Positions 1 to 64,000 of a stretch of DNA of 64,000 nucleotides are shown in pieces. The first letter of the stretch is position 1. Every line of letters begins with the position of its first letter. Position numbers and translations under genes: made by a program. A model generated the notes under the pieces. That model did no database searches. It saw only the letters and a program-made list of their open reading frames with translations, and had not been told where the DNA came from. Source of the DNA: Bacteroidota bacterium (GTDB taxonomy: Bacteria; Bacteroidota; Bacteroidia; B-17B0; Aurantibacillaceae); assembly GCA_025362395.1 (NCBI GenBank), contig JANYGK010000021.1, positions 1 to 64,000 on the forward strand. Reading direction: 5' to 3'.

Positions 1-1
1 T

Positions 2-259
2 TTTACTCCTGCCAATTCCGATAATGTAAATGACCTCTTTACGGGAAGCGGAATAGGGATTGCCACTTACGATATGTGGATCTACGATCGCTGGGGAGAA
101 ATGATTTTTTACAGCAACGATATTGCCAAAGGATGGAACGGGAAAAAAACAGGCAAATCAAACGAAGTGCAACAGGATGTGTATGTATGGAAAGTGAAAA
201 TTAAAGACGTAATCGGTAAAAACCACCAATACATTGGACATGTTACTCTGTTGAGGTAA
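2..259 (+). CDS. C-terminal end of a T9SS type B / gliding-motility-associated sorting-domain protein (partial)
   Basis: Only the last 85 codons of this gene are in the window; the frame is open from base 2 with no start, so the 5' part lies to the left. The visible residues form the CHU_C / gliding-motility-associated C-terminal domain: FTPANSDNVND at the start, the hallmark YDRWGEMIF, then GWNGK, DVYVWK and a final GHVTLLR. In known members this domain sends large secreted proteins through the type IX secretion system to the cell surface. The cargo part and hence the function of the protein cannot be seen. A strong bidirectional hairpin follows directly after the stop codon. The same domain ends the protein at 38804-40825. 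Confidence 0.88.
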   Translation, partial: FTPANSDNVNDLFTGSGIGIATYDMWIYDRWGEMIFYSNDIAKGWNGKKTGKSNEVQQDVYVWKVKIKDVIGKNHQYIGHVTLLR

Positions 260-271
260 TATTATAAAATT

Positions 272-309
272 AAAAACCCCGATCATCATTTATGATCGGG
301 GTTTTTTTT
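272..309. terminator. Bidirectional rho-independent terminator
   Basis: A perfect 10-bp stem, CCCCGATCAT (277-286) against ATGATCGGGG (292-301), closes a 5-base loop. It is flanked by an A-run on the left (272-276) and eight T on the right (302-309), so it can end transcription from both sides. It sits between the convergent T9SS gene and gatC. Confidence 0.9.
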
Positions 310-325
310 ATTCGGTAAATAGGGC

Positions 326-625
326 CTAATGGTTATCAATTACTTTTGGCACTTTAAAGTAATCCGAATCTTTTTTAGGCGCATTTTTCAATGCTTCTTT
401 TTGTGTTAATGTTACTTTCGGTTCATCTTCGCGCATCACGTTTACTTCATCTGTCATATAAATCAAAGGTTCAATACCTTCAGTATCCATTTCATTTAAT
501 TTATTGATAAATGACAGCATGCGATTCATATCATTTAAGATCTCCGTTTTTGCATCATCCGTAAATTCTAAACGTGCTAAGTGAGCTACTTCATCAACCG
601 TTTTAATATCAATTTTTTGTTCCAT
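326..625 (-). CDS. gatC: Asp-tRNA(Asn)/Glu-tRNA(Gln) amidotransferase subunit GatC
   Basis: Small subunit of the GatCAB complex, which converts misacylated Glu-tRNA(Gln) or Asp-tRNA(Asn) to the amide form in the cytoplasm. The 99-residue length and sequence fit the GatC family: an N-terminal helix with VAHLARLEF (residues 13-21), a middle segment with DTEGIEPL, and a C-terminal strand with REDEP that wraps GatA in known structures. ATG start at 625. It overlaps the upstream acyltransferase gene by 17 bp, so the two are probably co-transcribed. gatA and gatB are not in the window, which is common in this phylum where the subunits are scattered. Confidence 0.93.
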   Translation of the reverse strand: MEQKIDIKTVDEVAHLARLEFTDDAKTEILNDMNRMLSFINKLNEMDTEGIEPLIYMTDEVNVMREDEPKVTLTQKEALKNAPKKDSDYFKVPKVIDNH

Positions 626-1364
626 AATAGTCGTTTAATGTATTATTGATCAGGTTAAAAACCCGGTCACGCAAATCTACTAAATTTTCTTCGGTCATAC
701 CCTTAGTAGAGATAGGTTCAAACACAATAATTTTAGCAATGCCGGGTCTGCCGAAACTTTTAAAAAAACCACCGTTCTGCAATAGCTTATAATTATTAAT
801 ATTAACTACAGGCACAATGGGTATTTGCTTGTCAATAGCCAGTTTAAAGGCGCCATTTTTAAAAGGCAATGTTTTATGTGTATTAACGGGAATAGTTCCT
901 TCAGGAAAAATAACCATACTGCGCCCTTTATCAATTTCAGCTTCCATTCGTTTCATAGAACGCACGGCATCTGTCCTGCTCTTACGGTTTACCGGGATGT
1001 CCATTTTTTGAAAGAATATTTTGAATAAAGGCGCTTTTAAAAGCTCCGCTTTACCTAGGTATAAAGCTAAATGATCAATGTAAAAAGGGCTTAAAATAAT
1101 ATCTAAATAAGAAGTATGATTACCGACAAAGATGCAGGGTTTAGGCATTTTTTTGGAGGCCGATTTAAATATTATTTTCGGGAAAATTCCTGAACTTATT
1201 ACAATACAGTATGACCATAACCGTTTTAATTTAAAAGCCGCATCCAATTTTTGTGTTGTAATGGTGAACCAAAAAAAGGGATATAGTACAAGGAAAAAAA
1301 TGGCGAAAACCAAAAAGAACCAGGTTTTCCATATAGGAGAAAGTATCAGCTTTACAATTTTCAA
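609..1364 (-). CDS. plsC: 1-acyl-sn-glycerol-3-phosphate acyltransferase (PlsC family)
   Basis: Membrane-associated acyltransferase that adds the second acyl chain to lysophosphatidic acid in phospholipid synthesis, or a close relative acting on another lyso-lipid. The HX4D catalytic motif is seen as NHTSYLD (H83, D88) and the substrate-binding motif as FPEGT (153-157). A hydrophobic N-terminal segment (about residues 14-36) fits a membrane anchor. Length of 251 residues is usual. The only in-frame start is TTG at 1364, which gives a natural MKIVKL-type N-terminus; the next Met is inside the fold. The 3' end overlaps gatC. Exact substrate not determined by sequence. Confidence 0.88.
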   Translation of the reverse strand: MKIVKLILSPIWKTWFFLVFAIFFLVLYPFFWFTITTQKLDAAFKLKRLWSYCIVISSGIFPKIIFKSASKKMPKPCIFVGNHTSYLDIILSPFYIDHLALYLGKAELLKAPLFKIFFQKMDIPVNRKSRTDAVRSMKRMEAEIDKGRSMVIFPEGTIPVNTHKTLPFKNGAFKLAIDKQIPIVPVVNINNYKLLQNGGFFKSFGRPGIAKIIVFEPISTKGMTEENLVDLRDRVFNLINNTLNDYYGTKN

Positions 1365-1498
1365 GATCGCTAAGATACAAATTAGATGCGAGAGATAAAC
1401 AGAGATACCGGGAGGAAAGATGAATTTTGGCCGTTCCGAAATAGAGAAATTAGTTAATTTAAAACGAAAAAACCCTTACTTTTACCCAAATTCATTAC

Positions 1499-2146
1499 TT
1501 GATAAACAGCCTGAACATACATGTAGTTAATGCCGGAAAAAAATTCGGGAAGGAATGGATCTTCAGAAATGTAAATTTAGAAATAAGCCCGGGAGAGAAA
1601 GTTGTAATTTTAGGACTGAACGGATCAGGTAAATCGACCCTTTTGCAGGCTATAACAGGTTATTTAACATTAAACGAGGGTCATGTGATTTATACAAATA
1701 ATGAGCATATAATTGAAGAAGGTGCTATTTATAAATTAATAAGTTTAGCATCACCTTATCTTGAATTGGTTGAAGACTTTACACTAGAGGAACACATTGA
1801 ACACACCCGTATATATAAACCGTTTTTAAATAATTTAACAACCCAACAGGTTATTGAGTTATCAGGATTGTCACCTCATTCAGAAAAGTATATCCGTTTA
1901 TTTTCAAGTGGCATGAAACAGCGTTTAAAATTAGCATTAGCAATTTTAGCGGATGCACCGGTTTTATTTTTAGATGAGCCAACTACAAATTTAGATGCAA
2001 CGGTAATAGAATGGTATAAGGTTATGATAGCAAAGTATGCCATCCACAAAACAATTATGGTTTGCTCTAATTCTATTAAAGAGGAATATGCTTTTTGTAA
2101 TAAGGTGATTACCATGGAAGACTATAAGAGTAAAAGGAAAATGTAA
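1499..2146 (+). CDS. Stand-alone ABC transporter ATP-binding protein
   Basis: ATPase subunit of an ABC system; no membrane partner is encoded next to it. Walker A is GLNGSGKST (39-47), the signature is a variant FSSGMKQRLKLALA, and Walker B is VLFLDEP with a TNLD D-loop. The position of the switch (H-loop) histidine reads VCSN, so Asn replaces His. Start is TTG at 1499; no ATG fits before Walker A. At 215 residues it is a minimal single nucleotide-binding domain. Possible roles are a CcmA-like export ATPase or a partner of a permease encoded elsewhere; I cannot choose. The gene stands alone, with a gap to the SixA-like gene that holds no obvious terminator. Confidence 0.85.
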   Translation: MINSLNIHVVNAGKKFGKEWIFRNVNLEISPGEKVVILGLNGSGKSTLLQAITGYLTLNEGHVIYTNNEHIIEEGAIYKLISLASPYLELVEDFTLEEHIEHTRIYKPFLNNLTTQQVIELSGLSPHSEKYIRLFSSGMKQRLKLALAILADAPVLFLDEPTTNLDATVIEWYKVMIAKYAIHKTIMVCSNSIKEEYAFCNKVITMEDYKSKRKM

Positions 2147-2211
2147 AAAATGGAAAGTGAAAACGAAAAGGTGGGGATAAACAAAATTATTAGCTCATTA
2201 TAATTTTTAAA

Positions 2212-2694
2212 ATGAAAAAACTATTTCTTGTCCGGCATGCAAAATCTGATTGGAATAATTCGATATTAAAAGACATTGAAAGGCCTTTGAATGACAGAGG
2301 TTACAGCAATGCTAACTCAATAAGTCAACACTTTACAGAAATACCCGAACTAATAATTACAAGTCCGGCAGTAAGGGCTGTAAGTACAGCTTTAATTTTT
2401 GCAAGAAATTTTAATTATAATCCTAGCACGATCCTCATTAAAGAGGAGTTGTACGAAACATCCATTAAAGAGTATTTATCGGTGATCAGAAAAACAGATA
2501 ACAGTGTTCAATCACTCATGTTATTTGCACATAACCCTATTATAAGCGATGTAGCAGATTTGTTAACTAAAACATTGCCGATGGAAATGCCAACGTGTTG
2601 TATGGCAGGTATACAGTTTAATACTTATACATGGAAAGACATAAAAGCAGGATCCGGAAATTTGTTTTTGTTTGATTATCCTAAGAAAAATTGA
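2212..2694 (+). CDS. SixA-like phosphohistidine phosphatase (histidine phosphatase superfamily)
   Basis: Small cytoplasmic phosphatase of the phosphoglycerate-mutase-like fold. The catalytic RHAK motif is at residues 8-11 (FLVRHAKSDW), the second conserved histidine is in AHNP (H107), and the arginine of SPAVRAVSTA (about 55) completes the phosphate pocket. SixA of Escherichia coli removes phosphate from histidine-containing phosphotransfer domains; many Bacteroidota carry this 160-residue version, whose substrate is untested. ATG at 2212, 65 bp after the ABC ATPase, same strand, so co-transcription is possible. Confidence 0.85.
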   Translation: MKKLFLVRHAKSDWNNSILKDIERPLNDRGYSNANSISQHFTEIPELIITSPAVRAVSTALIFARNFNYNPSTILIKEELYETSIKEYLSVIRKTDNSVQSLMLFAHNPIISDVADLLTKTLPMEMPTCCMAGIQFNTYTWKDIKAGSGNLFLFDYPKKN

Positions 2695-2824
2695 AAACTG
2701 AGATATTCGTTATCAAAAAAAAGAATTTCCCTCAATTTCTATGTGTTGCATTTACTCTAAAATAACGATAGTGTAATCATTGGCTGTCATTACTTTTAAA
2801 TAGTATATTTAAATACAAACCGGT

Positions 2825-3346
2825 ATGAGTCAACAAGAAGAGCAAAACATAACAAGTGTAATACCTTATTCAGATTACCAATCTGTCAAGCATTTCTGCA
2901 TCCTGAGCTTTTTCTCTTTTGGTTTGTATCCTTGTTTTTGGATGTTTAAGCATTGGCAATACTTGCGCGACGAAAAGGGTATGAACATCAATGCCTCTTA
3001 CAGAACTTCTTTCACAATATTATATGGCTACAGCTTATTTAAAGAATTTCAATTATTAGCAGATGAAAAAGGTTATAAAAAAAGACTTCCTCTCGGACTG
3101 TTATTTATTTTCTACCTGCTATTATTAGCAACGGTTACACTTAATGGATGCAGTTTAGTTTTATTTTCTTACTTTGCTTTTATAGCACTCATTCCTGCAC
3201 ACCGCATGATGAATTTTTATTATTTAAAACAACAAGAAGGCTATAAGTTAAGAAAGAACCTATCAAAAGGAGAAAAGTATTTTTTGGCTTCTATTTGGCT
3301 TTTTTTATTAGGAATAATAATTATACAGATTGCGTACATTGTATAA
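2825..3346 (+). CDS. Small membrane protein, DUF4234-like
   Basis: A 173-residue protein with a recognisable N-terminal block (FFSFGLYPCFWMFKHWQYLR) of aromatic residues followed by a polar helix, then two or three hydrophobic segments in the second half (about 90-130 and 150-172). The FGLYPxxW...W pattern resembles the DUF4234 type of small membrane proteins, but I recognise no function. ATG start at 2825. The gene ends convergent to the amino-acid permease; the 140 bp between them holds no clear hairpin terminator. Confidence 0.6.
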   Translation: MSQQEEQNITSVIPYSDYQSVKHFCILSFFSFGLYPCFWMFKHWQYLRDEKGMNINASYRTSFTILYGYSLFKEFQLLADEKGYKKRLPLGLLFIFYLLLLATVTLNGCSLVLFSYFAFIALIPAHRMMNFYYLKQQEGYKLRKNLSKGEKYFLASIWLFLLGIIIIQIAYIV

Positions 3347-3486
3347 AACCAAATTTGCAACCGACAACAGTTTGACTTTAACAACCATTGAATTAAAATA
3401 AATTGACACTAAATTTAATGGAGTAGCTTAAGTAAAGCGGATAAAATCCATCAATGCTATACCTTGTGATAATTTTATACATGTTA

Positions 3487-5118
3487 TCAGCCTTTAACAT
3501 TCAGTTTACTTTTTTTATACCCGTATAAAAAATAAACTACTAAGCCAATCAATAACCATATAGAAAACATCAGCCAGTTTGTCCAACCCATACCTGTAAG
3601 CAGGTAGCAGCAAGACAATAAGCCTAATACCGGGATCAAAGAATAATTTCTTAGGAATGTAAATAAAGCGATAATGATCCAGGCTATATAGAAAATGATG
3701 ATAGGATAATTGTAAGATGTATTCGCATCATTTGAATAAACAGAGTTCGGATATATTTTAAAGATAGCTGCGAAACCAATAACAGTAATTACGGGAATAA
3801 TCCATTTTGCATTAATGTAAGGCATTTTAAATTTACCTTTTTCTTTAGCGTTCGTGTTACGAGGCAAAATTAAAACCCCTCCGCATACTAACACAAAAGC
3901 AAAGAGTGTTCCAATGCTTGTAAAATCCAACACAAAGTTTTCGTCCGTAAAAAAAATAGGAATGCCAACTACAAGTCCTGTAATGATGGTTGCAAAACCC
4001 GGTGTTTTATATTTTGGATGAATGTCTGAGAATTTTTTCGGCAATAAACCGTCACGACTCATGCTCATCCAAATACGCGGTTGCCCCATTTGGAAAACCA
4101 ACAATACGCTTGTCATGGCAACCACAGCGGCAATAGATACAATGAACAGCATCCATTTAACGCCTTTTATTTTAAAGATCTCTGCCAAAGGATCGCTTAC
4201 GCCCAGTAATTCATAAGACACCATTCCCGTTAATACCAACGAAAGAATAATATAAACCACAGTACAAATTATTAATGAATAAATCATACCTCGAGGAAGA
4301 TCTCGCTGAGGATTTTTACTTTCTTCGGCTAAAGTAGATACCGCGTCGAACCCGATGTAAGCAAAAAAAACCGCGGAAACACCTGCCATTACTCCATTAA
4401 AACCGTGTGGCATAAAAGGTGTCCAATTATTTATGTCGACATGAAAACAGCCTACAATAATAACCAAAACAATAATTAACAGCTTTATCATAACCATAAC
4501 GTTGCTGATGTTGCGCGATTCTTTAGTGCCTACAAATACTAACGCCGTAATTATCAAATTAATTAAAACGGCCGGGAGATCAAAAATAATATGCAAGCCT
4601 CCTATTTGCGGGGCAGTAAGCCAAGCGGTTAAACCTTCGCCCGGTTTATTCGCTAAAAATGCCTGATGTGCCGAAGTATAATTAGTAGTAAGCCATTCGG
4701 GAATACCCGGTACTAAATTCGTAAAATAACCGCTCCATGAAAATGCAATATAAATATTACCGATAGAGTATTCCATTAATAAGGCCCAACCTATTATCCA
4801 AGCAAACAATTCGCCAAATGTAACGTAAGCGTATGTATAAGCACTGCCTGAAGCGGGAACACGTGCGGCGAATTCCGCATAGCACATAGCAGTAAAACCG
4901 CAGGCAACGGCACAAATAATATATAAAAAAATAACACCGGGTCCGCCTGCAAAACAAGCATTACCAATGGCGCTAAAAGTGCCCCCTCCGATAATAGCCG
5001 CAATGCCGAAAAAAGTAAGATCTCTTACAGTTAATACACGGTGAAGCCCTGTGCCATGACCTTCCGCGTCAGTAATAGCTGCAACCGATTTTTTACGAAA
5101 TAATTTATTAAAGCTCAT
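3487..5118 (-). CDS. APC-family amino acid permease
   Basis: Inner-membrane amino-acid transporter of the APC superfamily, nearest in style to the cationic amino acid transporter/YfnA group. The start of TM1 shows the substrate-binding unwound motif IIGGGTFSAIG, and TM3 begins with the conserved RVPASGSAYTYAY. TM6 carries FFAYIGFDAVSTLAEE, and the cytoplasmic loop NPQRDLPRGMI is a family hallmark. At 543 residues with about 12-14 hydrophobic segments it is full length. ATG start at 5118. It lies 30 bp behind the membrane protein at 5149-6681 and may be the last gene of that minus-strand run. Substrate is inferred from family only. Confidence 0.9.
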   Translation of the reverse strand: MSFNKLFRKKSVAAITDAEGHGTGLHRVLTVRDLTFFGIAAIIGGGTFSAIGNACFAGGPGVIFLYIICAVACGFTAMCYAEFAARVPASGSAYTYAYVTFGELFAWIIGWALLMEYSIGNIYIAFSWSGYFTNLVPGIPEWLTTNYTSAHQAFLANKPGEGLTAWLTAPQIGGLHIIFDLPAVLINLIITALVFVGTKESRNISNVMVMIKLLIIVLVIIVGCFHVDINNWTPFMPHGFNGVMAGVSAVFFAYIGFDAVSTLAEESKNPQRDLPRGMIYSLIICTVVYIILSLVLTGMVSYELLGVSDPLAEIFKIKGVKWMLFIVSIAAVVAMTSVLLVFQMGQPRIWMSMSRDGLLPKKFSDIHPKYKTPGFATIITGLVVGIPIFFTDENFVLDFTSIGTLFAFVLVCGGVLILPRNTNAKEKGKFKMPYINAKWIIPVITVIGFAAIFKIYPNSVYSNDANTSYNYPIIIFYIAWIIIALFTFLRNYSLIPVLGLLSCCYLLTGMGWTNWLMFSIWLLIGLVVYFLYGYKKSKLNVKG

Positions 5119-5148
5119 ATATAGTTTAAGAGTTAATAAATATACTAA

Positions 5149-6681
5149 TTATGATTTATTATTAAAGAAGCGTTTGATATCGGGAATTTTATTTAAAACA
5201 GCCGGATCTAAATACAGTAAAGGGATCATTAATAGAAAAGGAATAAACGGAACTTTATACCGGACTATAGCTCCCGTAACAGTAGTGGTAATGCCTATTA
5301 AAAGAAATGAAAGCAGGGTAATAGAAATGCATAAAAAGAGCAGGTTTTTGTTTACCGGGAATTTTGTTTTGAATACAAAGCATCCTATTAAAAATAAAAG
5401 GAAACCTAAATTCTCTAAAGAAGCAACCAACTCTGAAACAGAACGGGCATCATAAAAGAAAGGCTTGCATAACACATTAAAAAAAGATACCGGTAGCAGT
5501 TTTTCAAAAGAGGAAAAGGAATATTGCAGCCTCTGCATATCAATACCGGAACCGGCCGGCTTGCACACCAGCAAGCGTTTATAAAGAGACGTATCCGTAT
5601 TGTTAGAAACAAAAATGGTATCCCTTAAATGATCCAACTCCCAATACATTAATCGCGCATGCGTTTTTAACCTGCAAAGTTGAGTAGTCGGGTCTAGTAA
5701 TTTGTATTGGCTTGAATCTTTATATTCAAGGCGTAAATAGTTTTTACCGTTCACGAAAAATATTCCGCCCTTACTTAAGCTTATAAAATCGTTTTGACGA
5801 ACAACGATGGTATTAATAACATCTTTATGAAAGATAAATTTTAGCGCCGTTACGCTTCCTGTATAGAATACAAGCAGAGAAAGAATGTAAAAAATAAAAA
5901 TCCGTTTTATTTTAAAATGATTAACCATCGCAAATAGCAGTAAGGGCACACTACTAATTACCAATATGTAAGGCTTAAGAACTATAAAAATTAAACTGCA
6001 CAACAAAAGGGTGATGACATACTTTATTTTAAAACTATAGTGAATAAATAATTTTAAAAAACAATATAAAAACATGCCCAACAAGCTAATGGCTATAGGC
6101 TCTTTTAAAATACCCGAGCTCCAAAACAGGACGGATGGCGTAATAAATATAACGGCAGCCAGAAGTTTTTCCTTACCCTGAAAATAATTTTTAAAAGCTT
6201 TATAAAAAGCCAACTGCCCTGTAAAAGAAATGATCAGCATTGCCAATGCATGTACTGCATAATGCCCAAGGGAAAATAACCTGATAAGCGCATGGAACCT
6301 TACAGAAGTTCGGTTGTCATTTAAAAAAAACTCGCTTGTAGAATCTGAATCGCCCCAATCGGCAATGTGTTTAAAATAAGGCTTATATAAGGGGTCAGAA
6401 TTTAAATTGGAATGAAAGCCAAATATCATTTTAAAAAAATCAAGCTTATTGTGAGAAAAAGATTTGTAAATAGTTTCCGCCCCTGCCAACGTATCTGAGC
6501 TGTCTCCGTTTATGTTACCGGGGCTGTACACAAAATAAAACCAATAATAAATAAAGCAACCTGATACTTTAATTAAAATAATGGCAAGAATAAATTTAAA
6601 AGATAAATGCGTGTCTTTAAAAAAAGAAAGCCTGCTCACTAAAAAACAAAAGAGTAAAAAATATATGCAGGCGAAGATCAA
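5149..6681 (-). CDS. Polytopic membrane protein, glycosyltransferase/polymerase-like
   Basis: A 510-residue integral membrane protein with roughly 10-12 hydrophobic segments and one large polar stretch (about residues 285-390). The segment TPSVLFWSSGILKEP (about 181-195) and its surroundings recall membrane glycan polymerases and GT-C-type glycosyltransferases that are frequent in Bacteroidota, but I find no decisive catalytic motif. It starts with TTG at 6681 inside the stop codon of the GNAT gene (TTGA overlap), which argues for translational coupling. A role in making a surface glycan would fit the company of a PAP2 phosphatase, but that is inference. Confidence 0.6.
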   Translation of the reverse strand: MIFACIYFLLFCFLVSRLSFFKDTHLSFKFILAIILIKVSGCFIYYWFYFVYSPGNINGDSSDTLAGAETIYKSFSHNKLDFFKMIFGFHSNLNSDPLYKPYFKHIADWGDSDSTSEFFLNDNRTSVRFHALIRLFSLGHYAVHALAMLIISFTGQLAFYKAFKNYFQGKEKLLAAVIFITPSVLFWSSGILKEPIAISLLGMFLYCFLKLFIHYSFKIKYVITLLLCSLIFIVLKPYILVISSVPLLLFAMVNHFKIKRIFIFYILSLLVFYTGSVTALKFIFHKDVINTIVVRQNDFISLSKGGIFFVNGKNYLRLEYKDSSQYKLLDPTTQLCRLKTHARLMYWELDHLRDTIFVSNNTDTSLYKRLLVCKPAGSGIDMQRLQYSFSSFEKLLPVSFFNVLCKPFFYDARSVSELVASLENLGFLLFLIGCFVFKTKFPVNKNLLFLCISITLLSFLLIGITTTVTGAIVRYKVPFIPFLLMIPLLYLDPAVLNKIPDIKRFFNNKS

Positions 6682-7097
6682 TAGGATTCAAAAAATTTAA
6701 TGGACATATAACGGGTCGGTTCTTTTAAAGGTTTAAATCCAAATTGTTCGTATAACGTATGAGCATCTAACGTTGCCAGCATAAAAACCCTTAATCCTTT
6801 AAGCCGCTCACAAGACATAATATATTGCATCAATTGTTTTGAAAATCCTTTACCTCTATGATCCTTATCAATAAAGACATCCGCCAGATAAGCAAATGTA
6901 GCGTAATCAGTTATGACTCTTGCAAAACCTATTTGTGTATCATTATTATAAACACCAAAGCATAGACTTCCTTCAATGGATTTCCTGACAACGTTAAAGG
7001 GAATATTTTTTGCCCAATAACTTTCTTCGCTTAAATACCGGTGAATGTAATTTAATTCCAACTTTGTTTTATCGGTAGAAATAATAATATGTTGCAT
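6678..7097 (-). CDS. GNAT family N-acetyltransferase
   Basis: Cytoplasmic acetyl-CoA-dependent acetyltransferase of about 139 residues. The acetyl-CoA binding motif A reads KDHRGKGFSKQL (about 78-89), preceded by the strand YLADVFID and followed by the YEQFGF motif near the C-terminus. I chose ATG at 7097 because the protein then begins MQHIIISTDK, as related family members do, and because it falls one base after the stop of the upstream propeller gene. A start 45 bp further out (7142) would overlap that gene. The family acetylates small molecules or proteins; the substrate is unknown. The stop overlaps the next gene. Confidence 0.85.
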   Translation of the reverse strand: MQHIIISTDKTKLELNYIHRYLSEESYWAKNIPFNVVRKSIEGSLCFGVYNNDTQIGFARVITDYATFAYLADVFIDKDHRGKGFSKQLMQYIMSCERLKGLRVFMLATLDAHTLYEQFGFKPLKEPTRYMSIKFFESY

Positions 7098-7098
7098 G

Positions 7099-8010
7099 CT
7101 ATAAATTACTGACAACGGCAAGCTGTTTGGTTTTTGAATCAAATGTAAAGCGGGTAATTTTTTTTATACCTAAATTCCCAAAAGAAAATAACACTTCCCA
7201 TTTTTTCGTTTTTTCGTTGTAATTAAGCAGGTCAGAATTTTCCGCTTTAATAAGCCCTAGTTCAGCATGCCATATAAAATCTTCGTTACCGGAAATGTAA
7301 GTTGTATATACTTTACTTTCTTTAAGAGCCGGATTATAAATGCGAAACTCCAGCACAGAATCTTTTTTTATAGCATAAATAAAATGAGATGTTCCCGGTA
7401 TGAGCCGGAAAGCCCTTGAAGGATTATCACAGATCCAAACGTCTTTACCGGACTTTAAATTTAACACTCTTAATGAATGAGGGTTTGTCAATTTGTAATA
7501 TAACATTGTATCTGCATTAAGCCATGAATGGTAGCCTACAGAATCTGTTACATCATTTGCAAATTTAATAAAAGAACCGTCAAACCCTATCATCCAAACC
7601 CTTTGTGCGGAATCTTCCTCAACCACTACGCAAGAAAACCCGGAGCCGTCGGGCAAGATTGTAGGAGAATATTCACTCACTTTTGATTTTGTAATGTTGG
7701 TATGCAATTTCGATTTAATATCATACCGGTAAATATCCGCCTGCTTATCTTCCTTGATGCTTACATACAATAAAGATTTGCCGTCAGGCGTAAAAGCGGG
7801 CTGATTGTCGTACCCGGGTCGATTATTAATATTTAAAGAATAAGTTATGATATATTTTGCTTCCGGTTTACCGGGTTTTTCAATTTTAAACAGCCAAATA
7901 TCTGTTTCGGGTAATTGAGAAAAACCGCTGTAACAAAGCAATCCGGCAAGTGCAACAGCGAATCTCCATTTTTTAACGGACAGTTTTATCTTATACGGCA
8001 ACAGGCTCAT
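7099..8010 (-). CDS. Exported TolB-like beta-propeller protein
   Basis: A 303-residue protein with a hydrophobic export signal near the N-terminus (about residues 17-31, ending GFSQ) and a series of PD40/TolB-type repeats. The clearest are NQPAFTPDGKSLLYVS followed by DIYRYD, and YSPTILPDGSGFSCV. Such propellers usually sit in the periplasm and act as protein-interaction platforms; no partner is evident here. The start codon overlaps the end of the PAP2 gene by 20 bp and the stop abuts the GNAT gene, so it belongs to the same transcription unit. It is too short for full TolB (no N-terminal TolB domain seen). Confidence 0.72.
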   Translation of the reverse strand: MSLLPYKIKLSVKKWRFAVALAGLLCYSGFSQLPETDIWLFKIEKPGKPEAKYIITYSLNINNRPGYDNQPAFTPDGKSLLYVSIKEDKQADIYRYDIKSKLHTNITKSKVSEYSPTILPDGSGFSCVVVEEDSAQRVWMIGFDGSFIKFANDVTDSVGYHSWLNADTMLYYKLTNPHSLRVLNLKSGKDVWICDNPSRAFRLIPGTSHFIYAIKKDSVLEFRIYNPALKESKVYTTYISGNEDFIWHAELGLIKAENSDLLNYNEKTKKWEVLFSFGNLGIKKITRFTFDSKTKQLAVVSNL

Positions 8011-8575
8011 TAAAATACTTTTTAAATGTAAACTGAATTAATTGATATACTATAAAACCCCAGAATAAGCCAACTAAGAAGCCCACAAAAATATCTGACG
8101 GGTAATGTACGCCTAAGTAAATGCGTGAATAAGCTTCAAGCGAAGCCCACAAAAAGAAAATGCTCCTGAACCATAATCTACGTTTGGAAAACAAGAGAAA
8201 TAATAAAGTGGCAATACCAAAGCAATTGGCCGAATGCCCCGAGAAAAAGCCGTATTTTCCCCCCCTGTATTCATGTAAAATATGCAACTTTTCCTTTATT
8301 TCGAGGTTGTGCGAAGGACGGTATCTCTTAATGCTATGTTTAATCCTGTTGGATGATTGATCGGTAAAACACACTAATAAACCCAGGAAAGCCATTAAAA
8401 TGAAGGTTTTTTTTACCGCATATTTTTTGTAAACTAAATATAGCCAATAAAAAAATAAAGGAAAAAAGATCCAAACCTTTGATACATAAAACATAAACTC
8501 GTCTGTAGCTATCGAATGACAGCCATTCAGTGACAAAAGCAATTCTCTGTCTAAGAGCTTAAGGGATTCAAACAT
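7991..8575 (-). CDS. PAP2-family membrane phosphatase
   Basis: Integral membrane phosphatase of the type 2 phosphatidic acid phosphatase family. All three catalytic motifs are present: KX6RP (K79 to RP 86-87, KHSIKRYRP), SGH (112-114) and SRX5HX3D (S150-R151, H157, D161 in SRIYLGVHYPSD). The 194 residues contain about five to six membrane segments. Members dephosphorylate undecaprenyl pyrophosphate, phosphatidic acid or lipid-A precursors; sequence alone does not settle which. It is the first gene of a minus-strand run (PAP2, propeller, GNAT, membrane protein, permease) linked by overlaps or short gaps. ATG at 8575. Confidence 0.9.
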   Translation of the reverse strand: MFESLKLLDRELLLSLNGCHSIATDEFMFYVSKVWIFFPLFFYWLYLVYKKYAVKKTFILMAFLGLLVCFTDQSSNRIKHSIKRYRPSHNLEIKEKLHILHEYRGGKYGFFSGHSANCFGIATLLFLLFSKRRLWFRSIFFLWASLEAYSRIYLGVHYPSDIFVGFLVGLFWGFIVYQLIQFTFKKYFNEPVAV

Positions 8576-8714
8576 ACTTTAAAAATAGAAAAAGAAAAGA
8601 GTTTTACAAAGCCGTGACCTACATTAATACAATTTGTTTAAAACTTGTAATTACCGGGTTAGACTTGATTTTTAAGCACTTTTCAACAAACCCTATATAT
8701 ACAAAGCTAACACC

Positions 8715-8722
8715 TATCTTTG
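8715..8722 (+). promoter_or_regulatory. Bacteroidota-type -7 promoter element of purH
   Basis: TATCTTTG matches the phylum consensus TAnnTTTG exactly and ends 16 nt before the purH ATG, implying a very short leader. No TTG at the right distance for a -33 box is visible, so the call rests on the -7 box and its position. Confidence 0.45.
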
Positions 8723-8738
8723 TTCATTACTTGATTTT

Positions 8739-10268
8739 ATGAGCAACTTAAAGAAAATAAACAGCGCGTTAATTTCTGTTTTTTACAAAGATAATTTAGC
8801 GCCTGTTATTAAAAAATTAAACGAACTTGGCGTAACGATATACAGTACAGGCGGAACTCAAACATTTATAGAAAACCTCGGGGCACCTGTAATAGCAGTA
8901 GAAAGCCTAACATCGTTTCCTGAAATATTAGGAGGAAGAGTTAAAACATTACACCCGAAAATTTTTGGAGGAATTTTAGGACGAAGAGAATTGGATTCCG
9001 ATGTGGCTCAAATGGAACAGCATGAGATCCCCAACATTGACCTGGTAATTGTTGACCTGTACCCGTTTGAAGAAACATTGGCAGGGGGTGCCTCTGAAGA
9101 AGATATTATTGAAAAGATAGATATTGGCGGCATTTCGCTGATTAGGGCCGCGGCAAAAAACTTTAACGATGTTGTTATTATCTCTTCGAGAAATGACTAT
9201 GCTTCTTTACTGAATTTACTGAATGAAAAGAACGGCTCTTCCGATATTGCAGATCGTAAAACCTTTGCCGCTAAAGCATTTGCCATGAGCAGCCATTACG
9301 ATACGGCTATCTTTAATTATTTTAATACCACTGAACAACTGCCGGTTTTAAAGCACAGCATCCATAACGGCTCTGCATTACGTTACGGCGAAAACCCGCA
9401 TCAAAAAGGTGTTTTTTACGGTGATATGGAAGCCATGTTTACCAAATTAAATGGTAAGGAATTATCTTATAATAATTTATTGGATGTAGATGCCGCGGTT
9501 AATTTAATGGCCGATTTTACGGGAGAACCAACCTTTGCTATATTAAAACACAATAATGCTTGCGGTGTGGCTTCGCGTCCTACACTATTGGATGCTTATA
9601 AAGACGCGCTTGCAGGGGATCCGGTTTCTGCCTTTGGCGGAATCCTGATCAGCAATACAGAAATTGATTTTGAAACAGCGGAAGAAATACACAAGTTGTT
9701 TTGCGAAGTGGTGATCGCCCCTTCTTACTCTAATACGGCTTTAGCCTTATTAAAATCAAAGAATAACCGCATTATTTTAGTTCAAAAACAGGTTGAGCTT
9801 CCTAAAAAACAGATCCGCACTTTATTAAACGGTATTATTGAACAGGATAAAGATTCTGTAACAGAAACAAACGCTAACCTGACAACCGTTACTAACGTTT
9901 CACCTACTGCCTCCCAATTAAAAGACTTGTTATTCGCCAATAAATTAGCAAAGCACACAAAATCAAACACGATTGTAATTGCTAAAAACAACCAATTAAT
10001 TGCAAGCGGAACAGGACAAACATCGCGCGTAGATGCTTTGAGACATGCCATTTCAAAGGCACAGGCATTCGGGTTTGATTTAAAAGGAGCCGTTATGGCA
10101 AGCGACGCGTTTTTTCCTTTTGCAGATTGTGTAGAGATAGCGCATAAAGTAGGTATTGATACAGTGATTCAACCCGGCGGTTCCATTAAAGATAAAGACA
10201 GTATTGAATACTGCAACGCTAAAGGGATGAGCATGGTATTTACGGGAACAAGACACTTTAAGCATTAA
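8739..10268 (+). CDS. purH: Bifunctional AICAR formyltransferase / IMP cyclohydrolase
   Basis: Catalyses the last two steps of de novo purine synthesis, AICAR to FAICAR (10-formyl-THF dependent) and FAICAR to IMP, in the cytoplasm. Residues 1 to about 145 form the MGS-like cyclohydrolase domain, with STGGTQTFIE (36-45) and GGRVKTLHPKIFGGIL (65-80). The rest is the AICARFT domain with the SALRYGENPHQ signature, the KHNNACGVA catalytic motif and a PGGSIKDKDSIE end motif. Full length at 509 residues. Transcribed alone; a 208-bp gap without a hairpin separates it from mreB. Confidence 0.97.
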   Translation: MSNLKKINSALISVFYKDNLAPVIKKLNELGVTIYSTGGTQTFIENLGAPVIAVESLTSFPEILGGRVKTLHPKIFGGILGRRELDSDVAQMEQHEIPNIDLVIVDLYPFEETLAGGASEEDIIEKIDIGGISLIRAAAKNFNDVVIISSRNDYASLLNLLNEKNGSSDIADRKTFAAKAFAMSSHYDTAIFNYFNTTEQLPVLKHSIHNGSALRYGENPHQKGVFYGDMEAMFTKLNGKELSYNNLLDVDAAVNLMADFTGEPTFAILKHNNACGVASRPTLLDAYKDALAGDPVSAFGGILISNTEIDFETAEEIHKLFCEVVIAPSYSNTALALLKSKNNRIILVQKQVELPKKQIRTLLNGIIEQDKDSVTETNANLTTVTNVSPTASQLKDLLFANKLAKHTKSNTIVIAKNNQLIASGTGQTSRVDALRHAISKAQAFGFDLKGAVMASDAFFPFADCVEIAHKVGIDTVIQPGGSIKDKDSIEYCNAKGMSMVFTGTRHFKH

Positions 10269-10476
10269 ATTCAGTTTTTGAATTAAAGAAAGTAAGCAAT
10301 GAAACGCATGCTTAACTTTAAGGAGAGAAAAATGACTACTGTATTAAATGAGCACTGAGATCTAAAAAGAATTTCAAAATCGCGCAAACACTAAAAGATA
10401 AAATACCAAAAGAACTAAATAATACCTAACTTACTCAATTAATACTTTTAATTAAATAATTCACTAACAAATTTAT

Positions 10477-11499
10477 ATGGGACTCTTTGATTTTTTAACA
10501 CAAGACATTGCAATTGACTTAGGTACTGCAAACACCATTATTATTCATGATGAAAAAGTGGTGGTGGATCAGCCCAGTATTGTAGCGGTAGACAGAACCA
10601 CCGGAAAAGTAATAGCGGTTGGTAAACAGGCCCAAATGATGCATGGTAAAACCCATGAAAACATTAAAACCATTCGTCCGTTAAGAGACGGGGTAATTGC
10701 CGATTTTCAGGCAGCGGAAGAAATGATTAAAGGAATGATTAAAATGATTAACCCGGGAAACCGTTTCTTTAAACCTTCATTACGTATGGTAGTTTGTATC
10801 CCAAGCGGTATTACCGAGGTTGAAAAACGCGCGGTAAGAGACAGCTGCGAACATGCGGGCGCTAAAGAAGTGTACATGATCCATGAGCCAATGGCAGCAG
10901 CCATAGGTATGGGAATAGATGTAGAAGAACCAATGGGAAACATGATCATTGATATTGGCGGCGGCACATCCGAAATTGCAGTTATGGCACTTGGCGGTAT
11001 TGTTTGTGATAAATCAACCCGTATTGCAGGTGATGATTTTAACGCTAATATTGAGGAATACATGCGCCGGCAGCACAATATTTTAATTGGTGAGCGCAGT
11101 GCGGAACAGGTTAAAATTGAAGTGGGTGCCGCTATGACTGAAATTGAAAACCCTCCGGCTGACTATGCTGTACAAGGAAGAGATTTAATGAGCGGGATCC
11201 CGAAAGAGGTATTTGTGAGTTATGTTGAAATAGCGCATTGCCTTGATAAATCCATTTCTAAAATTGAAGAAGCGATTTTAAACGCGCTCGAAATGACCCC
11301 TCCTGAATTAGCAGCCGATATTTACAGAACGGGGATCTATATGGCAGGCGGCGGTTCTTTATTAAGAGGGTTGGACAAACGTATTTCTTTAAAAACAAAA
11401 TTACCGGTGCATGTATGCGAAGATCCGTTAAGGGCTGTTGCACGCGGTACAGGTATTGCACTTAAGAATGTTCAAAAATTCCCATTCCTTATTAAATAG
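10477..11499 (+). CDS. mreB: Rod shape-determining protein MreB
   Basis: Actin-like ATPase that polymerises under the inner membrane and directs lateral cell-wall synthesis. Visible actin-fold nucleotide motifs are the phosphate-1 loop DLGTANTII (about 14-22), phosphate-2 IIDIGGGTSEIAV (about 157-169) and the adenosine motif MAGGGSLLRGL near residue 300. The 340-residue length is standard. ATG at 10477. It heads the cluster mreB-mreC-mreD-mrdA-rodA, with a 115-bp gap before mreC. No exact TAnnTTTG box is visible upstream; TACTTTTA at about 10443 is a near match. Confidence 0.97.
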   Translation: MGLFDFLTQDIAIDLGTANTIIIHDEKVVVDQPSIVAVDRTTGKVIAVGKQAQMMHGKTHENIKTIRPLRDGVIADFQAAEEMIKGMIKMINPGNRFFKPSLRMVVCIPSGITEVEKRAVRDSCEHAGAKEVYMIHEPMAAAIGMGIDVEEPMGNMIIDIGGGTSEIAVMALGGIVCDKSTRIAGDDFNANIEEYMRRQHNILIGERSAEQVKIEVGAAMTEIENPPADYAVQGRDLMSGIPKEVFVSYVEIAHCLDKSISKIEEAILNALEMTPPELAADIYRTGIYMAGGGSLLRGLDKRISLKTKLPVHVCEDPLRAVARGTGIALKNVQKFPFLIK

Positions 11500-11614
11500 C
11501 CTTTTTTCTTCTTCTTAAATTTAAAGAACAATTTTTAGTTTTAATTTAGTGCCGGCAAAACGTCGTGTTAACTAAATACGAGCTACATCAATTCTTATGA
11601 ACCAATAGTATAAA

Positions 11615-12454
11615 ATGAAAAATCTTTTAAATTTTATTAATAGAAACAATTATTTTTTTATGTTTCTGTGTTTAGAATTTATCTGCGTTTTAATTTTAAT
11701 TAAAAATAACGGATACCAAGGATCAAGCTTACTTAATTCGTCAGATGCCCTGAGTGCAAAGGTATACTCGGCACAAGCAAGCGCTAAAGAATACCTTTTG
11801 TTAAAGGATGAGAATGAACGCCTGGCCGTTCAAAATAATTTTTTATTGAACCGTTTAAAATTAGGGTATGCCGCTATTCCTTTAAAAATTTATAAAAAAA
11901 ATGATACGCTTTACAGGCAGGAATATGAGTTTATGAACGGCAAAGTAGTTAATAGCAGCGTAAACAAACGCAACAATTACCTTACCCTTAACATTGGCGC
12001 CCGGCAAGGCGTTACACACGACATGGCTGTTATTACAAGTAACGGCATCTTAGGAATTGTAAAAGATGTTTCCGAAAATTTTTCTTCCGTGATGTCTATC
12101 TTGCATAAGGACGTTCGCGTGTATTGCCAGTTAAAAAAAGACGGTGTGTACGGCCCTTTAATATGGGACGGCTCCGATTACCGCTATTCAAATTTGAGCA
12201 ATATCCCTACGTATTCAAAAATACAAAAAGGCGACACTGTTATTACCAGCTCCTTATCGGGAATATTTCCGGAAGGCTTATTGGTGGGTTTTGTAGAAAG
12301 CTTTGAACGAAAGCAGAATGAATCATTTTATACTGTGAAAGTGAGGCTGAGCGCAGATTTCAAAAAAGTAAATCACATTTCGGTAATACGGTATAATAAA
12401 AAAACAGAAAGGGACAGCCTTGAACTAAAATCGCAGACACAAAGTGATAAATGA
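11615..12454 (+). CDS. mreC: Rod shape-determining protein MreC
   Basis: Membrane-anchored periplasmic scaffold that links MreB to the elongation penicillin-binding protein. One N-terminal transmembrane helix (about 13-30), a helical coiled-coil stretch with KEYLLLKDENERLAVQNNFL (about 58-77), then the beta-domain with NIGARQGVTHDMAVI and NGILGIVKDV, all typical of MreC. Length 279 residues. The last 11 bp overlap the GTG start of mreD, so the pair is translationally coupled. Confidence 0.94.
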   Translation: MKNLLNFINRNNYFFMFLCLEFICVLILIKNNGYQGSSLLNSSDALSAKVYSAQASAKEYLLLKDENERLAVQNNFLLNRLKLGYAAIPLKIYKKNDTLYRQEYEFMNGKVVNSSVNKRNNYLTLNIGARQGVTHDMAVITSNGILGIVKDVSENFSSVMSILHKDVRVYCQLKKDGVYGPLIWDGSDYRYSNLSNIPTYSKIQKGDTVITSSLSGIFPEGLLVGFVESFERKQNESFYTVKVRLSADFKKVNHISVIRYNKKTERDSLELKSQTQSDK

Positions 12455-12959
12455 AATAATTAAAAACAGTATCCGCTTCATTCTATTAGTACTTTTGCAA
12501 GTGCTGATCGTGCAAAATATTAGGTTAGGCCCTTATATCATCTTATTTCCCTATATTTTATTTATCCTGTTGTTACCTTTTGAAACGCCTAAGCTGATCG
12601 TAATGTTGATTGCATTTTTTACAGGCTTAATGATAGATATGTTTTATGACACTGCGGGTATGCATGCGGCAGTATGCACACTTATTGGCTTTAGCAGGCA
12701 TTATATCTTAAAATTGTTATCGCCACGTGGAGGCTACGATTTGGGACTCACTCCTACCATCCATTCTATGGGATCTGTATGGTTTATTACGTATGCGGCT
12801 TCTATTATTTTTATCCATCACTTATTTTTTTTCTATTTAGAAATATTCAGATTCAGAGAATTTTTCACAACGCTTTTAAGAGTTTTCTTAAGCACCATAG
12901 GAACCTTTGTATTTGTTTATGTTATTCAATTTTTGTTTTACAGAACTTTTAAAAAATAA
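12444..12959 (+). CDS. mreD: Rod shape-determining protein MreD
   Basis: Small polytopic partner of MreC in the elongasome. The 171 residues contain about five hydrophobic helices and little else; the family is weakly conserved, so the call rests on hydropathy, size, the motif TGLMIDMFYDTAGMHA (positions about 60-75, similar to the conserved GL..D of MreD) and its place between mreC and mrdA. The start is GTG at 12444, inside the end of mreC. Confidence 0.88.
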   Translation: MINEIIKNSIRFILLVLLQVLIVQNIRLGPYIILFPYILFILLLPFETPKLIVMLIAFFTGLMIDMFYDTAGMHAAVCTLIGFSRHYILKLLSPRGGYDLGLTPTIHSMGSVWFITYAASIIFIHHLFFFYLEIFRFREFFTTLLRVFLSTIGTFVFVYVIQFLFYRTFKK

Positions 12960-12961
12960 TA

Positions 12962-14836
12962 ATGAATAACAATTCGCATTTAGCCGACAGAAAATTTGTG
13001 ATCACCGGCTTCTTTATCATGATCGCCGTTATCTATATTTCCCGGCTGTTCTATATACAAATTATAGATGATCAATATAAGCTCGATGCCCGTAACAATG
13101 CGCTTAAAAATAGAACAGAGTACCCAACCCGCGGTTATATTTTTGACAGGAACGGAAAGCTTTTAGTGACCAATGAACTTTCTTATGACCTTTTAGTAAC
13201 TCCAAAAATGGCGAAGGAATGCGATACGATGGCCTTATGCGCTATTTTGGATATTACAAAGGAAAATTTTGTAAAGCGGATGAAAAAAGCATCCATGGCG
13301 CCCAACTCACCTCGTAAGGAAAGTATTTTTGAAAAACAATTATCTATAAAAGTATACGCCGCTTTACAGGAAAAACTTTACCGGTTTAAAGGCTTTGATT
13401 TGCAGGCACGAACGCTCAGACGATATCCGCGGCCTATTGCCGCCCATTTATTAGGATATATGGGTGAGGTAAGTAAAGATAAAGCCGCTAAAGATGCGTA
13501 TTACAGGGAAGGCGATTACATAGGCCAAAGCGGTATTGAGCGGTCCTACGAAGAAGAATTAAGAGGAAAGAAAGGAACCCAAATTGTGATGGTGGATGTT
13601 CATAACAAAACCAAAGGCCGTTATATGGATGGGCTTTACGATACATTGGCAGTACCGGGAAAACCTTTGTATAGCAGTATTGATATGGATCTGCAGGAAT
13701 ACGGCGAACGTTTGTTAAAAGGAAAGAAAGGAGCTATAGTAGCTATAGAGCCTTCTACCGGCGAAATATTATGTTTGATCTCTAATCCCGCTTACGATCC
13801 TAATTTATTGGTAGGGGGAAAAGAACGGTCAAAGAATTTCACGAAATTATTTTACGATTCATTAAATCAACCCCTATTAAACAGGGCTTTACAAGGGCTT
13901 TATCCCCCCGGCTCCACCTTCAAAATAATTGACGCGTTAATAGCGCAGAACGATGGTTTAATTGAACGTTCAACTGTTTTTCCTTGTCATGGTGGTTATC
14001 CGCCTATGGGCGGCCATCCAAAATGCCATAACCATCCCGCTACCGACTTGCCGGGCTCAATTGCAACGTCTTGCAACTCTTATTACAGCTATGTATTTTG
14101 CCGGATCGTAGATCAAAACAAGTATCCGAAATTTGAAGACGGTTATGCGCATTGGAAAGAAAATGTAAACTCCTTCGGCCCCGGAACAAAATTAGGAACC
14201 GATCTGCCTTACGATAAACCGGGAAATGTACCTTCCATAAAATACTACAATAAAGTGTTTGGTGAAAATCACTGGCGCAGCAATACCGTTGTTTCACTGG
14301 GCATTGGACAGGCAGAATTATTATTGGTGCCTTTACAAATGGCAAATGTTGTAACCATAGTAGCTAACCGTGGTTATTACTACACGCCGCACTGTATAAA
14401 AGGCGTAGGGCTCGAAAAAACATTAGATCCCAGGTTTAAAGAAAAGCATTATCCTATCGTGCAAAGCCAAGAAGCATATTTAAATGTAATTGACGGCATG
14501 CAAAAATGTTTTGACGCAGGAACAGCAAGCGCATCAAAAATACCGGGAATAGTTGCCTGTGGTAAAACAGGAACAGCTGAAAATCCGCATGGAAAGGATC
14601 ATGCCGTATTTCAGGCTTTTGCCCCGCGCGAAAATCCTAAAATTGCCATGGTATGCTTTATAGAGAATGCGGGATTTGGCGGTACATGGTCTGCACCGAT
14701 CGTAAGCTTAATGATCGAAAAATATTTAACCGGAAAAGTCACGCGCCCCGAAGTGGAAAAGCGAATGATGGAAGCAGACCTGATCAATAATGTACACCTC
14801 CTTGGAAAAAAGGAAGTTAAAAAGAAAAAAAAGTGA
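12962..14836 (+). CDS. mrdA: Elongation-specific peptidoglycan transpeptidase PBP2
   Basis: Monofunctional class B penicillin-binding protein that cross-links peptidoglycan during cell elongation. One N-terminal transmembrane helix (about 12-33), the dimerisation domain beginning with RTEYPTRGYIFDRNG (51-65), and a transpeptidase domain with SXXK at S318-K321 (PPGSTFK), SXN at S370-N372 and KTG at 535-537 (CGKTGTAE). A histidine- and cysteine-containing loop just after the active-site serine (about 341-357) is a feature of Gram-negative PBP2. Length 624. Starts 2 bp after mreD and overlaps rodA by 4 bp. Confidence 0.96.
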   Translation: MNNNSHLADRKFVITGFFIMIAVIYISRLFYIQIIDDQYKLDARNNALKNRTEYPTRGYIFDRNGKLLVTNELSYDLLVTPKMAKECDTMALCAILDITKENFVKRMKKASMAPNSPRKESIFEKQLSIKVYAALQEKLYRFKGFDLQARTLRRYPRPIAAHLLGYMGEVSKDKAAKDAYYREGDYIGQSGIERSYEEELRGKKGTQIVMVDVHNKTKGRYMDGLYDTLAVPGKPLYSSIDMDLQEYGERLLKGKKGAIVAIEPSTGEILCLISNPAYDPNLLVGGKERSKNFTKLFYDSLNQPLLNRALQGLYPPGSTFKIIDALIAQNDGLIERSTVFPCHGGYPPMGGHPKCHNHPATDLPGSIATSCNSYYSYVFCRIVDQNKYPKFEDGYAHWKENVNSFGPGTKLGTDLPYDKPGNVPSIKYYNKVFGENHWRSNTVVSLGIGQAELLLVPLQMANVVTIVANRGYYYTPHCIKGVGLEKTLDPRFKEKHYPIVQSQEAYLNVIDGMQKCFDAGTASASKIPGIVACGKTGTAENPHGKDHAVFQAFAPRENPKIAMVCFIENAGFGGTWSAPIVSLMIEKYLTGKVTRPEVEKRMMEADLINNVHLLGKKEVKKKKK

Positions 14837-16140
14837 GAAAAGACGAAAATAGCCTATTTTATGGTATAGATAAAATTACCATACTCATTTACTTATTATT
14901 GGTATTAATGGGTTGGCTCAATATTTATGCGGCTGTATATAATGAAGACCATCAAAACATTTTTGATACGACTCAAAAATACGGGAAGCAGCTTATATGG
15001 ATCGCAAGCGCCATATTTATTGCCGTTATTATTTTAATTATTGATGCCGGAGTTTATACCGTGTTCGCTTATTTTTTTTACGGGTTTATTTTAATGGCGT
15101 GTATTGCTGTTCCTTACCTGGGAAGGGAAGTAAAGGGAAGCCGTTCGTGGTTCAGGTTCGGTGATTTTGGAATACAACCGGCAGAATTTATGAAGTTTGC
15201 TACTAATTTAGCGCTCGCAAAATTTTTAAGCAACGTAAATATTGAAGTGGAAAACTCATCGAGAAGAAACCGGTTAAGCGATCTTCTAAAAAATTATAAG
15301 AACACTTTTATAGCAGTGCTCATATTAGGAATGCCACTTATTGTTATTAAATTATTGCAGGACGAAACAGGCCTTGCCATTGTATTTGTCGCTTTTATCG
15401 TTACACTCTACCGCGAAGGCCTGTCTATTAATTTTTTAATTTTCGGCTTGCTGTCTGCCCTGTTATTTGTACTGTCATTAATAATTGACAGCAGAACGTT
15501 GATCCTTATTATTTTTATTATTTCTTCTTTATCCTTTTTAGTAATTAAACGTTCTCTGAAAAATGTGATCATTGTTGCCATTATTGCTTTAGCCGCAAGT
15601 GGCATTGTTTTAGGTACTAATTACGTGTATCAACACCTCGAAGCACATCAAAAAACACGGATCGATGTATTGTTGGGACGCGGTACAGTTGATCTGAAAA
15701 AAGAAGGATATAACGTAAACCAAGCGAAAATTGCCATCGGTTCAGGCGGCTTCTTTGGTAAAGGCTATTTACAGGGCACACAAACCAAATATGATTTTGT
15801 GCCTGAGCAGGATACTGATTTTATTTTTTGTACGGTGGGTGAAGAATGGGGATTTCTTGGAACAAGCGTTGTTATTATACTGGAATTATTTTTAATTATA
15901 CGTGTCATTTTTATGTCGGAACGGCAACGTTCTTCCTTTAGCAGAATCTACGGGTATGGCGTTGCAACCGTCTTGTTTTTTCACGTAGCTGTAAACATTG
16001 GCATGACCATAGGCTTAATGCCCGTAATTGGTATTCCACTCCCATTTTTCAGTTACGGAGGTTCCTCGCTTTGGTCATTTACTATTTTGTTATTTATTTT
16101 TATAAAATTAGATGCCAAGCGTTTAGTAATTCTAAGATAA
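14833..16140 (+). CDS. rodA: Rod shape-determining SEDS glycosyltransferase RodA
   Basis: Inner-membrane SEDS-family peptidoglycan polymerase that works with PBP2 in elongation. About ten transmembrane helices over 435 residues; conserved SEDS blocks are GSRSWFRFGDFGIQPAEFMK (about 96-115), KLLQDETGLAIV, the loop with FVPEQDTDFIF (the Asp essential in the family) and the terminal PLPFFSYGGSSLW. Start is GTG at 14833, overlapping the stop of mrdA as GTGA. A pair of this kind with mrdA is the standard rod-complex arrangement. Confidence 0.96.
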   Translation: MRKDENSLFYGIDKITILIYLLLVLMGWLNIYAAVYNEDHQNIFDTTQKYGKQLIWIASAIFIAVIILIIDAGVYTVFAYFFYGFILMACIAVPYLGREVKGSRSWFRFGDFGIQPAEFMKFATNLALAKFLSNVNIEVENSSRRNRLSDLLKNYKNTFIAVLILGMPLIVIKLLQDETGLAIVFVAFIVTLYREGLSINFLIFGLLSALLFVLSLIIDSRTLILIIFIISSLSFLVIKRSLKNVIIVAIIALAASGIVLGTNYVYQHLEAHQKTRIDVLLGRGTVDLKKEGYNVNQAKIAIGSGGFFGKGYLQGTQTKYDFVPEQDTDFIFCTVGEEWGFLGTSVVIILELFLIIRVIFMSERQRSSFSRIYGYGVATVLFFHVAVNIGMTIGLMPVIGIPLPFFSYGGSSLWSFTILLFIFIKLDAKRLVILR

Positions 16141-16192
16141 AAATTTGATTTCCGATTTTAACCCTGTTACATTTTTTTTTATACTTTAGTAC

Positions 16193-16546
16193 ATGCAATC
16201 ATTACGAGAAAAAATAGAAACTATTTTAATCAAAGAAAATTATACTTTCAGGCAACTGGCAGATTATCTTAATCTTTCCGAAGAACAATTAGAAGACGGG
16301 TTAAAATACAAAACGCTTGAACTCCGATATCTGGAAGACATTTCCAAAAACTTAAAAGTTCCGTTATACAGCTTTTTCAGAAATCCTGAAAACATAAACA
16401 TAAACTACGCCGAAAAGCCTTTCTTTACCAATAAATTATGGAATGACGGAGAGGAACAAAGTCCGCAAAAATTAATGGAAGAAATAGAAATGCTTAAAAA
16501 GGCGTTGGCATATAAGGAAGCTGAACTGGCTAAATCTCTTAAATAA
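16193..16546 (+). CDS. Small helix-turn-helix protein with C-terminal coiled coil
   Basis: A 117-residue protein whose first 65 residues look like an XRE/Cro-type helix-turn-helix (TFRQLADYLNLSEEQLEDGL, then ELRYLEDISKNLKVPLYSFF). The last 30 residues are strongly helical and charged (MEEIEMLKKALAYKEAELAK), suggesting dimerisation. It is 52 bp behind rodA on the same strand, so it may be read through from the rod-shape cluster. Target and role unknown. A cytoplasmic DNA-binding regulator is the most likely reading. Confidence 0.7.
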   Translation: MQSLREKIETILIKENYTFRQLADYLNLSEEQLEDGLKYKTLELRYLEDISKNLKVPLYSFFRNPENININYAEKPFFTNKLWNDGEEQSPQKLMEEIEMLKKALAYKEAELAKSLK

Positions 16547-16707
16547 ACTACTAAGAGTAAATATTATGATGCAATGCTTATTTTACTTTTTGTAAAAGGT
16601 ATTTGTAATATAAAAGACAGTATCAATAAATTGCAGAACTCGGTTTTCCCGTTTATACGTTTTTATTCTATAGAACTTCAAATACCTAACTCGGGGGGTT
16701 ATAGTAG

Positions 16708-16836
16708 TCAATGTTTCTGTTTTCCATAAAACCATTTTCCGGCATACAGCTTTACTCCTTCCGAAAACTTGGTTGTATCTGTTGCTTTTACAAAAGGTTG
16801 CTTAACAACAGAAAATAGTTTATCGTAAAACCATTG
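16708..16836 (-). pseudogene. Orphan C-terminal coding remnant within the gap 16547-16873
   Basis: The 327 bp between the HTH gene and the phosphoribosyltransferase holds no complete gene. On the minus strand a 42-codon frame runs from 16836 to a TGA at 16708, directly after an in-frame TAA and without a start codon. Its translation looks like real protein (QWFYDKLFSVVKQPF at one end, KLYAGKWFYGKQKH at the other) rather than random AT-rich frame. I read it as the tail of a lost gene. I do not recognise the family. No promoter or terminator is evident in the rest of the gap. Confidence 0.4.
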
Positions 16837-16873
16837 TTACTTGAGTGAGCCCTAAGTGTTTTTTGAGAAATTA

Positions 16874-17377
16874 TTATACCAGATAAACCGCTTCTTTTCC
16901 TTTTTTAGAAAAATCGGTATCAATGCGTTCCTGTAAAGTGGTGGATAGCGAAAGACCTACAAAATCAGCCTTTACAGGGAAGCGTGTATGACTTCTGTCA
17001 ACTAAAACTAATGTATTTAATTGCTTAACCGGTTTATTTAAAAATAGTTTTACGGCATACATTAATGTTTTACCGCTGTTTAAAACATCATCCACCAAAA
17101 TAACAGATTTATTTTCATAATCTTTTTCCTTAAAATCAATTTTAGGTTCAAAAGACCAAGGATTTTCTTTGTCAATTTTTATTTTGCCAACTTTTGTTTT
17201 AATGGAAGAGATGGAGCTTAACAGAACAGAAATTCTTTCTGCTACCTTGTAGCCGTTGCCTTCAATACCAACGATCAGCAATTCTTTCTCTTTAAAATTA
17301 TTTTCGTAAATCTGGTAGGCCATACGGTTTAATTTTTGATCAATTTGTTTAGAATCTAAGATAAGGGTCTTTTCCAT
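16874..17377 (-). CDS. Phosphoribosyltransferase domain protein (PyrR-like)
   Basis: Type I phosphoribosyltransferase fold with the PRPP-binding loop SVILVDDVLNSGKT (about 91-104) and the preceding strand ELLIVGIEGNGYKVAE (32-47). Overall order resembles PyrR and related bifunctional regulators/uracil phosphoribosyltransferases, with a C-terminal LSTTLQERID block. At 167 residues it fits. I placed the start at ATG 17377 (MEKTL); a TTG two codons further upstream is possible but gives nothing. There are no pyrimidine genes nearby, and no attenuator hairpin is seen, so regulation of pyr genes is not supported here. Confidence 0.78.
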   Translation of the reverse strand: MEKTLILDSKQIDQKLNRMAYQIYENNFKEKELLIVGIEGNGYKVAERISVLLSSISSIKTKVGKIKIDKENPWSFEPKIDFKEKDYENKSVILVDDVLNSGKTLMYAVKLFLNKPVKQLNTLVLVDRSHTRFPVKADFVGLSLSTTLQERIDTDFSKKGKEAVYLV

Positions 17378-17621
17378 GTACAAATTTAATTTTTTGAAAT
17401 GAATATTCGGTGATTGTTCAATAAATTAACTAATAAAATGCATAAAAAAAGCCTGATGTTTTACATAGGGCTATAAATTTTATATTTTAATTATTTATTT
17501 TTAAATGCGGATTTTAATTTTTAACCTGCTACTATTGTTTAATACATTAAAATGTAAAATTCCATATTAACTTACTAGGAATAATTCTCTACACAATTAC
17601 TCTTTTTGTTATTAGCTATTA

Positions 17622-18581
17622 TTAATGTTCTATAAATTCGATTACCGCTTTATTCAATTTTTTACTTTCTCTAAAATGAGCATCGTGCTTTGCTTTAGGA
17701 AATATTAATAATTGAGTGGTTGCCGGAAAGGCTGTATATAGTGATTTGCCAACAGATACAGGAACAATACCATCTTTACCTCCCCATATTAAAAGTGTTG
17801 GAGTCTTATTTAAATTGTAAGTATAGTTTTGATACCGAGCTTGGTGTTTTACTAAATAATCCATTTGCTTATCTCTGATTTCTTTTGTAGGTAAAAAGAA
17901 ATATTTAATTATTTTACGTTTTATTTTTTTTGTCGCGGGAAATGAGGTCGACATTACGGCTTTCTTCATACCGTTAAACCCTGCAATAGTTGTAGGCGCT
18001 ATTACATTGTTAATACCTGTAATGCCGACAGCGTTTGCTAAGCTGTCGGCCATTTGCCCTGAAAAGAACTTTACGGGTCCGTCAATAATAATTAATTTTT
18101 TTACCTCAGGCAGGTACAATTCATTATACATAGCGGCGGTTAGTCCGCCGTAGCTAAATCCCATAACATTAATGGGTTCAATGACTCCTAATTTTAAAAC
18201 AGCTTCATGAATTTGTTGTGCTTGGAATTCGACCGAATAATTTTGGGAATTGGAAGTGCTTTCTCCAAAATAAATTAAGTCGGGCATAATTAAATTAAAG
18301 TGTTTTGATAATGCTTTAACTTGGCTTCCCCAGTTAGTACGGGCATTAGCACCCATACCGTGAAGCATTAATAAATAGGGCTTCAACGAATCGTTATTAT
18401 AGCTGATGTGTAAAACCGCGTCTGATGTTTTAAGTAATGTATCATGAGGCAGGTATTTTTTAATATGTTTTTTAGCATAATGATCCTGCCAACGAAACAT
18501 GGCCGGTTGCCTGGTTTGTGAAACGCACGCTAAACACAAAAAGGTACAAAATAGTAAAATAAGTGAGCTGTAGCGTTTCAT
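17622..18581 (-). CDS. Exported alpha/beta-hydrolase (lipase/esterase-like)
   Basis: Alpha/beta-hydrolase fold enzyme with a complete predicted triad: nucleophile S143 in the elbow GFSYGG, acid D270 in IWGGKDGIVP and H299 in PKAKHDAHF. The oxyanion loop is LHGMGANAR (73-81). An N-terminal hydrophobic signal (about 4-19) precedes a Cys (LACVSQ), so it is exported, perhaps as a lipoprotein, although the lipobox is poor. Closest in general shape to lipase/monoacylglycerol-lipase-like esterases; the substrate is unknown. Monocistronic by context. Confidence 0.8.
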   Translation of the reverse strand: MKRYSSLILLFCTFLCLACVSQTRQPAMFRWQDHYAKKHIKKYLPHDTLLKTSDAVLHISYNNDSLKPYLLMLHGMGANARTNWGSQVKALSKHFNLIMPDLIYFGESTSNSQNYSVEFQAQQIHEAVLKLGVIEPINVMGFSYGGLTAAMYNELYLPEVKKLIIIDGPVKFFSGQMADSLANAVGITGINNVIAPTTIAGFNGMKKAVMSTSFPATKKIKRKIIKYFFLPTKEIRDKQMDYLVKHQARYQNYTYNLNKTPTLLIWGGKDGIVPVSVGKSLYTAFPATTQLLIFPKAKHDAHFRESKKLNKAVIEFIEH

Positions 18582-18713
18582 TATTTAATTTCCCCATTAT
18601 GTGCTGTCCCGAGTTATCGCGATCAGCATTTCATTTAATATTGATCTTGCAATGTGGCATTCTTAAACGAATTCAGAATGCCCCCAAACTAATGTATTTA
18701 TTTTAGCTGTAAA

Positions 18714-20342
18714 TTAGGTTTGTAAAATCCCTACATTATATTGTTTTGTAATAGGTGCGTGGTTTGCCATTTCAATACCCAAGCTAATTACCTTGCGGGT
18801 TTCCAACGGGTCAATAATGGCATCGAGCCACAAGCGGGAAGCCGCGTAGTAAGGCGTGGTTTGAGTATCGTAACGGTCTTTTGTTTTGTTATATAATTCC
18901 GCTTCTTTCTCCGGTGTAATTTCTTCACCCTTGGCTTTTAAAGAAGCCACTTCAATCTGCACCAGTACTTTTGCTGCTTGTGCACCGCCCATTACGGCTA
19001 CCTGTGCTGTAGGCCAGCCAACAATTAAACGGGGATCATACGCCTTACCGCACATCGCGTAATTTGCAGCGCCGTAACTGTTACCCATTATAACGGTGAA
19101 CTTTGGAACTACCGAATTTGCCATAGCATTCACAAGTTTAGCACCATCTTTAATAATACCACCGTGTTCGCTGCGGGATCCCACCATAAAGCCGGTAGCA
19201 TCTTGTAAAAAAACCAAAGGAATTTTCTTTTGATTACAGTTCATAATAAAACGGGCCGCTTTATCAGCACTATCGCTGTAGATAACACCGCCAAACTGCA
19301 TTTCGCCTTTTTTGCTTTTTACTACTTTACGTTGGTTGGCAACAATTCCCACGGCCCAACCGTCGATACGCGCATACGTACAAACAATAGACTGGCCGTA
19401 TAATTCTTTATACTCTTCATGTTCGCCGCCATCCACTAAACGTTCAATTATTTCACGCATTTCATATTGTTTATCGCGTGTGTCAGGAATAATTCCGTAA
19501 ATATCTTTCGGGTCTTTTTTAGGCAGGGCAGGCGTTTCACGGTTAAAACCGGCTTTATCATAATCGCCTACCTTACTCATAATGTTTCGGATGCGGGTTA
19601 AACAATCGGCATCATCTTTACATTTATAATCGATAACACCGCTAATTTCGCAATGTGTAGTAGCCCCGCCAAGCGTTTCATTATCTATGTTTTCACCGAT
19701 GGCAGCTTTTACTAAATAAGAACCTGCCAAAAAGATAGAACCTGTTTTATCAACGATCATCGCTTCGTCACTCATAATTGGTAAGTAAGCACCGCCCGCC
19801 ACACAACTTCCCATAACGGCAGACACCTGTAAAATGCCCATGCCGCTCATAATGGCGTTATTACGAAAAATACGGCCGAAGTGTTCTTTGTCAGGAAAAA
19901 TTTCATCCTGCAATGGTAAATAAACACCGGCGCTGTCTACTAAATAAATAATGGGCAACCGGTTTTCCATAGCAATTTCCTGCGCGCGTAAATTCTTTTT
20001 ACCTGTTATAGGGAACCAGGCACCTGCTTTTACGGTGGCATCGTTAGCTACAACAATACATTGCTTGCCGCTTACATAACCAATAACAATAACAACGCCG
20101 CCGCCGGGGCAACCGCCATGCTCGGCATACATTTCGTAGCCTGCAAAAGCGCCCATTTCAAAACGGTGAGTGTTTTTATCCAATAAAAAATCAATACGCT
20201 CACGCGCACTCATCTTACCTTGCTCATGTAATTTTTCGATGCGTTTCTTTCCGCCGCCATCATATATCTTAGTTAGGCGTTGCTCCATTTGCGAAATCAG
20301 CAAACGCATTTTGTCATCGTTTTTATTAAATTCTAAGTCCAT
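18714..20342 (-). CDS. Biotin-dependent acyl-CoA carboxylase, carboxyltransferase (beta) subunit
   Basis: Carboxyltransferase subunit that moves CO2 from carboxybiotin to an acyl-CoA; the features fit the methylcrotonyl-/geranyl-CoA group better than propionyl-CoA carboxylase. Evidence: the N-terminal half with KMSARERIDFLLD, the CoA-site glycines in MGSCVAGGAYLP, and in the second half FLQDATGFMVG and NSYGAANYAMCGKAYDPR, both typical of MCC-beta. I start it at ATG 20342 (MDLEFN, 542 residues); a TTG at 20363 overlaps the promoter box. The biotin carboxylase alpha subunit is not in the window. It fits leucine/branched-chain degradation. Confidence 0.9.
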   Translation of the reverse strand: MDLEFNKNDDKMRLLISQMEQRLTKIYDGGGKKRIEKLHEQGKMSARERIDFLLDKNTHRFEMGAFAGYEMYAEHGGCPGGGVVIVIGYVSGKQCIVVANDATVKAGAWFPITGKKNLRAQEIAMENRLPIIYLVDSAGVYLPLQDEIFPDKEHFGRIFRNNAIMSGMGILQVSAVMGSCVAGGAYLPIMSDEAMIVDKTGSIFLAGSYLVKAAIGENIDNETLGGATTHCEISGVIDYKCKDDADCLTRIRNIMSKVGDYDKAGFNRETPALPKKDPKDIYGIIPDTRDKQYEMREIIERLVDGGEHEEYKELYGQSIVCTYARIDGWAVGIVANQRKVVKSKKGEMQFGGVIYSDSADKAARFIMNCNQKKIPLVFLQDATGFMVGSRSEHGGIIKDGAKLVNAMANSVVPKFTVIMGNSYGAANYAMCGKAYDPRLIVGWPTAQVAVMGGAQAAKVLVQIEVASLKAKGEEITPEKEAELYNKTKDRYDTQTTPYYAASRLWLDAIIDPLETRKVISLGIEMANHAPITKQYNVGILQT

Positions 20343-20360
20343 GGTGTTTAATTTGAAGTT

Positions 20361-20368
20361 CAAATATA
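20361..20368 (-). promoter_or_regulatory. Bacteroidota-type -7 promoter element of the carboxylase gene
   Basis: Read on the minus strand this is TATATTTG, an exact TAnnTTTG, ending 18 nt before the ATG at 20342. It supports the ATG start over the TTG at 20363. No good -33 TTG is seen. Confidence 0.4.
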
Positions 20369-20444
20369 ATAATTGGTTAATTATTTGAAAGGAAAATTAT
20401 AAAGAAGAGTTTAACACATGCGTTACTAATTATTTGGATCAGGT

Positions 20445-20485
20445 CATTTGGGCGCCTCCGCCGGCCGGCGGGACAGGCCCAAATG
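20445..20485. repeat. GC-rich palindromic hairpin element
   Basis: Nested inverted repeats: outer arms CATTTGGGC (20445-20453) and GCCCAAATG (20477-20485), inner perfect 14-bp palindrome CCGCCGGCCGGCGG (20458-20471). The block is almost pure G+C in a strongly AT-rich intergenic region, so it stands out as foreign in composition. It has no T-tract and is not a standard terminator. It resembles REP-type or other short dispersed palindromes; no second copy was noticed in this window. Confidence 0.6.
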
Positions 20486-20558
20486 AGTTATGTGAAAACT
20501 AATAAGATGTTTCATTTAGATCGTAATTGTTTTTTGAAGACCAAACATAATGATTTTG

Positions 20559-21497
20559 TTAATATGGCGAAGGAAAATTTGATTTTATATAATTGTTAAG
20601 AGAATCAATGAGAATGTTTGTTTTATTTATCATTATTTGATCTTCTAAAAAGTATTTTTTGTATAACCTATTTCCCTCCCTAAATATCATACGTTTTTCA
20701 TCCCTCAATTCATATATCGGCTCTTTCGAAATCTTTTTTGCTCTGTAAAGCTTGCCCAAAGCAGGTTTAGTAACTGAAGCATCAACATAATTATTTATAA
20801 ACTGTTTTCTTTTTACTTTCTTGTATTTTTTGCAAAAGCCTATTCTCAAACCTGCAGAGCCCACAATTGTATTTACATTTTCAGAAAATGAATAAGGGTA
20901 CGTTGTGTTATATTTAAATCGGAATGGTGTATTTACCTCATACCATGTTCTATGATTTACATTGAATTCTTTTCCAACATTTACAAATGTTTCAAAATAG
21001 AGATGCTTGTAATTGTGCTTTGTGCCGATACAAATTTGTAATGTTAGACCTTGCGATTTAAGATCAGAACGCGCGGTATAGGTTGCATAATATTTATCAT
21101 AACCCGAAAATTGTTCTATCCATGTATTTTTGTAACTTAAATTCTGATAGGAGATTAAAGGACCAACATAGAAACCTTTAATAGTGCCGACAATAAACTT
21201 CGGGCAAAAGCTCAGAGATATTCCTTTTTTATTGTAAAAATCATTTAAGCCGGTAAATGTAGCGTGGGCTTCCGGTCCAACGTAACCGCCTTGCGCTGTG
21301 AGATCGAAATGAGGGGAAAAAGATAGCGTATATCCTAAGCCCATTTGTCTTACAAAATCGTAATATCCGAAAAAAGAATGTTTTGAATAATATCCTTCAT
21401 AATTTCTTTTCATTTCAAAATTTTCCTGACTAATGCTCTGAAACAATGAAAGAAAAGCAATACTAAAAGATATAAATCTGAATATTATCTTTTTCAT
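20559..21497 (-). CDS. Exported outer-membrane-like protein of unknown function
   Basis: A 312-residue protein starting at ATG 21497 (MKKIIFRFISF) with a signal peptide of about 22 residues ending QSISQ. The first 200 residues alternate polar and aromatic residues in short strands (for example GLTLQICIGTKHNYKHLYFETF), as in beta-barrels of the outer membrane. The last 90 residues are charged and helical. No family recognised. A TTG at 21512 extends the frame but lies in the promoter box. Divergent from bioA. The 195-bp gap below its stop holds the GC-rich palindrome. Confidence 0.65.
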   Translation of the reverse strand: MKKIIFRFISFSIAFLSLFQSISQENFEMKRNYEGYYSKHSFFGYYDFVRQMGLGYTLSFSPHFDLTAQGGYVGPEAHATFTGLNDFYNKKGISLSFCPKFIVGTIKGFYVGPLISYQNLSYKNTWIEQFSGYDKYYATYTARSDLKSQGLTLQICIGTKHNYKHLYFETFVNVGKEFNVNHRTWYEVNTPFRFKYNTTYPYSFSENVNTIVGSAGLRIGFCKKYKKVKRKQFINNYVDASVTKPALGKLYRAKKISKEPIYELRDEKRMIFREGNRLYKKYFLEDQIMINKTNILIDSLNNYIKSNFPSPY

Positions 21498-21509
21498 AAT
21501 TGTTAATAT

Positions 21510-21517
21510 CAAAGCTA
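21510..21517 (-). promoter_or_regulatory. Bacteroidota-type -7 promoter element of the 20559-21497 gene
   Basis: On the minus strand TAGCTTTG matches TAnnTTTG exactly and lies 12 nt before the ATG at 21497. A TTTTG lies about 26 bp further out, a longer spacing than usual, so the -33 assignment is open. Confidence 0.4.
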
Positions 21518-21553
21518 ATATAGTAATTTTACATTCGTACTAACAAAAGTATT

Positions 21554-22834
21554 TTGTATTCAGCTTCAATCATAAACAAAGACATCCAACACGTTTGGCA
21601 CCCGTTCACCCATCTTAAATACGCTGAAGCCCCTGTGCATATTGTGAGGGGAGAGGGCGCTTATTTTTATGATGCGGACGGTAATAAATTACTGGATGCT
21701 ATTTCGAGTTGGTGGGTTAACTTACACGGGCATTGCCATCCGTATATTTCAAAAAAAGTAAGCGAACAGCTTTTTACGTTGGAACACGCTATTTTTAGTG
21801 CGTTTACTCATGAGCCGGCAGTTCATTTAGCCGAACGCTTAATAGGGCACTTACCGGAAAACCAATCAAAAATATTTTATTCTGATAACGGTTCAACGGC
21901 TGTAGAAGTGGGCTTAAAAATGGTGTTGCAGTATTGGCATAACAACGGCATGCCAAAGAAAAAATTTATTGCTTTCGAAAACGCTTACCATGGCGATACC
22001 TTTGGCGGTATGAGCGTTGGCGCGCGTAATGTATTTAATAACGCGTTCGAAAATTTATTGTTTGATGTCATTCACATTCCGGTACCAACCTCTGATAATA
22101 TAGAGCAGATCAAATCAACCTTGCAAAGTTGGTTTACAAATCATAACGATATAGCCGGTTTTATTTTTGAACCTTTGGTACAGGGAGCTTCCGGGATGAT
22201 CATGTATGAAGCCACTTACCTGGATGAACTTATTTTACTTTGCAGAGAACATAACATTATTTGTATTGCTGATGAGGTAATGACAGGCTTCGGAAGAACA
22301 GGCAAATTTTTTGCATCAGATCATTTAAAGAACAAACCGGATATTTTATGTTTATCGAAGGGGCTTACAGGAGGCTATATGCCATTAGGTGTAACAAGTT
22401 GCGCGCAATTTATTTATAATGCGTGTGTGAGCGACGATAAAACAAAAACATTTTTTCACGGGCACAGTTACACGGCCAATCCAACGGCCTGTTCGGCAGG
22501 TTTGGCTAGTTTGGACCTTATGGAGCAAGAAGGTACGCAACAGCAAATTGCCATGATCTCAGCCCATCATAATGATTTTGCGGTTAAACACAAACATAAT
22601 CTTAAGCTTAGCGGTATCCGTAATTTAGGAACTATTTTAGCTCTTGAAATAAATACCGAAGAGCATACACATTATTTAAATAATGCTTCAGAAAGCATGG
22701 CGTCTTATTTTTTGAAGCATCAAATAATCGTCAGGCCATTGGGAAATATATTGTACTTAATTCCTCCCTATTGCATTACCCCAAGCGAATTGAAATATGT
22801 TTATAATGTAATAGAAGAATTTTTGGCAGAATAA
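21554..22834 (+). CDS. bioA: Adenosylmethionine-8-amino-7-oxononanoate aminotransferase
   Basis: PLP enzyme of biotin synthesis converting KAPA to DAPA with S-adenosylmethionine as amino donor. Family marks: HVWHPFTH (13-20), the DAISSWWVNLHGH segment (48-60) typical of BioA, AYHGDTFGGMSVG (144-156), the IADEVMTGFGRTG strand (238-250) and the PLP lysine K269 in LSKGLTGGYMPLG. Length 426. The only workable start is TTG at 21554; the first internal Met is at about residue 123, within the fold. No other bio genes are adjacent. It supplies biotin for carboxylases such as the one at 18714-20342. Confidence 0.93.
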   Translation: MYSASIINKDIQHVWHPFTHLKYAEAPVHIVRGEGAYFYDADGNKLLDAISSWWVNLHGHCHPYISKKVSEQLFTLEHAIFSAFTHEPAVHLAERLIGHLPENQSKIFYSDNGSTAVEVGLKMVLQYWHNNGMPKKKFIAFENAYHGDTFGGMSVGARNVFNNAFENLLFDVIHIPVPTSDNIEQIKSTLQSWFTNHNDIAGFIFEPLVQGASGMIMYEATYLDELILLCREHNIICIADEVMTGFGRTGKFFASDHLKNKPDILCLSKGLTGGYMPLGVTSCAQFIYNACVSDDKTKTFFHGHSYTANPTACSAGLASLDLMEQEGTQQQIAMISAHHNDFAVKHKHNLKLSGIRNLGTILALEINTEEHTHYLNNASESMASYFLKHQIIVRPLGNILYLIPPYCITPSELKYVYNVIEEFLAE

Positions 22835-22957
22835 TTGTGTAGGTCATAGAAGTTTTAGTGTCATTTATCAGCATTACTAAGTTTATTACCCGATTTTAAG
22901 ATAGTTAACCTTTATTTTTCCCCTGTTGAATGGAACCAATTATTTTACTAAAAATGC

Positions 22958-22986
22958 TTGCTTTTCCAATAAAAACCCTATTTTTG
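22958..22986 (+). promoter_or_regulatory. Promoter of the sucC operon (-33 TTG, -7 TATTTTTG)
   Basis: TTG at 22958-22960, an 18-bp spacer and TATTTTTG (22979-22986) match the Bacteroidota TTG/TAnnTTTG promoter pattern. The ATG of sucC follows 26 nt later. Its position rules against a start at 22926. Confidence 0.6.
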
Positions 22987-23012
22987 AAAGCAAATTTAAG
23001 AACTATCCCATT

Positions 23013-24209
23013 ATGAACATTCACGAATATCAAGGAAAAGGTATATTAAAAAGTTTTGGCGTTGCCATTCAGGAAGGTATAGTTGCCGAAACACCCGAGC
23101 AAGCTGTAGAAGCAGCTAAAGAAATGAAAGCAAAATATAACAGCGATTGGGTTGTTATAAAGGCGCAGATACACGCAGGTGGACGTGGTAAGGGCGGTGG
23201 TGTTAAATTAGCCAAAAATTTAGATGAAGTAAGACAGCGTGCTACCGATATTATCGGCATGCATTTAATAACTCCTCAAACAAGTGCTGAAGGAAAATTA
23301 GTAAGTAAAGTGTTGGTAGCACAAGATGTGTATTACCCGGGTGCATCTCCAACCAAGGAGTTTTATATGAGTATTTTATTGAACCGTTCTACAGGCCGTA
23401 ACATTATTATGTACAGTACTGAAGGCGGTATGGATATTGAGCAAGTGGCTGAAGCTACTCCACACCTGATCTGGAAAGAAGAGATTGATCCTAAAGTAGG
23501 TTTACGTGATTTCCAATGCCGGAAGGTTGCTTTTAACCTAGGCTTAAGCGGAAACGCCTTTAAAGAAATGACAAAATTTGTTGCTTCTTTATACAAAGCT
23601 TATGATTCTATTGATTCATCGATGTTTGAGATCAATCCTGTTTTAAAAACATCCGACGATAAAATTATTGCGGTTGATGCTAAAGTAACCATCGATGACA
23701 ACGCTTTATACCGTCATAAAGATATTGAAGCCATGCGTGATGAAACAGAAGAAAACCCTGTTGATGTAGAAGCCCGAAAAGCAGAATTGAACTATGTGAA
23801 GTTAGACGGAAACGTGGGTTGCATGGTTAATGGTGCAGGTTTAGCAATGGCTACAATGGATATCATTAAATTAAGCGGTGGTGAGCCTGCTAACTTTTTA
23901 GATGTGGGCGGTACGGCAAATGCGGAACGTGTTGAAAAAGCATTCCATATTATTTTAGGAGATAAAAACGTAAAAGCAATTTTGGTAAATATTTTTGGAG
24001 GCATTGTTCGTTGTGACAGAGTTGCGCAAGGCATTATTGATGCTTATAAAAATATGGGTAATATTACCGTGCCGATCATTGTTCGTTTACAAGGCACAAA
24101 TGCAGAAGCAGCTAAAAAACTAATTGATGATTCAGGATTAAAAGTATATTCTGCCATTCAATTACAAGAGGCAGCAGACTTAGTAGCTAAATTAATCGCA
24201 AACAAATAA
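23013..24209 (+). CDS. sucC: Succinate-CoA ligase (ADP-forming) subunit beta
   Basis: Beta subunit of succinyl-CoA synthetase, the substrate-level phosphorylation step of the TCA cycle. The protein from ATG 23013 begins MNIHEYQGKGILKSFGV as the family does and is 398 residues long. ATP-grasp residues are seen around IKAQIHAGGRGKGGGVK (46-62), with the metal-binding EINPV, and the CoA-ligase part carries NGAGLAMATMDIIKL and the phosphate-loop NIFGGIVRCD. An upstream TTG at 22926 would add 29 residues that cover the promoter and are not family-like. The alpha subunit gene sucD is not here. Two exported-protein genes follow at 15 and 11 bp. Confidence 0.96.
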   Translation: MNIHEYQGKGILKSFGVAIQEGIVAETPEQAVEAAKEMKAKYNSDWVVIKAQIHAGGRGKGGGVKLAKNLDEVRQRATDIIGMHLITPQTSAEGKLVSKVLVAQDVYYPGASPTKEFYMSILLNRSTGRNIIMYSTEGGMDIEQVAEATPHLIWKEEIDPKVGLRDFQCRKVAFNLGLSGNAFKEMTKFVASLYKAYDSIDSSMFEINPVLKTSDDKIIAVDAKVTIDDNALYRHKDIEAMRDETEENPVDVEARKAELNYVKLDGNVGCMVNGAGLAMATMDIIKLSGGEPANFLDVGGTANAERVEKAFHIILGDKNVKAILVNIFGGIVRCDRVAQGIIDAYKNMGNITVPIIVRLQGTNAEAAKKLIDDSGLKVYSAIQLQEAADLVAKLIANK

Positions 24210-24224
24210 AAACCGAAATAGTAT

Positions 24225-25124
24225 ATGATTATGCAACGTAAATACTTTTTAATTGCACCACTGGCGGTGGGGTTAATGCTTGCTTCTTGTGGAGGCGATA
24301 AAAATGAAGGCGGAGATGATGCTACAACTGTTGATTCAACTAAAACAGAAGTGCAAACCCCTCCAACCACCGAAACATTTTTTCAGGTTCCTTCCCCCGG
24401 TGAAATGCTGACTTTTATTAAAATGATCGGTGGAAAAAACAATAAGAACACCTCATTTTTAAATAGTCCTGATAATCAAAAAAATTATACGGATAATAAA
24501 TCGAAAGCATTAAACTTTGGTATTTACAGTTGTGATCTTAGCTACTGTAGTATTTTTGAGATTGGCTCTGAGGCACTTAAATATTTTAAAACAGTAAAAC
24601 AATTAGGTGATCAGATAGGTGTATCTTCCGCCATTAAACCTGAAGTTTTAAAACGCTTGGAAGGTAATTTAGGAAACCCTGATTCGCTATCCGTTATTAC
24701 GGACGATGTTTATTTCTCTTCTTTTGAAACGCTGGAGAACGGAAAACAAGGCCCTACCTTATCCTTAGTGGTTGCAGGCGGATGGATAGAAAGTTTATTC
24801 ATTGCCACCAATTTAACGAAGTATGAAGAAAAAAGCCCTGTAGTTGAGCGTTTGGCAGACCAAAAATACACACTGGATAATTTAATTGAATTTTTAAATA
24901 AATATGAATCTGATGCCAATGTTGCAGCAGTAGCAGCTCAATTTAAAGAATTGCAATCTGAATTTAATAAAATTGGTGAAAAAGACGCCGCAGCTGTTAC
25001 ATCTAATGATAAGAATAAAAAAATTATTGGTGGCGGTAAAGATTTAATAATGTCAGCAAATCAATATAAAGTTATTGTTGAGAAAATTAAAGCGATCAGA
25101 AATTCATATACATTAACTAAATAA
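24225..25124 (+). CDS. Lipoprotein of unknown function
   Basis: A 299-residue predicted lipoprotein: MIMQRKYFLIA, a hydrophobic core and the lipobox LASC with the acylated Cys at about residue 22, followed by GG and an acidic linker. The mature part is helical, with GIYSCDLSYCSIFEIG and QLGDQIGVSS near residue 100-130. I do not recognise the family. It starts 15 bp after sucC on the same strand and is followed after 11 bp by another exported protein, so all three are probably one transcript ended by the hairpin at 25642. Either ATG (24225 or 24231) works as start. Confidence 0.65.
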   Translation: MIMQRKYFLIAPLAVGLMLASCGGDKNEGGDDATTVDSTKTEVQTPPTTETFFQVPSPGEMLTFIKMIGGKNNKNTSFLNSPDNQKNYTDNKSKALNFGIYSCDLSYCSIFEIGSEALKYFKTVKQLGDQIGVSSAIKPEVLKRLEGNLGNPDSLSVITDDVYFSSFETLENGKQGPTLSLVVAGGWIESLFIATNLTKYEEKSPVVERLADQKYTLDNLIEFLNKYESDANVAAVAAQFKELQSEFNKIGEKDAAAVTSNDKNKKIIGGGKDLIMSANQYKVIVEKIKAIRNSYTLTK

Positions 25125-25135
25125 AACATACCTAT

Positions 25136-25624
25136 ATGAAAAAGATATTTATAACATTATTTATATTAAGTGCGGTATATTCATTTTCGCAAACAGGTGT
25201 ATGTGGTAATTTTCATCGTAAATACTGTGGCGTAGAATCTAAAAAAGGCGGTGACGGCGAATGGAATTATAACGCGCAATCTAAAAGCGGGTTATTTAAC
25301 CAGGGCATGACCTCTAAAATTCGTTGCGTTATTTACAAAGGAATGGACTACAGAATTAATGTATGTTGCGAAACTACGTTCGGAGATAAATTGAACTATA
25401 AGATTTTTGACGCTAAAACAAATGAAGTTTTGTATGACAACGCTACAGCTAAAAATGAGCCTACGTTCGAATTTCAAAGCACAGCTACACGCCAGTTAAT
25501 AATTGAAGTAACTGTGCCGAAAGGTTCAACCGAAAAAGACTCTCATAAGCCTGCTGACGCGGCTTGCGTGGGTTTATTAATTGAACATAAAGTAACCAAT
25601 AAACAAGGGTTCACCTCATATTAA
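25136..25624 (+). CDS. Small secreted protein of unknown function
   Basis: A 162-residue protein with a clear signal peptide (MKKIFITLFILSAVYSFSQ, cleavage after about residue 19). The mature part has several Cys (GVCGNF, KYCGVES, IRCVIYKG, NVCCETTF, ACVGLL), suggesting disulfides in the periplasm, and a beta-rich pattern. No family recognised. It is the last gene of the likely sucC transcript, 11 bp after the lipoprotein; a strong terminator lies 18 bp beyond its stop. Calling it a partner of the lipoprotein is inference from position. Confidence 0.6.
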   Translation: MKKIFITLFILSAVYSFSQTGVCGNFHRKYCGVESKKGGDGEWNYNAQSKSGLFNQGMTSKIRCVIYKGMDYRINVCCETTFGDKLNYKIFDAKTNEVLYDNATAKNEPTFEFQSTATRQLIIEVTVPKGSTEKDSHKPADAACVGLLIEHKVTNKQGFTSY

Positions 25625-25641
25625 TAGTACATGAATTTTTT

Positions 25642-25672
25642 AAACCATCTGCCGACAAGCAGATGGTTTTTT
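25642..25672 (+). terminator. Rho-independent terminator of the sucC transcript
   Basis: Perfect 11-bp stem AAACCATCTGC (25642-25652) and GCAGATGGTTT (25659-25669), 6-base loop, ending in a run of T (25667-25672). It lies just after the 25136-25624 gene. Confidence 0.9.
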
Positions 25673-25790
25673 ATTTTATAGAGGTAATAAAAATATTTAT
25701 CAGTAAAAGTTTTAGCACCTGCGTTAAGCAAACAGCAAATACCGGTATTAGCCGTTTTATTACTAATTTTAAATTCATATTTAAAACAGC

Positions 25791-26690
25791 ATGTGGTTAC
25801 GCGTTAAGGTTTTTATAATTCTTTTTGTCCCGGTAATTTCGTCACTGTTTGCTACTGATTCATTATCCGTTTTAAAAAAACGGAAATTAGTGTTAAGAGT
25901 TTCTTCCGTTGCATTAACTACAGGCTCACTTATTTATTTAAACCAAGCGTGGTACAGCCAATACAGTTCATCTAAATTTCATACGTTCAATGATAATGCC
26001 GAGTGGTTGCAGATGGACAAATGCGGACACGGTTTCACAACCTATCAAACAGGGCGCTTAATGATGAATGCTATGGCATGGGCCGGATATTCTAAAAAAC
26101 AACAATTATTAGTGGGTGGCTTAAGCGGCCTCGCCTACATGAGTGCTATTGAAGTAATGGATGGGTACAGCAGCGGCTGGGGGTTTAGTTTTGGTGATAT
26201 GGGTGCCAATGCTTTAGGCAGTGGCTTGGTAATAGGCCAAAAAATAGTGTGGAATGAACAGCGCATTCAATTAAAATTTTCATTTTACCAAAGTCCTTAT
26301 GCTAAATATAATACCGACCTACTGGGTACTTCGTTGTCGACACAAATTTTAAAAGATTATAATGGACAAACCTATTGGTTAAGCGTTAATCCCTCTTCTT
26401 TTTTAAAAAAAGATACTAAATTTCCTAGATGGTTAAACATTGCTATTGGGTATGGCGCCAATGGCATGATAGGGGCAAGGGATAACACTGCAATAATTGA
26501 AGATGCAAACGGTAATAGCCTCTTTTTTAACCGTTACAGGCAAGGTTATATATCATTGGATGTGGATTTTACAAGAATAAAAACACACTCGAAAATTTTG
26601 AAAGCTGTTTTTTCATGTATCAATATTATGAAGGTTCCTTTTCCTAATTTAGAGTTGAGTGAAGGTAAACTAAAATTCAATTATTATTAG
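25791..26690 (+). CDS. DUF2279 (YfiM-like) exported protein
   Basis: A 299-residue envelope protein with an N-terminal hydrophobic signal (about 5-21). The DUF2279 core is plain: DKCGHGFTTYQTGRLM (about 76-91), GLSGLAYMSAIEVMDGYSSG and GFSFGDMGANALGSG, with conserved acidic and aromatic residues. The second half is beta-rich and may sit in the outer membrane. Function of the family is not established; it occurs as a periplasmic/outer-membrane protein in Bacteroidota. ATG at 25791, after the terminator, so it is transcribed separately. Confidence 0.8.
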   Translation: MWLRVKVFIILFVPVISSLFATDSLSVLKKRKLVLRVSSVALTTGSLIYLNQAWYSQYSSSKFHTFNDNAEWLQMDKCGHGFTTYQTGRLMMNAMAWAGYSKKQQLLVGGLSGLAYMSAIEVMDGYSSGWGFSFGDMGANALGSGLVIGQKIVWNEQRIQLKFSFYQSPYAKYNTDLLGTSLSTQILKDYNGQTYWLSVNPSSFLKKDTKFPRWLNIAIGYGANGMIGARDNTAIIEDANGNSLFFNRYRQGYISLDVDFTRIKTHSKILKAVFSCINIMKVPFPNLELSEGKLKFNYY

Positions 26691-26763
26691 GATCGTTTTC
26701 CCTTTTTTAATGCGGTTTATTACTTAAAATTTCTCTTATATTTAATCTTTAAATAATACTATT

Positions 26764-27603
26764 ATGGAATTATATACAATAAATACCGGGCATTTTAAAT
26801 TAGACGGCGGTGCCATGTTTGGTGTGGTTCCTAAATCTATATGGCAACGCTCAAACCCCGCCGATGAAAATAATATGTGCAGTTGGGCTATGCGTTGCTT
26901 ATTGGTAAAAGACGGTAATCGGCTTATACTAATTGATAATGGAATGGGCAATAAACAGGATGATAAATTTTTTGGTTACTATTTTTTACACGGAAATGAT
27001 ACGCTGGATAAATCATTGGCAAAGCATGGTTTTCATAAAGATGATATTACCGATGTATTTTTGACGCACCTGCATTTTGACCATTGCGGTGGAAGTATAA
27101 CTTATAATGCAGACCGAACAAAATTAGAGCCCGCTTTTAAAAATGCTAAATATTGGTGTAATGAAAAACATTGGGACTGGGCTATAAATCCTAACCCGCG
27201 AGAAAAGGCAAGCTTTTTGAAAGAAAATATTATGCCTATAAAAGAAAGCGGGCAGCTCTATTTTATAGATACGGAAAAAGAATTTATGCCGGGTTTTGAT
27301 ATGTATGAGGCAAATGGCCACACAGAAGCTATGATGTTGCCTGTACTAAGTTATAAAGGAAATAAAATTATTTTTATGGCCGATCTTATTCCGTCCACAG
27401 GTCATTTGCCTTTGCCGTATATAATGGGTTATGATGTGCGCCCGCTAAATACCTTAAAGGAAAAAGACTATATTTTAAAACAAGCTGCAGACCATAAGTG
27501 GACTTTATTTTTTGAGCATGACCCCTTAATAGAATGTTGCACGGTGAGTGAAACAGAGCGGGGAATAAGGTTAGATAAGAGTTTTGATCTAAGTAACCTC
27601 TGA
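26764..27603 (+). CDS. Metallo-beta-lactamase-fold hydrolase
   Basis: Zinc-dependent hydrolase of the MBL superfamily, 279 residues, no signal peptide. The metal motif HXHXDH reads THLHFDHCGG (about 101-110); further ligands are the His of NGHTEAM and the Asp of FMADLIP, with FFEHDP near the end supplying the last histidine. The family includes quorum-quenching lactonases and other esterases of the AttM/AiiB type, but the sequence does not fix the substrate. Followed by a degraded gene, so it now stands alone. Confidence 0.87.
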   Translation: MELYTINTGHFKLDGGAMFGVVPKSIWQRSNPADENNMCSWAMRCLLVKDGNRLILIDNGMGNKQDDKFFGYYFLHGNDTLDKSLAKHGFHKDDITDVFLTHLHFDHCGGSITYNADRTKLEPAFKNAKYWCNEKHWDWAINPNPREKASFLKENIMPIKESGQLYFIDTEKEFMPGFDMYEANGHTEAMMLPVLSYKGNKIIFMADLIPSTGHLPLPYIMGYDVRPLNTLKEKDYILKQAADHKWTLFFEHDPLIECCTVSETERGIRLDKSFDLSNL

Positions 27604-27680
27604 CATACATAGGATGAAAAAATTATCATTACTATCTTACTTCAATTTCTATTAAACTATTTAAACAAGCTAAACTATTT

Positions 27681-28023
27681 ATGTACCATATAGATTGTTA
27701 TGTAGATAAGGAGATATACCGGCTGAATTTTTTTGCTGATGTAAGATCGTTTGCTTTAGTTAATACCAACATGGATGCAATGGTTGACTATAATTTGTTT
27801 TTTTATGGAAGCTTACTGTAAAAGATTACGCCGGTAAAACAGTTTCTTTTAGTTTCAAAAAAGGATTTCCGAATTTTTTAACGCAAGAAATGAAAAATGC
27901 CATGGAAGGCTTGATAATGGCCTACCTAAGAAAATTAGTTTTGAAGATATAAAGTTGCCAAAAAAAATTGAGACCGGCGGCACTACTTATTTAACTGGAG
28001 GCAAAGCAGTTTTTTACAGGTGA
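27681..28023 (+). pseudogene. Frameshifted pseudogene of unknown family in the gap 27604-28083
   Basis: Three overlapping frames on the plus strand join into one protein-like sequence of about 114 codons. Part one runs from ATG 27681 (MYHIDCYVDKEIYRLNFF) to TAA at 27819. Part two resumes one frame earlier near the T7 run at 27798-27804 (WKLTVKDYAGKTVSFSFKK) and stops at 27950. Part three resumes near 27913 (DNGLPKKISFEDIKLPKK) and ends at TGA 28021. Both shifts fit one-base deletions. The pieces look coding in composition, so this is either a decayed gene or assembly indels. A stray short frame MKKLSLLSYF starts at 27614. Function unknown. Confidence 0.55.
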
Positions 28024-28083
28024 AAAACTAATAAAAAATGTAAATAAAACTGAGTAATTCGGAAAACCTACAAATCAAAAATT

Positions 28084-28398
28084 TTAATTCATGATCAGTT
28101 CAGGCAAACCGATAGGAGCCGAGTCAAAAAATGCCAATTCATGAATCTCTAGTTTCACATATTTTATGATTGGGAAAGTGGCTAAAACATCCATTACCTC
28201 TATCTGATCTTTAGCCTGTATAGTAACCCATAAGTTAGTACGGGCCATATCCAACGCATAATTAAGGATCACCCGCTTCTCTAAAAGCTCATTCACTTTT
28301 TCATATTGCTGAGGAATTAAGGCAGCAAAGCGTGTGCTGAATATTTCAGGTAATATTATGTGGACTTGAAAAACATCTAATGTTTGTAAAGGGCTCAT
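28084..28398 (-). CDS. Small conserved-looking protein, possibly ferredoxin-like fold
   Basis: A 104-residue cytoplasmic protein without signal or membrane segment. Order of predicted elements is strand (VFQVHIIL), helix (QYEKVNELLEKR), strand (ILNYALDM), strand (NLWVTIQA), helix (QIEVMDVLATFP), strand (YVKLEIHELAFF), which recalls dimeric ferredoxin-like or muconolactone-isomerase-like proteins. No active-site residues can be assigned. ATG at 28398. Divergent from the YebC gene, with 91 bp between them. Confidence 0.55.
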   Translation of the reverse strand: MSPLQTLDVFQVHIILPEIFSTRFAALIPQQYEKVNELLEKRVILNYALDMARTNLWVTIQAKDQIEVMDVLATFPIIKYVKLEIHELAFFDSAPIGLPELIMN

Positions 28399-28450
28399 TT
28401 TTGTTGTATAAATTATAGTAAAAGTAGTAAAGCAATAGTGATTTTTGAAT

Positions 28451-28458
28451 TAAATTTG
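28451..28458 (+). promoter_or_regulatory. Bacteroidota-type -7 promoter element of the YebC gene
   Basis: TAAATTTG matches TAnnTTTG exactly and lies 31 nt before the ATG at 28490. No properly spaced -33 TTG is evident. Confidence 0.4.
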
Positions 28459-28489
28459 TCGAAATTTAGAAAAATTAAGAACAAAAATT

Positions 28490-29203
28490 ATGGGACGTAT
28501 TTTTCAAACCCGGAAAGCAACCATGTTTAAACGCTATGCTAAAATGGCAAAGCAGTTTACTAAAATAGGAAAAGAAATTGTGATGGCCGTTAAAGTCGGC
28601 GGCCCGCATCCTGATCTTAATCCAAGATTGAGAGCATGCATCGCCAATGCAAAGGCTGTAAATATGCCCAAAGTCAATATTGACGCGGCTATTAAACGTG
28701 CTTCCGAAAAAGATACTAATAATTACGACGAAATTATTTATGAAGGTTACGGGCCTTTTGGCATCCCTGTGTTGGTAGAATGCGCTACTGATAACCCTAC
28801 ACGCACTATCGCTAATTTACGCGTGTATTTTAGTCGCGCTAACGGATCAGTGGGCACTACAGGTTCGGTAAGTTTTATGTTTGAACGTAAAGGCTTATTT
28901 AAAGTAGATTCAACAGGCTTAAACAGGGACGATGTAGAATTGGACCTGATTGATTTTGGCGCGGAAGAATTAGCTTGGGATGATGACGCTAATGAATTGA
29001 TTGTTCAGGTTGCTTTTACTGATTTTGGTATGATGCAGGCCGGATTGGAAGAAAAAAAATATATTGTAAAAGAAACGAGTAAGACCTTTATTCCTACAAC
29101 TACAAAAGAGCTTACCGAAGAACAGGAAGAAGAGTTTAAAAAAATGATCGATAAAATGGAAGATGATGATGATATCATGTCTGTTTATCATAACATTGCC
29201 TAA
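28490..29203 (+). CDS. YebC/PmpR-family DNA-binding regulator or translation factor
   Basis: A 237-residue YebC/TACO1 family protein. The N-terminal block MGRIFQTRKATMFKR is the Bacteroidota variant of the usual GHSKW start, followed by FTKIGKEIVMAVK, NMPKVNIDAAIKRA, the YEGYGPFGIPVLVE motif and DNPTRTIANLRVYFSR. These are the conserved surfaces of the first two domains. Family members are described as transcription regulators (PmpR) and as factors that relieve ribosome stalling at proline stretches; the sequence does not separate these. An acidic C-terminal tail (EDDDD) is present. Followed by a long inverted repeat before recJ. Confidence 0.92.
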   Translation: MGRIFQTRKATMFKRYAKMAKQFTKIGKEIVMAVKVGGPHPDLNPRLRACIANAKAVNMPKVNIDAAIKRASEKDTNNYDEIIYEGYGPFGIPVLVECATDNPTRTIANLRVYFSRANGSVGTTGSVSFMFERKGLFKVDSTGLNRDDVELDLIDFGAEELAWDDDANELIVQVAFTDFGMMQAGLEEKKYIVKETSKTFIPTTTKELTEEQEEEFKKMIDKMEDDDDIMSVYHNIA

Positions 29204-29204
29204 C

Positions 29205-29279
29205 AAAATTAAAAGTTAGAAAGTTCAAATATTGAACATATTGCTTTCTAAATCTTTTAACCTTTAACTTTTTAATTTT
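29205..29279. repeat. Nested inverted repeat between YebC gene and recJ
   Basis: The whole 75 bp folds on itself: outer AT-rich arms AAAATTAAAAGTTA (29205-29218) and the near-complementary TAACTTTTTAATTTT (29265-29279), middle arms TTAGAAAG (29216-29223) and CTTTCTAA (29244-29251), inner arms GTTCAA (29223-29228) and TTGAAC (29232-29237). It is too AT-rich for a classical terminator but could attenuate transcription or be a dispersed intergenic repeat. Confidence 0.5.
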
Positions 29280-29284
29280 ATTTT

Positions 29285-30988
29285 GTGGAGAAGAAGTGGA
29301 ACATACACCTGGTGAAGGACAAGGAAGCGGTATCTTCTTTACAAAATGCATTAGCGGTTGACGAAATTATTGCAAAACTTTTGGTGTTACGGGGCATTCA
29401 TAGTTTCGATGAATCAAAAACATTTTTTCGCCCGTCTTTAGACATGCTGCACGATCCCTTTTTAATGAAGGGAATGCGTATAGCAATAGAAAGGATCATC
29501 AAAGCCATTTTAGCTAATGAAAAAGTATTGATCTTCGGCGATTATGATGTTGACGGCACAACCTCTGTAGCGCTTGTGTACAGTTTTTTCAAAAACTACA
29601 TTGATCAAATTCGTTATTATATTCCCGATAGGTATGCTGAAGGATACGGCATTTCTTTTCAAAGCATTGATTACGCCGCCGAAAATAATTATTCCTTAAT
29701 TATTGCCTTAGACTGCGGAATAAAGGCCAATGATAAAATTGATTACGCTAACAGTAAGCATATTGATTTTATAATTTGTGATCATCATTTACCGGGTGAT
29801 GAAATCCCTAAAGCAGTGGCGGTTTTAGATCCTAAACAAGCGGACTGTCCTTACCCGTATAAAGAGTTGGCAGGCTGCGGTATAGGCTTTAAATTAGCAC
29901 AGGCGTTTTGCATTCAGCAAGGAATTGATGAACAAGAAGTATTTAAATACCTGGATCTTGTGGTAACAAGCATTGCATCGGATATTGTTCCAATAACCGG
30001 TGAAAACAGGGTGCTGGCTTATTTTGGATTAAAGCAGCTTAATACAGATCCTTCTCCCGGTCTAAAATCTTTAATCGCGTTAAGCAAAGCAGAAAAAGAA
30101 TTAGACATTACCGCTTTAGTATTTACTATAGGGCCGCGCATTAATGCGGCGGGCCGTATTGAACATGGCTCAAAAGCGGTTGAACTGCTAATATGCTCTG
30201 AAGAAGAGGCTCCGGATTTTTCTCAAAAAATAAATGTTACCAATTCACAGCGCCGCGATTTAGACCTTGGTACTACGGATGAAGCGCTGATGATCTTAGA
30301 AAACGATGTGATCACTCCTTATCGCAAATCAACGGTTCTCTTTAATCCCTTATGGCATAAGGGTATTGTAGGTATAGTAGCGTCAAGGGTTATTGAAAAA
30401 TATTATAAGCCTACCATTGTATTAACCGAATCCAACGGCATGGTTTCCGGTTCGGCGCGTAGTGTAAAAGATTTTGATGTGTATACTGCCATTGAAAAGT
30501 GTAGTCATTTATTGGAACAATTCGGTGGACACAAATTTGCAGCCGGCCTTTCCTTAAAAAAAGAAAATGTACCTGCTTTTATTGATGCTTTTGAAAGAGA
30601 AGTGGCTTCTACCATTAAAGACCATATGTTGGTGCCGATGGTAGAAATTGATGTTGAAATAAAACTGGATGAAATCAATGAAAAAATGGTAAGGATCCTG
30701 AATCAGTTTGCTCCACACGGCCCGCATAATATGACACCGGTATTTTTCAGCAAAGGAGTTTTAGATACGGGGTTTGCTAAAGTAGTCGGTACAAATCATT
30801 TAAAAGTGGAACTATACCAACCAAATTCAAAACTGACAAAATTGGAAGCCATTGCCTTTAATAAAGCGGATTATCTTCATTTTTTTAAAAGAAATATTCC
30901 CGTAGACATTGTATACAAGATCAAAGAAAATGAGTTTAGAGGAAATACTTCTATTCAGTTAATTATAGAGGAGATCAGGCATTTATAA
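29285..30988 (+). CDS. recJ: Single-stranded-DNA-specific exonuclease RecJ
   Basis: 5'-to-3' single-strand exonuclease used in recombination and mismatch/base-excision repair. DHH phosphoesterase motifs are all present: FGDYDVDGTTS (about 84-94), ALDCGIKAND, CDHHLPGDEIP (165-175), then ELAGCGIGFKL and GPRINAAGRIEHG. The DHHA1 part has GSARSVKDFDVYTA and EQFGGHKFAAGLS. Length 567. Start is GTG at 29285. Transcribed toward the sugar genes, with a 93-bp gap without a terminator hairpin. Confidence 0.96.
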   Translation: MEKKWNIHLVKDKEAVSSLQNALAVDEIIAKLLVLRGIHSFDESKTFFRPSLDMLHDPFLMKGMRIAIERIIKAILANEKVLIFGDYDVDGTTSVALVYSFFKNYIDQIRYYIPDRYAEGYGISFQSIDYAAENNYSLIIALDCGIKANDKIDYANSKHIDFIICDHHLPGDEIPKAVAVLDPKQADCPYPYKELAGCGIGFKLAQAFCIQQGIDEQEVFKYLDLVVTSIASDIVPITGENRVLAYFGLKQLNTDPSPGLKSLIALSKAEKELDITALVFTIGPRINAAGRIEHGSKAVELLICSEEEAPDFSQKINVTNSQRRDLDLGTTDEALMILENDVITPYRKSTVLFNPLWHKGIVGIVASRVIEKYYKPTIVLTESNGMVSGSARSVKDFDVYTAIEKCSHLLEQFGGHKFAAGLSLKKENVPAFIDAFEREVASTIKDHMLVPMVEIDVEIKLDEINEKMVRILNQFAPHGPHNMTPVFFSKGVLDTGFAKVVGTNHLKVELYQPNSKLTKLEAIAFNKADYLHFFKRNIPVDIVYKIKENEFRGNTSIQLIIEEIRHL

Positions 30989-31081
30989 CCTTTTTAAAGA
31001 TTATTTTTTGTATGCAGATTAAGTAAGATATTATGTTTTTTAATTTGCTCAGATTAAAATTTAAAAGTATTTTTAAAATTG

Positions 31082-32155
31082 ATGAATTCACTCGACCTAT
31101 TTTCAAAGTGTTATAAAAACAAAAAAGTAATTATAACAGGCCACACGGGTTTTAAGGGTTCGTGGATGGCTATTTGGTTAAAAGAATTGGGCGCGGAAGT
31201 ATATGGTTATTCATTGGAGCCAAGTTTAGAAAAAGACAATTTTGTAACTACAGAATTATCTAAAAAAATCAATCATAATATCGGTGACATAAGAGATAAG
31301 GAAAAACTTGAAACTTATTTTAATGAAGTTAAGCCTGACTTTGCATTTCATTTAGCGGCGCAACCTTTAGTTATTGAATCCTATAACGATCCGCATTATA
31401 ATTTTGAAACTAATTTAATGGGAACGGTTAATTTTTTTGAAGCCGTAAGAAATTGCCCTTCCGTAAAAGTTGCCGTTAACATTACCACAGATAAATGTTA
31501 CCAAAATAATGAATGGATGTGGGGTTACAGGGAAAATGATGCCATGGGAGGCGACGATCCTTACAGCGCTTCAAAAGGGTGTTCCGAATTAATTACAAAC
31601 TCGTATTTAAAATCTTTTTTCAGTAAGGGAAATACGGCTCATGTTGCCTCAGGCAGGGCGGGTAACGTTATAGGAGGAGGCGATTGGGCTGAAAATCGTA
31701 TTATTCCCGACATGATTAGGGCATATCACTCAAATAAAACGTCGATAATTCGTAATCCAAATTCTGTAAGGCCCTGGCAGTTTGTGTTAGAGCCATTGTT
31801 CGGATATTTAAAATTAGGAGAGAAATTATGGAATGATGGGAAACTATTTTCAGGAGGCTGGAATTTCGGGCCTGCTGCTTTTGAAAACTACAGTGTAGGG
31901 GATGTAGTTAATGAAGTAAAAAAAATAATTCCCGAAATAAAAATTGATTCTCCCAACGTCGGCGAAAAATTACATGAAGCGGGTCTATTAAAATTAGATA
32001 TAACCAAAGCTGTAAATTTGTTAGGTTGGAAGCCCAAATTAAATTTTGAAGAGACCATTCAGTCTACCATTGACGGGTATTTACAGGAGTTGAATAAAAA
32101 CAATAATGTATATGATTGCAGGGTTAAACAGATAGAAGCATATTGTAAGAAGTAA
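31082..32155 (+). CDS. rfbG: CDP-glucose 4,6-dehydratase
   Basis: Short-chain dehydrogenase-type sugar nucleotide enzyme that makes CDP-4-keto-6-deoxyglucose, an early step to CDP-3,6-dideoxyhexoses of O-antigens. NAD-binding TGHTGFKGSW is at about residues 17-26. Further CDP-glucose-dehydratase marks are FHLAAQPLV, NITTDKCYQNNEW and DDPYSASKGCSEL with the catalytic Tyr/Lys, plus the substrate block AGNVIGGGDWAENRIIPD. Starts at ATG 31082 (a TTG just before it is not needed). 357 residues. The cytidylyltransferase rfbF that supplies its substrate is not in the window. Confidence 0.93.
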   Translation: MNSLDLFSKCYKNKKVIITGHTGFKGSWMAIWLKELGAEVYGYSLEPSLEKDNFVTTELSKKINHNIGDIRDKEKLETYFNEVKPDFAFHLAAQPLVIESYNDPHYNFETNLMGTVNFFEAVRNCPSVKVAVNITTDKCYQNNEWMWGYRENDAMGGDDPYSASKGCSELITNSYLKSFFSKGNTAHVASGRAGNVIGGGDWAENRIIPDMIRAYHSNKTSIIRNPNSVRPWQFVLEPLFGYLKLGEKLWNDGKLFSGGWNFGPAAFENYSVGDVVNEVKKIIPEIKIDSPNVGEKLHEAGLLKLDITKAVNLLGWKPKLNFEETIQSTIDGYLQELNKNNNVYDCRVKQIEAYCKK

Positions 32156-32254
32156 AGATTTGAAAGACTAAAAAACATAGAGACTGTTTATTCTCTGCAT
32201 CCTTTTTTAATATTAAAAACTTAGCGCTCTTTGCGTTTAAACATAATAAAAACA

Positions 32255-33562
32255 ATGTCAAAAGCATTAGAAATAAAAAACCAAATACACTCTTTAATTG
32301 AACAATACCATAAAGAAGTATTTAAAGAAAAACAATTTATCGGCGGCGAATCTTCTGTTCCTGTTAGCGGAAAAGTATTTGATCACAAAGAATTACAATA
32401 CATTACGGACTCTGCCTTAGATGCATGGTTTACAACAGGCCGCTTTAATACGGAGTTCGAAAAAAAACTGGCAAAATATATTAATATAAAATCTGTATTA
32501 ACGGTAAACTCCGGTTCTTCCGCTAACCTGGTTGCGTTTTCTGCGTTAACCGCTAAAGAGCTTGGTGAGGATGCTATTAAACCGGGTGATGAAGTGATTA
32601 CGGTGGCTGCTTCTTTTCCTACTACCGTAAACCCTATTTTGCAATACGGTGCAGTGCCTGTTTTTTTAGACGTTACTATTCCGTATTATGAAATTGATAT
32701 AACGCATTTAGAAGCAGCATTAAGTCCTAAGACTAAAGCGGTAGTAATTGCTCACACTATGGGTAATGTATTTAACCTGGATGTTATTACCGCTTTTTGT
32801 GATAAGCACGACCTGTGGTTAATGGAAGATTGCTGCGACGCTTTAGGAGCAACCTATAAAGGGAAACATGTTGGGACATTTGGTGACGTAGCAACATTAA
32901 GTTTTTATCCGGCGCATCATATTACCATGGGAGAAGGAGGGGCTGTATTTACCTCAAACCCCAAGCTTAAAAAAATAATGGAATCTTTCAGGGACTGGGG
33001 ACGTGATTGTTGGTGTGAGCCCGGAAAAGATAATACCTGCGGTTTACGTTTTTGCCAGCAATTAGGCGATTTGCCAATGGGTTATGATCATAAATACATT
33101 TACTCACGCCAGGGCTTTAATTTGAAAATTACGGATATGCAGGCGGCATTAGGCCTGGCGCAATTAGAAAAGCTGGATGAATTTGTGAAAATTCGCAGGC
33201 ATAATTTTGACCAATTAAAATCAGTTTTATCAAAGCATACTCATAAATTGATTTTACCGGAAGCAACGCCAAATTCTAACCCGTCATGGTTTGGTTTTTT
33301 GATCACTGTAAAAAAAGAGGCCGGCATTACCCGTAACGAAATTATAGAAAAACTAAATGATAAAAAAATAGCTACACGGTTATTATTTGCGGGTGATCTG
33401 CGTAAACAACCTTATTTTAAAGGCTTAAATTACCGGGTAGTAGGTGACTTAAAAAATACAGATATCATTGTAAACGATACATTTTGGATCGGTGTCACAC
33501 CGATGATCAACGATACTATGATAGCTTATATGGGTAAATGTTTTGATGATATATTAGGTTAG
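32255..33562 (+). CDS. rfbH: CDP-4-keto-6-deoxyglucose-3-dehydrase (RfbH/E1 type)
   Basis: PMP- and [2Fe-2S]-dependent dehydrase that removes the C3 hydroxyl of CDP-4-keto-6-deoxyglucose. It has the aminotransferase fold, but the PLP lysine is replaced by histidine in FYPAHHITMGEGG (H221), the hallmark of this family. The cluster-region cysteines are in DCWCEPGKDNTCG (C252, C254, C262), with C267 close by. Also YDHKYIYSRQGFNLKITDMQ patterns seen in RfbH. I start it at ATG 32255 (435 residues); the TTG at 32231 adds a poor leader. 99 bp after rfbG and 19 bp before the sensor kinase gene, all same strand. Confidence 0.93.
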   Translation: MSKALEIKNQIHSLIEQYHKEVFKEKQFIGGESSVPVSGKVFDHKELQYITDSALDAWFTTGRFNTEFEKKLAKYINIKSVLTVNSGSSANLVAFSALTAKELGEDAIKPGDEVITVAASFPTTVNPILQYGAVPVFLDVTIPYYEIDITHLEAALSPKTKAVVIAHTMGNVFNLDVITAFCDKHDLWLMEDCCDALGATYKGKHVGTFGDVATLSFYPAHHITMGEGGAVFTSNPKLKKIMESFRDWGRDCWCEPGKDNTCGLRFCQQLGDLPMGYDHKYIYSRQGFNLKITDMQAALGLAQLEKLDEFVKIRRHNFDQLKSVLSKHTHKLILPEATPNSNPSWFGFLITVKKEAGITRNEIIEKLNDKKIATRLLFAGDLRKQPYFKGLNYRVVGDLKNTDIIVNDTFWIGVTPMINDTMIAYMGKCFDDILG

Positions 33563-33581
33563 CATTATAAATGTAAATTTT

Positions 33582-35093
33582 ATGTACTTTAAAAAATACT
33601 CAAAAATTCTTGTCTATTTATTTACCTTTTTCTCATCCACTATTTATTCTCAGGTTGATACGTCATTTTCTTTAACGTTCGATTTTAATGATCACCAAAT
33701 TAAGGAAAAGGATGATAAAGTTATTCCTAAACCCTTGGGGGTTGTATTAACTTATGACCGGTTTGGGAACGAAAGATCGGCTGTTCATATACAAGGACAT
33801 AATGCAAGCTATTTAAACCTGGGAACTTCCGAGTTCTTTAAATATCCTAATATGAGTATTTCACTTTGGATATACATAGAGCGTAGAATGTATACCGGTA
33901 AAGGATTTGATTCAAATCCTATATTAGGATTAAAAAACGGCCCGGGAGAAGATTTTACAAATGCTTTTGCGATAGGCTACGATTGTTATAACGGTCGACT
34001 AGGAGGAAATTCCACAAAGGACTCTACGGAAGAAGTAAATATATATTCTCAGGATCAAATGTTATTTAATAAGTGGTATCACTTAGTATACATCTGCAAT
34101 AATGATTATTTGGCATTTTATATTGACGGAGAATTAATAGGAAAATCATTAAAAAAGTTTGAAACAAAGTTTTTAAAAACAGATTCATTAGTTATAGGAC
34201 ATTCAGCCAGTAAAAAAAATGAACGCTTTACCCAAGGTGTTTTTGACGACATCCGCTTTTTTCACAAAGCCTTGTCATATCAAGAAGTGCAAGACCTTTA
34301 TCAAGCCCCCAACCCTAATAAATTAAAAAATATTCTCTCAGAGATTTTAAAGTATGGGATCATCATTCTTGTTTTAGTTGGTATTATTATTATTTTAATT
34401 ATCAGGAATAAGCGCAACCTAAAAAAACAAAAAGAGCAATTCGAATTAATAAACAGGGTTACGGAATTAGAGCTTAAGGTCGTTAAAGCACAGATGAATC
34501 CTCACTTCATATCAAATTGCCTGGCTGCTATTCAGGAATTGATTTATAAAAGGGACATTGACAAAGCAGGACAGTATATAGCCAAATTCAGTTATTTTTT
34601 AAGGCAGGTTTTAAATTATTCAGATAGAAACTACATTACAATTGCAGAAGAAATTGAACTTATAAAATTAAATGTTGAGCTTGAGCAACTTCGCTTTAAA
34701 AATAATTTTTATTTTGAATTAAATATTGATGAAGGACTTAAGATTAATGAGATGTTGATACCTTCCATGATCACCCAACCGTTTATTGAAAATGCTATTT
34801 GGCACGGCTTGTTACAAATGGATAGTATACGGCATCCTAAATTAAAGATTAATTTAAAATTACAGACTAATACAATACAAATTGAAATTGAAGATAACGG
34901 TGTGGGAAGGAACTTAAATAAAATAAGTAGTCCCGAATCGAAAGGAACAAAGTTGGCAGCTGATAAATTAGAAAGCTTAAACCGCTTATCAGGCGTGTTA
35001 AATTATAAAATTGAAATTATTGATTTAGTCGATGAAGAGAGTTTGCAGATAGGAACAAAAATTGTAATTAAATTAGAAAATATAAAGGAATGA
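33582..35093 (+). CDS. LamG-domain sensor histidine kinase (LytS/His_kinase type)
   Basis: Membrane sensor kinase. Signal peptide 1-23 (ending YSQ), a LamG/concanavalin-A-like domain at about 25-240 (MSISLWIYI, KWYHLVYICN, DYLAFYIDGELIG, VFDDIRFFHKALS), one transmembrane helix at about 257-275, and a cytoplasmic His_kinase domain. The phospho-acceptor is H308 in AQMNPHFISN, the N-box is QPFIENAIWH and the G-box IEDNGVG. LamG domains often bind carbohydrates, so an extracytoplasmic glycan or other ligand is a fair guess, not shown. It starts 19 bp after rfbH and overlaps the LytTR regulator by 4 bp (ATGA). Confidence 0.88.
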   Translation: MYFKKYSKILVYLFTFFSSTIYSQVDTSFSLTFDFNDHQIKEKDDKVIPKPLGVVLTYDRFGNERSAVHIQGHNASYLNLGTSEFFKYPNMSISLWIYIERRMYTGKGFDSNPILGLKNGPGEDFTNAFAIGYDCYNGRLGGNSTKDSTEEVNIYSQDQMLFNKWYHLVYICNNDYLAFYIDGELIGKSLKKFETKFLKTDSLVIGHSASKKNERFTQGVFDDIRFFHKALSYQEVQDLYQAPNPNKLKNILSEILKYGIIILVLVGIIIILIIRNKRNLKKQKEQFELINRVTELELKVVKAQMNPHFISNCLAAIQELIYKRDIDKAGQYIAKFSYFLRQVLNYSDRNYITIAEEIELIKLNVELEQLRFKNNFYFELNIDEGLKINEMLIPSMITQPFIENAIWHGLLQMDSIRHPKLKINLKLQTNTIQIEIEDNGVGRNLNKISSPESKGTKLAADKLESLNRLSGVLNYKIEIIDLVDEESLQIGTKIVIKLENIKE

Positions 35094-35848
35094 GTTTAGT
35101 TACAGCTATAATTATTGATGATGAAGCGCATAATATAAGTGTATTAAAAACATTATTAAATAAACATTGCCCTTTAATTAATATAGTTGCGGAGGCTGCG
35201 AGCGCTGATGAAGGATTTCAAAAAATAAACTCATTTCATCCTCAGCTTATTTTTTTGGATATAAGGATGCCCGGTAAAAGTGGATTTGATTTATTGAAAT
35301 TATTTAATACGATTGAGTTTGAAGTGATTTTTGTATCAGCCTTTAATGAATATGCCATTACTGCTTTTGAATTTAATGCACTTGGCTATATTTTAAAACC
35401 AATTGATTTTTCAAAATTGATCAGTTCGGTTGATAAGGCAATAGAGAAGATCAACGTTGAGGAAAAAAATGATAGCGTTCTGCATTTTATTAAAACGTTA
35501 GAAGAAAAGAACGACCTGATCAATAAAATAGCAATTCATCAAAATGAAAAAGTAGCCCTCATAAATATCAGCGAGATCATTTCTGTTGAAGCTAAAAACG
35601 AACTTTGTGAGTTAAAACTAATGGACGGTATGAGCCATTATTCAAGTAAAGACTTAAAATTATTTGAGGACATGTTGGAGAAGATCGGTAATTTTATTAG
35701 GGTCAACAAAGGTGCAGTTATTAATATAAATCATATTAAGGGCTATAGTAAAGGCGATACATGCACCTTACAAATGATGAATAATTCGGAATTTGAAGTT
35801 TCCAGGCGTAAAAAAACAGAAGTATTAAGAAGAGTTAACTTTATATAA
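35090..35848 (+). CDS. LytTR-family response regulator
   Basis: Cytoplasmic two-component regulator, 252 residues. Receiver domain 1 to about 120 with acidic pair DDEAH (10-14), phospho-acceptor D57 in IFLDIRMPG, and the conserved Lys in YILKPID. The C-terminal LytTR DNA-binding domain spans about 145-250, with HQNEKVALINISEIISVEA and FIRVNKGAVININHIKG. It is translationally coupled to the LamG histidine kinase, its obvious partner. LytTR targets are usually direct repeats near promoters; no target is identified here. Confidence 0.93.
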   Translation: MSLVTAIIIDDEAHNISVLKTLLNKHCPLINIVAEAASADEGFQKINSFHPQLIFLDIRMPGKSGFDLLKLFNTIEFEVIFVSAFNEYAITAFEFNALGYILKPIDFSKLISSVDKAIEKINVEEKNDSVLHFIKTLEEKNDLINKIAIHQNEKVALINISEIISVEAKNELCELKLMDGMSHYSSKDLKLFEDMLEKIGNFIRVNKGAVININHIKGYSKGDTCTLQMMNNSEFEVSRRKKTEVLRRVNFI

Positions 35849-35977
35849 CAGAAATTTTACTGTGCTAAAAACTCCTTTAACGGTAGAATAAAATGGTTTT
35901 AATTTTAACGAAAAAGATGCTCAATAATTTGGCAAGATAGGACACATAACTGTTTTACCTCAAAAATAAAAAGGATG

Positions 35978-36418
35978 CTATTTTACAAATACTTCCATCG
36001 CTATTTCATATCCTTTTAAACCAAAGCCGCTAATGCTCCCTTTGCAGTGTTTCCCTAAATAAGAAATATGCCTGTAATCTTCTCGGGAAAAAATGTTGGT
36101 GATGTGGACTTCAACCACGGGAGTTTTTATGCCTGCAACCGCGTCGGCAATAGCAATAGAGGTATGAGTGTAAGCACCGGCGTTTAAAACAATACCATCA
36201 TAGCTAAAGCCGGTTTCATGAAGCTTATTAATTAATTCACCTTCTACATTACTTTGAAAATAGGTTATTTCAATAGTTTGAAACTTAGAACGAAGCTCTC
36301 TCAAATACACTTCAAAAGATTGCTCTCCGTAAATGTCTTTTTCCCTGGTACCTAAAAGATTCAAATTCGGGCCGTTGATTATTGCTATCTTTAACACGTT
36401 ATTCAATTTAGTATTCAT
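35978..36418 (-). CDS. aroQ: Type II 3-dehydroquinate dehydratase
   Basis: Third step of the shikimate pathway, cytoplasmic dodecamer in known members. Family marks over 146 residues: IAIINGPNLNLLGTREKDIYG with the catalytic Tyr, FQSNVEGELINKLHE, GIVLNAGAYTHTSIAIADAV, the catalytic His in VVEVHITNIFSRE and the C-terminal GFGLKGYEIAMEV. Convergent with the LytTR gene and divergent from xerD (60 bp). ATG at 36418; an inner start near LKIAII is possible. Confidence 0.95.
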   Translation of the reverse strand: MNTKLNNVLKIAIINGPNLNLLGTREKDIYGEQSFEVYLRELRSKFQTIEITYFQSNVEGELINKLHETGFSYDGIVLNAGAYTHTSIAIADAVAGIKTPVVEVHITNIFSREDYRHISYLGKHCKGSISGFGLKGYEIAMEVFVK

Positions 36419-36478
36419 TCAAATTTAATCATTACTCTGAAACTTTGGAAAACAAATATTAATGATTTTAAATACTAC

Positions 36479-37354
36479 ATGCAGATTGAAAAATCTCTTT
36501 CAGAGAACTCTGTTGTGGCCTACGAAAGCGATATAGAGAAACTGACAGTCTTTATAGAACAGTATTACCCGTCCAAAAACCCGGCGGATGTTACCTTAAA
36601 AGACCTGAGAGAATTTTTAAAATATATTTCAGAATTTCATTTTACGGAAACCACTCAATCCCGCATCATTTCGGGGGTCAAACATTTTTTTAAATTTTTA
36701 ATTCTTGAAAATTATATCCAAAATAACCCGGCAGAATTACTGGAAACCCCTCGTATTAAACGAAAGCTGCCGGTATTTTTAAGCGTGGAAGAAATTGATT
36801 TAATGTTATCATTAATTGACAGAAGCACACCGGAAGGGGAGCGTAACTTGGCAATGCTGGAAACGTTGTATAGTTGCGGATTAAGGGTTTCCGAATTGAT
36901 TTTTTTAAAGCTAAGCGATCTTCACAGGGCAGACGGTTTTATAAGTGTCATAGGGAAAGGTGATAAACAACGGTTAATCCCTATCGGTAAATCAGCGTTA
37001 AAGTTAATTGATAACTATATGACGCATCACCGTAACCACATTAACATTAAAAAGAACAGCGAGGATATGGTCTTTTTAAGCAAGCGCGGAACTCCCATTA
37101 CGCGGCAAATGGTGTTTTATATTATAAAGAACCTAGCTGAAAAAGGGGGCATTAAAAAAACTATAAGCCCCCATATATTCAGGCATTCGTTTGCAACGCA
37201 TTTAGTAGAAGGCGGTGCCGATTTACGTGCCGTACAGGAAATGCTCGGCCATGAAAGTATTACTACAACAGAGATCTATACACACTTAGATCAGCATTTT
37301 TTGCGGGAAAATATTTTAAGCTTCCATCCGAGAAATAAAAAACAAGAGTCGTAA
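36479..37354 (+). CDS. xerD: Tyrosine recombinase XerD-like
   Basis: Site-specific recombinase resolving chromosome dimers at dif with a XerC partner. Full catalytic set counted from the ATG at 36479: R136 (CGLRVSEL), K160 (GKGDKQR), H232 and R235 (PHIFRHSFATH), H258 (LGHES) and nucleophile Y267 (EIYTHL). The ATG start gives 291 residues and begins inside the usual N-terminal SAM-like domain. The same frame is open upstream to 36425 and reads LWKTNINDFKYYMQIEKSLS, as XerD proteins normally begin, so translation probably starts further upstream at a non-ATG codon such as CTG 36437 or ATT 36431. Confidence 0.92.
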   Translation: MQIEKSLSENSVVAYESDIEKLTVFIEQYYPSKNPADVTLKDLREFLKYISEFHFTETTQSRIISGVKHFFKFLILENYIQNNPAELLETPRIKRKLPVFLSVEEIDLMLSLIDRSTPEGERNLAMLETLYSCGLRVSELIFLKLSDLHRADGFISVIGKGDKQRLIPIGKSALKLIDNYMTHHRNHINIKKNSEDMVFLSKRGTPITRQMVFYIIKNLAEKGGIKKTISPHIFRHSFATHLVEGGADLRAVQEMLGHESITTTEIYTHLDQHFLRENILSFHPRNKKQES

Positions 37355-37413
37355 AATTAACCACATATTCATAGTATTTATTTTTTCTATATTTCCATGT
37401 GATTAAAACTAAT

Positions 37414-38619
37414 TTACACTTTTTCTATAATGGCTGCGTATCCTTGTCCAACGCCAATGCACATGGTAACCAAGGCATATTTTTTATTCTGAACATTTAA
37501 TTCTATCGCCGCAGAATTTATGATACGCGCGCCTGTCATGCCTAAAGGGTGCCCTAAAGCAATAGCACCGCCGTTCGGGTTAATACGTGAATCTTTATCC
37601 TCTAAGCCCCATAAGCGTGTACAGCCTAAGGCCTGAGATGCAAAGGCTTCATTCAATTCAATAATGTCGATGTCGTTCCAGGTTAAGTTTGCTTTTTTTA
37701 GCGCCTGTTTAGCCGCTTCAACGGGACCTAAGCCCATAATGCGCGGTTCAATACCAACCACAGCACTGCTTACAATTCTTGCTAACGGCTGTAAATTATA
37801 AGCCTTGATGGCGCTCTCACCTGCCAACAAAATAGCTGCTGCACCATCATTTAAACCTGCCGCATTACCGGCTGTTACGGTACCGTCTTTTTTAAACGCC
37901 GGCTTTAATTTTTGTAAACCTTCTAACGTTGTATTTGGTTTTGCAAATTCGTCTGTATTAAAAATGAGGGCATCACCTTTTTTTTGCGGAATTTCAACAG
38001 AAATAATTTCTTTTGCAAAACGCCCTGCGGCTGTTGCTTTTGCTGCTTTTTGCTGGCTCCATAAAGCAAAGGCATCCTGGTCATCACGGCTTACCTTTTG
38101 CATTTCCGCTACATTTTCGGCAGTATCGCCCATGGCATCCACGCCATATTGCTCTTTTAATTTAGGATTAATAAATCTCCAGCCAAAGCTGCTGTCATAC
38201 ATTTGCTGGTCTCTGCCAAAGGCGGAGCTTGCTTTACTCATTACCCAAGGGCCGCGCGTCATATTTTCTATACCGGATGCTATCATCAGGTCAGCGTCGT
38301 CTAGCTGAATGTATCTTGCTGCATCAATAGTAGCGCTTAAGCCCGAGGCACATAAACGATTTACGGTTTGCCCAGGCACTGTAACCGGTAATCCTGCCAT
38401 TAAAGCGGCCATACGCGCCACATTACGGTTATCTTCACCTGCCTGGTTTGCACAGCCCATAATTACATCGGCTACTTTTGTCCAGTCTACGGAAGGGTTT
38501 TTTTTCATGAGCTCCTTCAATACCAAGGCTGCTAAATCATCAGTACGAACTGTTGAAAGTGTTCCTCCGAAATTCCCGATGGGAGTTCTTACACCATTTA
38601 TTATATAAGCCTGTTGCAT
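37414..38619 (-). CDS. Acetyl-CoA C-acyltransferase, PcaF/PaaJ-like thiolase
   Basis: Degradative thiolase that cleaves a 3-oxoacyl-CoA with CoA. Catalytic residues are C90 (NRLCASG), H357 (GGAIALGHPLG) and C387 (TMCIGVGQG), with NEAFA also in place. The pattern MGCANQAGEDNRNVARM near residue 54 and SSFGWRFINPKLKEQYGVD are characteristic of 3-oxoadipyl-CoA/phenylacetate-type thiolases, so aromatic or dicarboxylate acyl-CoA substrates are possible. No other aromatic-degradation gene is present, so a general beta-oxidation role remains open. Length 401, ATG at 38619. An operator-like repeat lies just upstream. Confidence 0.92.
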   Translation of the reverse strand: MQQAYIINGVRTPIGNFGGTLSTVRTDDLAALVLKELMKKNPSVDWTKVADVIMGCANQAGEDNRNVARMAALMAGLPVTVPGQTVNRLCASGLSATIDAARYIQLDDADLMIASGIENMTRGPWVMSKASSAFGRDQQMYDSSFGWRFINPKLKEQYGVDAMGDTAENVAEMQKVSRDDQDAFALWSQQKAAKATAAGRFAKEIISVEIPQKKGDALIFNTDEFAKPNTTLEGLQKLKPAFKKDGTVTAGNAAGLNDGAAAILLAGESAIKAYNLQPLARIVSSAVVGIEPRIMGLGPVEAAKQALKKANLTWNDIDIIELNEAFASQALGCTRLWGLEDKDSRINPNGGAIALGHPLGMTGARIINSAAIELNVQNKKYALVTMCIGVGQGYAAIIEKV

Positions 38620-38641
38620 AAATTAAATTTAAAATGTGATT

Positions 38642-38683
38642 ACAAAAATATCGTTTTTGTCGGGATGGGCTTCAAAAATATCG
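38642..38683 (-). promoter_or_regulatory. Promoter and operator-like repeats upstream of the thiolase gene
   Basis: The 11-mer CAAAAATATCG occurs twice, at 38643-38653 and 38673-38683, exactly 30 bp apart. The copy nearer the gene is also half of a palindrome, ACAAAAA (38642-38648) and TTTTTGT (38654-38660). On the minus strand the nearer copy reads TATTTTTG, an exact TAnnTTTG -7 box 24 nt before the ATG, and the farther copy supplies a TTG at -33-like distance (22-bp spacer). The site may be promoter and repressor site in one. Confidence 0.5.
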
Positions 38684-38803
38684 CACTATTAACGGCTCAC
38701 TCATTAAAAGTATTCATTTAAAAGTTTTTTGCATTTTTCACATACTAAAGTGACCTAATTTTCGTTTCTTTGTTATTGAAAAACACCAATTTAAGACTTT
38801 TGT

Positions 38804-40825
38804 TTGAAGAGCTTTAACGTATATATTTTATTGATCGTCGGTTTTTTTATGTCGACTCGGGCAGTTTCACAGGTTGGCCCTCCTTCTTTAAGGTGTACAT
38901 CTGTTAATGCTGCCGGTAATGTAACCCTTACCTGGGTTATTCCTCCCGATCCTTCCGGTTTATTTACAAGTTATGTAATCTATTCTTCTCAAAGTCAAAC
39001 AGGCCCATATACTTCTACGGTCGTTAATACTTATACTCAAAATACCTATACCCATGTTGGCGCTAACGGCAATACACAATTCAGGTATTACTATATCCAA
39101 ACCACCAGCAGTGGCGGTTCTTCGGTTTCTAGTTCTTCAGATACCTTACAATCTATTTTTTTAAGCAGGGGCGCAAGTACCTCATTGGTAGCTTATACAT
39201 GGAATAAAACCCACACACCCTTATTACCGAGCGCTTCCACTACCTTTACACTTAGCAGGGAAAACCCGCCAACTGTATGGACACAACTCTACGCAGGCCC
39301 CAATTTAAAATACACGGACATTATTTCAGTTTGTAATATTTATTATAACTATAAAATACAAACTGATGATGCGGCCGGTTGTACCTCACAATCTAATATT
39401 GATGGTGGACTATTTCAGGATCAATGGCCGGCGACAGCTCCTATTTTCGATTCAGTATCTGTTAATGCAAATGGAAGCGCCACATTAGGCTGGGAGCCTT
39501 CCACTTCTCCGGATGCTGTAAGATATGTGATCTATAAAGTAATAGGAGGTAATACAGCTATTGATACGGTTAACGGAAGATTTAATACTACGTATACGGA
39601 TATAACCGTCCCTCGTCCTGATATAGGGCCTCAAACGTATTTAATTGCGGTATTGGACAGCTGTAAGAACATCAGCATTATTTCTCCAAAACCACAAACA
39701 ACTATTTTTTTAAGCGTCGGTTATGATTTTTGTGCAAGAACAAGCAAGCTTTCCTGGACCCGCTACGGTAATTTACCTAATGGAGAATTGAAATATAACA
39801 TTTATTGTTCCATAAACGGGGGAGCCGCCTCTTTTTTAGGCTCTACGCCTTCCACCACTTTTTCGCACCCCAGTTTAAACCCGGGTGATACCTATTGTTA
39901 CTTTGTGAAGGTAGTTAATATTGGAGAAGGCATTACCGCAAATTCTAATGTAAAATGTTTGGTAGCAACTGCTCCACAGGGGCCCGCGTATGTTTACATA
40001 AGGTCAGCAAGTGTAACGCTTGATAAAACTGTAAGCGTTACGTATGCGATTGATAACAGCAGGGCGTATAAGGGTGCCGCTATTTTTAAATCAAAAGATG
40101 GTATTGCATTTAACCAAATCAGCTACCAGGCATCGGGCTCCACTACACTTCAAACGTATGTGGATAAGGATGTAAGTGTTACAGAAAAAAATTATTATTA
40201 TAAAGTACAGATCTATGACAGCTGTGGAAATCCCGGTAAATTCAGCAATGTTTCTAAAACAGTGTTACTGCATGTTTCGAATGATAACAAAAATATTTTT
40301 TACAATACCTTAACCTGGGATGATTATTCAGGTTGGTCGGGCGGTATTGAATCCTATAATATTTACCGCGCCGTGAATGGAGTTTTTGATCCGGCACCGG
40401 TAACAAATGTGCCTTACGGGACACGAGTTTATGTGGATGATGTAGAAGAATTTGTAAGCGACAGGGGAAAATTTTCATACTACGTGCAAGCGATTGAAGG
40501 ACCGGGTAATATTTACGGATATAAAGATATGGCTCAGTCTAACCCCGCGGATGCGTATGCGGAAGTAAGTGTGTTTGTACCGAACTCTTTTTGTCCTAAC
40601 GGCTTAAATAAAATTTGGTTACCTGTAGCGCAATTCGTTGAAAAAACAGATTATAACGTAAGCGTATTTGATCGTTGGGGAAGCAAAGTGTTTCAAACAA
40701 TCATTGATACAGAGGGTTGGGACGGGCACGGCGTTAAGGATGATGTGTATGTTTACCTGATAGAATATAAAAATGCCCGGGGCGAATTTATCCAATTAAA
40801 AGGCTACATCACTCTTATCAAGTAA
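38804..40825 (+). CDS. Secreted FN3-repeat protein with T9SS type B sorting domain
   Basis: A 673-residue surface/secreted protein. Signal peptide about 1-22, then several fibronectin-type III-like repeats (for example LTWVIPPDPSGLFTSYVIY, LGWEPSTSPDAVRYVIY, LTWDDYSGWSGGIESYNIY), and a C-terminal gliding-motility-associated (CHU_C) domain from about 590: VFVPNSFCPNG, VFDRWGSKVF, GWDGHG, DDVYVYLIE, GYITLIK. This architecture marks T9SS cargo, probably an adhesin or surface scaffold. Start is TTG at 38804, giving MKSFNVYILLIVGFF; no ATG fits. Same strand and 84 bp ahead of the vWA gene. Confidence 0.87.
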   Translation: MKSFNVYILLIVGFFMSTRAVSQVGPPSLRCTSVNAAGNVTLTWVIPPDPSGLFTSYVIYSSQSQTGPYTSTVVNTYTQNTYTHVGANGNTQFRYYYIQTTSSGGSSVSSSSDTLQSIFLSRGASTSLVAYTWNKTHTPLLPSASTTFTLSRENPPTVWTQLYAGPNLKYTDIISVCNIYYNYKIQTDDAAGCTSQSNIDGGLFQDQWPATAPIFDSVSVNANGSATLGWEPSTSPDAVRYVIYKVIGGNTAIDTVNGRFNTTYTDITVPRPDIGPQTYLIAVLDSCKNISIISPKPQTTIFLSVGYDFCARTSKLSWTRYGNLPNGELKYNIYCSINGGAASFLGSTPSTTFSHPSLNPGDTYCYFVKVVNIGEGITANSNVKCLVATAPQGPAYVYIRSASVTLDKTVSVTYAIDNSRAYKGAAIFKSKDGIAFNQISYQASGSTTLQTYVDKDVSVTEKNYYYKVQIYDSCGNPGKFSNVSKTVLLHVSNDNKNIFYNTLTWDDYSGWSGGIESYNIYRAVNGVFDPAPVTNVPYGTRVYVDDVEEFVSDRGKFSYYVQAIEGPGNIYGYKDMAQSNPADAYAEVSVFVPNSFCPNGLNKIWLPVAQFVEKTDYNVSVFDRWGSKVFQTIIDTEGWDGHGVKDDVYVYLIEYKNARGEFIQLKGYITLIK

Positions 40826-40909
40826 TTCTTAGCATTACATGTTTAATAAGTTTCCCTGATAATTCATTTTATAAGTGTATCCCTTGTTATTTTTAGGGTT
40901 ATAAAATAA

Positions 40910-42292
40910 ATGAAGAACCGGGCTTCCATCATAATCAGTATTGTATTTATACTTTTTAGTAATGTGTATTGTGCACAGGTAAAAAAACCTGACCCTACAC
41001 TTACCAGGATTTTATTTGTGTTTGATGCGAGCAACAGCATGAAAACAAAGCATGGCGATAAGACACGGATTCAAGGCGCAAAAGATCTTTTTTATAAATT
41101 TTTAGACAGTTTAAATAAGCAAAAAAATATACAGTTCGCCTTGCGTATGTATGGGCATACCGTTAAATACCCCCCAGGAGATTGTAAAGATTCTAAATTG
41201 GTTGTGCCCTTTTCTAAGGGAAACGTTGCTCTCATAAAATCAAAAGTAGCAGAAGCGCAACCAACGGGCATTACACCCATCGAACATTCCTTAACCGAAT
41301 CGGCCAACGATTTTCCGGACACCAAAGCCATTAATATGATTATTTTAATTACCGACGGGATAGAAGAGTGCGGCGGCGATCCTTGTCTGGCACGGCAAAA
41401 GCTCGGAGAAAAAGGGATTGTCTTAAAGCCTTTTATTATAGGGATAGGCTTATCGCCGGAGCAAATAAAAACATTTGAATGTGTAGGCGATTATTATGAT
41501 TTTGATAACGGTACTATTGTAACAGATATCAGTACGATTATATCTAAACAAAAATTAAATAAAACATCGTCGCAGGTAAATTTATTAGATACAAAATCGT
41601 TACCGACCGAAACCAATGTAAACATGACATTTTATAATATCGCCACAGGAAAATACGTTTACAATTACATTCACACGTTAAACCGAAAAAATAACCCGGA
41701 TACGTTATATTTTGATGATTACCCTACTTATAAAGTAGTAGCGCACACTATACCACCCGTAGAGAGTAAGGATATAAAGCTCACGCAAGGCAAACATACC
41801 ATCATTCCTATTGATGCACCGCAGGGCTTTATAGAGTTAAGAAGGCCGCAGGGCGTTTACAATTTTAATGAGCGTATAAAAAGTATTGTCAGGAAAGGAA
41901 GCAATAATATGCAAACCTTAAATGTGCAGCAAATGAATACGACCGAAATTTACATTACAGGCAATTACGATCTCGAAATTTTAACCTTGCCGCGTACTTA
42001 TATTAATGATGTAAAAGTGGAGCAATCGCAAACCAAATTAATTGAGTTGCCTAACGCGGGAATGCTTACCGTTAAAGCCCTTGACAATGGCGACGGTTGC
42101 ATTTTAAAAGATATTAAAAAACTGGAGTGGGTGTGTAATTTAAACAGCTCTACCTCACAGGTATATTATTTACAACCCGGTAATTACAGGATAGAATGGC
42201 GTTCCAAGACTTTGAAAGGATCTATCTATACGATTGAGAAAAAGTTTACGGTACGATCGGATGTGGAAACGAAGGTGGAACTTTATAAGTAA
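40910..42292 (+). CDS. Exported von Willebrand factor A domain protein
   Basis: A 460-residue protein with a signal peptide (about 1-22, ending VYCAQ). The vWA domain (about 30-205) has a canonical MIDAS: DASNS (D39, S41, S43), the Thr of PTGITPIEHSL and the Asp of ILITDGIEECGGDPC. The remainder is beta-rich with repeated carboxypeptidase-regulatory/Ig-like segments (FIELRRPQGVYNF, ITGNYDLEILTLPRTY). vWA domains bind protein ligands through a divalent metal. It follows the T9SS FN3 gene on the same strand, so an interaction between the two is possible but unproven. Its stop is 6 bp from the convergent holA stop. Confidence 0.82.
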   Translation: MKNRASIIISIVFILFSNVYCAQVKKPDPTLTRILFVFDASNSMKTKHGDKTRIQGAKDLFYKFLDSLNKQKNIQFALRMYGHTVKYPPGDCKDSKLVVPFSKGNVALIKSKVAEAQPTGITPIEHSLTESANDFPDTKAINMIILITDGIEECGGDPCLARQKLGEKGIVLKPFIIGIGLSPEQIKTFECVGDYYDFDNGTIVTDISTIISKQKLNKTSSQVNLLDTKSLPTETNVNMTFYNIATGKYVYNYIHTLNRKNNPDTLYFDDYPTYKVVAHTIPPVESKDIKLTQGKHTIIPIDAPQGFIELRRPQGVYNFNERIKSIVRKGSNNMQTLNVQQMNTTEIYITGNYDLEILTLPRTYINDVKVEQSQTKLIELPNAGMLTVKALDNGDGCILKDIKKLEWVCNLNSSTSQVYYLQPGNYRIEWRSKTLKGSIYTIEKKFTVRSDVETKVELYK

Positions 42293-42298
42293 GTTTGC

Positions 42299-43369
42299 TT
42301 AATGCAATATCTTAAAGATCATTTCTTTCATCAGTTCACCGTTATTTACTCCCGCGTTATCCACGCCTTTAGTTTTAAGATCGTATTCTTTTAAATAGCT
42401 AAAAATAGCTTTAAGCTTAGCAGTACCGTAGTTTTGAGCAGCTTTGGCATAACCGTCTACAAAAAAAGGATTAACGCCTAAGGCTTGTGCCACAGCAAAC
42501 TTTGATTTATCGGGAGAGAAGTGGTACAGTAAAATTTTAGAATAGTAACCGTATAAAGAGCTTAGCGTCATTACCGCAGGATGTTCTTTTTCGTTGGCAG
42601 AAAAATAATTAATGATGCGGTTTGCTTTTAAAATATCTTTTTTAGCTAAGGCATCCTGTAACTCAAATACATTAAATTCCTTACTGATGCCGATGTTATC
42701 CATAACCAGCTCCGCCGTAATTTCTTCGCCTTCTTTCAGGTTGATAAACAATTTTTCTACTTCGTTGGTTATTTTAGAAAGATCGTTTCCTAAAAATTCT
42801 GCCAGTAAAAAAGAAGCTTTCACACCGATCTTAAATTTCTTTTCCTGCACAAAAGCCGTGATCCAATCAGGTAATTGGTTATCGTATAATTTCTTTGCTT
42901 CTAAAAAAACATGATTCTTTTGAAGAGATTTATAAGTAGTGCTTCTTTTATCGAGCGTTTTATATTTATAACAAAATACTAAAATAGTAGAGGTTTGCGG
43001 TTGCTGTAAGTAAGCAGTTAAGGCATTTGTTGACCCCGACGATTTTTTTGTCGGTGCTTCGTCTTCGTCCTCATCACCGCCTCCCGAGCTTTTACCTAAT
43101 TCTTTTAAGTTTTGCGCTTCTTTAACAATTACCACTTGGTATTCGCTCATCATCGGGAAACGTTTAGCGGCAGACAGGATCGTTTCCATATCTACATCTT
43201 TCCCGTAAAGAATGGTTTGATTAAATTCCTGCTCATTTTCGTCTAATACATTTTTTTCAATATAGTCGCTGATCAAGTCAATATAATATGCTTCTTCTCC
43301 GCTTAAAAAATAAACAGGTTTAAAGATGCGGCGTTTTAAATCAGTAAGTATTTGGGTAACTTCTTTCAC
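42299..43369 (-). CDS. holA: DNA polymerase III subunit delta
   Basis: Clamp-loader subunit that opens the beta sliding clamp. The 356-residue protein has the AAA+-like HolA layout without a functional ATP site: PVYFLSGEEAYYIDLISDYI near residue 18-37, VIVKEAQNLKEL, then ILVFCYKYKTLDKRS, the helical LAEFLGNDLSKITNEVEKL block and the C-terminal domain with LSSLYGYYSKILLYH. An acidic/serine-rich insert (GGGDEDEDEAPTKKSSGS, about 96-113) is unusual in length. Start is GTG at 43369. Confidence 0.92.
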   Translation of the reverse strand: MKEVTQILTDLKRRIFKPVYFLSGEEAYYIDLISDYIEKNVLDENEQEFNQTILYGKDVDMETILSAAKRFPMMSEYQVVIVKEAQNLKELGKSSGGGDEDEDEAPTKKSSGSTNALTAYLQQPQTSTILVFCYKYKTLDKRSTTYKSLQKNHVFLEAKKLYDNQLPDWITAFVQEKKFKIGVKASFLLAEFLGNDLSKITNEVEKLFINLKEGEEITAELVMDNIGISKEFNVFELQDALAKKDILKANRIINYFSANEKEHPAVMTLSSLYGYYSKILLYHFSPDKSKFAVAQALGVNPFFVDGYAKAAQNYGTAKLKAIFSYLKEYDLKTKGVDNAGVNNGELMKEMIFKILH

Positions 43370-43378
43370 GCGATAAAT

Positions 43379-43732
43379 TTACTTTTTAAAAAAGAAATAT
43401 ACCGCAATAAATAAACACAAAAAACCAACAATGTGGTTCCATTTTAAAGTGTCTGTCTTAAAGAATAATAGGGTAAACGTTACAAATACACTTATGGATA
43501 TGACCTCTTGTACAATTTTTAGTTGAAACATGTTAAACGGCCCGCCGTTAAGCTCGCTGCCTATTTTATTGGCAGGCACCATGAGGCTGTATTCCATTAA
43601 GGCAATTCCCCAACTTATAAGTATAGTGGGGATAAGGCCTACATGCTTAAATTTTAAATGCCCATACCAGGCAATGGTCATAAAGGTATTAGAGGCAATC
43701 AGTAAAGATATGGTAATTAAACTTTTAGGCAT
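43379..43732 (-). CDS. DUF486 (DMT-type) small membrane protein
   Basis: A 117-residue protein with four transmembrane segments and the DUF486 signature: NTFMTIAWYGHLKF (about 15-28), ISWGIALMEYSLMVPANKIG (about 39-58) and FNMFQLKIVQEVISISVF. The family belongs to the drug/metabolite transporter superfamily by fold, but no transport substrate is established. ATG at 43732, 9 bp before holA on the same strand. Confidence 0.87.
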   Translation of the reverse strand: MPKSLITISLLIASNTFMTIAWYGHLKFKHVGLIPTILISWGIALMEYSLMVPANKIGSELNGGPFNMFQLKIVQEVISISVFVTFTLLFFKTDTLKWNHIVGFLCLFIAVYFFFKK

Positions 43733-43744
43733 TGTAAAAATAGT

Positions 43745-45943
43745 TTAAACATTCATTCCTATTATTAATATATCGTCAACCTGCTCAAGGTTACCTTTCC
43801 AGTTACTCAAAGTAGTTGCCAGTATCTCTTTCTGTGCTTCCATCGATTGGTTGGTCATAGAAAGTAAAAGTCCTTTTAATTGGGCATACTTAAATTTTTT
43901 ACCTCTTGAGCCTCCAAACTGATCTGCGAAACCATCCGTAAATAAATACAATAATGTATCCTTTGCTAATTGAAGACGATGATTTGTAAAGGGCTGCATA
44001 TTAATGGTAAAACCAATCGGTTGCTTGTTCGATTTAATTTCCGAAAGCTCACCGTTTACTATCATGTAAATCGAATTATTGGCACCGGCCCATTCCATTT
44101 CTTTGGTGGCTATGTTTAAGCGTACCAATGAAATGTCCATGCCGTCTTTGTTCTCGCCTTCTTTGCCGGTTTGATTTAATTCTTTTATGATCCGTTCTCT
44201 TAATTTATTAAGTACATCGGCAGGGTTTAATAAATGGGGGATGCTGTTAATTTCATTTAAAAAAGCTATGCCCAACATGCTCATCATTGCTCCCGGAACG
44301 CCGTGTCCCGTACAATCTGCCGCTGCCATGTATAAATGGCCTTGTTTTTCGAGCGACCAATAAAAATCACCTGAAATAATATCTTTCGGTTTAAATAAAA
44401 TAAAGTGCGGCGGTAACCGGTCGCTTACATTATCTTCATCTTTTAATAAAGCATTCTGTATGCGTTTTGCGTAATTAATACTGTCTATTATTTCTTTCTG
44501 CTTCAGCTCGGTCATTTGTTTTTGTTCTATCACAATCAACGTTTGCGATTCTGCAATATCTCTTAGCCTGTCTGCGTTTTCTTTTTCCCGTTCAACTTCT
44601 TTTTTCTGTTTTTCAATAACTGTATTTTGTTTTTGAATTATTTTAAACCGTTTGTATAAGAATATGGAAAAGACTGCTACCAGTAGTAACCCCACTATTA
44701 CAGAAAACAAAATAATACGTTGTGTTTTCTTCTCTTCATTGCTTAATAATTCCTGTTGCTCTTTATCTTTATTCAATAATTTTATCTCATTATCTTTCTT
44801 TTCGCTATCATAAAGGGCATTCATACGCGACATATTTTTGCTGTTCTCTTTGTTTAAGATAGAGTCTTTCACATCACCGTATAATTTTTCATAATGATAG
44901 GCTTGGTTATAGTCGCCTTTTCTGTTATAATAATCTGCCGCTAATCCATAAGCATTTTCAAGCCCTTCTTTATTCCCTGTTTCTAAATAAATAGGAATAC
45001 AGCTGCTGATATATTTATAAGTTTCGGGCATATCACCTTTCTTTAAATACAAGCTTCCCAAGTTTATATAGGTCATGGCTATCCCGTCCTTATTTCCCGC
45101 TTCTTCCCTGAGCTTTAATGCTTTTAAATAATGGTTTAAGGATTCATTATATTTAAGAGCAGCTTCTTTTTTATCCGTCATTATATCAGCCTGCTTTTTG
45201 TATATAATCCCTATGTTATTTTCTGAATTTGCAATTCCTCTTTTGTATTCTGCTTCTTCGGATAGCTTTAATGCTTTTAAATAATTTAGTAAGGCTTTAG
45301 CTAGACTATCCATAGTGTCGTATATGGTGCCAATGTTGTTATAGGTAGTGCCCTGACCTTTTTTATCTCCAAGCTCTTCTTTTATTTTTAAAGATTTACT
45401 ATAAAATTCAAGCGCTTTTGTGTAATTTTTTTGTACCGTATATATGTTGGCAATGTTATTATAGCAGGTGCCAATCCCTTTTTTATCTTTAATTTCCTCT
45501 CTTATTTTCAGTGCCTTTAAATAGTTCTCCAACGCTTTTTCATGGTTCCCTTCATTTTTATAAATGATGCCGATATTATTGTACTCAGCCGCTATTCCTT
45601 TTTTATTACCAAGCCCTTCGTATATTTTTAACGCTTTTAAATAATTATTTAAGCCAAGTTTATAATTTCCTTCGTCATCATAAATTATCCCGATGCTGTT
45701 ATAAGCCTCTGCGGCTCCGTGTTTATAATTAAGCTTAATACTTTCGCTTAACGCTTTATTGGCAAATATAAGAGCTTCCTGATTACCGTCACGCCACAGT
45801 TCGTCCGATAAAAGATTAAGTGTGATAACATGATTAGTATCTGCTTTAGCAGCTTTAACAACATTCCGCAAAGAATCGATCTTGTTTTGACCGGTAAGAA
45901 CTATAGAAAATAAAACGATCGCCGGTAAAAAATAATTCTTCAT
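43745..45943 (-). CDS. TPR-containing SpoIIE-type protein phosphatase
   Basis: A 732-residue membrane signalling protein. Signal peptide about 1-19 (ending TGQ), about eight tetratricopeptide repeats to about residue 390 (for example YNNIGIIYKNEGNHEKALE, YINLGSLYLKKGDMPETYK), one transmembrane helix at about 408-425, a coiled coil rich in Lys/Glu, and a PP2C/SpoIIE domain from about 490. The metal-binding Asp residues are in AAADCTGHGVPGAMMSMLG and LFTDGFADQFGG. Such proteins dephosphorylate anti-sigma antagonists or similar Ser/Thr targets; the partner is not encoded nearby. The periplasmic TPRs probably sense a protein. Confidence 0.88.
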   Translation of the reverse strand: MKNYFLPAIVLFSIVLTGQNKIDSLRNVVKAAKADTNHVITLNLLSDELWRDGNQEALIFANKALSESIKLNYKHGAAEAYNSIGIIYDDEGNYKLGLNNYLKALKIYEGLGNKKGIAAEYNNIGIIYKNEGNHEKALENYLKALKIREEIKDKKGIGTCYNNIANIYTVQKNYTKALEFYSKSLKIKEELGDKKGQGTTYNNIGTIYDTMDSLAKALLNYLKALKLSEEAEYKRGIANSENNIGIIYKKQADIMTDKKEAALKYNESLNHYLKALKLREEAGNKDGIAMTYINLGSLYLKKGDMPETYKYISSCIPIYLETGNKEGLENAYGLAADYYNRKGDYNQAYHYEKLYGDVKDSILNKENSKNMSRMNALYDSEKKDNEIKLLNKDKEQQELLSNEEKKTQRIILFSVIVGLLLVAVFSIFLYKRFKIIQKQNTVIEKQKKEVEREKENADRLRDIAESQTLIVIEQKQMTELKQKEIIDSINYAKRIQNALLKDEDNVSDRLPPHFILFKPKDIISGDFYWSLEKQGHLYMAAADCTGHGVPGAMMSMLGIAFLNEINSIPHLLNPADVLNKLRERIIKELNQTGKEGENKDGMDISLVRLNIATKEMEWAGANNSIYMIVNGELSEIKSNKQPIGFTINMQPFTNHRLQLAKDTLLYLFTDGFADQFGGSRGKKFKYAQLKGLLLSMTNQSMEAQKEILATTLSNWKGNLEQVDDILIIGMNV

Positions 45944-45984
45944 GTATTTGATTATTTAATCGGTGAAAGCTATTATAAAAGGTT

Positions 45985-48114
45985 CTATTTAGTTTTTTCT
46001 ATTAATTTTTCTAAAATATCAATAGCCGATTTGCTGATCACAGTTCCCGGCCCAAAGACACCCGATACACCTGCTTTATAAAGGAAATCATAATCCTGCT
46101 GAGGAATTACACCACCGGCAATAACCATAATATCTTCTCTTCCGTATTTTTTTAATTCTTCAATTACCTGCGGGATCAAAGTTTTGTGACCTGCCGCTAA
46201 AGAAGACACACCTAAAATATGCACATCATTTTCAACGGCTTGTTTTGCAGCTTCTGCCGGCGTTTGGAATAAAGGACCAATGTCTACATCAAACCCCATA
46301 TCTGCAAAGCTTGTCGAAATAACTTTAGCGCCTCTGTCATGTCCGTCCTGTCCCATTTTCGCGATCATAATCCTTGGTCTGCGACCGTCTAATTCTGCAA
46401 ATACATCTGCGAGCTCTTTAGCTTTTAAAAAATATTTATCCATGCTTATCTCTTTGCTGTATACACCTGCAATGCTGCGAATGTTTGCCTTATAGCGCCC
46501 GAATATTTTTTCGAGTGCATAGGATATTTCGCCTAAGCTGCAACGGACGCGTGCTGCGTTAATGGCTAACTCCAATAAATTTCCTTTACCCGTTTTGGCC
46601 GACTCCGTTAACTCATTTAAAGCGTCTTCGGCTTCTTTTGTATTTCTTTCCGCTTTTAATTTCGCTAATCTTTCCAGTTGTTGAGTCCTTACTTTTGCAT
46701 TATCAACATCTAAAATGTCTATGTTGGTTTTCTCATCTGTTTGGTACAAATTTACCCCTACAATTATGTCTTTACCACCGTCAATACGAGCTTGCTTACG
46801 AGCAGCTGCTTCTTCAATACGCATTTTAGGAATTCCTGTTTCAATAGCTTTAGCCATACCGCCGAGCTTTTCTACCTCTTCAATTAACTCCCATGCTTTA
46901 TGAGCCAGCTCATGTGTTAAGGTTTCTATATAATAAGAGCCTGCCCATGGGTCCACTACCTTACATACGTTGGTTTCGTTTTGTAAAAACAATTGTGTGT
47001 TACGTGCAATACGCGCGCTGAAATCTGTAGGCAATGCAATAGCCTCATCTAAGGCATTGGTATGTAAGCTTTGCGTATGACCCATGACTGCGGCCAATGC
47101 TTCCACACAAGTACGTGTTACATTATTAAAAGGATCCTGTTCTGTTAAGCTCCATCCGCTGGTTTGGCAGTGTGTACGCAAAGCCATGGATTTATCGGAT
47201 TTAGGATTGAACTGTTTTACCATCTTGGCCCACAACATGCGTGCTGCACGCATCTTAGCAATCTCCATAAAGTGGTTCATCCCTATGGCCCAAAAGAAAG
47301 ACAGTCGGGGAGCGAAGGCATCAATATCTAATCCTGCTTTAATACCTGTTCTAATGTATTCTAAACCATCCGCTAAAGTATACGCCAATTCAATATCTGC
47401 TGTAGCACCTGCCTCCTGCATATGGTAACCGCTGATAGAAATAGAATTGAACTTCGGCATTTTTTGAGACGTAAATTCAAAAATATCGGCGATCACTCTC
47501 ATAGACGCATCCGGTGGATAGATGTAAGTGTTACGCACCATAAATTCTTTTAAGATATCATTCTGTATAGTACCGCTCAGCTTATCCATACTCACGCCTT
47601 GCTCCTCGGCTGCTACAATATAAAATGCAAGTATCGGTAATACGGCGCCGTTCATCGTCATACTCACGCTCATTTGATCGAGCGGGATCTGATCGAACAA
47701 CACTTTCATATCCAAAATAGAATCAATGGCAACACCGGCTTTACCTACATCGCCCACTACTCGTTCATGGTCGCTGTCGTAACCGCGGTGTGTAGCAAGG
47801 TCAAACGCCACCGATAATCCTTTTTGCCCGGCGGCTAAATTTCTTCGGTAAAAGGCATTACTTTCTTCCGCTGTACTAAAACCTGCATATTGCCTTACTG
47901 TCCAAGGGTTTTGAACATACATGCTGGAGTAGGGGCCCCTTAAGAAAGGAGGTTTCCCTGCACCGAAATTTAAATGTTCAAAATCTTTAGTATCGGCAAT
48001 CGTATAAGAAGTATGTAATTTTATTTGCTCAGCCGTTGTAAATTCAGAAGTCTGAATTGTCTCGTTTAAACTTTTCTTTGATTCGAATGAAGTATTTGAA
48101 AAATCTTTTCTCAT
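45985..48114 (-). CDS. mutB: Methylmalonyl-CoA mutase large (catalytic) subunit
   Basis: Coenzyme-B12 enzyme interconverting methylmalonyl-CoA and succinyl-CoA. N-terminal TIM barrel with [20 protein letters not shown] (about 58-77) and [17 protein letters not shown] (about 98-114); the substrate-site [16 protein letters not shown] is present. The C-terminal cobalamin domain has DGHDRG (D590, H592, G595, DXHXXG), with [12 protein letters not shown] later. Length 709 is full size. Starts 2 bp after mutA. The epimerase and the MeaB-type chaperone are not in the window. With the acyl-CoA carboxylase and SucC it feeds propionate/branched-chain carbon to the TCA cycle. Confidence 0.97.
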
Positions 48115-48116
48115 AA

Positions 48117-49409
48117 TTAATTGGCGGTCATGTTTTCCAAATGGTCACTTAATTTGATGGATTTAATGCCGTAACAGGAAGAAAAACGATCTTCTATCTT
48201 ATGTCTTGTATCTGTTCTTTCTTTCTTCTCGTTTTTATTTTGAAACTTATTAATGCCTACTAAAACTAATTTCCCGATTTTAAATTGTTCTATCAATACT
48301 TCCGCATCTGTATGAATACTATCCTGGATATAATTTGATTTTAAAGTCGCTTTTAACCCGCCTTTTGCTTCTATTGTTTTAAAGTGTTCCCAAGCCTTTT
48401 CACACAAGATCTCTGTAATAGTTTCAATATAATAGGAGCCTGCAGAAATATCGGCTACCACATTTAAATAACTTTCATCTTTTAAAATAAGCTGTTGGTT
48501 ACGGGCCATGCGAGAGCTGAAATCATTGGTGGCATTAAACTCAACATCAAACGGTAATACTAAAATGCTGTTTGCGCCGCCAATAGACGCACTCATGGCT
48601 TCAGTAGTTGAGCGTAACATGTTGTTGTAACTGTCAATGCTGCTCTTATTCAGTAAAGTAGTTTGTGCATGTATATGAATAGGAGCATTAACGGAATAGT
48701 ACTGCATTAAAAATTCAATAGATTTTCTCAGCGCTCTTATCTTTGCAATTTCCATAAAAAAATCACCGCCTACAGAAATAGATACATGAATTTTTTTTAT
48801 GCCGGCTAATTGATTATTTTCTGAAACGTGGTTAAGGTATTCGTTGATATGTGCGATTGAAAAAGCAATTTCATGAATGGTGTTTGCACCTGCCTCTTGG
48901 TATAGTGTTGTGTTTACAGCAATAGTAGAAGATGTGTTTTTAAGTTCCGGATTACTGCTTAACAAATCATCACATTCTATATAACAATTATCTCCGCTAT
49001 TAATAGAAGATAAAAAAGTGATCACTTCTTTTTGATGAGCGGGAACAACTTTAAACAAGCAATAGATGTGCTCTAACAGAATATCTTTTAAAAGCAGCGC
49101 GTAATTCAGGCTTGATGAAATATGAAAGACCAGGCCGGAAGCACCGTTTTGCAAAGCATTTAAAGCCAGGGCATTTGTCTGCTTTTCATTTTCAACACGA
49201 ATCAGCTCGCAGATAGCCCAATCGTGGGTTGTAAATACAGGTGCGGGATTTGAATTTAAATTTTCTTTAGTATAAAAAGGTTGCACATCAATACCTGAAT
49301 TTGTTTTCCAAACCAGTGTGTTATAGTCAATGCCTTTTAAATCTTTTACTAATTGCTCTTTCCATTGAGCAGCTGTAGTAGGCGTGAATTCTGTAAAAAG
49401 TTTCTGCAT
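48117..49409 (-). CDS. mutA: Methylmalonyl-CoA mutase small subunit
   Basis: Non-catalytic partner of MutB in the heterodimeric enzyme. It shows a mutase-barrel fold with degenerate motifs ([22 protein letters not shown] split at residues 16-37, [44 protein letters not shown]). It ends after the barrel at 430 residues, so the C-terminal cobalamin-like domain found in longer small subunits is absent. Short forms like this occur in Bacteroidota. It lies 2 bp before mutB, same strand, one operon. ATG at 49409. Confidence 0.92.
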
Positions 49410-49458
49410 TTTTAATTCTTTAGCGGTTGTTTAGCCTGCTGCAAGAGGTATTTAATAA

Positions 49459-49983
49459 TTAAAATGTTTGTGCTATTTCCCTTTTTATAAATTCAATAGC
49501 CGCTTCGCTTGGTAATTTTTTATCAAGGTTTGCCGTAATATTTAAAATCATAATAGCCAAATCGGAACTGTTGGCATCGCTTGTTACTTTTGAAGAAGAA
49601 ATATTTATCAACTGAATAATTTCTTCTTTAGCCGTTTTTACAAATTGCCAAGCACCTTCCGAAATATATATTTGCTGCGATAGGTTATGTTCATACTCAC
49701 TTTTAACAGTACTAATTAAATCTAAATGCAACTGGCGGGCATTCATATTGTTCTTGTTAACCCGCACTACTAAACTGTTTGGGTTAATGCGTTCTAAAAA
49801 AATAATAATGCGTTCGTATGCCTGAATTTTTAAAGGGGTAATAACCGCCTGCGCCGAAATTTTAAGCTGGTGCTCTCTGCGTTTTTGATCGTTATCCAAA
49901 AAACGTTTTACTAAAAAGTAAGTAGCTGCAAATACAGCCGCTGCAGGAATAAAAATCTTTAATATCTCAACTATTGAGTTCAT
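49459..49983 (-). CDS. Membrane-anchored protein of unknown function
   Basis: A 174-residue protein with one N-terminal transmembrane helix (about 8-27, KIFIPAAAVFAATYFLV) and a cytoplasmic part that is mainly helical with a basic stretch (DNDQKRREHQLK) and YERIIIFLERINPNSLVVRV. The pattern looks like a conserved Bacteroidota family, but I know no function. It lies 49 bp upstream of mutA on the same strand and could be the first gene of that operon. No catalytic motif is visible. Confidence 0.65.
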   Translation of the reverse strand: MNSIVEILKIFIPAAAVFAATYFLVKRFLDNDQKRREHQLKISAQAVITPLKIQAYERIIIFLERINPNSLVVRVNKNNMNARQLHLDLISTVKSEYEHNLSQQIYISEGAWQFVKTAKEEIIQLINISSSKVTSDANSSDLAIMILNITANLDKKLPSEAAIEFIKREIAQTF

Positions 49984-50060
49984 AGGCAGGCGTTTAATTT
50001 GAGTTTCTAATATCGGTATTTTTATTTATAATGCGTAAACTTTAAAAAAATTACAAAATA

Positions 50061-50402
50061 TTATCCGCCGGCTTTTTTCGCTTTATAATTAGCCGTGGTA
50101 AGCAGTTCGAGTAACTTGTCCCGCTTATCGCCCTGTATTAAAATAGCGCCGTCTTTTGAATTACCCCCTACACCGCATTTTTGTTTCAGCAGTTTAGTAA
50201 GGTCGTTCAGGTCTGCTTCCGTTCCTGTAAACCCACTGATCCTTGTTACCAGTTTACCGCTGCCGATACGATCTAAAAATAATTTTAAATTTTGTTGTTG
50301 CGGAGGCAATGTCTTCTCAGTATCTTCTTCTTCGTTTTGATAGCTGAAGTCGGGGTTGGTAGAGTAAACTACATTTACCCTGTTTTTTTCTTTTTTGCTC
50401 AT
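50061..50402 (-). CDS. SUI1/eIF1-type translation factor (YciH-like)
   Basis: A 113-residue protein with a SUI1 domain in its C-terminal two thirds: GKLVTRISGFTGTEADLNDL, LKQKCGVGGNSKDGAILIQG and a final KLLELLTTANYKAKKAGG. In bacteria YciH-type proteins are thought to act on translation initiation under stress. The N-terminal 35 residues are polar and probably disordered. Its ATG overlaps the stop of the TPR gene (ATGA), so the two are coupled. Confidence 0.9.
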   Translation of the reverse strand: MSKKEKNRVNVVYSTNPDFSYQNEEEDTEKTLPPQQQNLKLFLDRIGSGKLVTRISGFTGTEADLNDLTKLLKQKCGVGGNSKDGAILIQGDKRDKLLELLTTANYKAKKAGG

Positions 50403-51490
50403 CGTTTATAGCGCATTAAAAGTAAAGGAATGCCAATTAATAATCCGGATAAAATTACTAAAATCCATTCGTTTTTAAAAATGAGTTTGTTAGGCTGCCG
50501 GTTCAATTCGGGAGCATCATTTTCTAAAAATACAGATGCCGCTTCTTTATCAATTTGTGATAAGCTGTCTTTTAAAGTGTAATATTCCTTGAGCCACTTA
50601 TTAGCTTGTTTATAATCTTCTTTTGACTCGTAAAAAAATGAACACGTCTGGTAAAGTTCTATTTTACCTTCGCTGTAATCATATTTATTACATATTGCTT
50701 TTGCCCATTCCAGGTAGGTTTCAGCCATTTTAGAGTTTTTTTGTTTAATGTAAACATTCGCTAAATTATTATATACATCTGCCTGCTCTATTTCATTATC
50801 CTGCAAGTTCAACTGTTTTGACCCTTCTTCCAAATACGCAATAGAACTGTCTAACTTATCCTGAACCATATAAATAGCACCAATGTTATTATTACATGTT
50901 GCAGCGAGCTCAAGGTCATTTAACCCATCTGCAATCCGTAACGCTTCCCTGAACTGTTTAACCGCCGCGTCATAATGCTTAAGCGAAAATTTTAATACAC
51001 CTAAATTAATAAGGCATTTTGCAATCTGCTGTTTATTTCCCAATTTATTGTGGGCTTGCAGGGCTTTTAGATAGGATATTTCAGCTAAAGCGTAATACCC
51101 GATATCGCTGTAAATATTTCCTAAATTAGTTACATTAATGGCAGCCCCGTAATTATACTTTATGGATTCATTTAGTGCCAATGCCGATTTCTGTAACTGC
51201 AACGCTTTTGTGTAATCACCTTTTTTATAGCATAAAATACCGATTAAGTTATAACTTTTTGCTAAATGCTTTGCGCTGCGCGCGCGCTTTGCCTCTTCTT
51301 CACAAGCTACGGCATAAAGGTAAGCCAATGCGGGGTTGGTATTTCTTAAATTGAACCCGGCTTTATAAATTTGATTTACGCGCTCTGTATCGTTCGGAAT
51401 CTGTTTTAACTGAAATAATAAAGAATCATTTTGATACCCGTAACTTATAAAAGTAAAAGAAAGGGACAGGTTTATAAGTAAGAATCTCAT
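50399..51490 (-). CDS. Exported TPR protein with C-terminal membrane anchor
   Basis: A 363-residue protein with a signal peptide (about 1-19), six or so tetratricopeptide repeats (SYNLIGILCYKKGDYTKAL, VTNLGNIYSDIGYYALAE, CNNNIGAIYMVQDKLDSS, YNNLANVYIKQKNSKMAE) and one C-terminal transmembrane helix (about 342-358) followed by a short RYKR tail. It resembles the sensor half of TPR-type histidine kinases or of the SpoIIE protein at 43745, but lacks any output domain. Either it is complete as a periplasmic scaffold or has lost one. Coupled to the SUI1 gene. Confidence 0.75.
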   Translation of the reverse strand: MRFLLINLSLSFTFISYGYQNDSLLFQLKQIPNDTERVNQIYKAGFNLRNTNPALAYLYAVACEEEAKRARSAKHLAKSYNLIGILCYKKGDYTKALQLQKSALALNESIKYNYGAAINVTNLGNIYSDIGYYALAEISYLKALQAHNKLGNKQQIAKCLINLGVLKFSLKHYDAAVKQFREALRIADGLNDLELAATCNNNIGAIYMVQDKLDSSIAYLEEGSKQLNLQDNEIEQADVYNNLANVYIKQKNSKMAETYLEWAKAICNKYDYSEGKIELYQTCSFFYESKEDYKQANKWLKEYYTLKDSLSQIDKEAASVFLENDAPELNRQPNKLIFKNEWILVILSGLLIGIPLLLMRYKR

Positions 51491-51556
51491 TATTTCATGT
51501 AAATATAACAGGTTTTAACGATCCTTTGTATATTTAGAAACTAAAAACAAAGAGGC

Positions 51557-53275
51557 ATGATTCACTACACGCTCTATCTTAAAAATCCGCAGTCGCATTA
51601 CATTGATGTGGAATTAATGATTGACACTATTTTATCTTCAACCCTTGAGTTACAGCTCCCTGCATGGCGGCCGGGGCGATACGAGATCGGTAATTTTGCA
51701 AAAAACATTAAGAAGGTAGAAGTGTTTGATGAAACAGGTTTGCCTTTGATTTATACAAAAACAACGAAAGACCTGTGGCTCATTCAAACCAATAACAGTA
51801 AAGTTATAAAAGTTACCTATAGTTATTTTACAAACGAAATAAACGCCGGTTCATGCTATGCAGATTCAACGCAGCTGTATGTAAACCCTGTACATTTATG
51901 TATGTATGTTCCCGACAGGATGAAAGAGCAGCATGTTATTAAATTAGATATTCCCGATACTTATAAAATTGCCTGTTCGCTGCCTGCAAATAATAAAACA
52001 TTAACCGCGCAAAGCTTTGATGAGCTTGCTGACAGCCCTTTTATGGCAAGCGTTTATTTACAGTCTGACTTTTACATCATTGAAGGCATTAAATTTTGGA
52101 TCCATTTTAACGGTGAATGCAAGCCCGACTTTACTAAAATAAAATCTGATTTTATAAAATTTACACAAGCGCAACTAAATTTCTGGGAAGATTTTCCTGT
52201 AACAGAATACCACTTTTTATTTCAGGTGCTGCCCTTTAAATTTTATCACGGCGTAGAACATCAAAAATCTACTGTTATTGCTATTGGTCCGGGTTACGGA
52301 CTTAATAAGGGAAAAGTATATGAAGAGGTTTTAGGGGTTTCTTCACATGAATTATTTCATACCTGGAATATTAAATACATAAGGCCTGTAGAAATGCTGC
52401 CGTATGATTTTACAAAAGAAAATTACGCACGCACCGGTTATGTGTATGAAGGTTTTACAACTTATTACGGTGATGTAATGCTACTGTCGAGCGGTGTATT
52501 TACAAACGAACAATATTTTGAAACACTGCAAGAACGTTTATTGAAACACTTTCATAATTACGGCCGGTTTAATTTATCGGTAGCCGATTCAAGTTGGGAA
52601 ACGTGGTTAGACGGCTACGTTTCGGGCGCACCGTATCGTAAAACATCTATTTATGATGAAGGAAATTTAATCGCCTTTATGCTGGATGTAAAAATAATGC
52701 AACAAACTCAAAACAAAAAAGGGTTGAAGCACTTATGCAGAGCGCTTTATGCAAATTTTGGTAAAAAAAATAAAGGATATACCGAACAGGATATTATAAA
52801 TTTGTGTGAAGAGGTATCAGGAATTTCGTTTGAGGGTTTCTTTAAAAATTATGTTTACGGCACCGAAGATTTTTCTATACCGCTTACCGAATGTTTCAGC
52901 TATTTGGGTATAGATATGCAGCGGCTAAAATCCGTTACCATAAGCGAATCTGTTTTTGGGTTTAAAACAATCGATAATGGGTATAACCGCAAAGTGTCAT
53001 TAGTTGCACCGCGTTCTCCTGCATGGCACGCGGGCCTTTCTGTTGGAGATGAAATTTTAGCGGTAAATAATTATACGCTTAAAAATGACTTTAATGAATG
53101 GATGTTTTATTTTAAAGAGGAGAAAATCTGTTTATCCCTTTCTTCAAATTCAACCTTAAAGACTATTTTTTTAACAATTGAAGATCAAGAGAATTCATTT
53201 TTTGATCATTATAAATTAAGACTAAACGACCCCGTGTCGGCTAATTTCAGCTCATGGGTTATATTAAATTCATAG
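51557..53275 (+). CDS. M61-family metallopeptidase with PDZ domain
   Basis: Zinc peptidase of the glycyl-aminopeptidase (M61) family, 572 residues. The zinc motif HEXXH is HELFH (264-268, in SSHELFHTWNIKYIRP), and the third ligand is E298 in VYEGFTTYYGD. The N-terminal half has the M61 beta-domain with LELQLPAWRPGRYEIGNF. A PDZ domain lies near residues 480-550 (APRSPAWHAGLSVGDEILAVN). No signal peptide is seen, so it is likely cytoplasmic. ATG at 51557. Substrates are small or unfolded peptides in characterised relatives. Confidence 0.92.
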   Translation: MIHYTLYLKNPQSHYIDVELMIDTILSSTLELQLPAWRPGRYEIGNFAKNIKKVEVFDETGLPLIYTKTTKDLWLIQTNNSKVIKVTYSYFTNEINAGSCYADSTQLYVNPVHLCMYVPDRMKEQHVIKLDIPDTYKIACSLPANNKTLTAQSFDELADSPFMASVYLQSDFYIIEGIKFWIHFNGECKPDFTKIKSDFIKFTQAQLNFWEDFPVTEYHFLFQVLPFKFYHGVEHQKSTVIAIGPGYGLNKGKVYEEVLGVSSHELFHTWNIKYIRPVEMLPYDFTKENYARTGYVYEGFTTYYGDVMLLSSGVFTNEQYFETLQERLLKHFHNYGRFNLSVADSSWETWLDGYVSGAPYRKTSIYDEGNLIAFMLDVKIMQQTQNKKGLKHLCRALYANFGKKNKGYTEQDIINLCEEVSGISFEGFFKNYVYGTEDFSIPLTECFSYLGIDMQRLKSVTISESVFGFKTIDNGYNRKVSLVAPRSPAWHAGLSVGDEILAVNNYTLKNDFNEWMFYFKEEKICLSLSSNSTLKTIFLTIEDQENSFFDHYKLRLNDPVSANFSSWVILNS

Positions 53276-53321
53276 ATGAATAGGCTTATTAATTATATTA
53301 AAACAAGGTTTAAATAGATGA

Positions 53322-53350
53322 TTTGTTAATAACTATACATGTTAAATTTG
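53322..53350 (+). promoter_or_regulatory. Promoter of the DUF4190 gene (-33 TTTG, -7 TAAATTTG)
   Basis: TTTG (53322-53325), a 17-bp spacer and TAAATTTG (53343-53350) match the Bacteroidota promoter. The ATG lies 73 nt further on, leaving an AT-rich leader of about 65 nt. Confidence 0.6.
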
Positions 53351-53423
53351 GTTAAACCATAAAATTGTTATTTTTTTGTATCCAAACAAAATTCAAAATC
53401 TTTAAAAACTAAAACGCAAAATT

Positions 53424-53876
53424 ATGGAACAAACAACAACTACAACTACAACAACAATTCAACCGGGAACACCGCAAGGTAAAGGTATGGCAGTAGCCGG
53501 ATTTGTAATATCTTTAGTGGCATTAGTATTTTACTTTGTTATAGCAGGTATAGTTGCTTTGCAGGCACTGGCAGGTGGCGGATACGGATTAGGTATCTTT
53601 TGGTTAATTTTATCATTGGCGGGAACAGGTTTATCCGTAATGGGTATGATGAAGTTAAGTAAAACCGGCGGTAAAAAAGGCTTAGCTATTGCCGGTATGG
53701 TTATAGGACTGGTTGCTGTAGTTTTAACATTGTTATTAGTAATGGGAATAAGCAAAGCACAACAGGCAGGTAACGAATTTGGTGACAAATTTAAAGATGC
53801 AATGGAACAAAGTACTCAACAAATGCAATCTGAAATGAACCAAGCCATGGATTCATTACAAGGCGAAGCAAAATAA
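53424..53876 (+). CDS. DUF4190 small membrane protein
   Basis: A 150-residue protein with a Thr-rich N-terminus (nine Thr in residues 4-12 region, a run of ACA/ACT codons), then the DUF4190 pattern: GKGMAVAGFVISLVALVF (about 20-37), two further hydrophobic helices, and the repeat GKKGLAIAGMVIGLVAVVL. The C-terminal 35 residues are helical, charged and Gln-rich (EQSTQQMQSEMNQAMDSL). Function of the domain is unknown. Own promoter upstream and hairpin terminator downstream, so a single-gene unit. Confidence 0.85.
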   Translation: MEQTTTTTTTTIQPGTPQGKGMAVAGFVISLVALVFYFVIAGIVALQALAGGGYGLGIFWLILSLAGTGLSVMGMMKLSKTGGKKGLAIAGMVIGLVAVVLTLLLVMGISKAQQAGNEFGDKFKDAMEQSTQQMQSEMNQAMDSLQGEAK

Positions 53877-53894
53877 TATTTTATTATAAAATTT

Positions 53895-53924
53895 AAACCC
53901 TTTCCTTAGGAGAGGGTTTTTTTT
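53895..53924 (+). terminator. Rho-independent terminator after the DUF4190 gene
   Basis: Stem AAACCCTTTCC (53895-53905) pairs with GGAGAGGGTTT (53909-53919) with one G-T pair and a 3-base loop, ending in eight T. Confidence 0.85.
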
Positions 53925-53949
53925 ATTTAAACCTTTAAAACAAAATAAA

Positions 53950-54444
53950 ATGAACGAAAACATATTATTTGAAGAACAAAAACCAATTGACGCTCCTAAG
54001 AGGCCTCAGTTTTTAACGGTATTATGCATCTTAACGTTTATAGGAAGCGCTTTAGGTTTACTAGGGGCCATCTACGGATATTTTTCCGCAAAATCATCAG
54101 CCGCGATGATGGATACTATGGGTAACACACCCGGTATGGAAGGCATGGGCGGCATGATGATGGGTGAAGTACAGGCAACCATGCGTAAAGCAGCCGAAAA
54201 TGCATTTCCAAATATGATCATCGGGATCGTGTGTTCCCTGTTATGTCTTTTTGGAGCTCTGCAAATGTGGCAACTTAAAAAACAAGGTTTTTATATTTAT
54301 ACAGTTGGTGAAATTGCTGCGCCGATAGCTGCGTTTATACTTGGCGCAGGCGGTATGATAGGGGGAATAGGTGCTATTTTCGGTGTTGTTATAGCCATTG
54401 TTTGGATCGTGTTGTATGCTTTAAACCTTAAGCATTTAAAATAA
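53950..54444 (+). CDS. Membrane protein of unknown function
   Basis: A 164-residue protein with about four hydrophobic helices: LTVLCILTFIGSALGLLGAI (about 22-41), MIIGIVCSLLCLFGALQMW, and two in the last 50 residues. A Met/Gly-rich loop lies between helices one and two (MDTMGNTPGMEGMGGMMMG, about 55-73), which is unusual and could bind a soft metal, but that is speculation. Related in character to small DUF-type membrane proteins of Bacteroidota; not recognised. It has its own terminator downstream. Confidence 0.65.
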   Translation: MNENILFEEQKPIDAPKRPQFLTVLCILTFIGSALGLLGAIYGYFSAKSSAAMMDTMGNTPGMEGMGGMMMGEVQATMRKAAENAFPNMIIGIVCSLLCLFGALQMWQLKKQGFYIYTVGEIAAPIAAFILGAGGMIGGIGAIFGVVIAIVWIVLYALNLKHLK

Positions 54445-54464
54445 TTATTTAGTTTAATTTTAAT

Positions 54465-54495
54465 ACCCTTTGCTTTTGCAGGGGGTTATTTTTTT
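54465..54495 (+). terminator. Probable rho-independent terminator
   Basis: Imperfect stem ACCCTTTGC (54465-54473) and GCAGGGGGT (54478-54486) with G-T pairs and a TTTT loop, then TATTTTTTT. It follows the 53950-54444 gene and overlaps the region just before tsaC. Confidence 0.75.
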
Positions 54496-54509
54496 GACTA
54501 AATTACAAC

Positions 54510-55133
54510 ATGTTACTTCGATTAAATTATTCAAACCCACACCCTAAAGATATTGAAAAGGTAGTGGAGATCTTAAAAAATGACGGGATCATTATTTATC
54601 CTACGGATACCGTGTATTCTATGGGTTGTGATATTACGAGGCCTAAAGCTATTGAAAAACTCTGCAGGCTCAAAAATATAAAACCTGAAAAAGCGAATTT
54701 CTCATTTGTGTGCAGCAACCTCAGCCATTTATCTAATTATGCAAAGCCAATTTCCAATTCGGTATTCCGTATTATGAAAAAAGCATTACCGGGCCCTTAT
54801 ACGTTTATCTTGGAAGCCAATAATAATGTACCCAAACTGCTTAAGCAAAACAAAAAAACAGTTGGGATAAGAGTGCCGGATAATACCATCTGTAATCACA
54901 TTGTGAGCCTATTGGGCAATCCCATCATTACAACAAGTTTGCATAATACCGACGATGCTATTATGGAATATTTTACAGATCCTGAAATAATTCATAACCA
55001 ATATGAAAAAGAAGTGGATCTTGTTATTGACGGTGGATTCGGTAATTTGTACGCGTCAACGGTTATTGATTGTTCGGCAGAAGAACCGGTTGTTTTAAGA
55101 GAAGGACTCGGAAGTTTAGAGATTTTAAATTAA
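54510..55133 (+). CDS. tsaC: L-threonylcarbamoyladenylate synthase (TsaC/YrdC/Sua5 family)
   Basis: Makes threonylcarbamoyl-AMP from threonine, bicarbonate and ATP, the donor for the universal tRNA t6A37 modification. Family marks: DGIIIYPTDTVYSMGCD (about 25-41), the KRL-like CRLKNIKPEKANFSFVC, PGPYTFILEAN, VGIRVPDN and the PIITTSLH substrate loop. 207 residues, the short TsaC form without the extra Sua5 domain. Partners tsaB/D/E are not in the window. ATG at 54510. Confidence 0.93.
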   Translation: MLLRLNYSNPHPKDIEKVVEILKNDGIIIYPTDTVYSMGCDITRPKAIEKLCRLKNIKPEKANFSFVCSNLSHLSNYAKPISNSVFRIMKKALPGPYTFILEANNNVPKLLKQNKKTVGIRVPDNTICNHIVSLLGNPIITTSLHNTDDAIMEYFTDPEIIHNQYEKEVDLVIDGGFGNLYASTVIDCSAEEPVVLREGLGSLEILN

Positions 55134-55213
55134 GATGTGTTTTTTTGCCTAAAAAATTGTTAAGGAATGTGTTTTTATATTATATTTAAAGTTCACAATT
55201 ATATAAACACTAT

Positions 55214-57268
55214 ATGTTGAACAGGCTTTTACTCCCCATACTCTTTCTTATTTTATGTGTATCTATCTCATATTCGCAAACAACCAATACAAAAAAATGG
55301 CGCGGATCGGAAAATGATTCTATGCAAAATGCTTTATTACTATATGAAGAAGGTAATTATTTGCTGGCATTACCCATTTACGAAAAGTTATATACTTCTC
55401 ATCCCAAAGAAGAATATTTAAAATATTGTTACGGCAAATGCGCTTTGCAAAGAAGCGATAAGCATGAGATAGCGTTAACACTGTTAACGGAAATCTATAC
55501 CAAAAACCCTAAAGTAGATAATATAGAATATGATTTGGCAAGAGCAAACCACTATAATTATAAGTTTGATGAAGCTCTGGCCTTTATTGATAAATCACTT
55601 GCAAACAAACGTATAAATAATGAAACAAAAACAGCGGCAAAACAATTACAACAGTATTGTATTAACGCTAAAGAGTTTTACTCGCATCCCACAAACGCGC
55701 AGATTAAAAACGCGGGTAGTATTTTAAATACCGAATACGATGAATACGTTCCTGTTATTTCAGCCGACGAATCTATTATGTTATTTACTTACAGGGGTAA
55801 AGAAAGTAACGGGGGCTTACAAAATGCTTTTCAGCAGCCCGATCCTAACGGAATTTATTATGAAGATGTTTTTCAGTCTGTAAAAGAAAATGATAAATGG
55901 ACAGTACCTACTCCCGTAAAAACTATTAATACCAATTCTCACGATGCCGCTATTGCCCTTAGTGCAGATGGTATGCATTTATTCAGTTATAAAGATAACG
56001 GAGATGACCATGGCGATATTTATATGAGCTCCCTTATTAACAGTGAATGGACAGCTCCGCAAAAATTAAAAGGACAAGTTAACTCATATTCCTGGGAAGG
56101 CAGCTGCTCAATGACGGCAGACGGAAGACAACTTTATTTTAGCAGTGAACGCGGCGGCGGTTTTGGAGGAAGGGATATTTACAGAGCTACATTGCTGGCA
56201 GACAGCACTTGGGGGAATGTTGTTAATTTAGGAGACAGCATTAATACAGCTTTAGACGATGATGCTCCTTTTATTCACCCCGACGGTACGACCTTATTTT
56301 ACAGTTCTAAAGGTAAAAACAGTATGGGAGATTATGATATATTTCAAACCCGCTTAAACTGGTTGGACTCTACATTCAGTAAACCTATTAATTTAGGATA
56401 CCCCATTAATACCCCCGACGGCGACCGGTTTTATGTGTTATCGGCTAACAGTGAAAGAGGGTATTACGCCAGCGGAAAAAGCGGCGGTTTTGGCTTACAG
56501 GATATTTATACGGTTTACCCCGGGTATATTGGCAAAAAGCCTTCGGTATATATTGTAAAAGGAAAAATTACAAATGATAATAAAGCCATAGCGGCAGATA
56601 TTACAGTAGAGATTACTAATAAAGACAACAAAAAATACGGGGATTTTTCAAGTAATTCATTAACCGGAAATTATTTAATATCACTGCCCGCAGGAGGTTT
56701 CTTTAAGTTAACGTATAAGTATAAATCATTTGCCTATAAAACGCTTGACATCAATACATCCAATTTGGAAGGTTATGAAGAGAAATTATTTGATATTAAT
56801 TTTGAAACCAAGCTTGATACCGTAAAGCCCGTAGCCGTTGTGGTTCCTGTAATTACACCTAAAAAAGATACGGTTGCAGCTGCAGCTAAACCCATCATAC
56901 CTATTAAAAAAGATACCTTTGTTGCCACAAAAGCTATTCATGAAAAAAACAGGATTTATGCTGAAAAATATGGTGACATTACAGCGGAGGGCCTGGTATT
57001 TAAAGTTCAGATTGCCGCGTACAAGTATCCCAAAAATTATACTTACGATCATTTAAAAGGCTTGGGAGAAGTAGATCATTTTTTATTGGATGGCATAACA
57101 CGTATTACCATTGGCGGAGATTTTAAGAATTTGAACGGGGCTTGGAATCATTGCAAAAAAGTAATTACCGCAGGGCAGACAGACGCGTTTGTAACTGTTT
57201 TATATAAAGGCAAGCGTGTTTATTTGGAAGACCTTGAAAAGATGGGTATTTTTGTTGCGAAACCATAA
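55214..57268 (+). CDS. Exported TPR-PD40 envelope protein with SPOR-like end (copy 1)
   Basis: A 684-residue envelope protein. Signal peptide 1-22 (ending SYSQ), a TPR-like helical region to about 150 (LLYEEGNYLLALPIYEKLY), then about five PD40 propeller repeats at 165-440 (LSADGMHLFSYK, MTADGRQLYFSSERGGGFGG, IHPDGTTLFYSSKG). A carboxypeptidase-regulatory-like domain follows (about 448-540, VKGKITNDNKAIAADITVEI), then a low-complexity linker and a C-terminal SPOR-like domain (about 598-684, FKVQIAAYKYPKN, DAFVTVLYKGKRVYLEDLEKM). The layout is that of PorE/T9SS-type peptidoglycan anchors, but with SPOR in place of OmpA. Paralogue of the next gene. Confidence 0.78.
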   Translation: MLNRLLLPILFLILCVSISYSQTTNTKKWRGSENDSMQNALLLYEEGNYLLALPIYEKLYTSHPKEEYLKYCYGKCALQRSDKHEIALTLLTEIYTKNPKVDNIEYDLARANHYNYKFDEALAFIDKSLANKRINNETKTAAKQLQQYCINAKEFYSHPTNAQIKNAGSILNTEYDEYVPVISADESIMLFTYRGKESNGGLQNAFQQPDPNGIYYEDVFQSVKENDKWTVPTPVKTINTNSHDAAIALSADGMHLFSYKDNGDDHGDIYMSSLINSEWTAPQKLKGQVNSYSWEGSCSMTADGRQLYFSSERGGGFGGRDIYRATLLADSTWGNVVNLGDSINTALDDDAPFIHPDGTTLFYSSKGKNSMGDYDIFQTRLNWLDSTFSKPINLGYPINTPDGDRFYVLSANSERGYYASGKSGGFGLQDIYTVYPGYIGKKPSVYIVKGKITNDNKAIAADITVEITNKDNKKYGDFSSNSLTGNYLISLPAGGFFKLTYKYKSFAYKTLDINTSNLEGYEEKLFDINFETKLDTVKPVAVVVPVITPKKDTVAAAAKPIIPIKKDTFVATKAIHEKNRIYAEKYGDITAEGLVFKVQIAAYKYPKNYTYDHLKGLGEVDHFLLDGITRITIGGDFKNLNGAWNHCKKVITAGQTDAFVTVLYKGKRVYLEDLEKMGIFVAKP

Positions 57269-57398
57269 ATAGATACTACTGCTTATTGTAGTATGAAATT
57301 ATTAAATGCAGATATTAAGGTTACCATTTAGTTTATTTTTTAAGACTATATATTGAAGATTATGTACTTTGATCTATCCTGTTTTAACATTTAATTAG

Positions 57399-57406
57399 TA
57401 AGTTTG
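57399..57406 (+). promoter_or_regulatory. Bacteroidota-type -7 promoter element of PD40 copy 2
   Basis: TAAGTTTG matches TAnnTTTG exactly and lies 16 nt before the ATG at 57423. It suggests that the second copy can be transcribed on its own. No well-spaced -33 TTG. Confidence 0.45.
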
Positions 57407-57422
57407 ACACATATTAAAGATT

Positions 57423-59393
57423 ATGTTTCTTAAAATATTAAGTGCTGTTTTACTTTTTAGTTGTTTTCCTTTTTTTTCACAAACTACAGATGTAAGGAAC
57501 TGGAGGCTGTCGGAAAGTGATTCAATGTACCACGCTTTTACGTTGTTTGAGAAAAAGAATTATAGAGAAGTGCTTCCGGTTTTTGAAAATATCTATAAAT
57601 CACATCCCGGCGAAACGTTTATAAAATATTGTTATGGTGTTTGTGCTCTCGATCGCACGGATAAACAGCCTGAGGCTTTAACCTTACTGAACCAGGTGTA
57701 TAAAAAAAACAATAAGATTGAAGATATTGACTATTACCTGGCAAAAGCAAACCATCTGAATTATAATTTTGAAGAAGCTTTAACAATCATAAGCTCAGGT
57801 AATACAAAAAGTAAAAATAATTTTTCTGAAGACATAAAACCGGATCTTCAATTGCTGAAGCAATATTGTGTTAATGCTAAAGTTTTGTATTCAAATCCTA
57901 CTACCGCAATTATTACAAACATAGGTAATGTTATAAACACAAAAGATAATGAAGAGATTCCGTTAGTTGCTGCCGATGAATCGATCATGATCTTTACAAA
58001 AACCGATTCCCGCCCTGAAAATAAGGATATTGTAAGTGCATCGGGCGTATACTTATCGGTTAAGGATAATGATAATTGGCTTAAACCCGCACTAATTAAT
58101 AAAGGTGGGGCAAGGGACAAAGCAATCGCCCTCAGTTCCGATGGATTAACCTTATTCTTATACCATGAAGACGCTACAGGGAACGGTGATATTTACAGGA
58201 GCGATTTCGATTATTTTGAATGGTCTGTTCCTCAAAAATTAAAAGGCGATGTTAACTCAAATGCGTGGGAGGGGTCCTGTTCTATATCATCCGACGGAAA
58301 ATGCCTTTACTTTAGCAGTAACCGCGAGGGGGGCTTGGGAGGAAAAGATATTTACAAGGCAACCTTACTGGCGGATAATAATTGGGGAGAAGTAGTTAAT
58401 TTGGGCGAAACAATAAACACGGCATCTGATGAGGAATCCCCGTTTATTCATGCCGATGGCACTACCTTATTTTTCAGCTCCAAAGCAAGAAATAGCATGG
58501 GAGGCTATGATATCTTTCAATCTAAATGGAATGCTAAAGATGTGAAGTTTATGGAGGCAGTAAATTTAGGTTGTCCTATTAATACGCCCGACGATGATTT
58601 ATATTATACCTTAACTGCAAATGGAAATACGGGCTATTATGCTTCCGGTAAAAATGGCGGAGAAGGCTTAAAAGATATATATAAAATTACCAACGGTTAC
58701 ATTGGTGAAAAGCCTCTGGCATTTGTGGTAAAAGGTGTTGTTACTAAGGCGCTCAACGTATTGTATTCTGACATTACCATTGATATTACCAATAAAGAAA
58801 ATAAAGTGTTGGGAGAGATAAAGGTAAATACTGTAAACGGTACTTATATGGTTGTTTTACCATCCGATAATGAATACAAGTTAGTTTATAAATACAAATC
58901 ATTTGAGTATAAAACAATTGATGTAAATACATCCCGTTTACAGGAACCGCCGGAGCAGATTATTGATGTATTTTTTGATGTGAAGCCTGATCTTGTTAAA
59001 ACGGATAGTGCAAAAGATTCGGTAAACATGGCTTTACAGCAACATGAGTTAACTAATGCTTCCGGTGAAAAACTGAAGACGTTTGCTGCCAAATATGGTA
59101 ACATAAGCGCCGACGGTTTACAATTTATGGTACAGATTGGGGCTTACAAATACCTTAAAAAATATGATTTCAAAAAATTAAAAAAAGCAGGAAAGATAAC
59201 CGAGCTTAATTTAAACGACGGTATTACCCGTATTATAATAGGCGGAACTTTTAGTACATTGAACAAAGCATACGAGTATACTCAAAAGGTAATTAAAGCA
59301 GGGCAGCCCGATGCGTTTGTTACCATCCTATACAAAGGCAAGCGGGTGTTTCTTGAAGACCTTGAAGTACAAAAGATCTTTGTGCTAAAGTAA
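57423..59393 (+). CDS. Exported TPR-PD40 envelope protein with SPOR-like end (copy 2)
   Basis: A 656-residue tandem paralogue of the preceding gene with the same domain order: signal peptide to about residue 20, TPR region (FEKKNYREVLPVFENIY), PD40 repeats (LSSDGLTLFLYHED, ISSDGKCLYFSSNREGGLGG, IHADGTTLFFSSKARNSMGG), regulatory-like domain (VKGVVTKALNVLYSDITIDI), then a SPOR-like end (FMVQIGAYKYLKK, DAFVTILYKGKRVFLEDLE). Similarity runs along the full length, so this is an old duplication, not a fragment. It has its own -7 box. It ends 3 bp from the convergent nth-bcp fusion gene. Confidence 0.78.
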   Translation: MFLKILSAVLLFSCFPFFSQTTDVRNWRLSESDSMYHAFTLFEKKNYREVLPVFENIYKSHPGETFIKYCYGVCALDRTDKQPEALTLLNQVYKKNNKIEDIDYYLAKANHLNYNFEEALTIISSGNTKSKNNFSEDIKPDLQLLKQYCVNAKVLYSNPTTAIITNIGNVINTKDNEEIPLVAADESIMIFTKTDSRPENKDIVSASGVYLSVKDNDNWLKPALINKGGARDKAIALSSDGLTLFLYHEDATGNGDIYRSDFDYFEWSVPQKLKGDVNSNAWEGSCSISSDGKCLYFSSNREGGLGGKDIYKATLLADNNWGEVVNLGETINTASDEESPFIHADGTTLFFSSKARNSMGGYDIFQSKWNAKDVKFMEAVNLGCPINTPDDDLYYTLTANGNTGYYASGKNGGEGLKDIYKITNGYIGEKPLAFVVKGVVTKALNVLYSDITIDITNKENKVLGEIKVNTVNGTYMVVLPSDNEYKLVYKYKSFEYKTIDVNTSRLQEPPEQIIDVFFDVKPDLVKTDSAKDSVNMALQQHELTNASGEKLKTFAAKYGNISADGLQFMVQIGAYKYLKKYDFKKLKKAGKITELNLNDGITRIIIGGTFSTLNKAYEYTQKVIKAGQPDAFVTILYKGKRVFLEDLEVQKIFVLK

Positions 59394-59396
59394 AAT

Positions 59397-60719
59397 TTAC
59401 AGATCTACTATTTGTTTACCGTGCTGTTTACTTTTTACATCAGTAATTACATTCGATATGATCCCTTTTTCATTTATAATAAATGTGGTTCTTATAATAC
59501 CGTCGTAAATTTTCCCCATAAATTGTTTTGTTCCCCAAACATCATACGCTTTAATAACAGCCATATCTGTATCGGCCAGTAACGAAAAAGGAAGATCAAA
59601 TTTCTTGGCAAATTTTTGATGCATTGTTTCATCGTCGGCACTTACACCCAATACCACGTAATTGTTTTTTGTAAGCAAAGTGTGCTCATCACGAAGGCTG
59701 CAGGCTTCTAATGTGCAAGTGGGGGTATTGTCTTTCGGATAAAAATATAATACTACTTTCTTTCCTTTAAGGTCAGCCAACACAATAGCTTTTCCGTTTT
59801 GGTCTTTTACTTTAAAAGTGGGCGCCTTATCGCCTGCTTTTAATGAAGTGCTGTGCGCAACAAATTTAGTTACCGGAATGTTTTTAGGTAGCGCGGCTTT
59901 TTTTTCTGCAATACCTGCTTTAATGTTCGATTGTTTTATCGGGGCTGTTTTTAATTTTTTTACAGTTTTAGACTCACCGGCAGTAGCGGTTTTTGTTATG
60001 TTCTTTTTTGCGGGTGCTTTAACGGATATTTCTTTAGCCATGGAATTGGTTTTTTTAGATAACGAGTGAGGATAGTTTTTGTTTATGACCTTTGTTTTAA
60101 AAAAATGACACCATTCAGTCAGCGGACAAATTTCGCATTTCGGGTTTCTGGCTACACAAATATAACGCCCGTGTAAAATAAGCCAATGGTGGGCAGTTGC
60201 AATGTATTCTTCAGGAATATGTTTAACTAATTGCTGCTCACTTTGCAGCGGGTTTTTTGCTTTAGTAAGCCCTATGCGGTTAGATACCCTGAATACATGC
60301 GTATCGACAGCCATAGTGGGCTTTTCATAAATAACGGAAGCAACCACATTTGCTGTCTTTCTTCCTACACCGGGCAGCTTCATTAAGTCATCAATGTCAC
60401 TCGGAATAACTCCATTAAAATTATGAAGCAACATATTGGCCATGTTTACCAAATGCTTTGCCTTATTGTTGGGATAGCTTACACTTCTTATATACGTAAA
60501 AATAGTTTCGGGGTTTGAAGCAGCCAATACTTCGGCGGTAGGAAAATTTTTAAATAGATTTGGTGTTACGAGGTTAATGCGTTTATCGGTGCACTGAGCT
60601 GACAATATAACAGCAACAATTAATTCGTACGGGTTCGTGTAATTCAGCTCAGTTTCTGCAACCGGCACATTTGTCTTAAAATAATTTATAACACCTGTGT
60701 ACCGTTCTTGTAAAGTCAT
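59397..60719 (-). CDS. Endonuclease III - Bcp-type peroxiredoxin fusion
   Basis: One 440-residue frame joining two enzymes. Residues 1 to about 215 are endonuclease III (Nth), a base-excision-repair glycosylase/AP lyase. It shows the HhH motif LPGVGRKTA (115-123) with catalytic K121, the catalytic D139 in AVDTHVFRV, and the [4Fe-4S] cysteines C188, C195, C198, C204 (C-X6-C-X2-C-X5-C). Residues 227-290 are a Lys/Ala-rich linker starting with Met227 (MAKEIS). Residues 292-440 are a Bcp/AhpC-TSA peroxiredoxin, with AGDKAPTFKVKDQNG, peroxidatic C335 in YPKDNTPTC and resolving C340. No stop or frameshift separates the parts. A second start at Met227 (60041) could give free peroxiredoxin. Confidence 0.9.
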   Translation of the reverse strand: MTLQERYTGVINYFKTNVPVAETELNYTNPYELIVAVILSAQCTDKRINLVTPNLFKNFPTAEVLAASNPETIFTYIRSVSYPNNKAKHLVNMANMLLHNFNGVIPSDIDDLMKLPGVGRKTANVVASVIYEKPTMAVDTHVFRVSNRIGLTKAKNPLQSEQQLVKHIPEEYIATAHHWLILHGRYICVARNPKCEICPLTEWCHFFKTKVINKNYPHSLSKKTNSMAKEISVKAPAKKNITKTATAGESKTVKKLKTAPIKQSNIKAGIAEKKAALPKNIPVTKFVAHSTSLKAGDKAPTFKVKDQNGKAIVLADLKGKKVVLYFYPKDNTPTCTLEACSLRDEHTLLTKNNYVVLGVSADDETMHQKFAKKFDLPFSLLADTDMAVIKAYDVWGTKQFMGKIYDGIIRTTFIINEKGIISNVITDVKSKQHGKQIVDL

Positions 60720-60729
60720 AGCGTGTGTG

Positions 60730-61443
60730 TTACATTTTAAGTAAACCGTATTTTAAAATACAATATAAGGCCCTGAACCCGTCTTTCCAGCCTATTTTTT
60801 TCCCTTCCTCGTAGGTTCTTCCATAGTAAGAAATACCCACTTCATAAAGCCTTAATTTAGGAATGCGTGAAATTTTAGCGGTTATTTCGGGTTCAAATCC
60901 AAAACGGTTTTCTTTTAATACAATGCCTTTAATAATATCGGCTCTGAATAACTTGTAACAGGTTTCCATATCTGTTAAGTTTAAATTGGAGAACATGTTA
61001 GACAGGCTCGTCAAAAATTTATTCCCGATAGAATGCCAGTAAAATAAAATCCTGTGAGGCTTCCCCCCAATAAAACGGCTTCCATAAACTACATCGGCAT
61101 TACCGTTTAAAACAGGTTTTAATAACATGTTATATTCCTCGGGGTCGTATTCCAAATCCGCGTCCTGTATAATAATATAATTGCCGGTAGCTTCTTTAAT
61201 GCCTGTGTGCAGCGCCGCTCCTTTTCCCTTATTTATTTCATGTTTACGGTATTGAATATTGAGCCCGGGGTGTTGTAATTGATAAGCAAGGATTGCTTTT
61301 TCCGTTTCATCTTTAGAGCAATCGTTTACAATAATAATTTCTTTGGCCACGCCTTCGTTGAGATTTACCGCTTTAATTTTATTTAAAATTAAATGAATTG
61401 TTTTTTCCTCGTTGTAGGCCGGTATTACAATGGATAGTAGCAT
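60730..61443 (-). CDS. GT2-family glycosyltransferase (dolichyl/polyprenyl-phosphate sugar transferase type)
   Basis: Cytoplasmic-face glycosyltransferase of family 2, 237 residues. The N-terminus has [13 protein letters not shown] (4-16), then [13 protein letters not shown] (35-47), [12 protein letters not shown] (71-82) and the DXD metal motif D94-A-D96 in [22 protein letters not shown] and [13 protein letters not shown] follow, as in DPM1-like polyprenyl-phosphate mannose/glucose synthases. It probably charges a lipid carrier for glycan assembly. ATG at 61443. It lies 10 bp ahead of the nth-bcp gene, same strand. Confidence 0.88.
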
Positions 61444-61503
61444 GCAAGTAAATATATTAATTTTTATTTGTTTCCGGTAAAATCATCTCCTTATATACGC
61501 ACT

Positions 61504-61538
61504 AAAAAAAAGGATGCTCTTATTCGGAGCATCCTTTT
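61504..61538 (-). terminator. Rho-independent terminator of the DUF4197 gene
   Basis: Stem AAAAGGATGCTC (61508-61519) with GAGCATCCTTTT (61527-61538), 7-base loop. Read on the minus strand it ends in a T-run. It is 19 bp beyond the DUF4197 stop. Confidence 0.88.
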
Positions 61539-61557
61539 AAATAATATATAATTACAA

Positions 61558-62328
61558 TTATTTTTTATGACCGAATACTTTTTTTAGCAGATCGGTAACA
61601 CGTGCCATCGGGTCTTTTCTTATTTTAGCTTCTTCATCGGCTATTAATACCATTAATCCGTTAATTGCTTTTACACACACATACTCATTCAGGTCAGGGT
61701 TTTGTTTTTTAACGCCCGGTATCCTGTTATAGGTCGTTACCAGAGGCGTCCAATAAGCCGTTACATTTACTTTGGCAATAGCTTCTTTAACGGTAGGCAT
61801 AAATTTTTCCTTTAAAGGCACAAATGTTTTTTCTCTTAAATAATGAGTTGCGGCAGTATCACTTCCATTCAATATAGCAAACCCGTCGCCTACGCTCATA
61901 CCTGTAATAGCATCCACAAAAACGGGCGCTGCTTTTTTTGCGGCTTCTTCCGCGGCCCTGTTTAACGATGTTTCAAACTCATCCACTTTTTTCTGATACC
62001 CTAGTTTTATTAACCTGGCTTTCATATCCTGCGCTTCCGCAGGCCACGGAATAAATAAACGCGCATTTTTTAAATACCCGTCAGCTTTCGATGCGCTTGC
62101 CGAAGAATTATTTGTTCCCACACTTAAAGCTTCTTTCAGGCCTTTTATAACTTCATCGTTTGTTAAAGAGGGTGTAACAGTATATGAACCCGAGGTAACA
62201 GTAGTAGCGGTGTTAATAATAGCCGTTGAATTGGTTTTCACGGAATTCCAAGCATTATTTAAAGTTTGTGCCCCCGCGGTTAAACTTCCGGCAATAACAG
62301 CTGTTAAAATAAAAGGTTTGAGTGTCAT
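61558..62328 (-). CDS. DUF4197 exported protein
   Basis: A 256-residue protein with a signal peptide (about 1-20, ending TAGAQ). The DUF4197 core is clear: NDEVIKGLKEALSVGTNNS (about 57-75), ARLFIPWPAEAQDMKARL, LNRAAEEAAKKAAPVFVDAI (the alanine-rich helix) and DLNEYVCVKAINGLMVLIADEE. The family is periplasmic or lipoprotein-like and of unknown function. ATG at 62328; a strong terminator follows, and cinA diverges upstream. Confidence 0.9.
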   Translation of the reverse strand: MTLKPFILTAVIAGSLTAGAQTLNNAWNSVKTNSTAIINTATTVTSGSYTVTPSLTNDEVIKGLKEALSVGTNNSSASASKADGYLKNARLFIPWPAEAQDMKARLIKLGYQKKVDEFETSLNRAAEEAAKKAAPVFVDAITGMSVGDGFAILNGSDTAATHYLREKTFVPLKEKFMPTVKEAIAKVNVTAYWTPLVTTYNRIPGVKKQNPDLNEYVCVKAINGLMVLIADEEAKIRKDPMARVTDLLKKVFGHKK

Positions 62329-62450
62329 AAATTCTATATTTTTTTAGTAAATAAGTAATCAAAAATGATCAATGCTAATAAGTTTTTCGGGCTATGTTTC
62401 CCGGTTTTTAAATTTAAACTTAGTTTTACAAATATCTAATCAAATATACC

Positions 62451-63716
62451 ATGAAGGCCGAACTTTTAACAATTGGTAACGAAATTTTAATAGGGCAGAT
62501 CAGTAATACAAATTCTGTTTGGATGGCGCAGCAATTAAATGAGGCGGGGATAAGCGTTATTCACATGAGTTCTGTAGCCGACGAAAAAGAAGCTATTCTT
62601 ACAGCGCTTGCCGATGCGGGCAAACGTGCCGACCTTGTGCTGATAACAGGCGGACTTGGCCCTACAAAAGATGATATTACTAAAAAAACAGTGTGTGATT
62701 ATTTTGATACGGAGCTTATTATAAATGAAGACGTATTAAAGGATGTTACGGGGTTCTTTACTAAAAGAGGCCGGGAAATTACGGACATTAATAAAAAGCA
62801 GGCAGAGGTGCCAAAAGGAAGCATTGTAATACGAAATAAAAACGGAACGGCTCCAGGCATGTGGATGGAAAAAGACGATACCATTTATGTATCAATGCCC
62901 GGTGTTCCATTTGAAATGAAAGCAATGGTAACAGAGTTTATTATTCCTGAGCTTAAAAAATGCTTTATATTACCTTTTATTTACCATAAAACGATATTAA
63001 CTCAGGGAATAGGAGAGAGCGATCTGTCTGAATTAATAAGTGATTGGGAAGATACGCTGGCATCAAAAAACATAAGCCTGGCTTATTTGCCTTCTCCCGG
63101 CATGGTAAGGCTTCGCTTAAGCAGTAAAGGGTTAAATGAAAAAGAACTGAATCAAAAAATTGAAGGTGAAGTGCAAAAAATATTACCCGTAATACAAAAA
63201 TACATTTACGGCTATGAGGAATATGGCAAGGACCAGCCGGCCATGGAAGAGATATTAGGTAAGCTGCTAAAAGAAAATAACTTAAAATTATGCTTGGCTG
63301 AAAGCTGCACGGGCGGCTATATTTCACACTTAATAACAAGCGTGGCAGGAAGCTCGGCTTATTATAACGGTTGCATTGTTCCTTATCAAAACGAATTTAA
63401 AAATTCTTTACTAAAGGTAAACAATGAAGTTTTTACAAAACATGGGGCGGTAAGTAAAGAATGTGTAGAAACAATGGTTAAAGAAGTGATGCATTCTTTT
63501 AACGGTAATGCCGCTATTGCAGTATCAGGTATTGCGGGCCCTTCGGGAGCAACAGAGGGTAAGCCTGTGGGCACAACATGGATAGCAGTTGCCTTGAATG
63601 ATACACTCATTTCCAAGCAATTTATTTTTGGAGATAACAGGCAACGTAACATTCACATGACGGCAATGAGGGCTATGAATATGTTGCGGAAATTAATATT
63701 AAAAGAGGAAGAATAG
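62451..63716 (+). CDS. cinA: CinA-family protein (NMN deamidase-related, MoaB-like plus CinA C-domain)
   Basis: A 421-residue two-domain protein. The N-terminal MoaB/COG1058 domain has TIGNEILIGQISNTNS (7-22) and LVLITGGLGPTKDD (about 62-75) with GVPFEMKAM. The C-terminal CinA domain (about 265-421) holds CLAESCTGGYISHLIT, GAVSKECVETMVKE and AVSGIAGPSGATEGKPVG, the NMN amidohydrolase signature. Characterised relatives deamidate NMN in pyridine-nucleotide recycling; the first domain may act on ADP-ribose. Cytoplasmic. ATG at 62451. Confidence 0.93.
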   Translation: MKAELLTIGNEILIGQISNTNSVWMAQQLNEAGISVIHMSSVADEKEAILTALADAGKRADLVLITGGLGPTKDDITKKTVCDYFDTELIINEDVLKDVTGFFTKRGREITDINKKQAEVPKGSIVIRNKNGTAPGMWMEKDDTIYVSMPGVPFEMKAMVTEFIIPELKKCFILPFIYHKTILTQGIGESDLSELISDWEDTLASKNISLAYLPSPGMVRLRLSSKGLNEKELNQKIEGEVQKILPVIQKYIYGYEEYGKDQPAMEEILGKLLKENNLKLCLAESCTGGYISHLITSVAGSSAYYNGCIVPYQNEFKNSLLKVNNEVFTKHGAVSKECVETMVKEVMHSFNGNAAIAVSGIAGPSGATEGKPVGTTWIAVALNDTLISKQFIFGDNRQRNIHMTAMRAMNMLRKLILKEEE

Positions 63717-63818
63717 GTAAAACGTTTTGTCGCTTCGTTTAAGTCCTTCGCCTGATACGCTCATAAAGTCGTACTCGAATTGACATACTATCATAGTTAT
63801 ATTATAAACAAAACGTAT

Positions 63819-64000
63819 ATGGAACTTGCATACAGGGAATACGGCTCAGGCCGGCCTTTAATTATTTTACACGGTTTGTTCGGCCAAAGCGACAATTGGA
63901 ATACACTTGCGAAACGTTTTGCAGAAAAAGGATTTAGGGTATTTACCATCGACCAGCGAAACCATGGTTTGTCGCCGCACAGCAATGAATGGAATTATAA
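63819..64000 (+). CDS. Alpha/beta-hydrolase, N-terminal part (partial)
   Basis: Starts at ATG 63819 (MELAYREYGSGRPLI) and runs off the right edge after 60 codons. The oxyanion loop ILHGLFGQSDNW and the strand FTIDQRNHGLSPHS are those of YbfF-like esterases of the alpha/beta-hydrolase fold. The catalytic triad lies beyond the window, so activity cannot be judged. About 100 bp of spacer after cinA contains no terminator. Confidence 0.85.
   Translation, partial: MELAYREYGSGRPLIILHGLFGQSDNWNTLAKRFAEKGFRVFTIDQRNHGLSPHSNEWNY

Follow-up and report, generated by a model that had tools for sequence, protein, structure and literature searches.

A SPOR module in place of an OmpA-like wall anchor in two PorE-like TPR–PD40 proteins of a Bacteroidota bacterium

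Introduction

The closest described counterparts of the proteins considered here are PorE, a T9SS scaffold of Porphyromonas gingivalis, and CHU_0125 of Cytophaga hutchinsonii. The solved structure of the OmpA_C-like domain of PorE contains a fragment of a peptidoglycan stem peptide (in the available text of PMC7192894), and deletion of CHU_0125 impairs outer-membrane integrity (in the available text of PMC5891637). A different mode of wall binding is found in SPOR domains, which bind glycan strands without stem peptides. According to the accessible portion of PMC6895207, the stem peptides would clash, contacts to the glycan are made by a Gln, a backbone Ala/Ser position and a basic patch, and every known SPOR protein acts in division or morphogenesis. 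A link between SPOR and PorE-type scaffolds was absent from the titles and the beginnings of abstracts of the papers listed in searches of the open-licence PMC literature. Here we analyse two adjacent genes in the first 64,000 nucleotides (the window) of contig JANYGK010000021.1 from a Bacteroidota bacterium (GCA_025362395.1).

Results

Both genes, and the features mapped below in and between them, are on the forward strand. Copy 1 (P0001, positions 55214–57268, 684 aa) has the order TPR, PD40, CRD and SPOR, and copy 2 (P0002, 57423–59393, 656 aa), which forms a long branch in trees, has the same architecture. The two proteins share 52% identity over residues 7–683 and are full-length paralogues, each composed of a signal peptide, TPR, PD40 propeller, CRD-like sandwich, linker and C-terminal module. 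Read by eye, their signal peptides would be cleaved at ...SYS-QTT and ...FFS-QTT, and a lipobox is absent from both; that of copy 1 (55214–55276) is a helix at residues 2–20 of the AlphaFold model. This full-length model (pLDDT 89.7) further delimits a TPR-type helical region (aa 31–157, 55304–55684), with profile matches to TPR structures; a PD40 beta-propeller (aa 163–435, 55700–56518), with five repeat units by eye and TolB propellers ranking fourth and fifth in Foldseek; strands of a carboxypeptidase-regulatory-like beta sandwich (aa 445–530, 56546–56803); a disordered linker part (aa 535–564, 56816–56905, pLDDT below 50); and the C-terminal module (aa 594–676, 56993–57241). Pfam PD40 is over its cut-off in both proteins (E 3e-16 and 1.7e-15), where two stretches of each also pass when taken alone, and Pfam TPR families match both below cut-off. 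CarboxypepD_reg matches copy 1 below cut-off (E 0.012); for copy 2 it does not appear at E ≤ 1. The C-terminal modules carry the motif pairs FKVQIAAYK/FMVQIGAYK and DAFVTVLYKGKR/DAFVTILYKGKR. An earlier note, made from the letters of this stretch, had described such a shared architecture, and its coordinates, paralogy, PD40 assignment, five repeats and motifs were all recovered; the regulatory-like domain appears as the sub-cut-off match of copy 1 and the model strands.

On profile evidence, the body of these proteins is homologous to PorE and CHU_0125, with the OmpA part missing. The T9SS_PorE profile NF052230 matches at E 2.9e-45 over aa 36–471 and the CHU_0125 profile NF053607 at E 1.4e-52 over aa 36–501, and both matches stop before the OmpA part, that to NF053607 ending at profile positions 480 and 503 of 639. 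The scores for the two copies are 154.7 and 145.3 bits for NF052230, below its cut-off of 600, and 179.1 and 164.7 bits for NF053607 against a cut-off of 620. Neither copy has a C-terminal OmpA match among the Pfam and NCBIfam profiles, and a PF00691 search of the genome (20 matches) placed one match on the contig, at 100741–101031, and none at P0001 or P0002; a C-terminal OmpA domain is rejected for both. The earlier reading of a PorE-like order with OmpA replaced holds, with TPR, propeller and CRD in sequence and SPOR in the final place.

By family profile, and in copy 1 also by predicted fold, the C-terminal module is a SPOR domain in both copies (in copy 2 at about aa 566–649, 59118–59369). 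Taken singly, the modules stay below the Pfam SPOR (PF05036) cut-off of 21, with 12.4 bits for copy 1 and 15.1 bits (E 0.031) for copy 2. The Pfam search of full-length copy 1 does not list PF05036, in the whole-genome search with PF05036 copy 2 appears below cut-off and copy 1 is missing, and the copy 1 module alone matches three unrelated Pfam families at E 0.092, 0.092 and 0.15 against 0.21 for SPOR. The family was represented by alignment A1, whose modules were gathered by BLAST with no motif filter; it holds 36 of 42 modules, the excluded ones being L063, L067, L073 and three from L086. At an earlier stage L025 had been removed, together with duplicates of loci from the genome of the window. 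The A1 profile matches the CwlC SPOR structure 1x60 at E 4.1e-7. Pfam SPOR is matched by 23 of the 36 members at E ≤ 1 (best 2.6e-5), and no other Pfam family matches more than a single member; one relative, L254, reaches 25.3 bits for SPOR.

The AlphaFold model of the copy 1 module (pLDDT 89.2) has an RNP-like fold, with a single turn left of helix alpha1 and with an additional hairpin and helix (GKR...LEDLEK) at the C-terminus. A second-look structure alignment of this model gave Z scores of 7.3 for 1x60, 6.2 for the RlpA SPOR with denuded glycan (6i09), 4.5 for DedD and 4.4 for DamX; all Z scores were below 8, and 6ozd_B, a Burkholderia exported protein without a SPOR label, tied with 1x60. 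A direct Foldseek search with the module returned nothing at E ≤ 0.001, the DedD SPOR standing at rank 20 (E 0.21), and is not decisive alone; the Pfam matches in the family, the A1 profile and the structure alignment together rule out a chance resemblance. The SPOR-like C-terminus proposed in the earlier note therefore survives both profile and fold comparison, with the profile support coming from the family while the single proteins remain under the Pfam cut-off.

The residues expected to contact glycan are largely retained. In A1, Gln599 is present in 36 of 36 modules, Ala602 in 31, Arg or Lys630 in 32 (Arg630 itself in 31) and Arg or Lys668 in all 36. A larger alignment, A3, comprises the two window modules and 87 of 101 others; Gln599 is found there in 78 of 89, although the conservation of this residue and of Ala602 in A3 is partly due to selection, because the peptide pattern used to find its loci was F[KR]VQ[IV][AG]A[YF][KR]. 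A1 as a whole is free of this selection, as are positions 630 and 668, which in A3 hold Arg630 in 87 of 89 modules and Arg or Lys668 in every one. At the key glutamine, 11 of the 89 A3 modules have Glu. Both window copies keep Gln599 and Arg630 in the alignment; by sequence, the glycan-contact glutamine and the basic patch are present, the latter with one basic position, as in FtsN. The genome also encodes an Amidase_3 domain, within a 572-aa frame that itself matches SPOR. The suggestion that these proteins are aimed at denuded glycan gains indirect support from the conserved contact residues and the amidase gene.

This combination of parts is not an oddity of the window. Among the best 80 of 323 related Bacteroidota loci, at least 72 distinct frames closed at both ends join a PD40-type body to SPOR, the body match being partial in some (for example L125 and L126). 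In a tree of the body, all 39 SPOR rows fall on one side of a branch with support of 98/94, the SPOR types having been sampled by a SPOR query and the OmpA types less densely; alignment A4 holds the two window proteins and 54 of 72 others. In a quick body tree (SH-aLRT only), the SPOR cluster has support of 91 and also takes in a hybrid and a row that lacks SPOR (L242_718), with a 2347-aa giant just outside it (92). The 33 SPOR rows of this tree include the zero-distance pairs L156/L245 and L165/L244, each probably a single gene that is present in both of two collections. Three hybrids with both OmpA and SPOR occur in one genome: L254 (889 aa), with both over their Pfam cut-offs; L242 (1120 aa), with Pfam OmpA at E 4e-22 and SPOR below the Pfam cut-off; and L253 (619 aa), with Pfam OmpA at E 1.8e-24. 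Part of the domain assignments come from HMMs built on our own alignments, including SPOR in L242 (E 1e-28 and 2e-33) and in L253 (E 6e-12). Several relatives have two or three SPOR copies.

Some of these genes have neighbours related to the T9SS. In L125, L126, L127 and L165, a gene with a T9SS type B sorting domain is followed by PorP/SprF and then by the PD40–SPOR gene, which so occupies the PorE position; L253 has the order type B (27.5 bits, below the cut-off of 35), PorP, PD40–OmpA–SPOR. PorP is the next gene in 4 of 80 named loci, some of which have short flanks. We also counted same-strand PorP genes within 1 kb, using the best 150 of 158 PorP matches and the best 150 of 190 body matches, and found them at none of the 17 SPOR-type genes listed from eight genomes, including that of the window; the figures were 12 of 63 for OmpA types, 9 of 31 for short genes and 14 of 37 for untyped ones. 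A gene was typed as OmpA when its match extended to profile position 610, a rule that places the L242 hybrid among the 17; the 150 body rows do not include the PorP-linked gene G031:C2 (L244). Of 96 SPOR matches, taken one per frame, 64 were entered in one step and 28 in the PorP count, the latter restricted to frames able to coincide with a body match. In the genome of the window, 13 genes exceed the PorP/SprF cut-off and pieces of SprA are present; a profile search gave no PorP/SprF match on the contig of P0001 and P0002. Gene neighbourhood gave no support to the proposed T9SS link for the window pair; four other loci have PorP as the next gene, and as a family-wide linkage it was mostly not found.

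The pair itself sits between Sua5 and Nth–Bcp genes, which do not suggest a partner, and by eye no adjoining division gene was recognised. A paralogue in the same genome (C109) and L147, L150 and L166 stand after UppS–BamA–Skp–Skp. We take the names Sua5, UppS, BamA, Skp, DnaN, M16 peptidase and glutamine synthetase from reading the sequences. Linkage to BamA was rejected as a general feature: the other 77 of 80 loci, some with short flanks, gave no BamA match, and neither SPOR, TPR nor propeller was found in the available text of a paper on the Bacteroidota BAM (PMC12611786).

Upstream of copy 2, TAAGTTTG (57399–57406), 16 nt before the second ATG, is a possible −7 box. It occurs at background frequency: the window contains 101 occurrences of TANNTTTG, where 101.4 would be expected, and about 0.12 are expected on one strand of the 154-nt gap. 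No −33 element was seen at the usual −33/−7 spacing before copy 2, and the gap before copy 1 has no exact box. The box may nonetheless be real, because in a genome of the same genus (G006) the start of copy 2 is likewise preceded, at 18 nt, by TAATTTTG. Of the proposal that copy 2 is expressed separately, the box is present, with mild support from G006, and the case remains weak.

Discussion

We consider it probable that P0001 and P0002 are exported periplasmic scaffolds of the PorE/CHU_0125 superfamily in which a SPOR domain has taken the place of the OmpA-like wall anchor, tying an envelope partner to processed peptidoglycan. The TPR and propeller would bind this partner, which by analogy with the binding of PorP by PorE is most likely a protein in the outer membrane or associated with it. 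The SPOR domain would be carried on a flexible linker. From its fold and conserved contact residues, SPOR would grip glycan strands that amidases have stripped of stems. This would tether the partner to peptidoglycan that has just been processed, most probably at sites of division, rather than to intact wall. Exchanging the OmpA anchor for SPOR on the same scaffold would change the target from intact to processed wall, and the window proteins are probably fixed to this different, freshly processed wall. If true, this would give a simple genetic handle on the placement of outer-membrane machines relative to division in Bacteroidota, and it names a widespread gene family for testing.

Alternatively, the proteins could act in division or wall remodelling like DamX, DedD and RlpA, with SPOR bringing the TPR-propeller to the septum to regulate wall enzymes and with no outer-membrane partner. 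The roles in division or morphogenesis ascribed to all known SPOR proteins in the available text of PMC6895207 favour such a function, as does the amidase frame with its own SPOR match, yet the body most resembles proteins of the PorE/CHU_0125 type, whose place of action is the outer membrane, PD40–SPOR follows PorP in four loci, and no division gene was recognised beside the window pair; we regard this function as unlikely. It seems more doubtful still that they are true T9SS subunits, a form of PorE that would hold barrels of the PorP/SprF type by another wall anchor. The TPR–propeller–CRD homology, the type B–PorP–PD40–SPOR order of L125–L127 and L165 (and that of L253 with its weak type B match) and the SprA and PorP/SprF genes of the genome would fit. 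Against these stand the contig of the pair, which lacks PorP, the count of 0 of 17 listed SPOR-type genes, the mere 4 of 80 named loci (some with short flanks) with PorP next door, the L125–L127 proteins, which have no TPR match and are matched only in part over the body, and a better PorE candidate with OmpA in the same genome (C89, 479 bits).

A SPOR fold turned into a protein-binding module, with glycan binding lost, is the least credible of these readings and very improbable. The one-turn alpha1, the added hairpin and helix and the multiple SPOR copies of several relatives are compatible with it, and the Glu found in 11 of 89 A3 modules means that some copies may have lost function; both window copies, however, retain Gln599 and Arg630, and these residues occur in 36 and 31 of the 36 A1 modules and in 78 and 87 of the 89 in A3.

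Beyond the preferred scaffold model, we raise a speculative and rather doubtful generalisation. Bacteroidota might sort envelope machines by the state of the wall with two interchangeable anchors on one TPR–propeller scaffold, OmpA for intact, stem-bearing wall and SPOR for amidase-processed wall at division sites; some PorP/SprF and other outer-membrane machines would then be placed at freshly cut wall, and the OmpA–SPOR hybrids would bridge both. If true, this would give a simple genetic handle on the placement of outer-membrane machines relative to division in Bacteroidota, and it names a widespread gene family for testing.

Compared with known systems, the window proteins have the same order as PorE (PG1058), namely TPR, propeller, CRD and a C-terminal wall-binding domain, and the PorE domain limits given in the available text of PMC7192894 nearly equal those of the copy 1 model. 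They differ from PorE in having SPOR in place of the OmpA_C-like domain and no PorP gene on their contig, and they may differ in lacking a lipobox, since none was seen by eye; by eye none was seen either in C89, the best PorE candidate of the same genome, which has OmpA. With CHU_0125 they have the TPR–PD40 body in common, but CHU_0125 ends in OmpA (in the available text of PMC5891637) and they do not. With the SPOR domains of CwlC, RlpA, DamX, DedD and FtsN, the window modules share fold, profile, the conserved Gln and a basic residue on the sheet face, whereas little is left of their alpha1, a GKR hairpin and a helix extend the C-terminus, with Arg or Lys668 in all A1 and A3 modules, and the domain is joined to a TPR–propeller–CRD body instead of a membrane anchor or wall enzyme.

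Architecture of the tandem pair

The two paralogues occupy 55214–57268 (+; copy 1, 684 residues) and 57423–59393 (+; copy 2, 656 residues), in exact agreement with the positions given in the earlier note, and are 52% identical. The AlphaFold model of full-length copy 1, calculated from an alignment of 56 sequences (pLDDT 89.7), consists of helices (residues 31–157), propeller strands (163–435), a beta sandwich (445–530), a disordered stretch (535–564), a helix (574–586) and a compact C-terminal module (594–676). PD40 is well above the Pfam cut-off in both copies; the TPR matches are all under cut-off, as is the CRD match of copy 1, and CRD is absent from the Pfam listing for copy 2. When the whole protein was compared with solved structures, the sequence search returned mainly TPR and TPR-like repeats, and the fold search many propellers, with TolB at ranks 4 and 5.

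Identity of the C-terminal module

Pfam comparison of a single sequence is not decisive for SPOR identity. The copy 1 module alone scores 12.4 bits and copy 2 scores 15.1 bits against a SPOR cut-off of 21, and for the copy 1 module three unrelated families nominally outrank SPOR by E-value. Three more comparisons were made. In an alignment of 36 modules (A1) from the same genome and its relatives, PF05036 is matched at E ≤ 1 by 23 members (best E 2.6e-5), and each of the other 18 listed Pfam families by at most one. When the A1 profile was searched against all PDB sequences, the single clear match was the CwlC SPOR domain (E 4.1e-7; runner-up 0.058). A Foldseek search with the module model (pLDDT 89.2, pTM 0.82) yielded nothing at E ≤ 0.001 on its own; alignment of the model to Foldseek's top 1000 chains gave Z values of 7.3 for CwlC SPOR, 7.2 for a Burkholderia exported protein, 6.2 and 6.0 for RlpA SPOR with and without denuded glycan, 4.5 for DedD and 4.4 for DamX, with unrelated rows starting at 3.8 and FtsN at 3.2. 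All three approaches agree in favoring SPOR, the name that the earlier note had given the module.

According to PMC6895207, RlpA holds the sugar through the Gln270 side chain, three arginine side chains and the backbone at Ala273, FtsN has one basic contact residue (Arg285), and the basic residues of CwlC are Lys47 and Lys42. Stem peptides on the glycan would clash in SPOR binding, by the same account. By motif alignment, and for CwlC through the A1 profile match, the known contacts fall on Gln599, Ala602 and Arg630 of copy 1. Across A1, which was gathered by BLAST with no motif filter, Gln599 is present in 36/36 modules and Ala602 in 31/36, and Arg or Lys occupies position 630 in 32/36 and position 668 in 36/36. 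In a second alignment of 89 modules, Arg630 is found in 87 and Arg668 in all 89; Gln599 occurs in 78, the other 11 having Glu, in a set gathered by a peptide pattern that includes this Gln. The genome contains a clear Amidase_3 gene (contig C5:1738–2469), and therefore an enzyme that could make the putative ligand, stripped glycan. The gene lies in a 572-residue frame (C5:940–2469) with both Amidase_3 and SPOR matches.

Distribution and origin of the SPOR anchor

The survey retained the best 80 of 323 relatives in named genomes, every one from Bacteroidota, and these yielded at least 72 distinct closed frames in which a body match and SPOR occur together, some with two SPOR copies. PD40-SPOR proteins are thus a wide Bacteroidota family of the PorE/CHU_0125 kind. 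Copy 1 has 23 matching stretches in its own genome. The full-length SPOR types found there are the window pair and genes on C95 (L003) and C109 (L004); among eight further paralogues, seven end in OmpA by Pfam (L005, L007, L010, L013, L015, L016 and L018) and the eighth (L017) has no Pfam family at E ≤ 0.001. A 2347-residue frame on C12 (L052:2656–9699) has a TPR-PD40 start, a long low-complexity middle and three terminal SPOR modules, and frames of ∼1800–2400 residues that contain SPOR modules occur repeatedly in the class. The ends of C12 (L011) and C24 (L012) carry the initial and final portions of a TPR-PD40 gene, which may be one gene divided by an assembly gap; a PorP/SprF gene follows the C24 part.

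A careful tree of 54 body sequences has a branch (98/94; 98% of bootstrap trees) that sets all 39 SPOR rows to one side. The 2347-residue frame adjoins them (93/79), and the whole is nested in a larger OmpA-type set. A quick tree with 49 OmpA rows again clusters the SPOR rows, and the group also takes in one hybrid and a row that lacks both anchors. This pattern fits a single anchor exchange followed by spread and duplication. Three hybrids in one relative (G047) show that a single scaffold can carry both anchors: L254 (889 residues; OmpA 77 bits and SPOR 25.3 bits, both above Pfam cut-offs), L242 gene 1 (1120 residues; OmpA, Pfam E 4e-22, then SPOR twice, own HMM 1e-28 and 2e-33) and L253 (619 residues; OmpA, Pfam E 1.8e-24, then SPOR, own HMM 6e-12, which is not among the Pfam matches at E ≤ 0.1). 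The L242 hybrid, the one placed in the tree, branches within the SPOR cluster; its OmpA could therefore have been retained or regained, and the hybrids are compatible with more than one order of events. Two SPOR-type genes and a TPR-PD40 body gene share its tandem row; the TPR-PD40 gene, fourth in the row (L242:9579–11663), has DUF2914 at its end in place of OmpA or SPOR.

Copy 1 occurs as a single gene at four loci (L088, L090, L091 and L105), between Nth-Bcp and a gene that we take from its sequence to be Sua5. The tandem pair is also present in G006, a genome of the same genus, and in the quick tree each copy pairs with its G006 counterpart, with a long stem (0.69) leading to the copy 2 pair. 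From this pairing and stem we infer that the duplication is older than the split of the two genomes and that copy 2 diverged quickly. Separate expression of copy 2 is no more than hinted at. At 59397–60719 (−), a single 440-residue ORF joins Endonuclease III (HhH-GPD, 4Fe-2S) to a Bcp/AhpC-TSA peroxiredoxin; in G006 (L228) the two are adjacent ORFs, judged by eye.

Genomic context and the T9SS

A T9SS is likely present in the genome, since it has SprA, split into two parts that lie at contig ends, and 13 PorP/SprF genes that score above cut-off. The best PorE candidate among ten proteins scored by NCBIfam is an OmpA-type protein on C89 (479.3 bits). L125, L126 and L127 share one gene order: first a large repeat protein with a terminal T9SS type B sorting domain (TIGR04131; 53.3, 56.6 and 52.3 bits; cut-off 35), next a PorP/SprF barrel, and third a protein that combines PKD and PD40 with a pair of SPOR modules. 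The PD40 score is slightly under cut-off in L125 and L126 and over it in L127; the SPOR modules are 51–60% identical to that of copy 1, with Pfam SPOR under cut-off or unlisted, and these proteins have no TPR match and only a partial body match. This order is also found at L165 (type B domain, 42.6 bits), where the third gene is PD40-CRD-SPOR without TPR and its body lies within the SPOR cluster. At L253, the PD40-CRD-OmpA-SPOR hybrid is preceded by a type B match that does not reach the cut-off (27.5 bits) and by PorP (133.8 bits). PMC9143113 describes a complex of PorP and PorE with a type B CTD protein in P. gingivalis, so the PD40-SPOR and hybrid genes at these loci occupy the place of PorE. 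In the genome of the window, on C25 (L240:8280–10117), a gene for a 281-residue SPOR protein (SPOR over the Pfam cut-off) lies directly upstream of a PorP/SprF gene.

A general link to PorP is opposed by the wider count. Of 150 listed body genes from 8 genomes, those with a PorP match on the same strand and no more than 1 kb away are 12/63 OmpA types, 1/2 hybrids, 9/31 short and 14/37 untyped genes, and 0/17 SPOR types; of the best 80 named loci, four have PorP as the adjacent gene. On C109 (L049:7521–14413), a SPOR-type paralogue ends a cluster of what are presumably UppS, BamA, Skp and Skp, beside a convergent gene that we take to be DnaN; the UppS-BamA-Skp-Skp order recurs at L147, L150 and L166. 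The Flavobacteriales context is a cluster of an OmpA protein with a presumed M16 peptidase and glutamine synthetase. Since these contexts vary, the partner of the scaffold probably differs between clades.

Comparison with PorE and canonical SPOR domains

The earlier note had likened the domain order to that of the T9SS-linked PorE family; the likeness is borne out by domain limits and NCBIfam homology. The PorP count speaks against a general T9SS link of the SPOR types. Copy 1 matches T9SS_PorE at 154.7 bits (cut-off 600) up to profile position 448/648 and CHU_0125_OmpA at 179.1 bits (cut-off 620) up to 480/639, both matches ending ahead of the OmpA part. The limits given for P. gingivalis PorE in PMC7192894 (TPR 25–149, WD40 167–435, CRD 441–527, OmpA_C 534–668) nearly coincide with those of the copy 1 model over the first three domains. 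The modeled module differs from the textbook SPOR domain in that helix α1 is one turn only and β4 leads into a GKR hairpin with a short helix after it. The predicted wall preference of the SPOR anchor is opposite to that of the anchor of the PorE/CHU_0125 kind.
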